From: Laccaria trichodermophora
Taxonomy: Eukaryota > Basidiomycota > Agaricomycetes > Agaricales > Hydnangiaceae
NCBI GenBank assembly: GCA_018417955.1
Contig: JACTVC010000001.1
Coordinates: 1,612,001 to 1,676,000 of the forward strand
Direction: 5' to 3'
Length of the DNA: 64,000 bases
Of this stretch, positions 1 to 64,000 are shown one piece after another. Position 1 is the stretch's first letter, and the number at the start of each line of letters is the position of its first letter. The position numbers and the translations under genes were made by a program. A model generated the notes under the pieces. The model saw only the letters and a list, made by a program, of their open reading frames with translations, ran no database searches and was not told the DNA's origin.

Positions 1-171
1 TGTAGGTCACGATGACCGTTACAGATAGGGCAGAGAGGCTGTAGGGCGGATTATCTGGTGAGTTGTGGGAAGGGTACGCGCTTGGAAGGGTACTCACATT
101 GAGGACTGGACAGAGAAGGTGACACCTAGCCGCTCACCGAAGGAAAACTCTTTGGGCGTCAACGTCGACAT
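1..171 (-). CDS. Fungal 7TM receptor paralogue, N-terminal fragment cut by the window edge
   Basis: Reading leftwards from an ATG at 171, exon 1 (171-98) encodes a start MSTLTPKEFSFGERLG and ends at a GTGAGT donor. After a 59-bp intron (97-39), exon 2 (38-1) encodes ILSALSVTVIVTY, the start of the first membrane helix, and runs off the edge. It matches the complete receptor at 6343-8002 exon for exon, including intron position and phase, so it is a paralogue produced by local duplication. Whether the rest of the gene is intact cannot be seen. By family it would be a plasma-membrane G-protein-coupled receptor of the Git3-like nutrient/cAMP type; that assignment comes from the complete copy. 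Confidence 0.75.
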
Positions 172-560
172 GGTGGTGGTCGGTTGATGGTCCTAAGAAA
201 GATCGCCTTCATTGACGGGCCTTATGTATGAACAGTATTATTGACAGCGGCAAGGGGTATGTAGACCTGGGCAGACCCATGATCAGTTATTGCTGTGCCG
301 CCTTGTCTTTGGAATGCACAGCACAGTCACAGCACCCGTCCTGAAAGAACAAGCTTCCAGATTGCCCAGGTACATGTTGATTGGAAATTGTTGGTAGTGA
401 ACTTGAGGATCTTTTGGTGGCGCCGCGACAGAAATATTTGATCTTCATTTTGTAGGCTGAATGGATTATGGGCTGAGTGTGTAGTCCCAAAGTTACTTGC
501 TCAAGCGCTCAAGCTCAAGGACAAGGTGAATTGAAGGCTGTTGTTGAGGAAAGGGCCATG
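1..560. repeat. Segmental duplication, copy A (GPCR 5' end plus upstream DNA)
   Basis: Bases 1 to about 560 align with about 7830-8390 in the same orientation, covering the first two GPCR exons, the intron and roughly 390 bp upstream. Similarity is clear but diverged, with many substitutions and small indels, so the duplication is not recent. Confidence 0.75.
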
Positions 561-885
561 ATCGGTGTTATTGATGACACATTCCATATAGTTTGATCGG
601 AAGTGGTAGCGATTGGATCAATGAGCCTTATATGGTTAACACTGTAAGTATACTCAAGTTATCTTCAACCACAACGATACAAGCCGGTCTAATAACAAGT
701 AAATTCTTGTTCATACACACCATGCTTTGAGCTTACGCGTTGGGGCTGTCAGGAATAGAAGTAGCCAACGCGTCACCGTCCAGCAAAGGCAAATAAGAGG
801 GACGCGGCTCGGAAGAAGTCGAGGAGGTATATAACGCGTTTTTCTCGCGCCTTCCTTCGTGCTCACCGATTTTTCAAGCTTTCGA
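172..885. promoter_or_regulatory. Divergent promoter region between the GPCR fragment and the kinase
   Basis: This 714-bp stretch separates two head-to-head genes and holds no convincing coding sequence. Its left part (to about 560) is homologous to the upstream region of the complete GPCR (8003-8390): shared blocks include the CCCATGATCA stretch near 279 and the GTAGTCCCAAAGTTACTTGC stretch near 481. A TATA-like GGTATATAACGCG lies near 825-838, about 50 bp before the kinase start; a similar block recurs at 2720-2830. Regulation is inferred from position only. Confidence 0.5.
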
Positions 886-2333
886 ATGCTTGCTCTCCTT
901 CGACTTGGAAAAAGCCGGTTACATTCCCCTACTCACAAAATTTTCACTCCAGTCCTGCGTCGTATTTCCACGACGATGGCCCCTCGGGCTCGTTTCCTTC
1001 CTTCGTGCCTTGACGGGATCGAGGATGTCGAAGATTACCAACCCGGTGGATACCACCCAATATCCATTGGCGACGCCTTCGACAATGGACGTTTCAGGGT
1101 CCTTCATAAACTCGGATCTGGAGGCTCCTCTGTTGTTTGGCTGGCTCGCGACCAGCGGGGAGACGGAGGTAAACTCGTCACGCTCAAAGCAATGCGCGCC
1201 GACATCTCCTCATCCTTCAAAGACCCAAGCGAAATCCCCGAACTGGCTATATCCCAAAAATTAAGAGCGTCTCTACCTCCTTCCGAGAGTGTCGCCTTCC
1301 AGACTGTTGACCACCATTTCTTCGTACAAGGTCCGAATGGCTCCCACCTATTTCTTATATTCCCTCTTGCTGGCCCCAGCGTCCTTGCTGTCTCAGAGTC
1401 TAGTCGACGATCAAGTGCAGATTTGGCTAGGAAGGTCGCGAAACAGACGGCGATGATGTTATACCACATGCACTGCGCCGGCGTCGTTCATGGAGGTAAG
1501 CAAGCAGTTCTTCTGCCTCTTCCTCAACGATGTCAGTTGATTCCTTCTATGTAGACCTGACCACATCGAACATCTTGTTTCGCCTATCACCCCACGTCAC
1601 CAACTGGTCAGACGCCGAGGTATACGCCCATCTGGGACATCCAGAGACAGAGGACGTCGAAACCCCTGACGGACAACCGCCAGGCCCACACGCACCACCC
1701 GTACTCGTTGCACCCATCGACAACTCCAAGATATCCCACGCAAACCTTCTTCAAGAAAACATCATCGTCAGTGATCTCGGGCAATCTTACCTCACCGCCT
1801 CCCCACCACCGTCCTACGAGCCACGTACAATACTGAATTACGAGTCGCCCGAAGCACGGTTTGAAGGTCTCGCAGGGCTAGAGGCAGACATCTGGTCTCT
1901 CGGATGCGCGATCTTCGAAATCCGCGCGGGGTTTGCTCTATTCGAACCGTTTTTTGCAAGTGACGTCGATATTCTCAGGCAAATGGTTGAGACCCTGGGA
2001 CGGCTCCCCGACCCGTGGTGGGCTGCTTTCGAACAGCGCGTAATGTGGTTTGATGAGGACGGACAGCCAAAGAGCGAGGAGGATCAAGAACGTGCAGGCG
2101 CTGTGTTTTTGAAAGCTTTCAAGAGCTCTATTAGGGCGAAGTTGCGTGAGATAGGCGAGCAGGACGATCCGCCGTTTGAAGATGAAGGTCCGATGATTGA
2201 AAAGACTGGGGTGCGATTGCATGAGGAAGAAGTTGGACTATTGGAGGATCTTTTGGAGAAGATGTTGAAGTATCGCCCGGAGGAGAGGATTAGCATACGT
2301 GATGTCGTCCGGCATCCGTGGTTCTACTCTTGA
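886..2333 (+). CDS. SRPK-like serine/threonine protein kinase
   Basis: There are two exons, 886-1495 and 1555-2333, with a 59-bp intron; the product is about 462 aa. The first in-frame ATG (886) starts a basic, Ser/Arg-rich leader, and a second ATG at 976 is an alternative start. The kinase fold is recognisable: glycine loop KLGSGGSSVVW, catalytic lysine in VTLKAM, and catalytic loop HGDLTTSNIL formed across the splice junction. The metal-binding motif is DLG, as in SRPKs, and the APE-type motif is SPEARFEG followed by DIWSLGCAIFEI. DLG in place of DFG and the short insert between lobes fit the SR-protein kinase group, which is expanded in agaricomycetes. Known SRPKs phosphorylate Arg-Ser domains of splicing factors; the substrate here is unknown. 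Catalytic residues appear intact. The gene is divergent from the GPCR fragment. Confidence 0.85.
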
Positions 2334-2339
2334 GGGATG

Positions 2340-2600
2340 TCGTTAAACACGACAGCCGTTCTAGTGCTGGCACTACCTTCATCGGTGGTCCAACTGCTGA
2401 TGTCAATGCTGTTTGGGCAGCCTGTTGTGAACCGCACAGGGTTCTCCTCTTTCCGTGTGTGGCAATTCTTCCTCCTTTTTTAAAACTTGTAATCCCTACT
2501 AATATGCCTCGTCCATGTCGCAGCCTGCTTTACTTCAAGGCGTGGCCGATAAATGTGACCGACAAAATGAACGTCCCGCGGCATGGTCCGAAATTCGAAT
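2340..2600 (+). pseudogene. Fragment of aspartic-peptidase-like gene (duplicate of 4920-5170)
   Basis: This stretch closely resembles the complete gene at 4920-5170, including the coding run for FIGGPTADVNA, the following intron and the exon with KAWPINVTD-like sequence. It has no upstream exons and its frames are broken. The catalytic second DTG position reads SAG here. It starts directly after the kinase stop codon, so it marks a duplication breakpoint. Confidence 0.75.
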
Positions 2601-2719
2601 TGCCATTTTATCTTATCTTCGGTGCCTGGTCAGCTGGTTCGAACTGAATCTGTTGCCGAACACCAAATCTTTGATGAGAAAACTTGTTTCGAAACGACGG
2701 CTGGGTAAGAGTCTGTATC

Positions 2720-2840
2720 GTCGCCACCTTCAGCCATGTCGTCCAGGGAGGCGGCTCGGACGAAGAAGAGGAGGATGATAAGGTATGTAACGCTTTGCGC
2801 ATCCTTTTCTCGCGCCTCCCCTTCTGATCCAGATCGAAGC
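2720..2840 (+). repeat. Duplicate of the kinase promoter segment
   Basis: The sequence around 2746-2822 (a GGCGGCTCGGA block, then GAGGAGG, GGTATGTAACGC and TTTTCTCGCGCC) repeats the order of blocks at 800-853 just upstream of the kinase. No kinase exon follows. It is another broken end of the local duplication. Confidence 0.55.
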
Positions 2841-3606
2841 TAGCGGACCATGGATATGCAGGACTAAAACCCTCAACAACCCTCGACAAGACCGACACCT
2901 CCGCCATCTTTTCGCAGGACCGGCGCACTCGTGGTGTTAGGAATGACTACACCTCCAAAGAGGCTTTCGCCAAAGCCGGTTCCAGGGAAATGAGGAGCTC
3001 GAGGAAGATGATACTGAAGACGATCGTGATATTGAGATAAAAGATTAACAAGGTCATCGTGGCTTGCTAACTGTTAGGGAGAGGTTGTATAAAGTCGCTT
3101 ATGTACGTCCCTTGTTCTACATCAACCTGGCTGGTTGCTTATCAGATCTTTGCACCCCACAGTATCTCCCATATTTTCTTTAGTGTCCTGTTTTGCTGCG
3201 AATTTTGCGACCCTCAATGGTGATAACTGGTGATAATCGCCTCTGCTCCTTCGCGGACCCAGAAGCTACCCCCGAGCTGCGTAATCGAAGATAAACAAGG
3301 ATTTCGCTGAACTTTCTGTGATTATGTTGCTTATATAGGGCTTTGCGGGCGCTCCCGGACATTGCGAGGTTGATTGACTCTTGAGTGTTGTGCATGTCCT
3401 CGTGGTAGCTGATTGACATGCATAGCCTTTCTATAATTACAACTTACCCTCAAGCCTCAGGTTCATGTTGGACTCAAGGCTTTACGAACCTTCCCGCTGT
3501 CAGAACTATGTATCGAGATAGGGCGTCTATTGGGGGCCTAGGTTTCTAACTCCCTTCTCCCTCTTTCGTCCGCTCATTCACCTCGGCGGCTCCCCCCTTC
3601 ACCACC
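2841..3606. other. Intergenic region, no gene recognised
   Basis: No reading frame here has family resemblance or consistent splice signals. The last 60 bp before 3607 are pyrimidine-rich, as often seen upstream of fungal starts. Confidence 0.4.
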
Positions 3607-5673
3607 ATGTTTTCCCTCCCTCAATACACACTCGCCCTCCTCCTCTTCCCTCCTGTTGCCCTTGCAGACCCCATCCACATCCCACTCACTCGTCGCTCGT
3701 CAGGTAATCGTGACATCAACTATTATGTTTCTGCAGCGAAGCATCTGCAGGCCAAGTACAACATAACGGGGAACTCCTCTTCGCCTCTCGGAAAGAGGGC
3801 GAGCTCTGAATCAATGCAGATCACCAACCTGGTATGAACCTCCATCCGTTGCCACATATCTCAACAAATTTATCGTCTTTCCAGCTATCAGATGCGAATT
3901 ATTTTGCAGTAGTGAATATCGGAACACCGTAAGTCAATCTAATGACGTCGCTTGCAGTGACCATGCTTGCTGCTTGCATTTGTGGGGTATTGATAAGGCC
4001 GTCACGCGTCACAAGGGTGGTTTTCGCCCTGTTCACAGGCGCGGGCGCTACCAGACCTCTTGGGCGTCAATAAAATTAAAATCATATCTTCGCGCTCGTT
4101 TGGGGTTCTCCAGATCGCGTTGGGAGCACGGCATGGCCGACCTGGCCATATAAAAAAAATCGGCCACAGGGTCACACTAACCCAGACCTTTCTTGTTGAC
4201 GAATGTTATCCTGTTTAACAGACCACAAAAACTTAATGTCCTCTTGGCGACAGGATCACCCGACCTTTTGGTTGTAGACACTTTATGCACCTCCTGCAAT
4301 TCTACAACACCGTTATTCGACCCCTCCAAATCCTCATCAATTACTTCAGCGTATGTCAATACCATAGTCGGTTATAATGGATCCGGCACCCTACGTGGAA
4401 TAATCGCACAGGATGTGGTCTCCATGGGCAATTTTATTGTTCAAAATCAAACATTTTGTATGTTAACCTCCGCTATGAGTTCAGTTTGCCAGACGCTTAC
4501 TTGTTACGTTGACGAGTGGCCGTTGACCAGATCCCGGATGGCTTTCTTGCAAGTCCAGTATCAGGAATCATGGGTCTTGCATTTTCTGCCGCTTCTAACT
4601 TGCGTTCGACTCCATTTTGGCAGGCGTTAGGAAACCAACTGGCTGCCCCTGAGATGGCCTTCTATTTTACTCGATTCAAGGATGATTCCAGTGCCCAGGC
4701 AGAGGAACCAGGAGGTGTGTTCACCCTCGGAGGAATAAATTCGACGCTCTTTACTGGTGATATTGAATTTTTGTCAATGGCTGCGGGTACCCCAATCTAT
4801 TGGGCTCTCACCATGTCTGGTAAGTGTCATAGGAAAACATGCAAACTGAACTAACATCGTTTGATCCGTGTAGCGATCACCGTGCAAGGACAGTCCGTTC
4901 AAATCACGCCAGGCACTACTGCCATGATTGACACTAGCACTACCCTCATCGGTGGTCCAACTGCTGATGTCAATGCCATTTGGGCAGCCGTTCCGGGCTC
5001 AGCCGTTGCTGTGAACCAGACAGGATTTTTCTCTTTCCGTGAGTGAAAATTCTTTGCGATCCCTCATATGCCTCATCCACGTCGCAGCCTGCTTTACCTC
5101 GGTCCAAGTGACACTCTCCTTTGGGGGCAAGGCGTGGCCGATAAATGTTACCGACATAAACCTTGGCCAGGTTTCGCATGGGAGTTCGCAATGCCTCGGA
5201 GCCATCGCCGATCTGAACCTCGCCACTAACTTTTCTGGTCCCCCCACCTGGCTTATTGGGGATACTTTTTTGGTTTGTTGATTCGTTTCGATTGGCATAT
5301 TATATGCTGACCTCCCTTCTTTGCACCTTGCAGAAGAATGTGTATTCTGTCTTCCGTGCCAGCCCTCCTTCAATTGGGTTCGCACAGCTTTCTAGCGTGG
5401 CTGGCGGATTAGGTGAGAGCTGAGAGAACAGTCCAGTCTTCCCAGTGACTTCATCTTCACTTCCCCTTCCAGGCGCTCCAAACAGCAATGATTCCTCGAC
5501 AACCAATGGCGCTGGTGGCTCTGGAAAGAGCGGTACGTTTCCCCTTAGTATCCGCCTATCTATATCTGACGTCTCGCTTCACTGCAGATGGCGGATCATC
5601 AATCAGAATTACATTGCCTGCCATGATCACCACCGCAACCATTGCCAGTGTTGTCCTCATGTCCTTGTTGTAA
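3607..5673 (+). CDS. GPI-anchored aspartic-peptidase-like protein with altered active-site motifs
   Basis: Nine exons were read by eye: 3607-3831, 3885-3928, 4222-4457, 4517-4819, 4874-5038, 5088-5272, 5334-5412, 5473-5532 and 5588-5673, giving about 460 aa. An N-terminal signal peptide (LALLLFPPVALA) and propeptide precede an A1 peptidase body; the C-terminus is a Ser/Gly-rich spacer and a hydrophobic tail typical of GPI attachment, so the product is probably at the cell surface. Family landmarks include VVNIGTP, GIMGLAFS, FTLGGINSTLFTGDIEF and WLIGDTFL. The first catalytic motif, normally DTGSSDLW, reads ATGSPDLL (Asp to Ala), and the second reads DTST instead of DTGT. If real, these changes should abolish proteolysis, so it may be a pseudo-peptidase. 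Intron 2 (293 bp) is unusually long. Confidence 0.8.
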
Positions 5674-6342
5674 CTCAAAATTTCTCTTCTGCGCATTAAA
5701 TGTGGAGGTGTTGTACACTCACGTGTATTAGTAGTTATTCATACCAAGGGACTATTGGTCGGGACGTTGTCGAACCTTCATAACTGTGCTGAGAAATGCG
5801 TTTATATCGTAGCGACGCAAACCTTTCATTCATATAACAAGGAGACTCAAATTCATATCAAGTATACAAGACTCCACATGCATAGTGCTAGGAGATGCAA
5901 GGGAAGCGTAACGCCGTTAAGGCTCACAGTTTCCATCTCGATCTTAAGAATCCCGGAAGATAGCAAGCCTGCTGGCCCTTGGGCGACATCATGACATAGA
6001 GATCAGTCCAATGATGAAGTCATTGGTGGGTAGCTGTGTGTTCGTAAAATTTGAAGTATTTAACAGAAAAGAGTTGACCCGGGGGTATATGGATGGATAT
6101 CGCTTACACTAAGAGTCCAAAGTTAAGCTACAACAGAGTGAGAGGCCTCGATGATTGTCGTGCTTACAAGGCACGATACTCGGGTACTAAAGATATTGAC
6201 AAGTCTGAAAAACCCAAAAAGAACCTTGCGCAATAACGAAGTGAAAGAGAAAGAGATGACCTGCGGAAAAGTCAAAGGTCAGATAAGTGACGACATTGAC
6301 GAAATCACACAGCAACCCACATAGACCAAACTTCAACAAGTC
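5674..6342. other. Intergenic region between convergent genes
   Basis: The 3' ends of the aspartic-peptidase-like gene and the GPCR face each other here. I see no further gene, repeat or RNA. Confidence 0.45.
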
Positions 6343-8002
6343 TTAACCAGGAAGCTGCCCGTAATCTTCCTCATCCTCAAACGAGTTTGACCGACCATGC
6401 ATCAACCCCTCATTCCTGAACGAACTCGAAGTCAGCAGGTACCCCATCCCACTCCCACTCCCACTCCCCCCAGTACCAGGTCTAGGTACAAGCCCGCCAG
6501 GAAAAGGGGAATACCTCAGTGTCGTACTTTGATGATCAATCAACAAACTATTCGCGTCGAGATCAGGTAATTTCCCCTTCTGGTCCGAGTCCTCGACGGT
6601 CCGGTTAGGTAGGTGCCCATATTTAATGGTGTTTTGATTCTGTGAGGAAGGCGTTTCAGCAAGTTCGATTTGGGCTGGGCCGATGACCATATCTGGGCGG
6701 GTGAAGAAGAAGAGGAAGAGGTTGAAGACGCCGGAGAGGGCGTAGAGTGCTTGTGCGAAGAGAGTTAATGCGGGGGGGACGGTGTACCCGCTGAAGTAGA
6801 ACCACCGGGAGAAGGTGTTGGGAAGGACATAGCCGATGTATACTGCTGGATATCTGTGTTTGATGTTAGAACTGTTCAACAACAAGAAGAGTGAGAAAAA
6901 AACACCGACAGAAGCATCATTTTTGCGATAGCCTTATTCTCTCTGTCTTCCTCGGTGTCACCCCCGGAGAAATCCAAATGAGTGCGAACCTTGGAAGGCC
7001 AGTGGACTCCCTCATCGTCAATGATAACATAACCCCGGATGACCAAAAACATAAACCCATACAGGAGCATGAGGGCGCCCATTGTAGACCAAACCCACAA
7101 ATATTCGGACACGACTTGCTCTGCTCTGTACTTTTTCAGAATCCAACACCAATACGAGCCCGGGTCGGCTCCGTAGTATACGTCGTGTCGGAAGACTACG
7201 TTGGGCACGCCGACGACGAGGGCTGTGAATACCCAGATGCCAAGGACGACGAATTTTGACGAGTTTTGACGAATGCGCCATCGCAGGATGAGGATGGCGA
7301 AGGTGTGCAGGGCAATGGCCTATGAGTAACGTGTTAGAGTGCAGGATTCGATAGGGTTGGTATGCAGAGACGTACCATCGTCCTGAAAATAAAATGAGTT
7401 GGGGTTGGGATAATGAAGGATGGAATAACTTACGTGAGGGCCACACCGTTAATGCCCACCTGCTTCAAAGCAGCCTGGGCCGTGCAAAGGTGTCCTTCAG
7501 TGATTTTCTATCGTTCGCGGTCATTTAGTGTTTCCTTAAATGGCAGCTCTGGGCAAAACTCACGGCATCTGTAATCCATTTGATGATGGGAAATTCACCT
7601 AGCGGCGGTGTGGGAGGTTAGAAAAAAGGGTTTGTACGTTCATTCATCAAAGAAGACGTACCGAGGGCTTGAATGAGGTCCGCGACCATGAGGTTTAAGA
7701 AGAGACTGGAATCTGAGACTGATGCTTCGCTTTTGCCGCTCAATGTTCGTCTTGACCATTTGACCTTTTAGATGAACAAGTCAGGTTCAGTTGGGGAGGA
7801 TAAAAAGAGGGTCGCGACGCACGAAGATGTAGATCATGATGACGGTGACCGATAGCACGGAAAGGCTGGGGGAGATTTTCTGGTGAGCAGTTTGTGGGGT
7901 AGGCACTTGAAAGGGTACTCACATTGAGGACTGGACGGAGAAGAACATGCCCAGCCGTTCGCCGAAGGAAAACTGTTGGGAATCCGACGTCGACGTCGAC
8001 AT
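6343..8002 (-). CDS. Fungal seven-transmembrane G-protein-coupled receptor (Git3-like)
   Basis: Eight exons on the minus strand: 8002-7923, 7865-7823, 7764-7662, 7598-7564, 7507-7434, 7382-7376, 7319-6910 and 6853-6343, giving about 420 aa. The chain shows successive hydrophobic helices: LSVLSVTVIMIYIF, LFLNLMVADLIQALG, an extracellular segment with a conserved Cys (GHLCTAQAALKQ), IALHTFAILIL, FVVLGIWVFTALVVGVPNVV, the YWCWI extracellular motif, LMLLYGFMFLVIRGYVI, and a last pair in MMLLYPAVYIGYVLP and LYALSGVFNLFLFFF. The cytoplasmic tail is Gly/Ser-rich. The layout fits the fungal glucose/cAMP-receptor-like class that couples to a G-alpha and adenylate cyclase; the ligand is unknown. One exon is only 7 nt. 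The seventh intron has an unusual GTCGGT donor, supported by reading frame and family sequence. A paralogous 5' end lies at 1-171. Confidence 0.85.
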
Positions 8003-8390
8003 CGTGGTGGTCGGGTGGTGGTCCAAAGAAAGTAGGAACACCTCGAGATGACCGCCATTGACGGAACACTTTAAGTACGGAAAGTATCATTGACGGCGGC
8101 TGTGTGCCCATGATCAAGCATTGTTGTGCCATGTCCTAAGAATAAGCCTTCCACCGATGCTGAAAGGAGAAGCCTCAAACTGCTAAAGATAGCCAGCATG
8201 TCGTGGATTTGAAACTGAACTTGAAAATCGTTTGGTGGCACTGCGAGCGCAAATGGTCAGTTTTAACTTTGCTGGCCATGGGCTGAGTGTAATTACGTAG
8301 TCCCAAAGTTACTTGCTCAAGGACAGCTAAAAGAAATGAATCGAAGGGTGTTATTGAGGAAAGGGCCAGGCTGGGTGCTATTTATAACAC
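7830..8390. repeat. Segmental duplication, copy B (GPCR 5' end plus upstream DNA)
   Basis: This is the partner of bases 1-560, in the same orientation. It covers GPCR exons 1-2 and about 390 bp of the upstream region, ending near the TATTTATAACACATTCCGG block. Confidence 0.75.
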
Positions 8391-9028
8391 ATTCCGGCGC
8401 CTAATTGAAACTGCTATCTTATCTTATCTTTGCCTGAGCTGAAAGTTGTCGTTTTCATTTCGTGGAGAGAGCCCATATGCAAGCACTCTTGAGAGTATGC
8501 AGCAAACGATCGAGAACTTGAAGGCACTTACAATTTTTTTCCAGCAACCAATTGTATTGTGAGGTCTAGATCTATTGAATCGTCCTTGAACAAATTCATT
8601 GCTTTTTTGTGGTCAAACGTCAAACGTGTTCGTCCCACATAAATGGTGGTCGTACGTGGAAGTTGCGGGCAAGATTTGAAGCTGCAATTGAGTTGCATAC
8701 AGGAGTAAATTGCTCCGAAGCACAGCCGATGGGGTCTGCACGGGAATTTGTCAGCCCCGTTCCCACGATCGCACTCCGCTCGAGCTCATCGTTTGTGCCA
8801 ACAACAAAGGGGAAACGACGACCATAACGACATCCACAACACACCTTGACAACGTACAACACACCGCGCTCATCGTCTCCATCGTTGATTGCGTATCCCT
8901 CACTCATTCCACAGCCACTTGAATCCGACTGTGCATAACTAGCAGCCACTGCTGCGAGTCATCTTGGGGCCTCGAGCTCAACACACACCCCGTAGACGCC
9001 TTGTGGTGACGCCGTGCTTGCAAATGCG
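8391..9028. promoter_or_regulatory. Divergent intergenic region between GPCR and CCR4
   Basis: No gene is recognised here. The last 300 bp are CA/CT-rich, consistent with a long 5' leader for CCR4. No specific regulatory motif is claimed. Confidence 0.35.
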
Positions 9029-11510
9029 ATGTACTATCCACAGCAATCACCCGGAATCGCTCACAAGCTCGCGTCGCATCATGACCAGACAGCTTGGAGC
9101 AGACAACACCATCCAATTCTTGTCCCTCAGGGCTCTCAGACAGCCGTCGGCCCACCTCCGCCCTCCCCTGGATATGCCCTTTACACCAACGGTGCAGTTG
9201 GCACTCTCCAGCATCATCCAGGTCACCACCCCCTCACACACCAAGCTATGCACCACCACCAGAACTCACTCTCACATTACCCCTCTCCACCAAACGGACA
9301 CACCCACCAACAGCATCTTCTTGCACAAGGATCGCCGGCAGGGCAGGTCATTTCACCTCACTGGCAACAGCAGTTGTTGAAGTGCGAAGTATGTGCGCTC
9401 TATCGCCTTAATTACTTCTGTTCTCATCAATCTACAGATGATACGCTCGGCACGCTCACCACACCACCGCGCACGAACAAGCGCTATGGCCTCACGCACC
9501 GTGGCGAAATCTGCTATTCCCATCACAAATCCCAACCTCGTCAAACCCCCTCTACCAGCTGAACTCAATGGTACTGCTTCGGAGGTATCCTCGCCCACAA
9601 CGTCCGATAGACCCGCTTCCAGTCCGCCCATCAATGGAAACGCAGTTAATCGGCCTTCATCCACTGTGGCAGCTCCAGCGGAGGCTTTCCGTCCAACATC
9701 AATCATGAAGCCTCCCGAAAACACATGGAGCTCGCTGGACATGGGTGGAGTGAATATCAAGAACCTTCCTGCCACTTCGGGCCTCTTTACCTTTACTTTC
9801 CTCATCAACCTCTACCTCAATCACAACGCCCTTTCATCCGTTCCCCCAGAGATATCTAAGCTTCGGCACCTGGAGCTCCTTGACATCTCCGGCAACAACC
9901 TCTCCACACTCCCTCCCGAAATGGGTATGCTTACCCAGTTGAAGGAGTTGTACGTATTCGACAACCACCTGACCATGCTCCCTTTTGAACTGGGGAGCCT
10001 GCATCAACTGCAGACACTAGGCGTAGAAGGCAATCCGCTGGACGCAACCCTGAAGGCAATAATTCAGAAGGACGGCACACCAACCCTCATTTCTTACTTG
10101 CGCGATAATTGTCCGACACCTCCAGCGCCTCCGCTCCGAGAGTTGAAGGTGCTTCTCACTGAACCGGAACAGGAGGCCCTGGCCGCCGACCCCAACGCGG
10201 AGACGTTTCGCGTTCTATGTTACAACATCCTATGTGAGAGGTGTGCGACGGAGCGGCTGTATGGGTACACACCTTCGTGGGCGTTGGCATGGGAGTATCG
10301 GAAGGACCTGATACTAACAGAGATCATCAACTCCGGCGCGGACTTTTTGTGTTTGCAAGAGGTCGATATAGCTGCGTATGAGGATTATTTCACCAAGAAT
10401 CTAGCGGAGCACGGATATGAAGGGGTGTATTGGCCCAAGTCGCGGTCGAGGACGATGAATGAGGCGGACCGGAGGCAGGTAGATGGGTGTGCGACGTTTT
10501 ACAAGGCGGACAGGTGAGTTATGATTTTGCTTTTGGTTCGAACAACACTGAATTTGGTGGCTGGGATAATAGATACCAGTTGGTGGAAAAGCATCTGGTA
10601 GAGTTCAGCGCAGTCGCCATGCAACGACAGGACTTCAAGAAGACGGATGACATGTTCAACCGGGTACTAGGGAAAGAGCATCTAGCCATCGTCTCACTCA
10701 TGGAGGACAAAGTCACTGGGACACGGTTTGTCATCGCCAATGCGCACATTCATTGGGACCCAGCGTACTGCGACGTCAAGTTGGTGCAGGCTGCCTTGTT
10801 GGTTGACGAGATCGAGAAAATGGCCAGTCACTTTGCCAAGTACCCTCCTCGACCTCCACCATCAGCATCCACGTCGTCTATCGTGGCAGCAGTCGAAGGA
10901 GAGGAGCCCGCAGAGACCGGCGCAGAGCCACCCTCCTCCGCTGCATCGTCACCTGCAGTACCTCAACATCCCCAGCAGTACCGTACGCCACCAGTGTACA
11001 CAGACGGCACGAAGATCCCACTGATAATCTGTGGCGACTTCAACTCCGTCCCATCATCAGGCGTATACGACTTCCTGTCAAATGGAACCCTACCTGCTGA
11101 CCACGTGGATTTCAAGTCTCACAAATATGGCCGGTACACATCTGAAGGCTTGCGTCATCGATTTGGCTTGAAGAGCGCGTACGCGGCGCCTGGGGCTGGC
11201 GAACCTCCCGTGACGAATTATGTGCCCACGTTCCAAGGGCACATTGATTATTTGTGGTACTCGGCCGCGAATTTGGGGGTGAACGCTATTCTGAGCGGGG
11301 TTGATAAGGATTATTTGGAGAAGGTCGTTGGGTTTCCTAATGCCCATTTCCCTTCAGAGTGCGTTGTTTCTTTTTTCTTTTTTACATAATTTTTCCGGTT
11401 TTGTTGACCTGGTGCCCTTTTCATCCAGCCACGTATGCATCGTCGCCGAATTCCGCGTGAAACCCCCGAGAGAAAACCCACCACGACCACCACCGCCTGT
11501 ATTCTCATAA
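9029..11510 (+). CDS. CCR4: CCR4-NOT complex deadenylase (Ccr4)
   Basis: Four exons, 9029-9388, 9438-10513, 10573-11358 and 11429-11510, give about 767 aa. The ATG at 9029 starts a Gln/His/Pro-rich N-terminus. A leucine-rich-repeat block follows (INLYLNHNALSSVP, LELLDISGNNLSTLP, LKELYVFDNHLTMLP), the region that in yeast docks Ccr4 to Pop2/Caf1. The C-terminal half is an exonuclease-endonuclease-phosphatase domain: FRVLCYNILCERCAT, the metal-binding glutamate in CLQEVD, NAHIHWDP, CGDFNSVPSSGVY, HIDYLWYS, and the final SDH formed across the last intron. All key catalytic motifs are present, so an active 3'-5' poly(A) exonuclease is expected, working in cytoplasmic mRNA deadenylation. An insert rich in Pro/Ser/Glu (around 10848-10985) interrupts the catalytic domain, as often in fungal homologues. 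Confidence 0.95.
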
Positions 11511-12149
11511 TTTCGCGGCGCTCAATCCACTCATCTACCACTCTTGGTTGGGTTTGTTCGTCGTCCCCGTCACTCGTTGTCGTTGCTGTCGTTTGGACAT
11601 TGGCCATTTAGTTGCTTTTGGGTCTTCTGTCTTACCTCCCTCCTCTTCTTTCTTCCTTCTCTTTACATTCCTATTTCTATCTACCTAACTCGGCCTAGTC
11701 AAACCAAACCATACATAATGGAGTCTAAACCTCTTATTAATGACTTTGGTGTCTAGCTGGTGTTTCGTGACTCTTACTTTTTCCTTTCTCTCTTTCTGTT
11801 GTCGCATCAAATATCATTTATTCATCCATTTTCACTTTTTTTCTCTTTTGTGCTCGCTTCAACCTGTCAAACCGGTGTTCTCCGCGTCCCTCTCTCCTCG
11901 CCTAGTCATGCTGTGTGTCTCCTCTGTCCTTGCATATATCCGCCCGTCGCGTCCTTTGACTGATTTACTAGTAGTACTATACACAGCATCATCCCCACCA
12001 CCCTCATCTTTGTGTAGCATGTGCGTTGTATGATTGGTATGAAAGCAAAAACATCTCTTAATCCTCTCATGCCCTTGTGTGCTTGTGATGTTTGGGCACC
12101 TCGATCTTCCAGGTTGCTTCCAGGCAACATGAACCGTTGGTTCGTCAAC
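11511..12149. other. Pyrimidine-rich region downstream of CCR4
   Basis: The stretch 11590-11900 is strongly T/C-rich on the plus strand, likely the CCR4 3' untranslated region and flank. No protein with family resemblance is visible. Confidence 0.35.
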
Positions 12150-12365
12150 CAGAAGCAGGTCTAACGTTCGAGCCATGACAGTGCTAGATTATTGCCCAAC
12201 AGAAACGTGCAAAGCTTCGCCCGACAATGGTCCTTGGAGAGCAACAGTGTTATCTTTTACGTCAACTTGACACTTGGAATTGAAACCCACCTTCAACCCA
12301 GCCCTCTCGACCCCGCTGATCATGCTTTCATCGATCATTCGTAGTTAGGTCGGCACACACATGAG
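12150..12365 (-). pseudogene. Relic of an aminopeptidase P 3' end (duplicate)
   Basis: This is an imperfect tandem copy of about 12560-12790. Paired blocks include GCATGCTTTC near 12731 against CATGCTTTCATC near 12322, and GAGTCGTTCAAA at both 12364 and 12777. On the minus strand it still resembles the C-terminal exon of the neighbouring gene (a LALSWLER-like end versus RALSWVKHEY) and then meets a stop. Confidence 0.6.
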
Positions 12366-12491
12366 TCGTTCAAACGCGTCACCATTGGAACCATCACCGG
12401 CGATATAATAGAATGTGAGAAACGCGTTCCTTTCTTTCCCTCCACTCCACCTCGCACAATGAGCCACGACGACCACCGGCCTGGGCGGCAA
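12366..12491. other. Spacer between the aminopeptidase P gene and its duplicated tail
   Basis: This spacer contains a short ATATAATAG-like, CT-rich block resembling a promoter. No coding evidence. Confidence 0.3.
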
Positions 12492-15400
12492 TCATTCCAA
12501 AGCCCACTCAACGCTTGGGAGCCTTGATGGGGTAGTCAAGAACCCAGGGCCCCACGGGTACTCGTGTTTGACCCATGAGAGTGCTCGCTTATCATGTAAC
12601 AGCTGAGGGGAAAGCTTCTCGTGACAACGTCTGTTGTGGTTCTTCAGAGGTAAAAAAGGACAGTGAATTTGACAATGACTCTCAAAACGTACGATCGAGG
12701 CTTACCCTTAACCATGCCTTTTCCGCTTTAGTGAGCATGCTTTCCTTGACCATTCGTAATTGAATTGGCACACATGTGAGTCGTTCAAAAGCAAGGAAGG
12801 TATTGTCTTCAGAATCGTCCTGCGTCTCGAAGGGTTGTTGGTCAGGTACAAATACACCAAAGCAAAAGTCACCTTGACACGACGAACAACGTAGGAGGAT
12901 TGAATCCGGATGCTCCAACTACCCTCGTAATCTTAAAACCCGACGTCAACGTCACATTTTTGCGAGTCAATATCGGTCACCGACATAGAGTGGGCTCAAT
13001 GGAAACGATATGGCCTGCCATCAAAGGAACGTTTCCCGAGAAACACTGTGGGCTATCAAGCACACTTAAGAATGACCCAGCGTATCCACATCGGTGCTAA
13101 AATCGGCTTAAGCTAAAAAGACTACGTGAAGGAGGGATTAACACAAACCATAAAGTCAAGATCTTCCTGCGAAAGTGCTTTATGAGATAACGCGACCAGC
13201 TGGTGACTGGGAGTTCCTTCTACGAAGACAGCACTGGCCATCGCAATCTGTTGATAGAAAGAAGTGTAATAATTTGAAAGTATTGGCAACAGTTAACATA
13301 CGTGAGCTTGGAGTACCCGGGTGTACGCATCAGATTGCTCCACAGTTGGACGACTGAAGATCATAGTCCTGGTTGTTTCACATACTCCATCTTGATAGTG
13401 GATACCCGCTCCGCTGAATTCAAGTAAGAGTCAGGACAAGGATGACAGCGAAGATTGAGATGCATACATGAGGTATGGTCCATCTAACCCAATCATTCGC
13501 GCTAATGATTTCTTCGAAGAGTGGCGGGACAGCGCGGGATTGGGACCAGAAGCCGAAATGTGCTTGTGGCTGAAGCAGATGAAATTATTTTCCAACCTTG
13601 CGAACCCTGTCAACCGTGCCGATGCTTCGTACTCCGGGACTTCATGTCCCTTGGATAGGTTGTCCTCAAGCCAAGCTAAGAACCTGACCTGATGTGCACC
13701 AAGCATAAGGGTAGATAGAAAGAAACAGAGAATAGACCCCACAAATGAAATTCCGCCTTGAAGGTGTGCGCGTTTTATACTGTCAACCTCGGTCGCATTC
13801 TTGACCGCCATCATGTGTTCAACTTGGCAAGGTGTAATAGTGTACCGGCCGGGGGTCAGCTTCAAGGAAAATTCGTAACCTGTTTGCGGTGCCATGAGAA
13901 GCTAGCACAAGCAAGCGTGGTGAGATATGAAAAGATGACTGATAATTTACTCACTTTGCCTTCACCCCATTCTCTAAGACGCAAGAACGACCAAATATCG
14001 TCATAGTCCCTTCGTTCAACGCCAATGGACTTGAGATAACCAACCACCCGCTCGTTCATCTTGGAGCCATCGAGGAAGATGATTGCGGCTTCAAGCCCAA
14101 CAAACAAGTAGGCATGGAAAAGTGTGCTGTAGGCTGTGTCTGACCCGCGCATATTCAATATGTACCCTACAAAAGTGAACCTTTTAGTTGAGAGAAAACG
14201 CACACAACAAAAGTATTCACCAACGCAGGGAAACGACGTTATGAGAGTCCCAACGTGGACTTGTGGTTCGGTTGTCAGGTTCGACGGGGTAAACACAGGC
14301 TGCCCCTTTATCCATTCTCTCAATTTATCAAGCTTGTAAAGTGCATCCTTTCCTATTGAGGAGATATGTGAGACTACTTGTTGAGAGTGGGTCGACATAC
14401 CGGTAAATTCTATCCCTTGGACATACACTGGCTCCTGTGAACGAGGGGGCTTATCTTGCCAGGCGAGATCGATAAGGTTGTGGGGTGGGAAAAACAGTGT
14501 AGAATCGAGAGGGCCGAGCTTTGCTTTCAGCCGCACGGCCTTCTCGTGTGACACCATGAGCGCATCGATACCTATCCTAGCCCCTCGAACTCGTTCCTAG
14601 TAAAGATTTTAGTGGGATATTTGGGAGTTTGAGAAACAAAACTCACTGCAAGCCATACTATCCAATCTTTGGGTCCTTCAACTGGATCAATGTCAACAAT
14701 TTTCCAATTCCGGTCGACTTGCTCTCGAACTTGATACCAGTACCGTGCATCGGTAAGTAGATACGCGCAGGATTTTGATATGATAGCCTGCCCCGGTCCC
14801 GAAAAGCTGGGCCGAAGAATAGGCGAATGCCCTTCAGGTGATAGGATGTGTCGCTCACCCTGAAATGAGTTCCAGTCGTTTATCGCTGTCAGTGGCAACA
14901 GATCCTGACTGACACGGGTCTTCGCTCGGAACAATGCTATAGCCGCGTTATATAATTTGAACAAGGGTCGAAAGTGGACGCACTAATAATCCAACGCCTC
15001 TTCAGCCATCAATTTTCGGAGCTCTTGCAGTCGAGCACTTATCGGTTTCGCCCTTATAGAGTCGGCCCTGATAACATCGCGTTCGTAGGCAAGCGCGTTG
15101 GTTGAATCTTGCAGCCAGGATGGTGGAGGCGGCAGCGGTTTTAATGTCGAGACTGTCGATTTGTCGATGTTAATCCTACTCCGAGGGAGCTCCGAGGTCG
15201 TCCAGGTATGCGAACCGCTCTGCGTGGATTTGACAACCTCTAAAGACTCACGCTTGTGGTCCTCTTTGGCAACATATCGTCCATACGATTCATTGGTTTT
15301 CATTTTTAGCTCGTCGATAATCTCTTTTGGGACTCCAGGATGCAAACTCTTGACAGCCTCCTCGAACTCTGCCAAGTGGAGAGCGATATTTCCCGGGTCC

Positions 15401-15546
15401 GCTGGGGTGAAAGGTGTAGATGACGCCGGTGGTTGGTCAGAGGTGGACCAAGAGAGGCGCCGTTCAAGCTTCGAACTGAAGGAGAGTGGGGGGACTCTCG
15501 AACTCAACGGAAATGGAGGCAGCGCAGGCAGAGGGCGAGGGGCCAT
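12492..15546 (-). pseudogene. Aminopeptidase P (Xaa-Pro aminopeptidase)-like, catalytic residues eroded
   Basis: Read from an ATG at 15546. The N-terminal creatinase-type domain is well kept: RLQELRKLMAEEALDYYIVP, PSEDPCQS, ISGFSGPGQAIIS, YLLTDARYWYQVREQVDRNW, GPKDWIVWL, LIDLAWQDKPPRSQEPVYVQ, GSDTAYSTLFHAYLFVGL and VEHMMAVKNATEVDSIKRA. In the catalytic half the order of exons is also kept, but metal ligands are lost. The first aspartate of the DSGGQYRDGTCDTT-type motif is replaced (GAGIHYQDGVCETT) and the second is Glu. The HGTGHGVG motif reads HRCGYAG, and the catalytic VHE becomes VLD. Near 12960-13000 the frame is hard to keep open, then RLTCVPIQLRMVKESMLT and LHDKRALSWVKHEY follow. The known enzyme removes N-terminal residues before proline. 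This copy is a dead paralogue or a decaying gene; splice sites in the 3' half are tentative. Confidence 0.75.
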
Positions 15547-16800
15547 GATAAGCGAGGGGAGGAAAGTCCTGTCCAAAGATTGACGCCATACGCGCTTGTA
15601 TATACGTGTGCTCGCTGAGTGGCTTTGTCAGAGTCAAGGGAATCGGAGGACCCGCCACCGCCTCCTGATCCCCACCGTCATCTGAGTTCTTTTTTCCCAT
15701 GCTTCATTCGGCTCTTGGTCGTTGACCAGCTCGCACAGGCAGCGCTCCTGCTACACTTGGGTCCAACGATCATGGAATTCGGCACGGGGCGGATAGTCCA
15801 CGGGGGTACCATCATGTAATGTCGACGTTGTGTGAGGAAATGATGTAAGTTGAAAGTTCTGCCTTCATTGGTCGGATGAAGAGCTTGCAACTTACAACTT
15901 GAAGGACTTTTCAGTGCCCTGGCATGAGCACCCTCCAATAATGACAACAATGACGACGAATTTTCACCGCCATTGACTTCAGTGGATACTAGGTGGCGGT
16001 TCTTCAGCCTCGCCTCCCTCGTTTGATATCGGCGTCGCAGCTCACCTCCCTCATTTGATCCCCGTCTCATACAACTTCTATGCCCATCCTAATCCCCAAT
16101 CTATTTCACTGTGGCTCGCTAGGCTTGTTCGTTGTGGAGCCGGTTGGCAGGCTGGGTTACTTTTGGTATTACGGAGCGTAGAAAGCTGATTGGCTTCAAA
16201 TATCCTGTATGTAAATTCAATGCTCCTCCTGCAGTGTGCATTCATTTTGCACTCACCTACCCGACAAATTCTCTCGGACATCGCTCGAAGGCCACACAAG
16301 TATTCGTGAGATCCTGGAAGAATGTATCCCACGGTGGACAACTCGACTCGATTATCTGGAACGAATCTTCTGATAGATAGATAGATTTCTTCCGGAGCGG
16401 TCCCAATGAGGAACAACCGGTTCCCGATACATAGTGGTAGCGTCTAAATACAACTATGCTACGGTTGACACCACCACATATCAGCTCTTCATCGTCTTCC
16501 ATCTCACACCACTTGTGTCAGCGAACAACAAGTTCCCAAGCAAGGAATTCATCCTGAATGCAACCTCTGGAATGATCAGGAGTTTTTTGAATTACAGAGT
16601 GAGTACTCTGTAATCCTACATGTCTATATTGCTGCAATACACATGTGATGCTGAAAGGGCTCTGCCAAACAGAACAGACCTGGCGGAATGTGGAACGTGT
16701 ACCAACACTCACTATTTTCTTCATGGATTTGGCTGACCTCCCTCCCGCTCCTACTACCAACCTTAACTTGAAGGTATGTTTTAACTTTTCCTGAGTTCTG
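15547..16800. other. Intergenic region at the edge of AT-rich island 1
   Basis: No gene is recognised. A short GATA microsatellite lies near 16375-16386. Composition shifts from GC-balanced to AT-rich towards 16800. Confidence 0.4.
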
Positions 16801-17758
16801 ATGTTTCATTGAAAGTTTTTTTGTCCTAGAGTGCTTCTCAAAAGACCTGTGCATACCTACAGCCTCAGCCTACCTACTTCTCAACTCACAAACTTTCAAA
16901 TCACAGTCAAAGATGCTTCACATGCAAGTCTTTGCACAGCAGAACATACATCAGAATTACTGAAAGTGGTTATGGTGACAGGCTCAGCTAAAGACAACAG
17001 AAATCCATTTGCATACACCAATGGAGGAGGTTTTACACAGCCACTGAAACAATGAAATGCACCCCCTCTGCACCCTTACAGGTTACTCCTTTTGAATTCA
17101 GCAAGGTCTCACCCTCCAGAAAATTGAAATGGATCTTTGGTAATTTTCCCCCACATCCTGCCACATGAGATTAGGTCACAATTTCAAAAAGCCTTCAGCA
17201 GGACCCCCTCTCCCAGCTAGTGTTTGGGGTCTCTGCCACCCACTTGGAACAGACCTTATATCATTACAAATTGACTATTATTTGTAATAATAAGGTCTGT
17301 ACAAGACACTAGTAGCTTGCCATCAGCATCATGTAAATAATCCTGTACTCTATGATTTTCTTAATCAATTTTACTGTTGGGCCATCAAATGACTAGTGCA
17401 CTGATCCTGGAACAATTGTCAGTACCCAAAAAATGGTTAAAATGCCACTTTAACTGGATTTAACCACAAAGTACTTTCCTATCAGATTCAAATAATTTGT
17501 TGGTCCTATGTTTTTTTTTCAGTCTTATAAACCAGACCTGCCAACTCCAGTTCCCTTCAAATTGCAGAAATTATTGGACTTCAAAAGTTATATTAGAAAA
17601 GCCTTCTCAGAATTCCAGATTACATATACTTTGAGTAGCTGAAATTTATTGACAATTCCACAGATACAAAAGAAAGTAAATGATATTTTTTGAAAGAATA
17701 GCCAATCTTGAGTTTCATATGTAAGCTAAAATTATAGAAGGAGAATGATATGACCTTT
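16801..17758. other. AT-rich, CpG-free DNA downstream of the NACHT gene
   Basis: About 960 bp with almost no CpG and no convincing coding sequence. Apart from the hairpin at 17249-17300 I see no structured element. Confidence 0.45.
17249..17300. repeat. Imperfect hairpin
   Basis: The ACAGACCTTATATCATTACA arm (start 17249) pairs with a reverse complement ending TAATAAGGTCTGT at 17300, with an 8-nt loop. It may be a remnant of a small foldback element. Confidence 0.55.
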
Positions 17759-20700
17759 TTAGCCAGTTAATTGAGGTGTGATTGAATAATTATTACTCTC
17801 TTGTGTTGATTTCCAGTTCTAGTATTGTATATTGTGAGTAGATTAGACATTTTAGTAGCACTCAAGCTTAACCACATACCTGCTGAGGATTCATGAAAAA
17901 GTATAAACAAATTTTGCTGTCTCAAGTGGAGATCAATTGAAAAAAACTTGCCCACTATCATATAATTGTCAGTAAGCTATCAAACAAAGAAAACAACAAT
18001 GCAACTTACTTGCTGAAATAAGAAAAGGCTCATTAAAGTTCTATAGTTTTAATGGGATAACAAACAATCTGACAGCCATAATTGATCACAGGCAGGTAAA
18101 ATAGATAAAAAGAATATAACATACAATCTATGATATAGCATTGAGCATATCTATAATGCAAGAATGATGATGTACCTACAATCTGATTGGATAGTTCATT
18201 TAGAAACACTTGTTAATGAATAAATACTAGCTATACCTCCTAAAAAATAGCTTTAGATTTGATCAGATTGTCTATTATGTACATTACCTGGCAATCAAAG
18301 CCCATAGTTGAATAATTGAGTATACAGCAATAGAAAACCCACTTTCTGAAGCAAAAGGTAGTGATTACTTTTTACATGAATGGGAGTCCACTTACTGGCT
18401 TCAATAACATCAATAAATAGACACTAAATTTTAAAAAGAATCCTCACAATCTAAGCAAAATTCAATTATCAGATATAGAATTGATAAAAATTGGACTTAC
18501 ACCCTAGAAAAATAGTCATCACTGAGTACTTTTGAATTTCCCAGAGTAAATTTCTCACATTCTCACAGAAAAGATGAGCTATTTATTATAGAGGAATAAA
18601 TGAAGGGATACTCACATGCTGTAAATAGATTAATTATTTATCAATAAAAATATTATTTAACTTGCCCACTAAATTGGCTGTAGTTAGAAGATGTACAAAC
18701 ATGAAGAGGGGTTGCCACTTACACTCTGTAGAGAAATACAAGTTTACGGCTTCTCTGAGATGGAGAGTTGATATAAGATATGAAAGCTTACAGGCTACAA
18801 GTTAATAGAAATGGTTTGAGCAGATAGAAGCATGTAATAAAGTCCACCCACAGTCTGAAAACCTGGAATCAGAATAATTATCTTGAAAGCAAACATTACA
18901 TACAATCTATTGCAAGAAAAAGAAATTAATATTGAAAAGTTCTACTTGCAGGTTCAATAACTTACAGGCTAAAATATGTGCTCAATTAGTGAGCCATTGC
19001 ATCACAAAAGAGAGTAACTTACTCCCTAGTTCCAAGAAGAGATAATAAGAGTAATGACAGTGCAACAATGAACAATTACTGACAATCTGCAAAATTATCA
19101 GACAGACTAATTGTTGAAATTTAAGACTGTAACATACCCACTAAAAAAACAATTTGTAAAGATCATCTTGAACAATTTTTTCTTCTTACATTCTAACACA
19201 TAGAATGAATTAGATGTAAGAGAAGGTGCATAGAAAGTGTTCCTACATTCTATCAGAAAACATTCATTTAGTAGTGTTCAAAGCTATTCAATATGATACT
19301 TGCCCACTGTGGAATATAAAGGTCAGATGCTTCAGTTATATTTTGAAGGTATCTTCTCACATTCTAAACAGAGCAATCTGTCAAATTTATACTAACAACT
19401 CACAACATATCATACCTGCTATAATCCCAAAAACTTTAGTTACATATTGATAGAAAGGAAAGAACAAGTTACCATCTTGAAAGTATAGTCAGTGATGGCT
19501 CAAATGGCTATCATATTTCATACCTCCTAGGAAAGAGTCAAAGAAAATTACAACTGAATAACATTTTCATTTCCAAGATTTTTTCTTACTTTCTGTAAGA
19601 TCTTTCATCAGCCATTCTGAATAAAATTTGTACAAGCCATACCTTTGTAATTTCTAAAACTGGCCATATATATGCTTTTTTGCCAGCTCCAGCAAACTCT
19701 TCTTCCTGGTAGAATATTAAATTATTGAAAAAATATTGAGATATCAGTGGCTAACCTGAAAACAAGATAACACAGCTTCCAAGTCTTGAACAACACTTTT
19801 TCCAGTGTCTCTGTTACAGTTTAAAATGGTGTTAAACCAGCTTTCTATATTTTTAGACATCAGTAAATTCACAAGATTAATCAGAGAACTAAAAATTGTC
19901 TCAGATAAGTCCTGTCCCTGTTCTCCAAATGCCTGGCAAAGGTGATGGGGCCAATGACAGCAAGCATATCTTTGTCCAGCTGTGTCAAAGAAATTTTGTT
20001 CAACATCATTTGTAAGACACCGCAAACAGTCAATAGCAAGGAGAGCATGCTGGATGGAAGGATTGATATAATAACTTTCTGACCGAGCTTGACTGGTCAG
20101 AAAATCTCGAAGTGAGGTGTGAAAAAGTAGGATTGGCTGGTCATCGTCTCCTGGAATAAGAAGGAGAGATTGGACAGCAAGCAATTCACAAATGATTTCC
20201 CTGGATTAGAACCCAAGTAACTTGCTTATTGCTGTAATGGATTGGTTTTCCACAAGGATCATGGTAGTTCCAAGAATGTGATGGAAGCTGGGTGTAAGGG
20301 AAACCTCACTCAGGACCTGCTTGTACAAGGGATCAAGACCCACGACATCTGACTGTAAAACCAACTTCAAGTCCCTATCTGGAAACTCACTAGCCTCGAT
20401 CCAGGAAATCAAAGTTGTAGCAAACATAAATGAGCCACCAGCTTTGGAGAGCAGGAGGTTTAGATCTGATGGGGATGGCCAAGGCTGAGGAAGGCCCCTC
20501 ATGATAGGGAAATTCTGTTGATATACGTTGTTGAACTTTTTCTGAAAATATGCTTGAATATCAGGACGAGCATCAAAGTCTACTAGCTCTAGACGGTAGA
20601 TGCTCGTTGAAGCCAGAGGATGGTCAAATTTTCGCCGGATATGTTCCTCCACACGGCTAGTAAGCAGGATACGTATCAAAGGGAATCTCTTTCCAGCCGT

Positions 20701-21407
20701 CTCGATGATAGCAGTAATGAATTCTCCCATTTGGGATTTGTCATCACATTCGTCAAGGGCATCAATGACAATAATGTTTGCTTTTGTAGTGGACAAGAAG
20801 GCAGAAAGCCCACTTGATGCCGCAAGGAGCGGCTCAATGACGAGCTTTTGAAACTGATGAGTGAGTGAAGTTGAAAGGATAAATGGTTCTTCGTCAAGGA
20901 CCTTCTCGATCACAGTCTTGGAAGTTGGAATGGAGACAGAGATTTGGTAGGCGAGGGTCGCAATGAGGCGATCAATGTGACTGCGTGCGCCAGCACCCCG
21001 GAGAAAGAAAAAGCTGGCGGCGAGCCTGCTGTTTTCGGCGCATAACTCAGCGATAGTCTGCGATAACGCAGACTTCCCGTAACCGGCTGGACCGTTGAGC
21101 CAGCATACAGTGGGAGCATCCCGACTCTTGGTGTCAACCCACTTCTTGATAGTGTCGATCAGCGTGACTCGGGTTCCAGGATCGCATCGGGCGACTTGAC
21201 CTCCGCGAGTGTAGCCAGCATCTTCGACGGGCCTTAGTTGCTCATACAGTCCTAAAGAGCGTCAGAAACAACGATGCTACAATGTTCGCGATCGAGCTAA
21301 CCATTGAGAGCGGCGGAGTTACTGTAGAAATGTGCATCCCCACCAACATCGAAGAAAGCTGGATCCCCTGGGAAAGTCATGCCAGTGGCGTTAGAAAAGA
21401 TTGGCAT
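17759..21407 (-). CDS. NACHT-domain NLR-like protein with a 3' array of single-codon exons and one in-frame stop
   Basis: Exon 1 (21407-21302) encodes a start MPIFSNATGMTFPGDPAFFD; exon 2 (21251-19756) carries the NACHT NTPase. Visible motifs are Walker A GPAGYGKSALSQT, Walker B IIVIDALDEC, sensor ILLTSR and, C-terminally, LFHTSLRDFL. Exon 3 (19705-19643) encodes 21 aa. Then come 30 three-nucleotide exons and a terminal exon (17818-17759) ending in TAA, all in one frame. An in-frame TAA at 20206-20208 interrupts exon 2 at a position that family members fill (LLGF, stop, SREII), with no intron of normal length to remove it. The gene is thus either recently inactivated or makes a shortened NACHT protein. 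Fungal NACHT proteins act in non-self recognition and programmed cell death; that role is inferred from the family. CpG is normal up to about 20,900 and nearly absent beyond. Confidence 0.8.
17819..19642 (-). other. Tandem array of short introns separated by 3-nt exons
   Basis: On the minus strand the unit (C/T/A)AG-NNN-GTRAGT-like recurs about every 54 nt. Leftmost coordinates and triplets of the exons, in transcript order: 19590 AAA, 19524 GAG, 19473 ATG, 19416 CAG, 19361 AAT, 19304 TGG, 19247 AAT, 19190 AAT, 19138 TGG, 19084 ATT, 19023 GGA, 18966 CCT, 18904 ATT, 18852 ACT, 18792 CCT, 18723 AGT, 18666 TGG, 18616 CAT, 18559 AAT, 18501 GGT, 18448 ATT, 18396 CCA, 18343 AAA, a zero-length junction at 18288/18287, 18237 GAG, 18180 ATT, 18125 ATT, 18066 ATT, 18010 CAA, 17952 TGG, 17880 CAG. 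The 32 introns are 47-69 nt long, and several contain CTAAC/CTAAT/CTGAC-type branch sites. Intron bodies are not copies of one another. None of the triplets is a stop, and phase stays 0 throughout. Confidence 0.85.
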
Positions 21408-23229
21408 CGTACAGTCGATATGTCGTGGTGGGCTGGTGGATGAGACGAACAAAGATCAAGTCACAGGCGTAACTTCGCCGTTGGAGTGTCACTGGATTGC
21501 TTACACATATCGCTGCAGTTCCTAAATTCCATATTCAAGATGATTGCACACCCGACTCGAAATTTCTCGTCCATACAAGAAGATACATATGCAACACGAA
21601 ATCGCCTTTGAACAATCACAACAGGAGTATAAATGCCACAATGTAATGACAACATGACGGTTCGGAAGAGCCTGCTTTGAGAGAATCAAGGGGATTTCCG
21701 CTACCTCTTCTCTGGTCGAACTTTTGCTGACTACGAAAGGTTTCAGCGCGTTCATCTGAGGAGCATAGGGAACAGGTGACGTACATGAGTTTGGAGGAAA
21801 GACTGTACGTACTATCAAAACAATAACGTTACGACTTGAATGCATAGCCCGGTAAACCGACTGACTGTGCTCTATGTACCCCCGAAATAGCCTTGGACGA
21901 GGATGACACTGAGGGCTGGGATGAGGTATCGTCCACCGATCCGATTGCCCGCACTACCTGGGAGAATAGACCGAAAGCGCAGCATTGGATTCAGACTCAG
22001 TAAATTTCCATGTACTTTACCATCGAACTTGTAGACGAGCAGCCAGCAACCTTGAAGGGTAATGAGATATGACTAAATGTCCTTTTGCTGGAAAATACTG
22101 ACCCACCTTCGACAGCGAAACTTTTGCTTTTTGTTACACAGGAGGCCAGTCCTTTCTGTCGTATCTTTTTCCGAGTCGTCGGGAAAATTTTCAGAGCGAG
22201 TTTCTGATCATTTTCAAGCTCCTACGTGCTGCGCAGTCTTGGTTTGAGTTCGCGAGGCATCATAGGACACCCCGAGGAGAGGAGAAGCCAAGCGGGATTC
22301 TAGGAAGAACTTTCTTGACCCTGTTATAAATAAAAGGGTTCGAAAGAGGCTGAGTATCGCGGCAACAGTGGTGGACCTTGAAATTGCGGGAGGCTGGAGC
22401 TGCGCGCAGGTACAGATTCCCACTAAATCAAGAGTCGAGCCTGGTACCGTGTTATCGCCGTAGCAAGACAAATGTCAGAAATATCGATCGTGACTCCCGG
22501 AAATCATCTGGCCTGAGTGTTGAGAAGGAGTAGAGTAACCGTCGTGGACAAAGAAGGCCACAATCCGGAGATGGATGCCGACTGAGCTTTGAGAATCTCC
22601 ATTGAAATAAGGCCTTGAGGCTTGTCGTCACCAAGTCTCATTGACCAGCTTGTCGTATGCTTGAGAAATGATTTTTTTGAGTAGAGTACCCACTTGCGAT
22701 GCCCCCATTTGTTTAACAGCAATATCTCGAATCACTGGTTTCGTTCTTGGAGATGATCGTTCTCGTTGATGAGGACAGGTTAACCAGATCCTAGCCCATA
22801 TATCGACTGAGTCCTGAGCGCTGAGTAGGTACTAGCACTAGTCCTGAGGCCTGAGCTCTTCCGAGTCGATCCTTCAACGTTCAATTACGACATGGCAAAA
22901 TTCTTCTCCTTCCGACATTCCGCGTCCGAAGATTCCCCGCAGCGTCGCAAGTTATCGCTTTTATAAGTGGAAATGCCTCAAGGCGACGTCGACGGAGCAG
23001 GAAATGGCAAAGTTTCTCCTCATGCCACATGGTAACATGGACCAGATGGGGAAAGTCTGTGAAAAGATTCAGATGATCAGGACGAACTCAGAACTGGTTA
23101 ACTCCGTTCTGTCACCAGATGCCAGATGGCGAAGTCCATCTGCTTCCGATATCCCTGCAACGAAAACAGCCTTTGGAAAAGTCCTCCACTTCACTGACAA
23201 CGACGACGACCAAGGGCCGCACCTATGTG
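21408..23229. other. Divergent intergenic region with one coding-like remnant
   Basis: There is no complete gene. On the plus strand 21893-22001 reads as a plausible C-terminal exon (LDEDDTEGWDEVSSTDPIAR, then a stop), preceded by an AG acceptor-like site, but I find no upstream exons and do not recognise the family. The rest holds promoter sequence for the two flanking genes. Confidence 0.35.
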
Positions 23230-25462
23230 ATGTTTTCGCCACTCCCACCCACGCTCTTTCTTTTATTGCTATCTATGCTGATGGGGCCTACGACTGCCCA
23301 GGATCAAGTGAGCACGGCTTGCCTTGGCATGAAGGCTATTAACGTGCATGACTAATTCTGACTTTTCCCAACCTATCATAGACTGCAAGATGGGATGTGG
23401 TGGGTCCTTACTGTTAGACTACTCCGCTCTTCGTGGACAATGATCGGTTTTAGCTGAAAGGGACGAAGGACGAATCGTCGTGCGACCTCCAGAACCAGCT
23501 TAGTGCGTTCTGTGAGTATCAAAGCGCTCGAGGTGAGTTCTTGATGAATATCATTCGGAGGCTTCTCTGACCTCTTTCTCATAGATTACACGGGTATACG
23601 TAGACAAGCAACGAACGGTACTGCTCCATCGAAATGTACATGGTGAGTGGGATTCCCAACTGGATATGTTGCCCCTAACGATCTTCTTCCTTAGCAATAC
23701 GGTCTTTTTCAACATATGGAGCGCATGTTCATATTCAAGCGGCAACAACACACTTCCTATCTACAGCCTTTGGACAGCCCAATGCCAATCAAACTCTGTG
23801 AGCGTTAGTAGAAGTGCGCAGTGGGTCTTGTCACCCTCGGGAGTTGGGCCTGGGATGGAATTTCCAGGATGGGCAAAACTGTCTGTACCAGGCAATGCGA
23901 CTTTTGACATGATGCGAGCGGTATCTGGTGAGTCCGGTGCTGCCTAAATCCTCTCTATCTAACTAAGCGATGAACAGTGGCTATCGCACGTCCACGTACC
24001 CCAGCCAAAATAATCATCATCTCAGCCGTTGTGGGAGTGATCAGCGGTCTACTCATCGTCCTTCTATTCTTCGGCTGGCAGCGGAGGAAAACCGTAGCTC
24101 GAAAATCAGCTTTCCAGAAACTGCGGTACCCAATTTGGACACGCAGGCTGCGGAGCGTTCAGCAGGAAGAACCAAAGAGTGATTGGACTATAGATCGCGC
24201 CGAAGAGCCTCCACAACCACAAGAAGAGGAGTTTGTCTTCGTGCATCCCCAGTCGCCCTTGTCGCCCTTGTCTCTGCACGACGAACCATTGAGATCACGC
24301 TGGTCGGATTCGATCCATGCGCCTCCTTCTATCATGGATAATCGACGACCGCTCCGGAATGTTTGGGGCGAAAACATTGCTAGGAGGGTCAAGGCTGTTC
24401 CTGGGCTCATCTCCAGACCGTGGAAACCACGACCGATCCGCGTCACGGCTGTTCCTGCCCGTAGAGGTTTCCGTGTGGACACCAACGACAGGACATTTGG
24501 GCTCGTGTCTCCGGGTTATACGCCAACGAGTGCTCATCCCAGCCGGCTGCATGAAACTATTCATGAGGATGACGAGGAGCAGGGTCATGATGCTGATGGC
24601 CATCAACGCCAGCAATCGATTCATGATGTGGACGATGATGAGCGGATGACGCTCATTTCTGATCATGACAGGACTGACAATGATGTGTTTCTGATTTCGA
24701 GGAATGGCGCGGATTTTAGCACGTTGGGAAGTACTCCCACAAACTCGAATATTGTGGTCATCAGTCCAAGTGATTACGGACACGTACCACAGCAGAATCA
24801 GCGCAATAAAAAAGTATGTTCAAGGTTTTTTCTCTAGGATCTGAATCTGATCTTGTTTTCAGCCTCAGGTACCTCCCCCTTTACACTCACCCCCTGCAAA
24901 TATACGCACAGTATATACACCCCATTCCAACGGAGCTGGACCATCCTATTCATCAGCCTTGCGTCCTATAGAGCACCAACGATCACAATCGAATCTTCCG
25001 CGATCTCCTGCTATAGCTCGTCAAACCTCAGCAGAACAACCACACTACCGAGCTCCTTCCCTCCACGACTCCATAGACATCGGTTTCGAAGCCGCACCTA
25101 TATCACGTCGGTCGTCAAACCAGAGTTTCCGCGCTCCAGCACTGCAGCATCAACGGTCGATATCCCAATCCGGTTTGGTTGGCATCGACGAGGTGTATCA
25201 CGATCCGTATGCACCCACCAACCATCGGAGGGGGCTCTCAGCCGACGACGCGGCTTCGTTTTACCTCACGCCAGAGAATGCGGCGTATCCCCCGAGTCAA
25301 GGACATCAGCTATCTGTTGAAAATCTTATTCCTCGCCGTACGGATCCTGTGATGCTTTTCCCTGGATCTGTGAGAGGGGCGGGGTACGGAACTACGCCTG
25401 ATGCGTATCCTAAACCGTTGCCTGGTACTCTGCAGCCTAACAGACGAGGAAATATTCCATGA
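23230..25462 (+). CDS. Secreted-type single-pass membrane protein of unknown function
   Basis: The ATG at 23230 starts a signal peptide (LFLLLLSMLMGPTTAQDQ). Several short exons follow, encoding a Cys- and Trp-containing ectodomain with CTCNTVFFNIWSACS and WTAQCQSNS, which resembles a class of agaricomycete membrane proteins. The exon from about 23985 encodes one membrane helix (IIIISAVVGVISGLLIVLLF) followed by a basic stop-transfer WQRRK. A long cytoplasmic tail is rich in Pro, Ser, Arg and Asp/Glu (HEDDEEQGHD, HDVDDDERM). The last intron (24814-24862) leads into an exon ending at the stop at 25462. The architecture resembles fungal wall-sensor or receptor-like proteins, but I recognise no defined domain. 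Exon limits in the ectodomain are tentative. Confidence 0.65.
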
Positions 25463-25864
25463 TATCCTGAATATTTACGACTTTTATTACCACTCATGGA
25501 CGGTTGTGCATCTTTCTATTTTTTTTTGGCATTACTTACATGGATGTAGATGGACGCGCTAATGACACGATACTTGGCTTGATCCTCGTGTAGCTTGGGA
25601 TGAGCTTGTGTGCTTGGATAAATATTTTTATCTGATTTGCAACGTGTTTCTTGGGTGCTTAGAAGGGTATGGAACTTTGGAGAACTCTCTCGAATAGATC
25701 GGAAAAGGAAATAGCCCAGCCACAATTGGCCCATATAGGGCACACCAAGAGCACACAAGGATTCTTTTCGATCATAGACTTTTCTTGCATATAAAGGTCA
25801 TCTCGACATCTACTACCCAATAATTGCTCGTCACTATCCCTTTTTTTCTCCTTAACGTTCTATC
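25463..25864. promoter_or_regulatory. Upstream region of the Hsp110 gene
   Basis: 400 bp between tandem genes. It must contain the terminator of the membrane-protein gene and the Hsp110 promoter. GAA/TTC clusters around 25672-25694 could be gapped heat-shock-element half sites, but this is a weak suggestion. Confidence 0.3.
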
Positions 25865-28440
25865 ATGGCCGTTGTTGGTATCGATTTTGGTACTCTCCAC
25901 AGCAAGGTCCGTTATCTTCAAGCTGATTTACAATTTTTTTTATACTCATTTTAAAAAAAAGATCGGTGTCGCTAGACATCGCGGGATAGATATAATCACG
26001 AATGAAGTGTCTAATCGTCAAACTCCGTGCGTTTTTGAGCTCTATTGGATACGATTTTGACTGCTAAAAATGTGGATTGTAGATCTCTCGTCGCCTTTGG
26101 GCCGAAACAACGTTCCATCGGTGAACCTGCAAAGACCCAGGAGACATCCAACTTCAAGAACACCGTCGGGTCCCTCAAACGGCTGGTTGGACGGACGTTG
26201 AACGACCCACAAGTGCAGGATATCGAGAAAAAGTTTATCAATGCTAAATTGGTCGATGTGAACGGGACTGTTGGTACCGAGGTCCGTCTTTTATATACAT
26301 TCCGCCCCAATGGAGTCTTTTGCTGATATCGAAGTCAAGGTCACTTATCTCGGTGAAAAAGCCACCTTTTCGTACACGCAGCTTGTCGCGATGTATTTCG
26401 GCAAGCTGCGCGATACGGCTGCCAATGAACTCAAAACTGGCGTCACCGATGTCGTGATCGCCGTACCGGGATGGTATACCGACGTCCAGCGTCGTGCGGT
26501 TCTGGATTCTGCATCCATTGCAGGACTGAATACCCTCCGACTCATCAACGACACGACTGCCACTGCCCTCGGATATGGGATCACAAAGGCCGATCTCCCA
26601 GAAGCAGAGAACCCTCGCCATGTTATTTTTGTTGACGTTGGCCATGCTGGATTGTCAGTGGCCGTTGTTGCTTTTTCCAAAGGCCAACTTGTCGTCAAGA
26701 GCACGGCTTATGACCGTAATCTTGGTGGTCGTGACATTGACTATGCCTTGGTCCAGCACTTTGCACAAGAATTTACGGCCAAGTACAAGATCGATGTTAT
26801 GTCGAATCCCAAGGCCATCTTCAGGCTTTCAGCTGGCTGTGAGAAGCTCAAGAAGGTCCTGTCTGCCAATAGCGAATCGCCTCTGAATGTCGAGTCCATC
26901 GTGACCGACGTCGATGCTTCATCCAAACTCACCCGCGAACAACTCGAAGAGTTCATTAAACCCGTTACCGATCGCATCATCGCCCCCCTCCATCGCGCTC
27001 TCGCAGATTCTGGCCTCACCTTGGACCAGATCGACGCGATCGAGCTCATCGGTGGCACCACTCGTGTCCCCGCCGTCCGCCAACGTATTCAAGAAGCTTT
27101 CCCCGGTAAATTCCTTTCCACCACCCTCAACCAGGATGAGGCCATTGCCCGCGGAGCCACTTTTGCCTGCGCCATGCTCTCCCCCGTCTTCCGCGTCCGC
27201 GACTTCCATGTGTCCGACATCAACCACTTCCCCATCAAGGTTCAATGGACTGCCACACCCACCGACCCCGACGACGACACGGAACTCATCGTCTTCCCCC
27301 AGGGCAACAGCATTCCTTCGACCAAGGTGCTCTCGTTCTACCGCAAGGAGCCTTTCAACATTGAGTCTGTTTATGCGCAGCCTGAGCTTCTTCCTGGTGG
27401 GATCAGCCCATGGATCGCCAATTTCACTGCCAAAGAGGTGCCTCCTACAGCTAACGGTGACGCCACCTGCGTGAAGCTGAAGACGAGGTTGAACCTTCAT
27501 GGTGTCATGTCATTCGCGGGTGCGTATGTTGAGGAAGTCGAGGAGAAGGAGGAGGCTATGGACGTGGACGCTCCTGCTGAGGGCGCTGCTCCCCCTAAGA
27601 AGAAGAGGATTGTGAAGAAGACGGAGATTCCGTTCGTTGCGACCAACACTTCTTTGGACAAGTCGGTTGTGGAAGCGCTCCGAGAGCAGGAGAACCAGAT
27701 GCACGCTGCTGATAAGCTTGTGTATGATACCGAGGTAAGTTTCGAGTTTTTCTCTTTGCTTTTGTTGCATATATTAATCGGCTTTTTAGGATCGCAAAAA
27801 CGCTCTTGAGGAGTACGTCTATGACACGCGAAGCAAGCTCGATGAGCGTTATGCGCCATATGTTCAACGTGAGGAGAAATCCAAGCTCCTCGTCGCACTC
27901 CAAGAAGCCGAGGACTGGCTGTACACCGAAGAAGGTGAAGAAGCCACCAAATCCGCCTACGTCACCCGGCTCGACGCACTCAAAGTCCTCGGCGACCCCA
28001 TCACCTTCCGCTACAAAGAATCCGACGACCGCCTAAAAGCCATCGCACAACTCCGCGAGACATTAAACAACTACATGTCCCAAGCCACCTCATCCGACGA
28101 AAAGTTTGCGCACATTGACGAAAAGGACAAGCAAGCCGTCGTCGAAAAGGTGGCGACCGTGCAGAAATGGCTCGAGGACCAGAACGTGAGGCAATCTGAG
28201 AGGCCGAAGAATGTTGATCCTGTTTTGACGAGCGCGGAGATTGGGAAGAAGAGGGATGAGGTCATTTATTTCGCTACTCCCATTTTGACCAAGCCGAAGC
28301 CGAAGCCGCCTGTGGTTCCTCCTACGTCGGGTACGCAGACCCCGAAGGGTGGGGCGGAGACGCCTGCTAAGGAGGGTGCTACTTCCCCTCCTCAGGAGGA
28401 GGAGGACGGCCCGAGTGTTACTGAGATGGATGTAGATTAG
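25865..28440 (+). CDS. SSE1: Hsp110/Sse1-type chaperone and Hsp70 nucleotide-exchange factor
   Basis: Five exons, 25865-25906, 25962-26026, 26083-26281, 26340-27734 and 27790-28440, give about 783 aa. The N-terminal ATPase domain begins VVGIDFGTLHSKIGVARHRG, where Hsp110 members differ from Hsp70s. It continues with IDIITNEVSNRQTPSLVAF, VVIAVPGWYTDVQRRAVLDS, LRLINDTTATALGYGI, the DVGHAGLSVAVVAF phosphate loop and IELIGGTTRVPAVRQ. After a short beta-domain comes the acidic insert typical of Hsp110 (VEEVEEKEEAMDVDAPAEG), a Lys-rich run, an extended alpha-helical domain and a Pro/Lys/Glu-rich tail ending TEMDVD. In yeast, Sse1 releases ADP from cytosolic Hsp70 and holds unfolded clients. The length suits the family, and motifs look intact. 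Confidence 0.92.
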
Positions 28441-29779
28441 GTGCACGGCAATTGGTTGGTTGATGTAGCAATGGATAAAGCAGATACATATTACATGTTC
28501 AATTAGATTTTTTTCTCTTCATTTTCTGAGTACTCCGTCATTCCCCAGCCACTGTCGTCGTTATTCTGAGGAAGATACGTCAGCCCCTCCTTATCGTACT
28601 GCAACAAAAAACTTACTTCGCCGCAAGGCTCATCACACACTCCTTCCGCAAACCGAAATGAGGAGAGGGATCAGGTAGGCAAGAGCTCTGAAAAACGAGT
28701 AAGTGAATCCGTCTTCCATTCATGCAAGAGACGATTCACTGTGATTAGTGCCTAAGCTGCTCTCCACATTATCACGCGTACTCAACGTTCAACACCATCC
28801 ACTAGACAAAAGCACACTGGACGTCGGGCGGTCGGCAATCCAAGAGATAGTCGAGGACATAGACGTGGAGTGGGGGCTACAACATGTGCGTGAGATTCAA
28901 TTAATGGTGGGAGACGCAATGGAAAGCTTACTCGATGTCAGAGGCACACCGTGGTTGTTTGACGTTTCCTCTACCCACCCATGAGTGAACATGTGATGCC
29001 GTCGACGGGAGAAATGACTTACCCAACGTCCGTTGGACAGTCGTCCTCTTTCAAATCTGGCGATTCTCCGGAAAGATCGCCGTCATCGCAGAGATTTTGA
29101 CCACGTCCGCGTATGTCTCCTCAGAATGCTCAGGAACCTCCACACTGCTCGAGGGCCCCACAACGGGTGTTCCCCGCCAGTCCCGCTACAAGCAACCTAC
29201 CCTCGACGTCAACACGCATGCCCCGCTGAGCAACACACAAACATACTCGACGCCGGACGCGCGGGGTCTGTAATGCAAGAGATAGACAAGTAGTTGAGGT
29301 TGGGGGGGGTGGAGTGGGAGCTACAAAAAGTTATCAATTGACATTTTGAAACGCGACAAAGGACTGGCTAGACCTTAGAGCCAAGCTAGTAACACCTAGA
29401 AATTGACTGATCTCGTCATTCACAACTGATATTCGATGCTAGACGTGTAGCTGAGGTCGATTCTGCGCAAGGCCGATGTTATATAACGTTTAAGTGAGAT
29501 TCAAATGCCAACGATATCACTTACGCGATAGTACATCGTTTCATGGCTCTTCCGCTACAGAGAGTGTGATAGTGCTGGGCTAGAACGATATCAAATGTCT
29601 TCAAAGCAAAAGACGACTCGCTGTGTGTGCTAGAAGTACTACGTCGTCAGTCAACCGCAATCATTGAGAATAACGCGTAACGACCCGTGGGACGTTGTGA
29701 TAGCGAACAGAGCAAGTGGAGAGCGCTCGGCAACTCTCAACTTCTCCCCTGACCACAACCATCGTCTCACCAGTACACA
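28441..29779. other. Intergenic region with an imperfect direct repeat
   Basis: Two diverged direct copies lie at about 28798-28915 and 29222-29340, sharing CAAGAGATAG, GTGGAGTGGG and CTACAA blocks in order. On the minus strand 28505-28590 is a short open stretch (YDKEGLTYLPQNNDDSGWG and onward to a stop), but I could not build a gene around it. Confidence 0.4.
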
Positions 29780-32149
29780 ATGTTTGATCGCTCAGAATCC
29801 GTCGTCGTTACTGGTGGCTCTATAACTCAAGTCCATGGAAATTCATATGGCAAGCTTCCAATCTAAAAGGGTGTAGTTTGCTCACTCCGCATAGAAACTT
29901 CCGTCACAAATATCAATAATACGTTTTCGTCGACTGATGATGGTAAGAGCCATTGATTTTCCATCTCATGATAATAGTTCTCAATGACAGGTTTCAGGCC
30001 TCCATGAAAAGGGCCTCAAGACTCTTCACACCAAGATTGCCGCTGGCGCAATGCACGACTCCAAGGAACGTTACGACGCCCCGAAATGCCACCAGGACAC
30101 ACGGAAAGCCGTTATCAAGGACATATCAAGCTGGGTCGTAGATGATTCAAAGGATTTTCCGATCCTTTGGCTTAGCGCTCCAGCTGGCTCTGGGAAGTCA
30201 GCCATCTTGCAGAAGATAGCGGAACTTTTTCAAGGCTCTGGGGGACTCGCCGCTAGCTTCTTTTTTTCACGCACGGCGGGTGAAAGGCAAACGGAGGCTC
30301 GCTTGATCGCCACTATTGCCGCCCAGTTGGCGGTCACTATCCCAACAACCAGGCTTTTCATTAGCCAAGCCGTGCTTAATGACTTATCCATATTTGACAA
30401 GACGTTGCATGTGCAGATGACACGCCTCGTCATCCAACCTTTAATCTGTGCTTCTCTTCGGGCAGGAAGAAGCTCCCCGTGGCCATCATTGCTCGTAATC
30501 GACGGTCTTGACGAATGCAGTGGTGGAAAAGTCCAGGCTGCTATTTTACGCATGCTCAACCAAGCCCTTTTGCAACTCAAACACTCCTTACCCTCACTAT
30601 GCTTTCTCATCGCCAGCCGACCAGAACCCGCCATTTGTGAGGTTTTTGAACATGAGCTCAATGAAACAACCTATCATCTTGTTCTTGACGACTCATATGA
30701 TCCCGATCGGGACATAGCAACGTTTCTTCGAAGTAGTTTTTCAGATGTTCGTCGTCGCGGGCATACCCGCTTTCCCTCTATGTCATCCCTCCCACTTCCA
30801 TGGCCCTCAGAAGACGTGATTTCTTTTCTCGTCGAAAAGTCATCCGGCCAATTTATCTTTGCAGCGACGGTGATCAGATTCGTCGATCAGGATCGTAGGT
30901 TTCCTCCCGATCAACTCAAGATTGTTTTGGATTTGTGTAAATCACGCGATGCATCTCGACACAAGACCAACCCCTTCGCTCTTCTTGATCAATTGTATGC
31001 TGTTGTTCTGCTATCCTGCGATGAAATCAACAGAGTCCTCTTTCTGCTTGGGATGATTTTCTTTTTGGCTGATACCGCTGTGACTCCTGTGTTCCTGGAA
31101 GCCCTTGTTGATATTAACTTCAACGATATAACATTGTTATTCTGGGATCTGCATTCCATTATTCATGTCCCAGTATCCAGCACAGATACTGTTCGTTTCT
31201 ATCATGCTTCTTTTAGAGATTACCTCTTGGATCATCACAGATCTGAAGATTTCCATATTGATGAATATTCAGTGCAGTCTTTTCTTTTCAAATCATGCAT
31301 GCGGCAGCTTTGCAATGCCCCTCACTCTGCTTCTGCCACCATGAGCCCTGCCCAGGAATATAGCCTGAAGTCATGGTCCAATCATTATATCAGGGGTGAC
31401 ACATTAAAGATGGGGTCACTTGACCCTTTCTTGGAAAACCTCAAACCATTGCTTTGCCAGAGTTCAAACTCAAAAAGCAAGGCTGTTATTCCAGATCTTG
31501 CATACTGGGGGAGAGTTTATGGTCCTGCACGAAGCAAAATCCACCAACAAGTAAGTATCTACTTTAAATAGAGATATCAAGTTTTTAACTCCTTCATCTT
31601 TCCAGTGTACTTCTCAGAGGTCAGCCTGTACCCCCCTGTGCTGCAGATTCAATCCTATCCTTGACCAACATCTTCTTTTATGGCTTGAGGAGTATCAATG
31701 GACAAAATTGGAGATTGCCTTAACATGGCTAATGCTTACACTTTACTGTAACAATTCAGTTGGACCACCTTGGCGTCATTTGTTTTCAGGCTCTTACAAC
31801 AACCTAGGAATTAGCTGGTTGTGGCATTTTGACTGGGAAGCCACTTCTGATCAGGAATTTATTCACCTCTTGCTCACTTTTTTCCAACATCCAAAACACT
31901 GTGGTTGCCTCTCTATTGGAAAATTTTCAACCACTGGTGATTTTGCTCATCTCTGTGCACAGATTGTCCTGGATAGTTGCTTGGGTTTTACTGACCCACG
32001 CAGCTTGAGGTACTTACTTCTTCATTCTTTATTCTTTTGTTGAACATACATGTGACATGCCTATGCAAGTTATCTTTATTACCTTCACCAGGTGCTGCCA
32101 ATGCTTCGGAAGAATCGACATACTTGCATGTACCCAGATGACATTGTAA
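29780..32149 (+). CDS. NACHT-domain NLR-like protein
   Basis: Five exons: 29780-29849, 29895-29942, 29998-31550, 31606-32009 and 32092-32149, giving about 710 aa. The first intron appears to use a GC donor (TATG|GCAAGC). The N-terminal leader (VVVTGGSITQVHGNSYG) and GLHEKGLKTLHTKIAAGAMH are hallmarks of agaricomycete NACHT proteins. The NTPase shows Walker A LSAPAGSGKSAILQK, Walker B SLLVIDGLDEC and FLIASRPE; a winged-helix-like region follows with FYHASFRDYLLD. The C-terminal exons are Trp/Cys-rich with no recognised repeats. The exact end is uncertain, because another frame of the last exon stays open to a GTAAGT donor at 32161. Such proteins are inferred to sense non-self and trigger cell death. 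CpG is normal to about 31,000 and then scarce. Confidence 0.82.
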
Positions 32150-32692
32150 CATGCCTCAAGGTAAGTGAGAATATATGATATCTGCTGCAGGGATTAATCT
32201 TGTGTGCTGTAGTCACAGCTCAGCAAGCCTGAGATCTTGGTGAATTGAGTGAACCTAGCTTTGGTAAACTTATTGCTAATATTTTAATGCCATCACTAAG
32301 TATTGCATCACATGCCATTATATATAGGAAGATATCCCTTATTGGCCAAACTTGGGGTGTGATGAGAATATTGATGTGAAGGTTGATGTGAAGGTTGATG
32401 TGAAGGTTGAAAAGCATTCTCTCAAATTTTGGGGGCGTGTCAGGTCACAATTTCAAAATTTTTTAACTTAATATATGTATCAAACTAGGCTGAGGACAGG
32501 TAGACAGGTATTAGGCTGATGGTAGGTTGCAATTTTCAATAGTTACCTGTCACTGCCTGAGGCAATCTGTTATCAATCTAGTACAGAAATATTGAAACAA
32601 TTTTCCAGAGAGTTACTGAGCAAAGCTGAACAGAATGATGAGAGAACTGTTAACCCACCCTTGACCAAGTAATCACTCAGTACTACAAAGAA
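32150..32692. other. AT-rich downstream region of the second NACHT gene
   Basis: Contains a short direct repeat of a GATGTGAAGGTT unit at 32373-32410 (three copies). No gene is recognised. Confidence 0.45.
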
Positions 32693-33096
32693 CAAGGGGG
32701 TGTTGTGATCATAATCCTGGACTAGGGGCCAGTTGGTTGGTTGGGCCATCAGGCTGTTAAAAAAAATTGGAAGCTCAAAAATTTTGGCCCAAAAACATCA
32801 TAGGCAGCCTTCCTGGTGGATAAATTATACATAAGAGATACTAGAAAGCTTCAAGATGTACTAAATGTCTCAGGATGTGCCAATAAACACCACTGAGGCT
32901 GCTTACATAAGACAATAACAACATCAGACAATAACTTTCATTAGTGTGGCAACCATTAACAACCTTTAATTATAATTTGTTAGCATATTCCAGGGCATGC
33001 AAACTCATCATGAAATTCCACAGAACAGGCACTTGAGGCAGGGTCCAATGTGTGATCTAGGCAAAGGTACTTCCATAATTGTTGACACTTGTTGAA

Positions 33097-33364
33097 TAAT
33101 AAAGCTGATGTGCATCCAGAAAATATTGATTATCAAAATCTCAAATTGATGAACAATAAGAACATTGAGCACATCGAGTGGTCATTTCTGTTATTTTATT
33201 CTTTAACATAATCTTCAGCTGAGTGGTGTTGCTATGACTACCAAGATTATTTCCCAAAGAAATTGTTTAGATATGTAAATTGAATGTGCTCAACATTCTT
33301 ATTGTTCTTCATTTTGTAATTTTGACAATTGATGTTTTCCGGATGCACACCAGCTTCTTTATTT
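33097..33364. repeat. Imperfect inverted repeat, MITE-like
   Basis: The arm at 33097-33176 (AAAGCTGATGTGCATCCAGA and onward) is the diverged reverse complement of 33283-33364 (to GGATGCACACCAGCTTCTTT). The spacer is about 106 bp. The arms differ mostly by transitions. Confidence 0.65.
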
Positions 33365-33703
33365 TACAAATGGCCACAATTATGGAGGTACATATGTCCA
33401 AATTTGTCCTGAATATTCTTTGGACCCTGTCTCAAGTGAGGACACTCACACTCTCACACTGTGTCTCATTCTGACACCAACATGGTTCATAGGCCATATA
33501 TTTCAAGCTCAAAAATTGGCAGTGAGGAAACATGAGGTCAGTGTGAAAGACGAAAATGTAAGGTTGTCAATTGCAGGATTGCTTTTGTGTATCCTGAGCA
33601 GAGCTGACCACCAACAATGTGATCCAGTGGGATGTGAAACTGTGTGGGAAAGTAAACCCACTTTCTGTTAGGGTTTCAATGTAAAATGTACTTACATCTT
33701 CAT

Positions 33704-34381
33704 CAAGGGGGTCTTAGGATTCCAAAGTCTGACCAGGGGTTGGGTAGGTAGGTCAGCTGCAGGCCCAGAAAAAAAATCTTGGAACCCTCTACAAAATGAT
33801 CTCAAAACAGGCCTGCAAGACCATACCTTGCAGGTTTGCAGTGCCAATATACTCCAGAACATGGAGACCAGTTAAAATTAAATGATATCCAAGCTTTATA
33901 TAATATTTCTTTTATCTTATCTGGTACTTCAGAGTTCACAAGGGAGGAGGAGGCAAAAATGGGGAGATGCTCCAGTGGTGGCAGACTTGGAAAGTATCAT
34001 CACTGATGACATGGAATTGGAGAATAACAGCATGAGTATCATTCAAACTTATTTGGACAGGCACTCACATGATGTAAGAAGCTTGGCTGTGAGACACAAT
34101 GGGTAAGGCTATCCTATCTTCCATACAAAAAAGGTTTTATATCACTCACCTACATTTTAGTATTACCTAGGTTGTGTTTCATTGGAAACTGTTCCATGAA
34201 ACTGGATTTGCAAGGCCTGTGGGGCATCTGGGACAAGTAGAGGGACAAAGTGAACATAATGATGACATCACATTACCATATATGGGTATGTGCCTGATTA
34301 CGTAGGTAGGTAGGTCGAGCTCCAAGGGCTTAAAAAAAAAATCGACCCCAGGTATTTTTTTTAAATCCTAAGACCCCCTTG
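33704..34381. mobile_element. hAT-like non-autonomous element with perfect 8-bp target duplication
   Basis: The terminal inverted repeats are CAAGGGGGTCTTAGGATT at the left (from 33704) and its exact reverse complement at the right (to 34381). They are flanked by identical 8-bp copies of ATCTTCAT (33696-33703 and 34382-34389). An 8-bp duplication and a CA-start terminus fit the hAT superfamily. The inside includes a coding-like exon (33939-34102, with DLESIITDDMELENNS) ending at a GTAAGG donor, so the element may have captured a host exon. Confidence 0.75.
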
Positions 34382-34624
34382 ATCTTCATGTCAAATCATT
34401 CTGATATCACCTCATTTGTATTTACCTTGCACAGGTGCCCATGCATTGGGTCTGCAATGCATGTTCAATGCAGAGAGGAGGACAGGAGGACAGTGGTGAC
34501 ATCATATTTCCTAAAATAGGTATGTGCCTGATTACATTGGGTGGTTGATTCAGCCCAGCACTCACAACCCAAAAAATCAACCCCAGGTCTTTTTTTTAAA
34601 TCCTGACACCCCCTTGACAAAAAA

Positions 34625-35449
34625 GATGAGTCATTTGATTACAAATTTAAAGATTTATACTGAAGAGGGCCAGTTGGCACTGGCCTGGCAACAGTAGAAA
34701 GGGATGGGAATGCAAGCATGGTGCACTGTAGTGACTGTAATAGGGAACTTAATTGGAACTTAATTGAATATTCTGAGACATAAAGAGAAAACATCTCTGC
34801 TTGCTGGATGTCAACTTTTGTTAGGATCTGTCCTATTCTTTAGATAGGGTGAGAAATGAAGAAATGGAACCACCAGTAGTTACTAGGCTGGAGGGGACAG
34901 TCACATGATCTATAATAGAGTTGTTGTATGGAGTTAGATTTGGCAGAGTAAGCACACAGAGATGCTTGGAGACATAGTTAAGTTCTGGAACTGAAAGGTA
35001 CAGAGTTAAGTCTGTCAGAGATGAGGTTGGCATAAGCTTGGAGTTGGAGACTCGAGAATATGCCAGATGAGCAAAACACTAGGTGAAGTGTTAGTGAGCC
35101 AAATATATGTGATAACTTAGTGTAAGGGGAAAAATAGATTCAGCGCCAGAGTTGAAGTCCGAGGAAAGTTAGTAGGAAGTAATGCAGATGAGAGACTGAG
35201 ACGAGAGGATGAAGGAATAAGACAGAAGTGTGTGCAAGTAAAGTTGATCTTCAATCATATGGATCCTTACTGTGTCGAGTCAATGCAGCCACAAATCCAG
35301 CATTTGTCTAATACAATAGGGCTGAGTTGTGAGATGTTTTATGATACAGTACATACTTAATGAATGAATGGTTGATATCTATGTAGAATAGGTATGCAAA
35401 TCGATCCTCCTCCTCCCTTCAAATTACCACTCATCTAACAACTCCAGCT
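34625..35449. other. AT-rich to GC-balanced transition before the Lon gene
   Basis: No gene is recognised. CpG returns from about 35,140 onward. Confidence 0.4.
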
Positions 35450-38400
35450 TCAAACAACAGGCAACGTATCCTTCCACCGCTCCGCCACCTCCGTCCCCTT
35501 GAACACCTCATGCAACACCTCATTCACATTCTCCACATACACGAACCTATTGATTGTTTATTCCGCATCAGATTTCCAGCGTGAATAAGAGAATAAGAAA
35601 AGACAACAAACCTGATCCCCGTCTTAACACTCTCAGGCACGTTCTCTTCTATATCCGCGCGATTCGCAGAGGGCGCGATGATGGTTTTTATACCTGCCCG
35701 ATGAGCAGCTAGGATCTTCTCTTTCAGACCGCCGACGGGGAGGACTTGGCCTACGAGGGATATTTCGCCTGTCATTGCTGTGGTGTGTTTTAGCTCGGTT
35801 TCTTACGAAGAAGAGGAGGGAGAAAGAAAGAAAGAAAGAAGAAAACGCGAGAGAAAACTCACCAATATCAGGACAAACCCTAACACCACTAAACAAACTC
35901 ACAAAAGCCGTCAATATAGCCGTCCCCGCACTGGGCCCTTCCTTCCCTATACTCCCCTCAGGCATATGCACATGTATATCCTTATCCGTCAAAAACTGCT
36001 CGTTCGCCGAAGTGGTGATGCCCAGATCGTACGCATGCGATTTAACCCAGCTCAACCCGATCTGCGCAGACTCTCGGATGACTTCGCCTAGTTTGCCGGT
36101 TAGTTGCAGGGATCCTTTGCCTGGCATGCTCTGTATTCGTTCCGTCACTAGTTTTGGTATGGACAGGGAGAAAGAAGGAAGGAAAACGTACCATAGCTTC
36201 AACAGGCATGACGGCACCCGACCCGTTACCCAGGTACCCTAGACCGGTACTAACGCCAGGAGGAGGCGGGTGTACGTACATCCTGTCTTTTTGGTATACA
36301 GGTGGACCGACGTAGTCTTTCAAGTTTGAGGGTGTGATGCGCACGTGGATGTCTGAAGGGATTGGCATGGGTGAGCGGAGGTGAGTCGTTATCGGTTTTG
36401 TCTTTTCTTGTGTGGAAGAGGAGGGGGGAGGGGGAATGTTGGGAGGGGGTTCTTGCGAGGGGACAGATTGCGTGGATGCTTCTTCTGAAGCCGTTGACGC
36501 TGAAGTGGTTGTTGATGTCGAATCAGCAGCAGCAGCAGCTTCGAGCTCAGGCTTCTTCGGCTCAGGGAACGTTTCTTCCCCCAACTCCTTGACCAACTTC
36601 AACGCCGCCTTCCTATATATCTTAAACGTCCCCATCAGCCTTTTTTCCATTTCCTCGCCTAGAAGAAAAAACGCACCTTATCAATATGTTTCTTCAAATT
36701 CCTAACCCCACTCTCTCGACAATAATACTTGATTAACACATCCACTGCCTCCTTATCCAATTCCACATCTGCTCCTCCAAGACCAGAAGCATCCTTTGCC
36801 TGTGGTCCCAAATACCGCGAAGCGATGACCGCTTTTTCCTCAGATACGTATCCGGAAACTTCGAGGACTTCCATACGGTCCAAAAGAGGCGCAGGGATAG
36901 TGTCGAGGTTATTGGCCGTACACACGAAGAGAACGCGTGAGAGGTCAACTGGGACGTCCATGCTATTCCATCAAAACATTCATCAACATCCTAAAAAGAG
37001 GAGAGAAGAGAAAGAAAACCCACTAATGGTCCAAAAACCCAGAATTCTGCTCAGGATCCAACATCTCCAATAAAGCGCTCGCAGGATCCCCATTGATCCC
37101 CCTCCCAATCTTATCAACCTCATCAATAAGCACCAATGGGTTCTCCGTCTCAACTCTCTTGAGAGCCTGTATAATCTTTCCGGGGAGCGCACCGACATAC
37201 GTCCTCCGGTGCCCTTTGATCTCCGCAACATCCGTCAACCCACCAACCGAAAACCTGAAAAATTGGCGGCCCAACGCACGGGAGATGCTCTTCCCTATAC
37301 TCGTCTTCCCTACTCCAGGAGGACCGACAAGGCAAATAATCTTCCCTTGGACAGTCCCACGCAATTTACCCACCGCGAGGAATTCAAGGATCCGCGACTT
37401 CACTTCGGATAACCCATAATGATCCTCATCCAACACCTTCTCAGCATGCGAAATGTTATAATTCTCTGGCGTATGTCGTCCCCACGGGATCTGGGTCAAC
37501 CAATCCAGGTAATTCCTCGTAACGTTCGCTTCGCTCGCCGCAGGTTCCAAAGACTGCAATTTCGCAATCTCCTCTTCAAACACCTTTTTAACAGGCTCAG
37601 GCATCGCCAGCGCCGCAGCGCGTTCTCGGAACTTTTCGATGAGTTTATCCTTCCCGTCCGTTTCCATTCCCAATTCCTTTTTGATCCCTTTGAGCTGTTC
37701 CATTAGGTAGTACTCTCTCTGCCGTTTGGCGATTTTGCTATCGACGTCACGGGAGAGTTTGCTCTGCAGTTGCGCGTTGATTAGCTCTTTTTTGAGGACT
37801 AGGAGCGCTTTGCGGAGTCGGTCGTCTACTACGAGACTTTCTAATACGTCTTGGAGTTCTTGGACTTCACCTGTTGATACGGCTGCTGCGAAATCCGCGA
37901 GTTTGTCAGGCTCGTCAAAGACGTTTGCGGCTACTTGGTTTATTGAGAAATTGGTGATTTGGTCTCGGAATAAGGGGTTGAGCTGCGCGATGTCTTTGAA
38001 GACGGAGACGATCTCGGACATAAATGCACGTATGTGTTGGTCGTCTCTGGAGTAAGGGGCCGTTTTGAGGTTGGTGATGTTGACGATGGATATTCCATGG
38101 TCGTGTAGGAAGGCGGTTTGTTCCGGGATGGGAGCGAGTGGTGGGGGTGTTGGTGGGGGCGTTGGTAGTTCGCCGGTAGTACTGTCAGAAGTTCCTGTGC
38201 CGATAGGTAGTGGTGCTTTGACTAACTCCGTAATCTTAATCCTCCGATGCGGATAAAGCACTGCCGTCAATCCCTCGCCTTCCTTACCCTCTCCCCCCGC
38301 CGCAGCAAAAACACTCGTAATCTGCGCAAAGACGCCGACGCTGTGAACTGCGTTGACGTCGGTTATCACATCGCTATCCGCGTTTTCGTCTTTCAAGAGG

Positions 38401-38930
38401 AAAGCACCGAGGTAAGGTTGGCCACGCTTCATCATTTCTTTAATAGCGCTGACGACTTGGGGGTTTCGGACGACGACGGCTTTGTAGAACCCTGGGAAGA
38501 GGGGACGGCGGGCGATGGGTAGGGCGAGGACTTGGGGGTAGATTTCGGGGACGGATTGTTTGGCTATCGAGCTTGAACTCGAGGCAGAAGAGGAGGAAGA
38601 CGAGGAGGGTGGTGGTGGGTTGCTGTCGTTTGCAGAAGGTGGGCCATCGTCTTGAGGTGGTGCCGAGTCGGATGACGAGTTGTCGTCGTTCTCGTTCTCA
38701 GGCTTGTCCTCTGACTCGGATGCAGACTCTGCAGATTCATCTTCTGCTACTGCGTCCTCTTGACCTGGCTTTGGATTAACCCAGCGGGGTGCTCTCGATG
38801 CAAGAGAAGGACGGAGGAGGGTGATGGGTGACGAGGAAAAGGTGCGTCGTGAGTAAGTGTATGGTCGTGAAAGGACGCGACGGGCTGCTGCTGTGCGAAA
38901 GTAGAGAGCCAGGCCAAGCACGCCCGACAT
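35450..38930 (-). CDS. PIM1: Mitochondrial ATP-dependent Lon protease (Pim1)
   Basis: Six exons on the minus strand: 38930-37024, 36962-36677, 36620-36192, 36130-35863, 35777-35612 and 35546-35450, giving about 1050 aa. The first ATG gives an Arg-rich, Tyr/Ser-containing presequence ([20 protein letters not shown]) fitting mitochondrial import. An acidic/Ser-rich linker is followed by the Lon N-domain ([20 protein letters not shown]). The AAA+ module shows Walker [17 protein letters not shown], Walker [15 protein letters not shown] and [20 protein letters not shown]. The protease domain has the catalytic serine in [15 protein letters not shown] and the lysine in [14 protein letters not shown]. 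An insert rich in Ser/Thr/Pro lies between the AAA+ lid and the protease. The enzyme degrades damaged matrix proteins and maintains mtDNA. Nothing looks broken. Confidence 0.95.
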
Positions 38931-39239
38931 CGCGGGCAACAGCGAGCAGACTGATTAGAACGTTAGTTAGTCAGAGCGATTGCAAGCTGTAAAAGTTTTG
39001 CAAGCATGACGCATCATCATGCAGCACAGCCACACACTGACAAAGACACCACGGTCGAGGAGGGAATGTCTTCCGACATATCTTCATCATGTTTCTCCTC
39101 GATAAATGTCCCGCCAACTGCTCTCAAACGGTCGTTTAATTTTTCCGTTATCTATCACCCATGATGGTCGTGTCGCTAAAATCCCTATGCACAAACCCAG
39201 CCTCAAGAAATGCCGCAAAAATTGTTTGAAAAGACAGTG
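38931..39239. other. Intergenic region upstream of Lon
   Basis: This is the presumed promoter of the Lon gene. The right part (from about 39160) already resembles the 51-kb relic and belongs to the duplicated family segment. Confidence 0.4.
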
Positions 39240-40600
39240 ATTGAAAAGTGATCACAGTGTCCTGTGTTCACCAAACATGCACATCTTGATTCAGACGCGC
39301 TCTCGCAGCCATGTCTTAGCATGTCTTCTTCTCTGCATGTCAGTACGGACCCGCCCATTGCCTATCTTCCGTCCGAAGTCGAGGCCAAACACTACTATAC
39401 GCTTCCCTTCCAAGCCGCGCCCTATCGCTCGCTCCAACTCCGATGTCTGGCAGAAGCCAACGGGTGTGGAGGCGAACCTCAAGCCCAAGGAGCTCCTCCC
39501 TCTCGGGGCCCATCCTCTCAGTGCCGTCTGGGAAAACACTCTAGCACCTTCCCTCGACTCAGCCACCAAGTCCAGGTCTCGCTTCTCGACTCATGTCTCA
39601 TCGGCGTTTCAGGCGAGACTTCTTCTCCCTTTGTCTTGGTCGGAGTCAAGCACAACACTCTCGTTGGCCACGCCGCACTAGGCCAATCTATTCTTGTTGA
39701 GAATGGTTTCGACGACGTTCATGTTATCATCCTCCAGTCGGTGTTCTCTTTCTTCAGTTTTAAGGCCCTGTATAAGCCTGCCAACCCCGTCTTCGCCGTT
39801 CGCGAGCTTCTCCACCTCCCTTGGCACCTTCATCTGCCGAGTCACCCAACTTAAAGGGGACACCGGAGGCTTCTTCTTCCTCGACAAGGCCAAGCCTGAT
39901 GTTCTCTACTTCCTCACTGCAAGACACGTTCTATTCGATCTGACCAGGAAGAGAACGAGCTCGTTATCTTCCGGAAGAATGCCATGTTCATGGGGAAGGC
40001 CGGTTTTTGAGAGTCACTGCAAGGCAATTGAGTCTGCGATTATCGGTCAGCAGCTCACCATCGACCAGCTCAACAGGCGCCTGGAGGCTGCTCAGAAGAT
40101 GGAGGATTAGGAAGAAGCTGCGATGGAGAAAGGCTGATATCGCGAACCAAGTGGCGCGGCGAACAAAGGCCATTGAAGCTTATCAAAAGTTGCTCATCGA
40201 CGTCGCCAGGGACTGGAAGGACGAAAGGAATCGTATCATCGGGCATGTCATTTTGTCTCCACCCATCTGCTTCGACTATGGCGACGAATGCTTCACTGAT
40301 GACTGGGCCGTCTTTGAAGTTTATCCCTCTATGATCGGCAAAAGCTCAACTTTGTCGGGAACGCCATCGATCTTGGCTTTGCGTGGATGGACCCGTCGTT
40401 CGAATACCCCGGGGACCGACTTCTTCGTTTCAGTGGCCTTGCTTTGGACGAGGAGATGTTTAAACGGACTAATTTGAATCCATCCCCACGGCGACTCGTC
40501 CCCCTTGTCTACGCCGACTCATTGACGTCTAACTTACTATGTTTTCTTTACCACCTTTACAAATGTTATTGCGTATCAAGTACAAGTGATATCTAACTGT
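39240..40600 (+). pseudogene. Frameshifted copy of an agaricomycete-specific protein family
   Basis: Blocks typical of one agaricomycete hypothetical family occur in order but in alternating frames: PPIAYLPSEVEAKHYY, PSKPRPIARSNSDVWQKP, LKPKELLPLGAHPLSAVWEN, FVLVGVKHNTLVGHAAL, GDTGGFFFLDKAKPD, VLYFLTARHVLFDLTR, IIGQQLTIDQLNRRLEAAQ, RNRIIGHVILSPPICFDYGD, FTDDWAVFEVYPS and SFEYPGDRLLRFSG. At least four frame changes (near 39400, 39565, 39800 and 40100) break the gene. The TARHV segment recalls trypsin-like folds, but I assign no activity. CpG is normal here, so the copy is broken but not deaminated. Confidence 0.7.
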
Positions 40601-40829
40601 GTTCTTTCCTCCGTCGTGGCCGAAGCTTCACGTTATTAAAAGCAGTGTACCGCAACTCTCGCTAGCTAATATACCTTCCCATTTCCCAGTTCTATTCACT
40701 GCTATGTCAATTCGAAGCGCTCGCTGAAGCTCGTGACCGACCTTGCTATTTAGGCACGATACCAGATGACCTATGCCATCATGCCTGGTAAACACGCTGC
40801 ACAGCATCAACGCTTTCTTTCGAACCGCC
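40601..40829. promoter_or_regulatory. Upstream region of the NB-ARC-TPR gene
   Basis: This short intergenic region is presumed to hold the promoter. No motif is claimed. Confidence 0.3.
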
Positions 40830-43800
40830 ATGTCTGATTCCAATCGCCCCCGCGAAAACCGTCTGAAGGGCAAGTTTAGGGGACTGCTTGACCGACTCAT
40901 GGGCGCAGACCGCCTACGTATTGAACGCCCACGTCCTAGCGGTTCGAGGTTAGAGTTCATGACTCCCACGTTGTCAGATAGCATACCGACGAGATTTAGG
41001 TCGACATTCACAAGGGCGCTAGGGGGAGGAACGTCTCTGGTGCGTGTTCACAATGCATGAATCAAGTCTTTCGCTCATATCTTTTGTCTTTCGGAATCCC
41101 AGAATGTGTTCCCGGGAGCTCACAACTTCGTTATAAGGGATACAACATTCTATGTGGCTCAAAATGTGTGTATTGTGACGATGGCATTCATGGTTTGAGA
41201 TATTGATTAGACTTTTTGTCAAGATTGAGGTTCATGAACATGCCAGCAGGGGTGAAGATGATTCATCCCTTGTTCCCCAACGACCAAATTCAAGTGCCTT
41301 ATTTACTGGTTATGAGGATGTGCTCAAGAGGCTGATGGATCACTTTGCACCTCAAGGTCAAGATAGATACAGAAAGTCATTTTTGTTGTATGGCATGGGA
41401 GGTGTTGGCAAGACACAGATTTGCCTAAGGTTTGCTGAGAAGATGGCTGGAAGGTTAGTTTATTCACACTCTATGTCACTCAACTTAAAACAAGAACATT
41501 TAGATTCTCCCATGTTTTCTGGATTGATGCATCTTCTGAAGAAACTATAGCTCTTGGTTTAAAAAGTCTTTGCTATCATCCTGAGGCTAAAGCTACTGGT
41601 GTCTCTGTATCTGCTGAGTCTGCCCTTGTGTGGATGGCATCTCTTCAGAGTGAATGGCTGCTTATGTTTGACAGTGCTGATGGTGCACCTGAAGTTGTAG
41701 AGAAATTTATTCCATCTGGTTCTCTGGGTAATATTCTGGTTACTAGCAGAAACAGATCTCTTGGGCGTGTCACATCTTATGAAAACTCTCTGGAAATTGA
41801 TCAAATGGCTGAGGAGGATGCCATATCACTCCTGCTGAAAGCCAGTCATCTAACTGACCAATCAGAGAATGTCCATGATATAGCTCAGCAGATTGTAAAT
41901 GAGCTCTGTTGCCTACCTCTAGCTGTTGATCAAGCAGGATCTTCCATTGAAGCTGGTCTCTGCAGCATTCATAATTATCTCGAGCATCTCTGTCAACATA
42001 GAAAAAAGTTGATGAACCATCCTTCATTTAGAGGGGCATCCCAGTATGACCGTACAGCATATGAGACATGGGATTTGTCATTCAACAAAATTGAGTCAAT
42101 GGCAAACAAGAGATCTGATGAGCATGGTATTGTAGCTGCTCAGGCTGCTATTCTTATTCTTGAAACTGCTGCATTTCTACATCATGAGAATCTAATTGAG
42201 GCTGCTTTTAGGAAGGCTGCCATGGAATACTCTAGAGAAGATCACAAAAGAATGGAACCAGAGGTTGAAACCTGTATTGATCAATTGCTTCAGCTAGAAA
42301 AAGATCAGTCTTGGAATCAATTCTTCTTTCATGAAGGAATCAGGCTTCTTATGTCATTTTCTTTGATCAAGCAGATCTCACCCTCTTCAGGAATTTATGC
42401 TATTCATCCTTTGGTGCATAAATGGAGTAGAGATAGAATGTCCATATCTCAAAAGAAGTGCATGATACAAGTGTCAAAATTGATCCTTGTGAACTGTATT
42501 ACAGATGAGATGACAACTAAGAACATTGCATTCAACAGGCTTCTTGTACCACACATCAAAGCCAATTACCAGTCACAAGATGAAAATGGTTTTGAAAGAG
42601 TGTTTGATGATGATGAATATTTCAAGTTCAGTTATGTTTTGTGTGAAAATGGAAGGTGGAAAGATGCAGAGTATCTTCAATATCAACTTGTAGTAATGAC
42701 AAAAAAGAAGCAGGGGTCAAAGCATCCATCAACACTGACCAGCATGGCAAATCTTGCAGTCATATATGCAGAACAGGGAAAATATGATAAGGCTGAGGAG
42801 CTGGAGCTGAGGGTTTTGGATCTGCATAAAAAGGCACTTGGGTCAGAACATCCATCAACACTGATTAGTATGGGAAATCTTGCAGAAACATATTCAGACC
42901 AAGGAAAACATAAAGAGGCTGAGGAGCTGCAGCTGAAGAAACTGGATTTGTGTGAAAAGTTGCTTGGGCCAGAACATCCATCAACAGTGATTAGCATGGG
43001 AAATCTTGCAAGAGTATATTCAGAGCAAGGAAAATATGCAGAGGCTGAGAAGCTGGAATTGAAAGTTCTGGATCTCCATGGAAAGATATTAGGGCCAGAA
43101 CATCCACATACCTTAACCAGCATGGGTAATCTTGCAGTCACATATACAAAACAGGGAAAATATGATGTGGCTGAGGAGTTGCAGGTGAAGAAACTGGATT
43201 TATGTAAAAAGTTGCTTGGGCCAGAACATCCATCAACACTGACCAGCATGGCAAATCTTGCAGTCATATATGTAGAACAGGGAAAATATGATAAGGCTGA
43301 GGAGCTGGAGCTGAGGGCTTTGGATCTGCATAAAAAGGCACTTGGGTCAGAACATCCATCAACACTGATTAGTATGGGAAATCTTGCAGGAACATATTCA
43401 GATCAAGGAAAACATAAAGAGGCTGAGGAGCTGCAGCTGAAGAGACTGGATTTGTGTGAAAAGTTGCTTGGGCCAGAACATCCATTGACAGTGATTAGCA
43501 TGGGAAATCTTGCAAGAATATATTCAGAGCAAGGAAAATATGAAGAGGCTGAGAAGCTGGAATTGAAGGTTCTGAATCTGCATAGAAAGGCACTTGGGTC
43601 AGAACATCCATCAACACTGGTTAGTATGGCGAATCTTGCAGTCATATATGCAGAACAGGGAAAATATGATGAGGCTGTGGAGCTGGAGCTGAGGGTTTTG
43701 GATCTGCATAAAAAGGCACTTGGGCCAGAACATCCATCAACACTGACCAGCATGGCAAATCTTGCAGTCATATATGCAGAACAGGGAGAATATGATAAGG

Positions 43801-44552
43801 CTGAGGAGCTGGAGCTGAGGGTTTTGGATCTGCATAAAAAGGCACTTGGGTCAGAACATCCATCAACACTGATTAGTATGGGAAATCTTGCAGAAATATA
43901 TTTAGACCAAGGAAAACATAAAGAGGCTGAGGAGCTGCAGCTGAAGAAACTGGATTTGTGTAAAAGGTTGCTTGGGCCAGAACATCCATCGACAGTGATT
44001 AGCATGGGAAATATTGCAAGAGTATATTCAGAGCAAGGAAAATGTGCAGAGGCTGAGAAGCTGGAACTGAAAGTTCTGGATCTCCATGGAAAGATATTAG
44101 GGCCAGAACATCCACATACCTTAACCAGCATAGGTAATCTTGCAGTCACATATACAAAACAGGGAAAATATGATGAGGCTGAGGAGTTGCAGCTGAAGAA
44201 ACTGGATTTATGTAAAAAGTTGCTTGGGCCAGAACATCCATCAACACTGACCAGCATGGCAAATCTTGCAGTCATATATGCAGAACAAGGAAAATATGAT
44301 AAGGCTGAGAAGCTGGAGCTGAGGGCTTTGGATCTGCATAAAAAGGCACTTGGGTCAGAACATCCATCAACACTGATTAGTATGGGAAATCTTGCAGAAA
44401 CATATTCAGACCAAGGAAAACATAAAGAGGCTGAGGAGCTGCAGCTGAAGAAACTGTATTTGTGTGAAAAGTTGCTTGGCCCAGAACATCCACATACTTT
44501 GACTAGCATGGCTAATCTTCAAGCTATATATGAAAAAGCAGAAAAAAAATAA
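40830..44552 (+). CDS. NB-ARC-TPR protein (NLR-like STAND NTPase)
   Basis: Four exons, 40830-41039, 41103-41165, 41224-41453 and 41504-44552, give about 1183 aa. The first exon encodes a basic N-terminus. Exon 2 encodes NVFPGAHNFVIRDTTFYVAQ, a leader motif shared by many agaricomycete NLR-like proteins. The NB-ARC domain shows P-loop LLYGMGGVGKTQICLRF, kinase-2-like WLLMFDSADGAPE, GNILVTSRN and ELCCLPLAVDQAG. From about 42716 the chain becomes fourteen 42-residue tetratricopeptide repeats plus a truncated last one, each with a core like HPSTLTSMANLAVIYAEQGK. The repeats form higher-order groups. By family the NB-ARC acts as a nucleotide switch and the TPRs sense a ligand or partner; the ligand is unknown. 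CpG is normal in exons 1-2 and almost absent afterwards, yet the frame is intact, which argues for selection. Confidence 0.92.
42716..44530 (+). repeat. 126-bp tandem TPR-coding repeat array
   Basis: About fourteen units of 126 bp. By sequence type the order is A B C D, A B C, A, A B C D, A B, where A has VIYAEQGKYDKAEELELR, B has YSDQGKHKEAEELQLK, C has YSEQGKYAEAEKLELK and D has YTKQGKYDVAEELQ. Near-identity between repeated blocks points to recent block duplication or conversion. Confidence 0.85.
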
Positions 44553-44944
44553 GGAGGCTGGACAGCTGCAGATGGACACTCACACAATTCAGAAAATTGT
44601 CAAAAGCATCAGGAAAATAACATGACGTGTGGCACCACGCATCTCACACAAGCCACACTCCCACAAACAATAGTGGGGACATTATACTTGCAGTGGCGAC
44701 TGACCTGCCACAATCATTTGTGGCCCCACAAACTTATCACAATTCTATTGTGGGGCCACAATCTCAAGTTTTGAGTTATCAGACCACACTGCCCACAAAA
44801 AATTGACAAAAAGAGCACGATTATTTATTACCATGCCACTATAGAAACAACAGAAACAATGTATAATACTAATGTAATAACTACCTTGACAACCTAATGA
44901 ATCAATAAGAATGATTAAGAGTACATTCAAGAGGAGCTCACACA
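44553..44944. other. 3' flank of the NLR gene and left edge of the Plavaka island
   Basis: Contains a perfect 13-bp inverted repeat (TTGTGGCCCCACA and TGTGGGGCCACAA, about 44728-44772), possibly part of a subterminal transposon region. No gene is seen. Confidence 0.4.
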
Positions 44945-47220
44945 TCAATCATCCTCTGAATCTTCATCAGGGGAGAGCTGAACATCTGCCTGTATGTCAT
45001 CCCTGATGCCATGGCCCTCCTCCATAAGATTGATGAGGTCCAGGTTCTTGATGAAGGGTGCAGCCAGGTGAACGATCTCTCCCCACTTCCTTGGTGACAG
45101 TTCCTTGATCTTCAGAAGGTATCCATACACATGTTCAGCCCAGGGGTTGATGACAAAATTCTTCTTGGTGGTGTCATTGGCTGATGGTTCCTTTCCATTC
45201 TTCCACAACGTCAATCCGTGTTCCACCTGAACATGCAGTATGTCAATAAGATCAACGTAAGATGGAAGATAAAAGTCAAACCGCTGCTACACAGACCGAC
45301 ATCGCGCCTGTTTGGTCTCCATGGGTTGAGGCAATCTGCATGACATATTGAAGATGGGAAGCAAACATGTCTAGAACAATATCAGAGCGATATGCTCCTG
45401 TCATACTCTACACCTTGTCAGTATCAGAAATCATTGAGGAAAAGAGTGCACCTTTTGATCATGGTAGATAAAAGTTACTTTGAGTAGATTAGCTGCCATG
45501 TATTCTTGAATTTTGATTGTGTCATTGTTGAATGGCTTGTTTGCGAAAAGGTTCTTGAGGTATGCAAGCATGCACTTGCCAATGTCGCTCCTCCAATTTT
45601 TCAGTGCAGACCATGCCTGAGATTAAGATGTATACAAAAGAAGTCAGAAACACAGGTTCATGATCATGAGAGTAGGAAAGCACACCATGAAACAGACAGC
45701 ATCAGTAGCTGGCACTGCCTTGGGAAAGTAGCTGGCCCAAAGTGTCTCAACAACATCATTGAAGTCTGGGTGAGCATTTGCTGTGAATGGTTGATCGATG
45801 GTCCCTGCCCAGTTGCACAGGCCAGGTATGAACTTGTGCTGCCAATCTTTGATGTCACAGCGATGGTTTTCGAAGGGAAGGTCACCATTCACGTAGGTCA
45901 ATTTTGGTGGTTTTTCACTTTTGACTGAAAGTGAAGCATCTGCCGTGGGCTCCACCTTGGCTTGCAGAGTGATCCCCATCTTGGATGAATCATGTTGTGA
46001 GTTGTCAGTGTAAAGGTGATAGACAGGTGACAGCATACCTGAGCTGTTCCCTTTGAGAGACTCTTCTTCACAGTGGCCTCTGTGGTCTTCGATTTGTGAG
46101 CAGATGCGACATTAGTGTCAGTCTCATCCTGCACAAACTCACCCTTGAGTTCATTGTCCAAGTCTTCAGTTACGTCAGGTGAGGATTCCCATTTGTTGGG
46201 TGGCAGAGGGCGCTTCAAATCAACACTGACCAGTTTCTTCCAGTTTGACTTGAGGCCGGTGACCTCTGCGGGTTTTGAGTGCTTCCCTTATTTCGGACTA
46301 GGTAGGGCCGCATTATCAACTGGTGTGTTATCCAAGCACTAACTCTCACCTTTCATTGATGTTGATGGCCACAGTTTTTTGTTTTGTGCTTAGTGGAGCA
46401 GGCGCAAGAGTGGGTTCATCCCTTAGCTGTTCAATCTGTGCACGAAGAGCTCCCCGTTCAGGTTTCTGTGTTTAATGTGAGTTCACCTATAATTAGCACA
46501 ATCAAGTTAACATTCACACACCTTCTCAGCTGCCTTCTTCTTCAACTTCTCCCCTTTCCTATGCATTGCCAGAAACTCCTGAAAAAGACTGGCCTTGTCC
46601 TCATCATCATCCACATCTGCAACCTTTCACCCAGTGTCCTCCATGCTCCCCCCTTCACGTCTAGGTTTGTATTCATCATCGCTTCCACTCTCTCTGCCCT
46701 CAAATCCTTTGTTACTTAAGGTAAAATCGGGTTCAGAGTCTGTCCCCATGGTCGACAAAGGTGGCAACTGGATAAGGTCATTGGTAAGTGCACCCTCTGA
46801 ATTGTCAGCCTCAGCCACTAACTCATTGATGTCCATTTCTTTATACCAGATTCAATGTTATGTTTTATGAAAAAGCAGAGCTGTACCTGCTTCCTCTGCC
46901 TCTCTGGCATGATATCTTCAGTGAGCAGTGATTGTCACAAGGTCGGGGCATGTTGAATTTGCTCTGATCTGATCCTCCCATTGCTGAATTTCATCTTTTT
47001 TAGCAGCAATGCGCAACGATTCTGCATGGGCTTTAGCAGCCTGCTGGTCTTTTTCTACCTTTTCCTCTGCCTCTCTTGCTTTATCAGCTGCAATCTCTTC
47101 CTTGGTGCATCATCGTTTGCAAGAATATCTGTTGTGTAGTTGGCCTAACTCACCATCAGCAGTGACACATCACTTGGGAAGAACCTCTTCAGGCATGGAC
47201 ATTGTAGAAGGCAAGTGGAA
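44945..47220 (-). pseudogene. Transposon-associated accessory protein, partly decayed
   Basis: On the minus strand a series of exons reads outward from an Lys/Glu/Ala-rich coiled coil (about 47100-46940; EEIAADKAREAEEKVEKDQQ). It continues with an acidic/Ser-rich linker (DINELVAEADNSEGALTND) and then LPFENHRCDIKDWQHKFIPG, NWAGTIDQPFTANAHPDFND and GAYRSDIVLDMFASHLQYVM. The last exon is HVYGYLLKIKELSPRKWGEI, ending in an acidic tail at 44945. This domain order is common in uncharacterised ORFs carried by agaricomycete DNA transposons. The 5' end has stops, so the gene is probably defective. It lies divergently beside the transposase. Confidence 0.5.
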
Positions 47221-47356
47221 GAGCAAGGAACAGGGCAGGGGGTTTGGATTGTGTGCTTGTTGCAAAGACACAGCTTATGTTCAACATTTAGCCAGTTTCC
47301 GGTTTCTTCCTTGTGAGTTATAAAATTTCCAACACCTCCTGTGTCAGCATTAATCC

Positions 47357-50300
47357 ATGCCTCAAAAACAGGGAAAGAAGTTGTCCTTTGGCCTACACTA
47401 TCCATGCAGACTTGCTGGCTGCCCCAAAACCTTTCAGAGCATCCATGGACAAACCTACCATTTCAACACTTTCCACCAGGATACAAATGCAGTCCACAGC
47501 ATCAATCCACCTTCTGGATCAAGTGGAAGTCCCCCAGATGACTTTTCAGCATTGCCAGATCATTCAAGAGATTTGAGAGGCCCCAGTGAAAGCCCCCCTC
47601 CTCCCCATCATCATGTGTCAAAACAATACCATCCATTTCTAAATGGTGAGTGAACAACTACAACAACGAACTGGGAACTAATGATTTTTAAAGCCAAACC
47701 TTGCAATGAACATGGGAACACCCTGCCTGAGGGGACCCCACCCCCTCCTCACACCACTGCTGACCCAGATGATTGGTCACCATACAAAGACGACATTCAA
47801 TTCAAAATGGCCAACTTTCTTTTTCGAATCGACAAGATGTCCCAGACCAATATCAATGTTTTACTGGAGCTTTGGGCCTGGCAATCAATGAAGCACAAGC
47901 ATACTGGTCCTTTTGCAAGCTACAAAGAGATATATGACATGATTGACACATCATCTGAGGGAGACACACTGTGGAAATGCATGAAAATGATGGTCCTGCA
48001 GGACCTCCCTTCTACAGCACCCAGTTGGAAGAAGAAAGAATATGAAATATGGTTCTGGGATCCTGACATCGTCCTCAGCAACATGCTTGCCAACCCCGAC
48101 TTTGATGGGGAATTCGACACAACACCATACATGGAAGTCAATGCAAACGGCAAACAGAGATGGAGTGACTTCATGTCAGCTAATTTAGCTTGCTGACAAT
48201 GTGTATGTTTTTTTCCTTCCTTTATTAATCAGAGATCCATATTTATTGTTGTGTTGATAGGATCGGATTTTTAACAATGACCCAACAACCAAGGGAGCCA
48301 TGTACGTCGCTGGCATCCTTGGCAGTGACAAGACTACAGTCTCAGTTGCAACAGGGGATGTGGAATACCACCCATTTTATCTCTCTCCTGGCAACCTACA
48401 CAATGTTGCCCATTGTGGGCATCAACAGGGCATGATTCCAATTGGTTTTTTTGCCATTCCTAAGAGTAAGTGCTCCTTCATGATCAGTTCCCTCTTCTAT
48501 CATACTGATTGAAACCAGGTGACCGCAAGTATGACAGTGATCCCAAATTCCACAAGTTCAAGCATCAACTCTTTCATGCCTCAATTTCAGCAATCCTTTC
48601 ACCACTCAAGGCAGCAATGAAGAAGCCAGTTGTTCGCTGCTGCCCTGATGGGCATTTTCATCAAGTTATTTATGATCTGGGTCCCTTCATCACTGACTAC
48701 CCTGAGCAGGTTATGCTTACAGGGATTGTTCAAGGCTGGTGTCCCAGGTACACATAAGACATCTTACCAATGTTTTTATTAATGACTCCTTATCAGATGT
48801 ACGTCACTATGCAACAAGCTAGACCCACCAAGTGGTCCATGGCAACATGACCTTACAGATACTTTGCTGGAGCAATTCAGCAGAATGCAGCTATGGGATG
48901 AATTTGGGATTGATGAAGATGTCATGGTAAGAATTCCATACATTTGACAAGACATGTCAATGTACTCATGTCACTTCAGCCCTTTACATGTGACTTCCCT
49001 CACACTGACATCCATGAATTAATCTCAGCAGATCTCCTTCACCAAGTAATTAAAGGAACATTCAAGGACCACCTGGTCACATGGGTGGGGGAATACCTGG
49101 AACTTGAGCATGGCTGAACAGGGGCAGACAATATTTTGGATGAGATTGACCGTCAGTATGTTGTGCCTCAACAGATGTCCTTTCACTTCATTGGGATCTG
49201 ACATGGGTTGAGTAGAATTGCTGCCACCCCCTTGTTTCCAGTTCTATGCAGATTCAAACAAGGTTGACATTTCAAACAGTGGACTGGTGACGATTCAAAG
49301 GCACTGATGAAAGTGTACCTACCTGCCATTGTGGGTTTTGTCCCTGATGAAATGGTCATGTGTCTTGGTGCCTTCCTTGATTTTTGTTACATTGCTTGCC
49401 ATTCCGACTTCAACGAAACAATGCTCAATGACCTTGATGCGGCTCTGGCACAGTTCCATCTCCACAGGGAGATTTTTCGTTTAACTGGGGTCTGTGAAGA
49501 AAATGGGTTCAACCTTCCTCACCAGCATGCGCTCGTCCACTTCCGTCACAACATTGAAGACTTTGGCGCACTCAACGGCATCTGCTCATCTATCACTGAG
49601 TCATGGCACATCACTGCAGTCAAGAAACCATGGCATTGGTCAAGTTGATTCGAAGCCCTCAGTCAGATGTTAGTCACTAATCAAAGACTTGACAAGCTTG
49701 CCACAATGAAGGCCAACTTCATCAGTCGAGGGCTGCTGCCTCCAGAGCATCCTCCACCTCTACGTGATAAGGATGAGGGTGAGGATGGGGAGCCAGTTGA
49801 TGATGAGTGGGTACTTGGCAACATTGTTCTCACCCAGACAAGAGGTAAGTTATTGCATTTGTTATGAGCACTGTACCATGTGAGCTTACGAAGTGCTTGC
49901 AGAACAGTTGTATCCCCATAATCTTCAAGACCTTGCAACTTACATCGGAATCCCTTCCCTCTACTGACTCACCCATTACTTCCTTGCCAACCAGCTCACC
50001 CCAGATGCAGAGGGATATGTTGACATTGAACCCACCATCACATCTCCCATATCTGTGTTTCATTCCGCCGCTGCCACATTTTATACACCCAGTGACCCAT
50101 CTGGAGTCTGTGGAATGTGCTGGGAACGCATCCATTCAATGCCCTCCTAGAGAGGTACCAGAAAACGTTGTGACTGCGCTTTCATCATCAAGGATGAATC
50201 ACAACTGGGATTTCGAGGATTGAGCACTGTGCGTGTACTCCTCTTCTTCTCTTTCACCTACAATGACACTACCTACCCCTGTGCCCTTGTTGAATGGTTC

Positions 50301-50549
50301 AAGAAGGTCAGCCACATTCCAGACAAGATCACTGGGATGTGGAATGTTGTTCTGGAGTGCACACAGAACGGTGAACATCTGATCACTGTGATCCATTTGG
50401 ACTCTGTCCTCCAAGCCACACATCTCATCCCCGTCTTCAGCCACCAATACCTTCCTCCTCATTTCTCGCATACCTGGTCCCTCGACACCTTTGAAGCATT
50501 CTATGTCAACAAATACGCAGACCATCACGCAAATGAGATATGCTTTTGA
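47357..50549 (+). pseudogene. Plavaka-family (CMC-type) DNA transposase, inactivated
   Basis: The start at 47357 leads into a C2H2 finger (CRLAGCPKTFQSIHGQTYHF, then H) and a Pro-rich linker. Landmark blocks of Plavaka transposases follow: LPEGTPPPPHTTADPDDWSP, MANFLFRIDKMSQTNINVLL, NPDFDGEFDTTPYMEV, GILGSDKTTVSVATGDVEYH, PIGFFAIPK, DPKFHKFKHQLFHASISAIL, DLGPFITDYPEQVMLTGIVQ, FIGI, EMVMCLGAFLDFCYIACH, ESWHITAVKKPWHWSS and, at the C-terminus, YVNKYADHHANE. In-frame TGA codons occur near 48194, 49116, 49200, 49270 and 49648; several fall where relatives have Arg, fitting CGA to TGA change. The element can no longer make a transposase. Confidence 0.85.
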
Positions 50550-51049
50550 TTTTTAGTCAGTGTTTTGTAATGACTCGTTTTGTAGTAGTCTCGTGTTTAT
50601 TACAAGTTTTGTATGTTCATTTTTTCATCGCTAGTACTTTACATCTTTGTAGTACCTGTGGCGTGAACGACTATCGTGACATGCATGGCTCAGCCTACCC
50701 AGAGGCCAAAATTGTGATGGTGTGGCACCACAGCCATCATTCACTTGGCCACAGCTCCATGACCTGCCACAGTTTTGTGATTTTCCTGATGAACAATCAA
50801 AAATAAATAGCAGGTGAGTCTAACATGATTAAACATCTGTCCCATTAATAACAATAAGTGCAGTTTTTGTTTATCTGAGTTAAATTTCAGGTACTTGTTG
50901 CACTAGATGCAGGCCATCACCCTCTGCACTTGCCATGCCAAATGGAATAGTTGGGATCTATCTCCTCTTCTACAGACAAATGTTCTCCATCTAACAACTT
51001 CTCCCAGATGGTCATTCTATGTCACATTTTACTATAATCTATCACTGAT
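50550..51049. other. Right flank of the Plavaka element
   Basis: Subterminal-looking GTGGCACCAC, GGCCACAGC and CTGCCACAG motifs occur at 50720-50775, resembling 44617-44710 at the other side. Exact termini could not be fixed. Confidence 0.4.
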
Positions 51050-51460
51050 GATGTTCATGTTGCCAAAATCTCCATGCACAAAGATGCCCTCAAGAAATGT
51101 TGCAAATCATTCTACGATCTCTGAAAGGACAGTTCACAGTGCTCTGTCTTAGGTGAACACACACATCTCAATTCAAACACACACTCTTAGTGATGTCTTT
51201 GCATGTCTTCTTTACTGCATGCCCAACTACTCAGTTATACTCCCTATCTTCCATCCTAAGTTGAGGCCAAACACTACCTATCTGGTTTCCCTTTCAAACC
51301 ATGCCTTGTCACTCACTTGATGTCTGGGACAAGCTGACAGGTATGGACATGTATGTCAAGCCCAAGAGGCTCATTCCCCAGAGCTCATCCTCTCAGTGCC
51401 ATTTTGGAAAACACTCCAGCACTTTCCCTCAACACATACTTGTCCAGCCAGCAAGTTTAC
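51050..51460 (+). pseudogene. Truncated, CpG-decayed copy of the 39-kb family
   Basis: Aligns with 39160-39555 over about 400 bp; blocks such as AGGCCAAACACTAC, TCATCCTCTCAGTGCC and GGAAAACACTC are shared. Nearly every CG of the 39-kb copy is TG or CA here. It ends at the repeat element starting near 51467. Confidence 0.7.
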
Positions 51461-51487
51461 AATACTTTACCATCTCTCACATAATCC

Positions 51488-51645
51488 ACATGGACTCCAC
51501 TGGATTCCACTGGCTTCCACTGGATTCCACTGGACTGGACTGGACTGGACTGGACTGCCAATCACAAAACTGGACTCTTCCAACACAAAACTGGACTGGA
51601 CTGGACTGCAAATCACAAAACTGGACTGGACTGCCACAGACATAA
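51488..51645. repeat. TGGACT/CTGGA minisatellite, left
   Basis: Runs of 5-bp GGACT and 10-bp CCACTGGATT-type units are interspersed with CAAAACTGGACT units. Confidence 0.85.
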
Positions 51646-51733
51646 GTTCCTGAACTTAGATTTCAAAACAAAAAATAAAATTGAAGTATATTTATTAATT
51701 AATTAAATTAGTTATACTAGATTCTATGTTACA

Positions 51734-51906
51734 GAGAGGGGGAGGGAGAAGAAGGAAAAGAAAGGAGGAAAGGGAGGGGGAAGGGAGAGGGGGAAGGGAA
51801 AGGGAAGGGGGAGGGAGCAAGGGAGGGGGGAGGGAGCAAGGAAAAGGGAGGGAGTAAAGAAGGGGGGAGGGGAGGGAGTGAAGGGGGGAGAGAGTGGAGG
51901 GGAGAG
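51734..51906. repeat. Homopurine tract
   Basis: About 170 nt of almost pure G/A on the plus strand with many GGG and GGGG runs, able in principle to form triplex or quadruplex DNA. Confidence 0.85.
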
Positions 51907-51949
51907 GTGCTGGTGCTGGGCCCTTGTCACCATTCCGTGCTGGTGTGCT

Positions 51950-52260
51950 GTCAGGTGGAGGTTGGTGCTGGTGGTTTTTTGTGGGTGCATGTTATGTTTT
52001 TTGTGGGCGCTTGTTGTTTTTTGTGGGCACTTGTTGTTTTTTGTGGGTGCTCATTGTTTTTCATGTGTAGTGGGGGTGGGTTCGTGTCGACACGTCATCA
52101 TGTTGCATTGTCGTCCTGGTGTGTCGTGTCATCATCCTTGTGTGTTGCATCGTCATCCTGGTGTGTTGTGACATCGTCCTGGCATGGCATGTCGTCGTCC
52201 TGGTGTGTCATTGACATGTCATCATGTCATGGGTGGTGCTGGCTTGCCGTGCCATTGTCC
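51950..52260. repeat. GT-rich degenerate tandem repeats
   Basis: TTTTTTGTGGGYRCTTGTTG units recur at 51975-52060, and CGTCCTGGTGTGTCGTGTCATCAT-like units (shown here in part) at 52090-52230. Confidence 0.6.
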
Positions 52261-52769
52261 TGGGGTCATCAGTGCCTGTTGTAGTGAAAACGGAGTGAGG
52301 GGGCACATACCATTGGCCCATGACATGGCCACATCATGGGCATTGTCGGGTGCTGACCTTGTTCCGCGTCCCATGTTCCTCATGTGTTGGCATGGGTGTC
52401 ATTGGTGTTGTTGGTGTGGGCATGGGTGTCATTGACGTGGGTGGTGTTGGCATTGAGAGGGCAGTGACAGGTGTTGAGAGGGCAGTGAATGGGTGGTGGT
52501 GGTGGTGGAAGGGAAAGAGATGGTCATGGAAGTGTGACTATGCCACAAACAGGAGATGTGATGATATGGCACACCCTCAAGTAAGTCACGTGACCCCACC
52601 CCTGCTGACTGAACAAAATCATGAATCCTTATTGCAGCTATCACTGACCCACACTAATATGTAAGTCATAACCTTTCCATTCATTAATCAATAGAATTGT
52701 AAGTCTAGCTTGTTTATTGTATAGTCTATTTTTGCTTTTTTAGTAGTATTCATATATAATAATAATAAT

Positions 52770-52975
52770 ATACTGGAATCACTGGAATCCACTGGACTCC
52801 ACTGGACTCTGACTGGACTCTGACTGGACTCATAGTCCACTGGACTGGGACTGGACTCAGGAAAGTGGCTTGCAGTCCAGTGAGAGTCCAGTGGACTGGA
52901 CTGGGCATTCTGCCAGCCAATTTGGCCTGGTAAGAGGGCCACTGGAATCCACTGGAGTCCACTGGAGTCCATATG
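52770..52975. repeat. CTGGACT minisatellite, right (inverted relative to the left one)
   Basis: Units such as CACTGGAATC, CACTGGACTC and GACTGGACTCT, preceded by a short ATA microsatellite at 52755-52770. Confidence 0.85.
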
Positions 52976-53010
52976 GATTACATGGGGGATGGTAAAGACC
53001 TCCAAACTGG

Positions 53011-54024
53011 TGCCGATATAGCTTGTGAAGATGACATTGATTTGATGCAAGAGAACTCCTTTACCAGCAAATGGGGTAAGCTTGTGACATGTTTCAAGTA
53101 TAGGCATACTCACAATATCTTTAGTGATGATCAAGGACACCTGCCCCTGGTTCTTTGATATGTGCAACCTTATTGCAGAGCAGCCAAACCTCATTCCCAC
53201 TGGCCTCGGAAACAGCAAAACGGCCATCAACCTGTCTGTGCTCCAAGCTGATGTTGAAGGGGAGGGAGATGAGAAGGAGGAGCTAGGATTGTTGTACAAC
53301 AAAGAAGCCAGGGAGATCATGGTGGATACTACAGAGCCAAGTGAGGTCAGCTCGTTTGGGAGGATTCCGAAGTGATTGAACTCACTGATACAAATGACCC
53401 CCCACCTGCCAATCCACCCATTACACTGAAGGCTGAGACGATACCTTCCACCCTTCCTGGTATCAAAATGGAGTCAAAGCCAGACATTGGACTGAAGCGG
53501 AAGGCAGAAGAAGCTGATCCCTGAACACCTGCACGACCTGGCATGTCAAAAGTGGCAATGCTGAAAACAATGATGGCCAAGAAGTCCAAGCTACAAGAGT
53601 TCTCAGCAGCAGCACAGGTGGAGAGATTACAAGGCAGAAGGAGATCAAGCTGGAAAAGGCAAAGGTTGAGGCAGTGGTGACAATCAAAGTTGAGGCTGGG
53701 AAAGCAGCGCTGAGTGCAAAAGTTGAGTTTCACAAGCACAACACTGATGAACATTCAGAAAAGCAAAAGCTCAAGCATGAGTTGAGGCTGCTGCAAGCCA
53801 GACAAAAGCATGAACTCCAGATGGCATGCCTCAATCACAACCATATCAATGATGTTCAACTGCCAACCTTCCCTGTCACATCTGCATCAAGTTCAGCAGT
53901 CGCCACACCATCTTCACCAGCACAGAGTCTCATCAACTTAGGATTTGATGTAGGTAATGACTTTTACACACCCACGACTACTGAGAACACCTATCTGCCC
54001 AGCTTTCCAACTAATGAGGAGTAG
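53011..54024 (+). pseudogene. Transposon accessory ORF with coiled-coil C-terminus, decayed
   Basis: Coding-like blocks follow one another: DIACEDDIDLMQENSFTSKW, a splice donor at 53076, then CPWFFDMCNLIAEQPNLIPT, a Pro-rich stretch (DPPPANPPI), ESKPDIGLKRKAEEADP and a Lys/Glu-rich coiled coil (EKQKLKHELRLLQARQKHEL) ending TYLPSFPTNEE at 54024. An in-frame TGA near 53522 and a frame change near 53620 break it. It converges on the PIF/Harbinger transposase, which in related elements is often paired with a DNA-binding accessory protein; that pairing is inferred. Confidence 0.5.
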
Positions 54025-54528
54025 ATTACATGTTTGTTGTCAATACAAATGATATCTACTCTGATCCCAAGCTTCCCTCTCCACAAAGACCCTGTTCCCG
54101 CCTACGAGCCCTCTTCTCTCTGGCACAGAAAAGGAGGGCTTTCAAGTGTTCACGGTAGGCCTTTGCATGAGCCAGGCTTCGTGGTCCCCTTGACCTTGTT
54201 GAGAAAGGAGTCACCTCTTCTCAATCTGAGTCCGACAATGACACACCCTCTGCAATGAATGGATCATCACTGTCTTCTGCTCCACATTCATCCTTCTAAC
54301 ATTTCATGGCAAATGAGTGGATTCCAATGGCTGTAACAACCCAATAAGTCACAAACTTGTGGGAAGCTTCATCCTTGATCAGAACACATAGGCCTTTGAG
54401 GGACTGAAAGCAGCCCTTCAGAAATCTGATGGCATGTTCTGATCATATACGTATCATTGAAACATGATTGTTGAAGATTTCATTATCAGGGAGGTCGCTG
54501 TCAGGCTTTTTGAATGGAGCAATGAGCC

Positions 54529-54535
54529 AAAGTTC
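54529..54535. repeat. Target-site duplication, left copy
   Basis: AAAGTTC immediately precedes the terminal CACTTCAGTC of the palindrome. Confidence 0.85.
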
Positions 54536-54621
54536 CACTTCAGTCACCCATTTTAGGGTACCTGTGAGGTATATGAATTCTTTGATTTAGGGGACCTCCA
54601 TGGTACCCATTCCAAGGGTGG

Positions 54622-54775
54622 TATAAGAGCACATACCAATACCATGGTACCATGGTATGGAAAACCCATACCATACCAATACCATGTTACCATACCATAC
54701 CATGTCACCTCATACCATACCATGCCATACCATACCATCATACCATACCATACCATACCATCATACCAGGGTGTC
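54622..54775. repeat. TACCATACCA microsatellite-like array (left arm; mirror at about 60514-60667)
   Basis: Short ATACC/ATACCATG units, themselves partly palindromic (GGTACCATGGTATGG). Confidence 0.85.
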
Positions 54776-55479
54776 TGGGGTCCTTTTTCAAAATATATAA
54801 ATTCTTTCTGCAGGCTGCAATACTGGTCCATTGGGTGCCATTTTTTGTGGAAAGCTTCTTGATGTTTTTCCCAAGATTTTAAGATACAAATGGAGGCTAT
54901 ATAGTCAAATCCATCCTTTGAAAATCAGTTCAAATGAGCTTAATCCCAGCTTTTTCCATGCATCAAAAGCCATTTATTGATACATATCTTTCCCAGTCCT
55001 TTCAATTACAATTAGAACAATATTCATCACAAATAAATCAATGCTGCATCAGTATTTGAGAAGCAAAGAAAAGAAAACATTTTGTGTATTGGCTATAGTC
55101 CTGGACCATGCATTGCAAAAGCATGGACTTGAGCTAAATTATTATCCAACAGCCTAGGCTGAAATATGCACTTCAACTAATCAACTACATTAAGTACCCT
55201 TCACAGATGATTCATTTCAAAAGCCTGAAATTTGGATTCAAAAAGTGCCATGCTGTTGCTGTCAAAGAAATATGTGTATATATTTACTATTTGAAAACTA
55301 CATATGATGGAATCAAAGTATTGTTGTTCTGAGAATTTGACCAAAGTTGTCATTATCAAAATATTTGGTCCAATCCAAAGTCTTGTCAATTGGAGAGCCA
55401 GGGGTACAGATTAAGGAAGCTCCTGTTGGCCATGGCCTCCCAAAACCATGATACTATGTTCAGCCTTATTCATATCACA

Positions 55480-56040
55480 TGTCATACCACAACCATTCAT
55501 ACCATACCACAACTATTCATACCAAACTATGGTATTGCCCCCTCACCATACCATACTATGGTATTGCCATCTCACACCATACCATACTATGGTATTGCCA
55601 TCTCATACCATACCATGGTATTGCCCCCTCACCATACCATACTATGGTATTGCCATCTCATACCATACCATGGTATTGCCCCCTCACCATACCATACTAT
55701 GGTATTGCCATCTCATACCATACCATGGTATTGCACCCTCACCATACCACACCATGGTATTGCCATCTCATACCATACCATGGTATTGCACCCTCACCAT
55801 ACCACACCATGGTATTGCCATCTCATACCATACCATGGTATTGCACCCTCACCATACCACACCATGGTATTGCCATCTCATACCATACCATGGTATTGCA
55901 CCCCCATACCATACCATACCATGGTATTGCACCCTCACCATACCATACCATGGTATTGCACCCCCATACCATACCATACTATACCATGGTATTGCACCCT
56001 TATACCATACCATGGTACTCCACTCCCATACCATACCATG
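55480..56040. repeat. Tandem array of ACCATACCATGGTATTGC units (left arm; mirror at about 59359-59809)
   Basis: Units of about 29 and 57 bp alternate CCCCTCACC and CATCTCATACC variants around a common core. The array is about 110 bp shorter in the right arm. Confidence 0.85.
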
Positions 56041-56325
56041 TTGTTTGATGTTTAAGGTGCTGTTCTCAGGATCCAGTGTGAATTTCTAAATATGGAAGGT
56101 GTGGCTATGCTAAATGAAAAAGAAATTAATGGGATAGATGCTTAAAATATCACAGGAACCATAATCTATGCAGAGGAAGGCAGAAAACCCCCATTTCGAA
56201 GTTTGTTTACATATATTTACCAATAGCTTTAACCAAAGTAAGGCTACAAAAATTGTAGTGTCCGCTTTTTTCATTAGAAAAGAGAAGTATGATTAGAAAA
56301 CTTTGTAGTGTGCGCTTTGATGTGC

Positions 56326-56850
56326 GCACTATTTCCTAATTGGGCCATTTCCTAATTGGGAAAAGCGTTACACTTTTTTCTGCCACACCTGATGTCAGGC
56401 ACAGTGCGCATTTAGGTCGGGAACTGTTTCCCACGCTTTTTGGGCCAGAAGAGTTAGTGGCTAGCTTAGTGTTGTCATTGTTAATGACGATGTGCGCACT
56501 ATTTCCTAATTGGGCCATTTCCTAATCAGGAAAAGCGTTACACTTTTTTCTGCCACACCTGATGTCAGGCACAGTGCGCATTTAGGTCGGGAAATATTTC
56601 CCACGCTCTTTGGGCCAGAAGAGTTAGTGGCTAGCTTGGTGTTGTCATTGTTAATGACGATGTGCGCACTATTTCCTAATTGGGCCATTTCCTAATCAGG
56701 AAAAGCGTTACACTTTTTTCTGCCACACCTAATGTCAGGCACAGTGCGCATTTAGGTTGGGAACTGTTTCCCACGCTCTTTGGGCCAGAAGAGTTAGTAG
56801 GCTAGCTTAGTTTTGTCACTGTTCATGACGATGTTCGCATATTTCCCAAT
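56326..56850. repeat. Three 170-bp tandem units (left arm; mirror at about 58549-59073)
   Basis: The block starting GGGCCATTTCCTAATTGGG at 56341 recurs at 56511 and 56681. The units include GCGTTACACTTTTTTCTGCC and GCCAGAAGAGTTAGT. Confidence 0.9.
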
Positions 56851-56869
56851 TAGGAAATTCATTACATAA

Positions 56870-57420
56870 TATCAGTTTGTAGTCTCCGCTTTTTTAGACT
56901 ACAAAAGTTTGTAGTGTGCGCTTTTTTCATTACAAAAGTTTGTAGTCTTCTGCTTGTGTTCACTACAGAATTACTAGTGTGCGCTTTTTTAGACTACAAA
57001 AGTTTGTAGTGTGCGCTTTTTTCATTACAAAGGTTTGTAGTCTTTTGCTTGTGTTCACTACAAAATTACTAGTGTGCGCTTTTTTCATTACAAAAGTTTG
57101 TAGTCTTCTGCTTGGGTTCACTACAAAAGTTTGTAGTGTGCGCTTTTTTCATTACAAAGGTTTGTAGTCTTTTGCTTGTGTTCACTACAAAATTACTAGA
57201 GTGCGCTTTTTTCATTACAAAAGTTTGTAGTCTTCTGTTTGGGTTCACTACAAAATTACTACTGTGCGCTTTTTTCATTACAAAGTTTGTAGTGTGCGCT
57301 TTTTGGACTACAAAAGTTTGTAGTGTTCGCTTTTTTCATTACAAAGGCTTGTAGTGTCCGCTTTTTTCATTATAAAAGTTTGTAGTGTCTGCTTTTTCAT
57401 TACAAAAGTTTGTGGTCTGC
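56870..57420. repeat. Tandem array of TTACAAAAGTTTGTAGTGTG units (left arm; mirror at about 57852-58529)
   Basis: Units of 29-32 bp with TTTGTAGTGTGCGCTTTTTT cores, grouped into about 127-bp higher-order units. The right arm has one more higher-order unit. Confidence 0.85.
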
Positions 57421-60400
57421 TTATCTTATATATTATATTGTAGTCTCCTATTATCTATGTAGGTATGACCTGATGTTTCAGGCAAACTGACTGCAGCCAA
57501 ACAGCTGGCAAATCATTCACACTTTGTACTCTCTAAGGAATTACATTCAAGACTAACTATTTGAAAGGGCAGGTAGTTCAGTCATGTTCTCATCATATTC
57601 AACATTCTTTCCATATATCTGGGGACTCAACTATGTCTGAACATAGCCAACCTTGACATGTCCTCTCTTTCTCCTTCATCATTGGGTAGCTGCCACTACC
57701 TGCCCTTTCCAATAGTTAGTCTTGAATGTAATTCCTTAGAGAGTACAAAGTGTGAATGATTTGCCAGCTGTTTGGCTGCAGTCAGTTTGCCTGAAACATC
57801 AGGTCATACCTACATAGATAATAGGAGACTACAATATAATATATAAGATAAGCAGACCACAAACTTTTGTAATGAAAAAGCAGACACTACAAACTTTTAT
57901 AATGAAAAAAGCGGACACTACAAGCCTTTGTAATGAAAAAAGCGAACACTACAAACTTTTGTAGTCCAAAAAGCGCACACTACAAACTTTGTAATGAAAA
58001 AAGCGCACAGTAGTAATTTTGTAGTGAACCCAAACAGAAGACTACAAACTTTTGTAATGAAAAAAGCGCACTCTAGTAATTTTGTAGTGAACACAAGCAA
58101 AAGACTACAAACCTTTGTAATGAAAAAAGCGCACACTACAAACTTTTGTAGTGAACCCAAGCAGAAGACTACAAACTTTTGTAATGAAAAAAGCGCACAC
58201 TAGTAATTTTGTAGTGAACACAAGCAAAAGACTACAAACCTTTGTAATGAAAAAAGCGCACACTACAAACTTTTGTAGTGAACCCAAGCAGAAGACTACA
58301 AACTTTTGTAATGAAAAAAGCGCACACTAGTAATTTTGTAGTGAACACAAGCAAAAGACTACAAACCTTTGTAATGAAAAAAGCGCACACTACAAACTTT
58401 TGTAGTCTAAAAAAGCGCACACTAGTAATTCTGTAGTGAACACAAGCAGAAGACTACAAACTTTTGTAATGAAAAAAGCGCACACTACAAACTTTTGTAG
58501 TCTAAAAAAGCGGAGACTACAAACTGATATTATGTAATGAATTTCCTAATTGGGAAATATGCGAACATCGTCATGAACAGTGACAAAACTAAGCTAGCCT
58601 ACTAACTCTTCTGGCCCAAAGAGCGTGGGAAACAGTTCCCAACCTAAATGCGCACTGTGCCTGACATTAGGTGTGGCAGAAAAAAGTGTAACGCTTTTCC
58701 TGATTAGGAAATGGCCCAATTAGGAAATAGTGCGCACATCGTCATTAACAATGACAACACCAAGCTAGCCACTAACTCTTCTGGCCCAAAGAGCGTGGGA
58801 AATATTTCCCGACCTAAATGCGCACTGTGCCTGACATCAGGTGTGGCAGAAAAAAGTGTAACGCTTTTCCTGATTAGGAAATGGCCCAATTAGGAAATAG
58901 TGCGCACATCGTCATTAACAATGACAACACTAAGCTAGCCACTAACTCTTCTGGCCCAAAAAGCGTGGGAAACAGTTCCCGACCTAAATGCGCACTGTGC
59001 CTGACATCAGGTGTGGCAGAAAAAAGTGTAACGCTTTTCCCAATTAGGAAATGGCCCAATTAGGAAATAGTGCGCACATCAAAGCGCACACTACAAAGTT
59101 TTCTAATCATACTTCTCTTTTCTAATGAAAAAAGCGGACACTACAATTTTTGTAGCCTTACTTTGGTTAAAGCTATTGGTAAATATATGTAAACAAACTT
59201 CGAAATGGGGGTTTTCTGCCTTCCTCTGCATAGATTATGGTTCCTGTGATATTTTAAGCATCTATCCCATTAATTTCTTTTTCATTTAGCATAGCCACAC
59301 CTTCCATATTTAGAAATTCACACTGGATCCTGAGAACAGCACCTTAAACATCAAACAACATGGTATGGTATGGGAGTGGAGTACCATGGTATGGTATAAG
59401 GGTGCAATACCATGGTATAGTATGGTATGGTATGGGGGTGCAATACCATGGTATGGTATGGTGAGGGTGCAATACCATGGTATGGTATGGTATGGGGGTG
59501 CAATACCATGGTATGGTATGAGATGGCAATACCATGGTGTGGTATGGTGAGGGTGCAATACCATGGTATGGTATGAGATGGCAATACCATGGTGTGGTAT
59601 GGTGAGGGTGCAATACCATGGTATGGTATGAGATGGCAATACCATAGTATGGTATGGTGAGGGGGCAATACCATGGTATGGTATGAGATGGCAATACCAT
59701 AGTATGGTATGGTGTGAGATGGCAATACCATAGTATGGTATGGTGAGGGGGCAATACCATAGTTTGGTATGAATAGTTGTGGTATGGTATGAATGGTTGT
59801 GGTATGACATGTGATATGAATAAGGCTGAACATAGTATCATGGTTTTGGGAGGCCATGGCCAACAGGAGCTTCCTTAATCTGTACCCCTGGCTCTCCAAT
59901 TGACAAGACTTTGGATTGGACCAAATATTTTGATAATGACAACTTTGGTCAAATTCTCAGAACAACAATACTTTGATTCCATCATATGTAGTTTTCAAAT
60001 AGTAAATATATACACATATTTCTTTGACAGCAACAGCATGGCACTTTTTGAATCCAAATTTCAGGCTTTTGAAATGAATCATCTGTGAAGGGTACTTAAT
60101 GTAGTTGATTAGTTGAAGTGCATATTTCAGCCTAGGCTGTTGGATAATAATTTAGCTCAAGTCCATGCTTTTGCAATGCATGGTCCAGGACTATAGCCAA
60201 TACACAAAATGTTTTCTTTTCTTTGCTTCTCAAATACTGATGCAGCATTGATTTATTTGTGATGAATATTGTTCTAATTGTAATTGAAAGGACTGGGAAA
60301 GATATGTATCAATAAATGGCTTTTGATGCATGGAAAAAGCTGGGATTAAGCTCATTTGAACTGATTTTCAAAGGATGGATTTGACTATATAGCCTCCATT

Positions 60401-60753
60401 TGTATCTTAAAATCTTGGGAAAAACATCAAGAAGCTTTCCACAAAAAATGGCACCCAATGGACCAGTATTGCAGCCTGCAGAAAGAATTTATATATTTTG
60501 AAAAAGGACCCCAGACACCCTGGTATGATGGTATGGTATGGTATGGTATGATGGTATGGTATGGCATGGTATGGTATGAGGTGACATGGTATGGTATGGT
60601 AACATGGTATTGGTATGGTATGGGTTTTCCATACCATGGTACCATGGTATTGGTATGTGCTCTTATACCACCCTTGGAATGGGTACCATGGAGGTCCCCT
60701 AAATCAAAGAATTCATATACCTCACAGGTACCCTAAAATGGGTGACTGAAGTG

Positions 60754-60760
60754 AAAGTTC
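60754..60760. repeat. Target-site duplication, right copy
   Basis: AAAGTTC directly follows the terminal GACTGAAGTG of the palindrome. Confidence 0.85.
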
Positions 60761-62209
60761 AATCTAGTAGTGTTTAGTTAGATAAGACAATTAGTTGATA
60801 CAATAATGAAAATGGTACTGACCGGATATGCCAAGTCACCCCAAATAAACTTGCCCTCATCAAAAATTTCTGTGTGCTCCAAAAAGATACGGGTTTCCTC
60901 CCAAGCTAAACCATAGCCATAGTTGATGATGCGAAGATTGGGAAGGGAGACAATCTGTATAAAGGGCTTGATTAGATTCCCCTGAGGATAGAATGATAAT
61001 GGTAGGAGACATACCTGAATATTCAACAAATAATTGCACTTACAATCAAAGTAGCTTTCCCCTGTACCAGAAAGGTCTGTCAAACAAAGGGACCAGCGTC
61101 CCATCAACCATGCACCACCCACCATGCCACCCCTTACAGGAGTGACTCTCAACCCACTCCTTCGCTGCCTCCTTCTCTTCTGCTGTCGGCAGGGACACAG
61201 CCTTGTCCATAAACTCCTTCTGAAGGATCGTGGTCATAATGCAGCATGTCACAAGTCCAACTGTCCCTTTTGAGTACCCTGACCATTTTGACACCTTATC
61301 CAAGCCAGTGACATTCCCAAAGTGACCAAATCGATAGAGGGTGATGGCAATCTGATCCTCGACAGGCATTTGCTCATTTGACGAATGGTTAGAAAAGATT
61401 GGGTCGTCAATTATGGCACTGACCAGGCAATCAAAAGTGTAGGGGCTGACGCAAAGCTCTTGTCAGAAATGGTCTGGCCTTTCAGTCTTCAAGACATTGA
61501 GAACATGAGGCATTGTTCCTGGAGGTCTGGAAAATGGCCTTTGCAGTTTGTCGTAATGTCGATCATAAATATCCGCCAGTTCTTTTTGCACAGTGCATGA
61601 AAGTTGAGTCATCGCCTTGGTTGGTGTGGTTCCAAACCCTTCAATCTCATCGTCATCATCTTCCCAGTCCTCAATATCCCCTTCTGTCCCAGAAACATAC
61701 CCTCCCTTGTCATAGCCTCCCTCAGAACTGGAGCTACCACCCACAGAGCTGTAGGAGTCATCCTCAGGATCCACATCTTCTTCATCTGAACCTGGGTATC
61801 CTGCTGGAAGGAGTTCCAGCATGTTGTTGATTTTGGAGTTGGAGAAGAGCGAAGAAGAGGAGGAGGCAAGGGAGGTGAAAGAAGAGGAGTCGGAGGTAAT
61901 GTTGTCACTGCTGCTCTCAGAACTATTGCTTGTTGATGTGAACGCAGCCGCCAAGTGACCTGAATCCAATGAATTCTGCCCAGAGTCGATCATGGTGATG
62001 TTGACGTCCAGTGCTGTAGGGACATCAGGCAGCTCGTCGAGGATCGCCTCAAGCCCATCATCTGCATCCTCCAGCTGGCCTGTGTGCTGAAGAAAGCATT
62101 GTTGATGTTGCACATGCTGTGAAAGGTGTGTTGCACATGCTTTGCAGTACTGAAAGAACGCTTTGATGAGATTTTCTGACTGCCGTTGATGCTCTGTATG
62201 CTGTGCCAT

Positions 62210-63288
62210 GGAGTCTGCTGTGAAGCTTTCAGAAGAGGAATAAAATATATATGTATGTAAATTTTCATGGAATATACATGAAGTGGTCAGAACCAGCATG
62301 CAACAGAAGTTGAGGCCTCAAGATGAACTGGGGGGGTCAGAGTTAAACCCAGTTCAATGACGATTCAGGCAAAAAGAAAATCTCCAAATTGTCTTTGTAC
62401 CTGATCTCAAATTGTTGTTGAACCATTGCTGAACCAGTGACTCTGACTCCCCCTATTGAAACAAGGTGATTTGAGAATGGGGAGGGCAGAGAAGAGTTGT
62501 GTGGGGGTCAGAGGTGGCAGTCAGTTGTTGCAGTGACTCAATGCTGTTAGATCAACATGGCCGAAGTTGTTTGAACAAGGAAATTTGGGGTTGGCGAGGG
62601 CTGTATGTGTGGTGAGATTGCTCATAGGCAGCAGTCAATATGCCTGACTGCTGCCTTGGTTGTTTACTGTGGAGCATTCATCATATCAGGCAATGAGATT
62701 AAAAACCATGTTACTTACCTTTGATACTGGCTTCCTTTGCTGTTTGAGAGACTCAGATGGAGTGTGGAAGATGTTGGGGGTCAGTGAGCATGGATGACAA
62801 ATGGATGAACAGCCACATGATTTACAAATTATCTAAGTGCTGCACATGTGATTCAGTAGTGAAAACTGACCTGTATTACTCAATATGCCATGAAAGGTGT
62901 AAAAGTTTGCATAGATGTTGAGATAGGCACAGAAAGTAAACTTGATTTTTTTTAGTGCAAGGGAGCAAGTGGAAGGTACCTCCTGAAGTAGTGAACTGGG
63001 TGGTGAATAGTTCACTACTTCAGTGGCTATGACAATCAGAGCTGTTGCCAAATAGAACCAACCATCATCCTGTTGTCTGAATTTGCACAAACTGTCTGGC
63101 TCGCAAAGGCTGCATGAATATCAGCTCAAACTATTCCTTGGTAAGCCATATCATCCTCTTTTTCTTCCCTTTTTTTCTCTTCCTTCCTTATTTATTATTA
63201 TTTATTTTAAATTTTGGACACTCTCAGACCTTATATTTATTTGATCCCATCACGGATTTTTCCCAAGCTGTGTTACCACTAGTATTCC
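62210..63288. other. AT-rich flank of the Harbinger element
   Basis: No gene is recognised. A perfect hairpin with 14-bp arms (TGAAGTAGTGAACT and its reverse complement) lies at 62984-63022, loop 11 nt. Confidence 0.45.
62984..63022. repeat. Short perfect hairpin
   Basis: TGAAGTAGTGAACT, 11-nt loop, AGTTCACTACTTCA. Confidence 0.85.
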
Positions 63289-63650
63289 AGCTAAACTCAT
63301 ATCGATAGACCCACTTCGCGAATATAGCGTTTAGCCGCTTTGTTTATGTTGGTGCCTGCACAAACAGGCTTTACCAAACTCGGAACCTGCTTATTCCAGG
63401 AAAATGTGTGATTTCACTGGGCTGAAGACAGGCAGACATGAATGGAAATTGATATTCAATGTCAGTGATAATGTTTCAATGATTTTCGATGGCTATGATA
63501 GAGGGAAACTAGCAGGACACGAATTGAACAAATATTTAAGGTTGAACTTCCTCGGATTTATGACCACGTTTAGTTAGTTTTATTTGTTCGTACAAACAAG
63601 GTGGCTGAGCGCTGCATTTGCAAAGTGGGTCTATCGATGTGAGTTTAGCT
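63289..63650. mobile_element. MITE with inverted repeats of about 60 bp
   Basis: The left end (CAGCTAAACTCATATCGATA, then GACCCACTTCGCGAATATAG) is the diverged reverse complement of the right end, finishing ATCGATGTGAGTTTAGCTG at about 63650. Most mismatches are transitions. No clear target duplication was found. It marks the right border of the AT-rich island. Confidence 0.65.
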
Positions 63651-63802
63651 GTCAGCGAGCGATGCTTCTAGGAGCCTGTAGCCAGGCCAGCGGGCGGTCC
63701 GACATTCTGATCTACTCACCGGCTCTACCGTATTTGTATTGACCTTCCACCAGTGACCACGGATATACAATGACCTCTCGGGAGTCGGGAACTTGAACTT
63801 AC

Positions 63803-64000
63803 TCGAGGTCAGCTTTGACGGTGTCTTGTGACCTACCACGCAGGAGCCTTGCAATTCGGCGTTTGTGGTACGTTTCCGAAAAATCCGATTTGTTGATGGG
63901 TGATGACGGAGATGTTGTAGGATTCTTTCTCTCTCCGGGTTGTGGATTTGTCGAGAACACTGTGGTTGGACGGAGGGGAATGACTTGAAGGATGACGTTG
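63803..64000 (-). CDS. Possible partial gene entering from the right edge
   Basis: On the minus strand the sequence from 64000 to 63803 is one open frame (with FSTNPQPGERKNPTTSPSSP and YHKRRIARLLRGRSQDTVKA) ending at a GTAAGT donor at 63802. Composition is GC-balanced, unlike the island. I do not recognise the product and could not fix the next exon. Confidence 0.35.

Follow-up and report, generated by a model that had tools for sequence, protein, structure and literature searches.

Runs of single-codon exons form a putative hypervariable C-terminal tail in NACHT-type NLR genes of the basidiomycete Laccaria trichodermophora

The closest described counterpart of the arrays considered here comes from an ascomycete, Tuber melanosporum, whose NACHT-ANK genes were reported to contain tens of codon-sized (3-bp) microexons (Iotti et al., 2012, Fungal Biol 116:261, as cited in PMC3689799, PMC4986451 and PMC10197012); according to the same citing papers, alternative splicing of these NACHT microexons was proposed to diversify the sensor. 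The initial annotation of the present DNA knew of no described array of this kind, and in view of the Tuber report that claim is not supported. (According to the abstract of PMC11121469, filamentous fungi had no described functional microexons, yet Iotti is cited in that paper.) A second design is that of the HiC repeats (WD, TPR and ANK), summarized by Dyrka et al. (2014; PMC4986451) as C-terminal, subject to concerted evolution, variable at a few hypervariable codons, polymorphic in length and enriched in NLRs. Further afield, the Schistosoma micro-exon genes (PMC4015677) consist largely of very small, alternatively spliced exons and the aphid bicycle genes (PMC9168663) are also built largely of very small exons; as those papers present them, they encode unrelated proteins, and their exons are small without forming long runs of exactly 3 nt. 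Exon definition is thought to be infeasible for very small exons, although intron definition is possible where they stand beside short introns (as outlined in PMC8378409).

The locus lies on the minus strand of the window (the whole 64,000-nt stretch of L. trichodermophora DNA that was analyzed) and, by triplet coordinates and chain search, consists of 30 three-nt exons and 31 introns (17819..19642). The 30 triplets, placed by their coordinates, spell KEMQNWNNWIGPITPSWHNGIPKEIIIQWQ and include zero stops; each has AG before it and GT (27 triplets) or GC (three) after it. The introns average 55.9 nt (30 within 47-69 nt, one of 103 nt), and they start with GT in 28 of 31 cases and with GC in the other three, all 31 ending in AG. 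Upstream of the array is an exon of 63 nt (EEEFAGAGKKAYIWPVLEITK; 19643..19705, minus strand), the equivalent place being taken by a 69-nt exon in the paralog L042 and in several other parses; downstream is a terminal exon of 60 nt (NWKSTQESNNYSITPQLTG plus a stop; 17759..17818, minus strand) in the same phase as the array and the 63-nt exon. The initial annotation had described an AG-NNN-GT(A/G)AG array of 30 single-codon exons spaced about 54 nt apart, sharing one phase with the exons on either side, and the coordinates agree with it on both counts. Its introns are indeed short, but there are 31 of them and not 32, the higher figure requiring an AG|GTAATG inside the 103-nt intron to be taken as a boundary.

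A search of the array region for chains of AG-NNN-5' splice site found 30 consensus sites, 23 of them in the longest chain, whereas 2000 dinucleotide shuffles of the region gave a mean of 0.96 sites (maximum 6) and no chain longer than 2 (0/2000). This was the shuffled-sequence control that the initial annotation had named, and it rules out a chance origin of the array. When the spacing in AG-N(k)-5' splice site was varied from k=0 to 15, k=3 gave 22 hits and each other k 0-4, and the same chain search of the window's plus strand found no chain >1. A tandem-repeat search found no tandem repeat within the window array, which rules out a minisatellite and agrees with the earlier statement that the introns of this array are mutually unrelated. 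Two further observations of the initial annotation are correct but carry less weight than it gave them: the triplets are all sense codons, which taken alone has P=0.11 for this base composition, and branch-like CTRAY sites are present in 12 of the 31 introns, which is not clearly in excess of chance (shuffled mean 6.1, maximum 14).

In recursive splicing, ratchet points are sites at which the 3' and 5' splice sites nearly abut, leaving an exon of 0 nt. The exons here are of 3 nt and, on the sequence evidence given below, would be coding; the zero-length AG|GT of recursive splice sites is not found, with the sole exception of the 103-nt intron (18240..18342, minus strand). Within the trailing conserved block described below, this intron separates the K codon from the E codon, and its internal AG|GTAATG would amount to a possible zero-length exon. 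The corresponding (longer) intron of L042, L048 and L038 also has AG|GTAAT, which is absent in L039; a ratchet point or a lost micro-exon is possible at this position.

The gene upstream of the array reads as an NLR. A putative first exon with its ATG at 21407 (21302..21407) was read by eye and would be followed by a GT..AG intron (21301-21252); then comes a NACHT exon, all on the minus strand. The first part of this exon (20206..21251; Pfam NPHP3_N 1.2e-26, NACHT 1.6e-10) ends in an in-frame TAA (20208-20206), and its second part (19756..20205) has an intact frame of 150 aa (P0001) that served as the query by which the family was recovered. A winged-helix match of P0001 is weak (HTH_TANC1, E 0.0011, below the Pfam cut-off). 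A protein search with it returned a single metagenomic relative (P0002, 81% identity across 69% of the query), and no relatives were found in viral contigs. The window array forms the 3' end, predicted to be coding, of a NACHT-type NLR gene. In the four paralogs aligned at the position of the TAA the frame is open. The window copy is a single divergent member of the family with unrelated introns, and its stop means that it may be inactive.

Elsewhere in the window, an NLR-like gene (41439-44552, plus strand) has a weak NB-ARC match below the cut-off and about 14 internally conserved TPR units, each of 126 bp; here the HiC design that is usual in fungi stands beside the micro-exon design. A third NACHT gene (29988-31571, plus strand; 5.7e-9) is a weak relative of the array family (C1:1643149) and has no array on the plus strand. 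An apparent large inverted repeat of about 3 kb per side (54530-57577 and 57695-60759, spanning 54530-60759) has perfectly complementary blocks of 585, 1267 and 1571 nt, slightly out of register, and many short tandem repeats.

Searched against this one genome (59.0 Mb in 77 contigs), the 150-aa query has 35 matches: itself, 18 close paralogs at E <1e-30 and 16 weaker matches. Arrays are present in 17 of the 18 close paralogs, the other (L045, on C13) being a NACHT part without an array. As to the weaker matches, L050 (on C9) has an array, ten were examined in loci of about 3.2 kb and contain no chain of six, and one of the remaining five is the plus-strand gene of the window, with no chain on that strand. 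A second search, from L050, adds L051 (also on C9; 83% identical), again with an array; the family comprises about 20 genes. The NACHT domain of L036 is recognized by Pfam at 5.2e-9. Nine of the 18 close paralogs lie on a single 1.57-Mb contig (C76), as if in a receptor-rich region. The matched NACHT stretch contains a stop in five of the 18 close paralogs and none in the other 13, and a longer query adds one in L043; some arrays therefore sit in genes that may be dead, and conclusions on function rest on the intact members.

The 19 paralog loci contain 689 micro-exons in runs, from 23 to at least 71 per locus, in a count that admits only three-nt exons with at least two three-nt neighbors among the nearest four and comes from a parse that prefers 3 nt (the 71 of L046 is a minimum, its parse having reached its limit). 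None of the 689 is a stop, 25 are followed by a GC splice site and just one has C as its third base. The near-absence of C at the third base means that splicing may shape codon choice, and suggests that contact with the splicing machinery, such as the U5 loop contact, limits which codons a micro-exon can carry. Regular-expression chains in these loci include false TAA/TGA triplets, from AG-TAA-GT inside AGTAAGT, and later parses were used instead. When exon lengths of 0-30 were allowed, a strict splice-site parse made 396 of 431 internal exons 3 nt long. A looser parse of these 20 loci, extending into DNA outside the arrays, gave 643 exons of 3 nt and 5-41 of each other length. The splice-site matrices had been trained on these loci with sites chosen at 3-nt spacing, and the later parses favor 3-nt exons. 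A few introns are of only 41-46 nt, and one in L051 would be 37 nt; these may not be used.

Two blocks of codons at the ends of the arrays are conserved. By codon alignment, codons 1-11 of the window array (19023..19592, minus strand) form a leading block, KEMQNWNNWIG, where paralogs have TENENFKKWIK, and codons 23-30 (17880..18345, minus strand) form a trailing block, KEIIIQWQ, for which the paralogs have K-E-x-I-L-K-W-R (as KEDILKWR or KETILKWR, the K-E-T of the C76 copies having been read directly). The consensus is T/K-E-x-x-N-[FW]-x-x-W-I-x for the lead and K-E-x-I-[LI]-x-W-[RQ] for the trail, with a core in between; in the window, parses and coordinates put codons 12-22 (PITPSWHNGIP; 18396..18968, minus strand) in the place of the paralogs' hypervariable core. 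The likeness extends to the splice sites: the W codon of the trail is followed by a GC-AG intron in the window, L036, L039, L042, L048 and L038, and TGG directly precedes GCAAG in 14 of the 17 array-bearing close paralogs. The fit of the window's lead and trail to the paralogs exceeds that of all 100,000 permutations of the window's own 30 codons, in a test that used 13 lead and four trail blocks from the 17 array paralogs, chosen after inspection. The lead introns of the window and five paralogs, meanwhile, are 49-51% alike at matched positions, the same as at mismatched ones (this comparison used an earlier parse that misplaces an edge of one or two window introns).

A second contrast between codon and intron comes from L050 and L051. 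Across 26 three-nt exons, paired by hand and leaving out a stretch with 14- and 16-nt exons, 76 of 78 bases are identical, whereas the 25 introns are 87.4% alike (86.1% in their interior; Fisher P 0.004 for exons against introns) and the NACHT exon is 82.6% alike at the DNA level. These two arrays also hold exons of 14, 16 and 18 nt, which by hand can be read in frame (14+16=30), a reading that in L051 requires the 37-nt intron disallowed by the parse. Within the cores of 17 loci there are no stops in 356 codons, where base composition predicts 27.4, and none in 175 when each codon is counted once per locus (14.4 expected, P 2.9e-7); triplets at fixed shifts from the codon have 0 to 120 stops, a control that is uninformative because the intron bases there are constant. 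The proposal that this is a gene tail with an intron at every codon is thus supported by comparison: paralogs share codons in spite of unlike introns, L050 and L051 do so at 76 of 78 bases, and all 689 micro-exons are stop-free. That the array triplets are coding is supported by these comparisons of sequence.

Between lead and trail, most of the close paralogs follow another pattern, in which an intron, mostly of 60-67 nt, recurs almost without change while the codon differs from unit to unit. The paralog arrays, in other words, do contain a tandem repeat, and its most variable part is the codon. A 401-bp core probe has 95 matches, all inside 16 arrays of this family (a lower bound). Unit pairs with flanking introns at least 90% alike are present in 15 of 17 loci (none in L038 or L049); the 1066 such pairs, sampled at up to 400 per locus, have a mean intron identity of 95.0%. 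In a set of 217 units from 15 loci, with introns limited to 65-67 nt, the entropy at the three exon bases is 1.79, 1.90 and 1.42 bits, as against mostly <0.9 in the intron (a few columns reach 1.5), the invariant AG before and G after the codon being built into the parse. Core length ranges from about 7 to 60 or more codons between paralogs, and none of 435 core codons specifies cysteine.

The codon is shared by 44% of within-locus pairs in which both introns are identical (n=54), by 20% of those in which they are 97.5-99.9% alike (n=331) and by 9% at 90-95% (n=1042), as compared to 6% of random pairs; units within a locus are not independent and P values are accordingly indicative. Core codons thus appear to lose their identity far faster than the adjoining introns. 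The two patterns are opposite, the codons being the conserved part in L050 and L051 and the introns in most close paralogs, but both keep the 3-nt frame. A repeated codon word is clear in L033 (five codons, 2/500 permutations) and marginal in L032 and L035, while the five other loci tested have none; with clear repetition in L033 only, recent block duplication is not shown for most loci. In HiC repeat NLRs tandem units of the sensor region are at least 85% alike; here such likeness is seen at the DNA level in introns, neither as protein repeats nor in the window array. In the HiC genes, as summarized there, the conserved part is protein and particular codons are selected; here the conserved part is the intron, with one residue per unit, and by entropy and unit pairs the codons are far more variable than their flanking introns.

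The explanation that we favor, with a probability of about 0.68, is that these arrays encode a translated, hypervariable C-terminal tail of a NACHT NLR, built of tandem intron+codon units, processed by intron-definition splicing and possibly subject to combinatorial skipping. Each residue of the tail (23 to at least 71 residues) would have a 3-nt exon to itself, flanked by introns that are mostly 45-70 nt long; intron definition would remove these short introns singly, and each removal would add one codon to the growing upstream exon. Since all exons are 3 nt, skipping any codons would keep the frame and tails may vary between transcripts, and since little but distance separates the acceptors in homogenized arrays, mixed tails are plausible. 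Tandem duplication and exchange of intron+codon units could alter the length of the core, while selection for diversity would keep its codons different. The tail would then be the part with which the receptor varies and recognizes, in the place that WD, ANK or TPR repeats take in other fungal NLRs; Pfam matches nothing in the tail (P0001, the L036 frame of 597 aa, the L. bicolor protein P0003 and the joined L042 tail have no ANK match at E 0.1 and no WD or TPR repeat), so a recognition role is inferred by analogy only, from position and variability.

The same arrays could have grown non-adaptively, with units that are invisible to the frame multiplying by slippage and the tail being tolerated junk, screened for stops and splicing. 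The wide variation in core length is in keeping with this, as are the near-absence of C at the third base, where splicing may shape codon choice, and the stops in the NACHT exons of some family members; we nevertheless hold it to be unlikely, since neutral codons should match the introns in likeness and the sharing of codons is only 44% or 20% where introns are identical or nearly so (against 6% at random), and since the lead and trail blocks are conserved.

Introner-like elements occur in fungi, and a contiguous coding tail could have been cut at every codon by copies of one intron, in which case the codons would be old and the introns new. That a single core probe matches introns of 16 loci is what such an invasion would produce. 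The probe, however, in a search that gives lower bounds, matches these arrays only and no dispersed genes, insertion leaves the strict 3-nt period unexplained, core length and codons differ between paralogs (L033 even having its repeated five-codon word), and the arrays of the window and of L050 and L051 have unlike introns with the same 3-nt grammar, all of which makes this origin a good deal less credible than a translated tail of tandem units and, in our estimate, quite improbable.

Nor do we put much trust in an expression brake, by which the many introns would make productive splicing slow or rare and hold the NLR at a low level through early-stop transcripts, with the peptide secondary: 29 of the 31 window introns would bring a stop or a frameshift if retained, but the 3-nt length, the conservation of codons in some arrays and their hypervariability in others would all go unexplained. 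Least probable of all, and very doubtful, is that the array is one long intron removed stepwise by recursive (ratchet) splicing with the triplets as spacers outside the mRNA, since, for all that AG and GT lie 3 nt apart, near to the arrangement of ratchet points, and the 103-nt window intron has a true AG|GT, spacers need not always be 3 nt or stop-free (0/689) and need not keep codon identity while introns diverge, and since the 14-, 16- and 18-nt exons of L050 and L051 can (by hand) be read in frame.

Arrays of this kind do not seem to be confined to this species. With the joined C-terminal exons of L042 as protein query there are 47 relatives, among which those named by organism are LACBIDRAFT_310101 (83% identical) and 299247 (65%) of Laccaria bicolor and K443DRAFT_86490 (64%) of Laccaria amethystina; LACBIDRAFT_310101 (P0003), in turn, matches this genome at best with 84% over 250 aa, and with 88% over one 116-aa piece, which makes L. 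bicolor S238N-H82 an unlikely source of the DNA and a related but distinct agaric a probable one. That the nearest named proteins are from Laccaria supports the initial annotation's placing among agaricomycetes and, together with the Mating_C domain (PF12737) of agaric HD1 proteins, a basidiomycete family present in the genome, excludes Tuber as the source; a 5.8S rRNA search gave nothing. Two L. bicolor gene models contain the FQ|T(L/S)QGS junction. Their ends, E-N-N-F-VGQYFA and E-H-VSQATITIYGC, fit micro-exons 2, 3, 5 and 6 in the one and 2 and 3 in the other, with the next intron then read through. At 4 of 11 loci of the genome studied here micro-exon 6 and its intron give FVGQYFA-stop, and at the other loci variants of it; micro-exon 3 and its intron give N- or D-VSQ at 7 of 11. 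The array therefore seems to be present in other Laccaria, where gene prediction has apparently picked up some of its one-codon exons; the skipping of micro-exons 1 and 4, or the early stop, in the L. bicolor models may be prediction artefacts.

Like the Tuber nank genes, as the citing papers describe them, these genes belong to an expanded fungal NACHT family with tens of codon-sized exons (the window has 30, the 19 other loci from 23 to at least 71); unlike those ascomycete genes with their ankyrin repeats, they are basidiomycete and no ankyrin match was found in the four sequences scanned. No Tuber-named match appeared in the protein searches with P0001 or the joined L042 exons, where few matches bear names. 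A literature search, with most subscription papers and preprints outside its scope, found, among the papers listed, no report of 3-nt exon arrays in basidiomycete NLRs, and none of the homogenized-intron/hypervariable-codon design. New with respect to Tuber, judged from DNA, are the other phylum, the lack of an ankyrin match and, probably, this homogenized-intron/hypervariable-codon design.

We would tentatively go one step further, at somewhat less than even odds, and regard the uniform 60-66 nt introns with their varying codons as codon-by-codon diversification: a DNA-encoded peptide library that grows, shrinks and reshuffles by single residues and is maybe resampled at the RNA level by skipping. 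If so, we know of no smaller module of receptor diversity than this one intron with its one codon. If codons do turn over without change in the introns, a process beyond ordinary duplication and mutation would be acting on exactly three bases; targeted change, or intron-limited conversion under strong codon selection, are candidates.

Gene finders may truncate genes of this sort, as two deposited Laccaria models apparently stop within the array, and annotated genomes may therefore lack receptor tails. The arrays bear on how the spliceosome handles exons too small for exon definition, on the diversification of innate receptors in fungi, and on how introns could stay constant in DNA of which only the codon between them changes.
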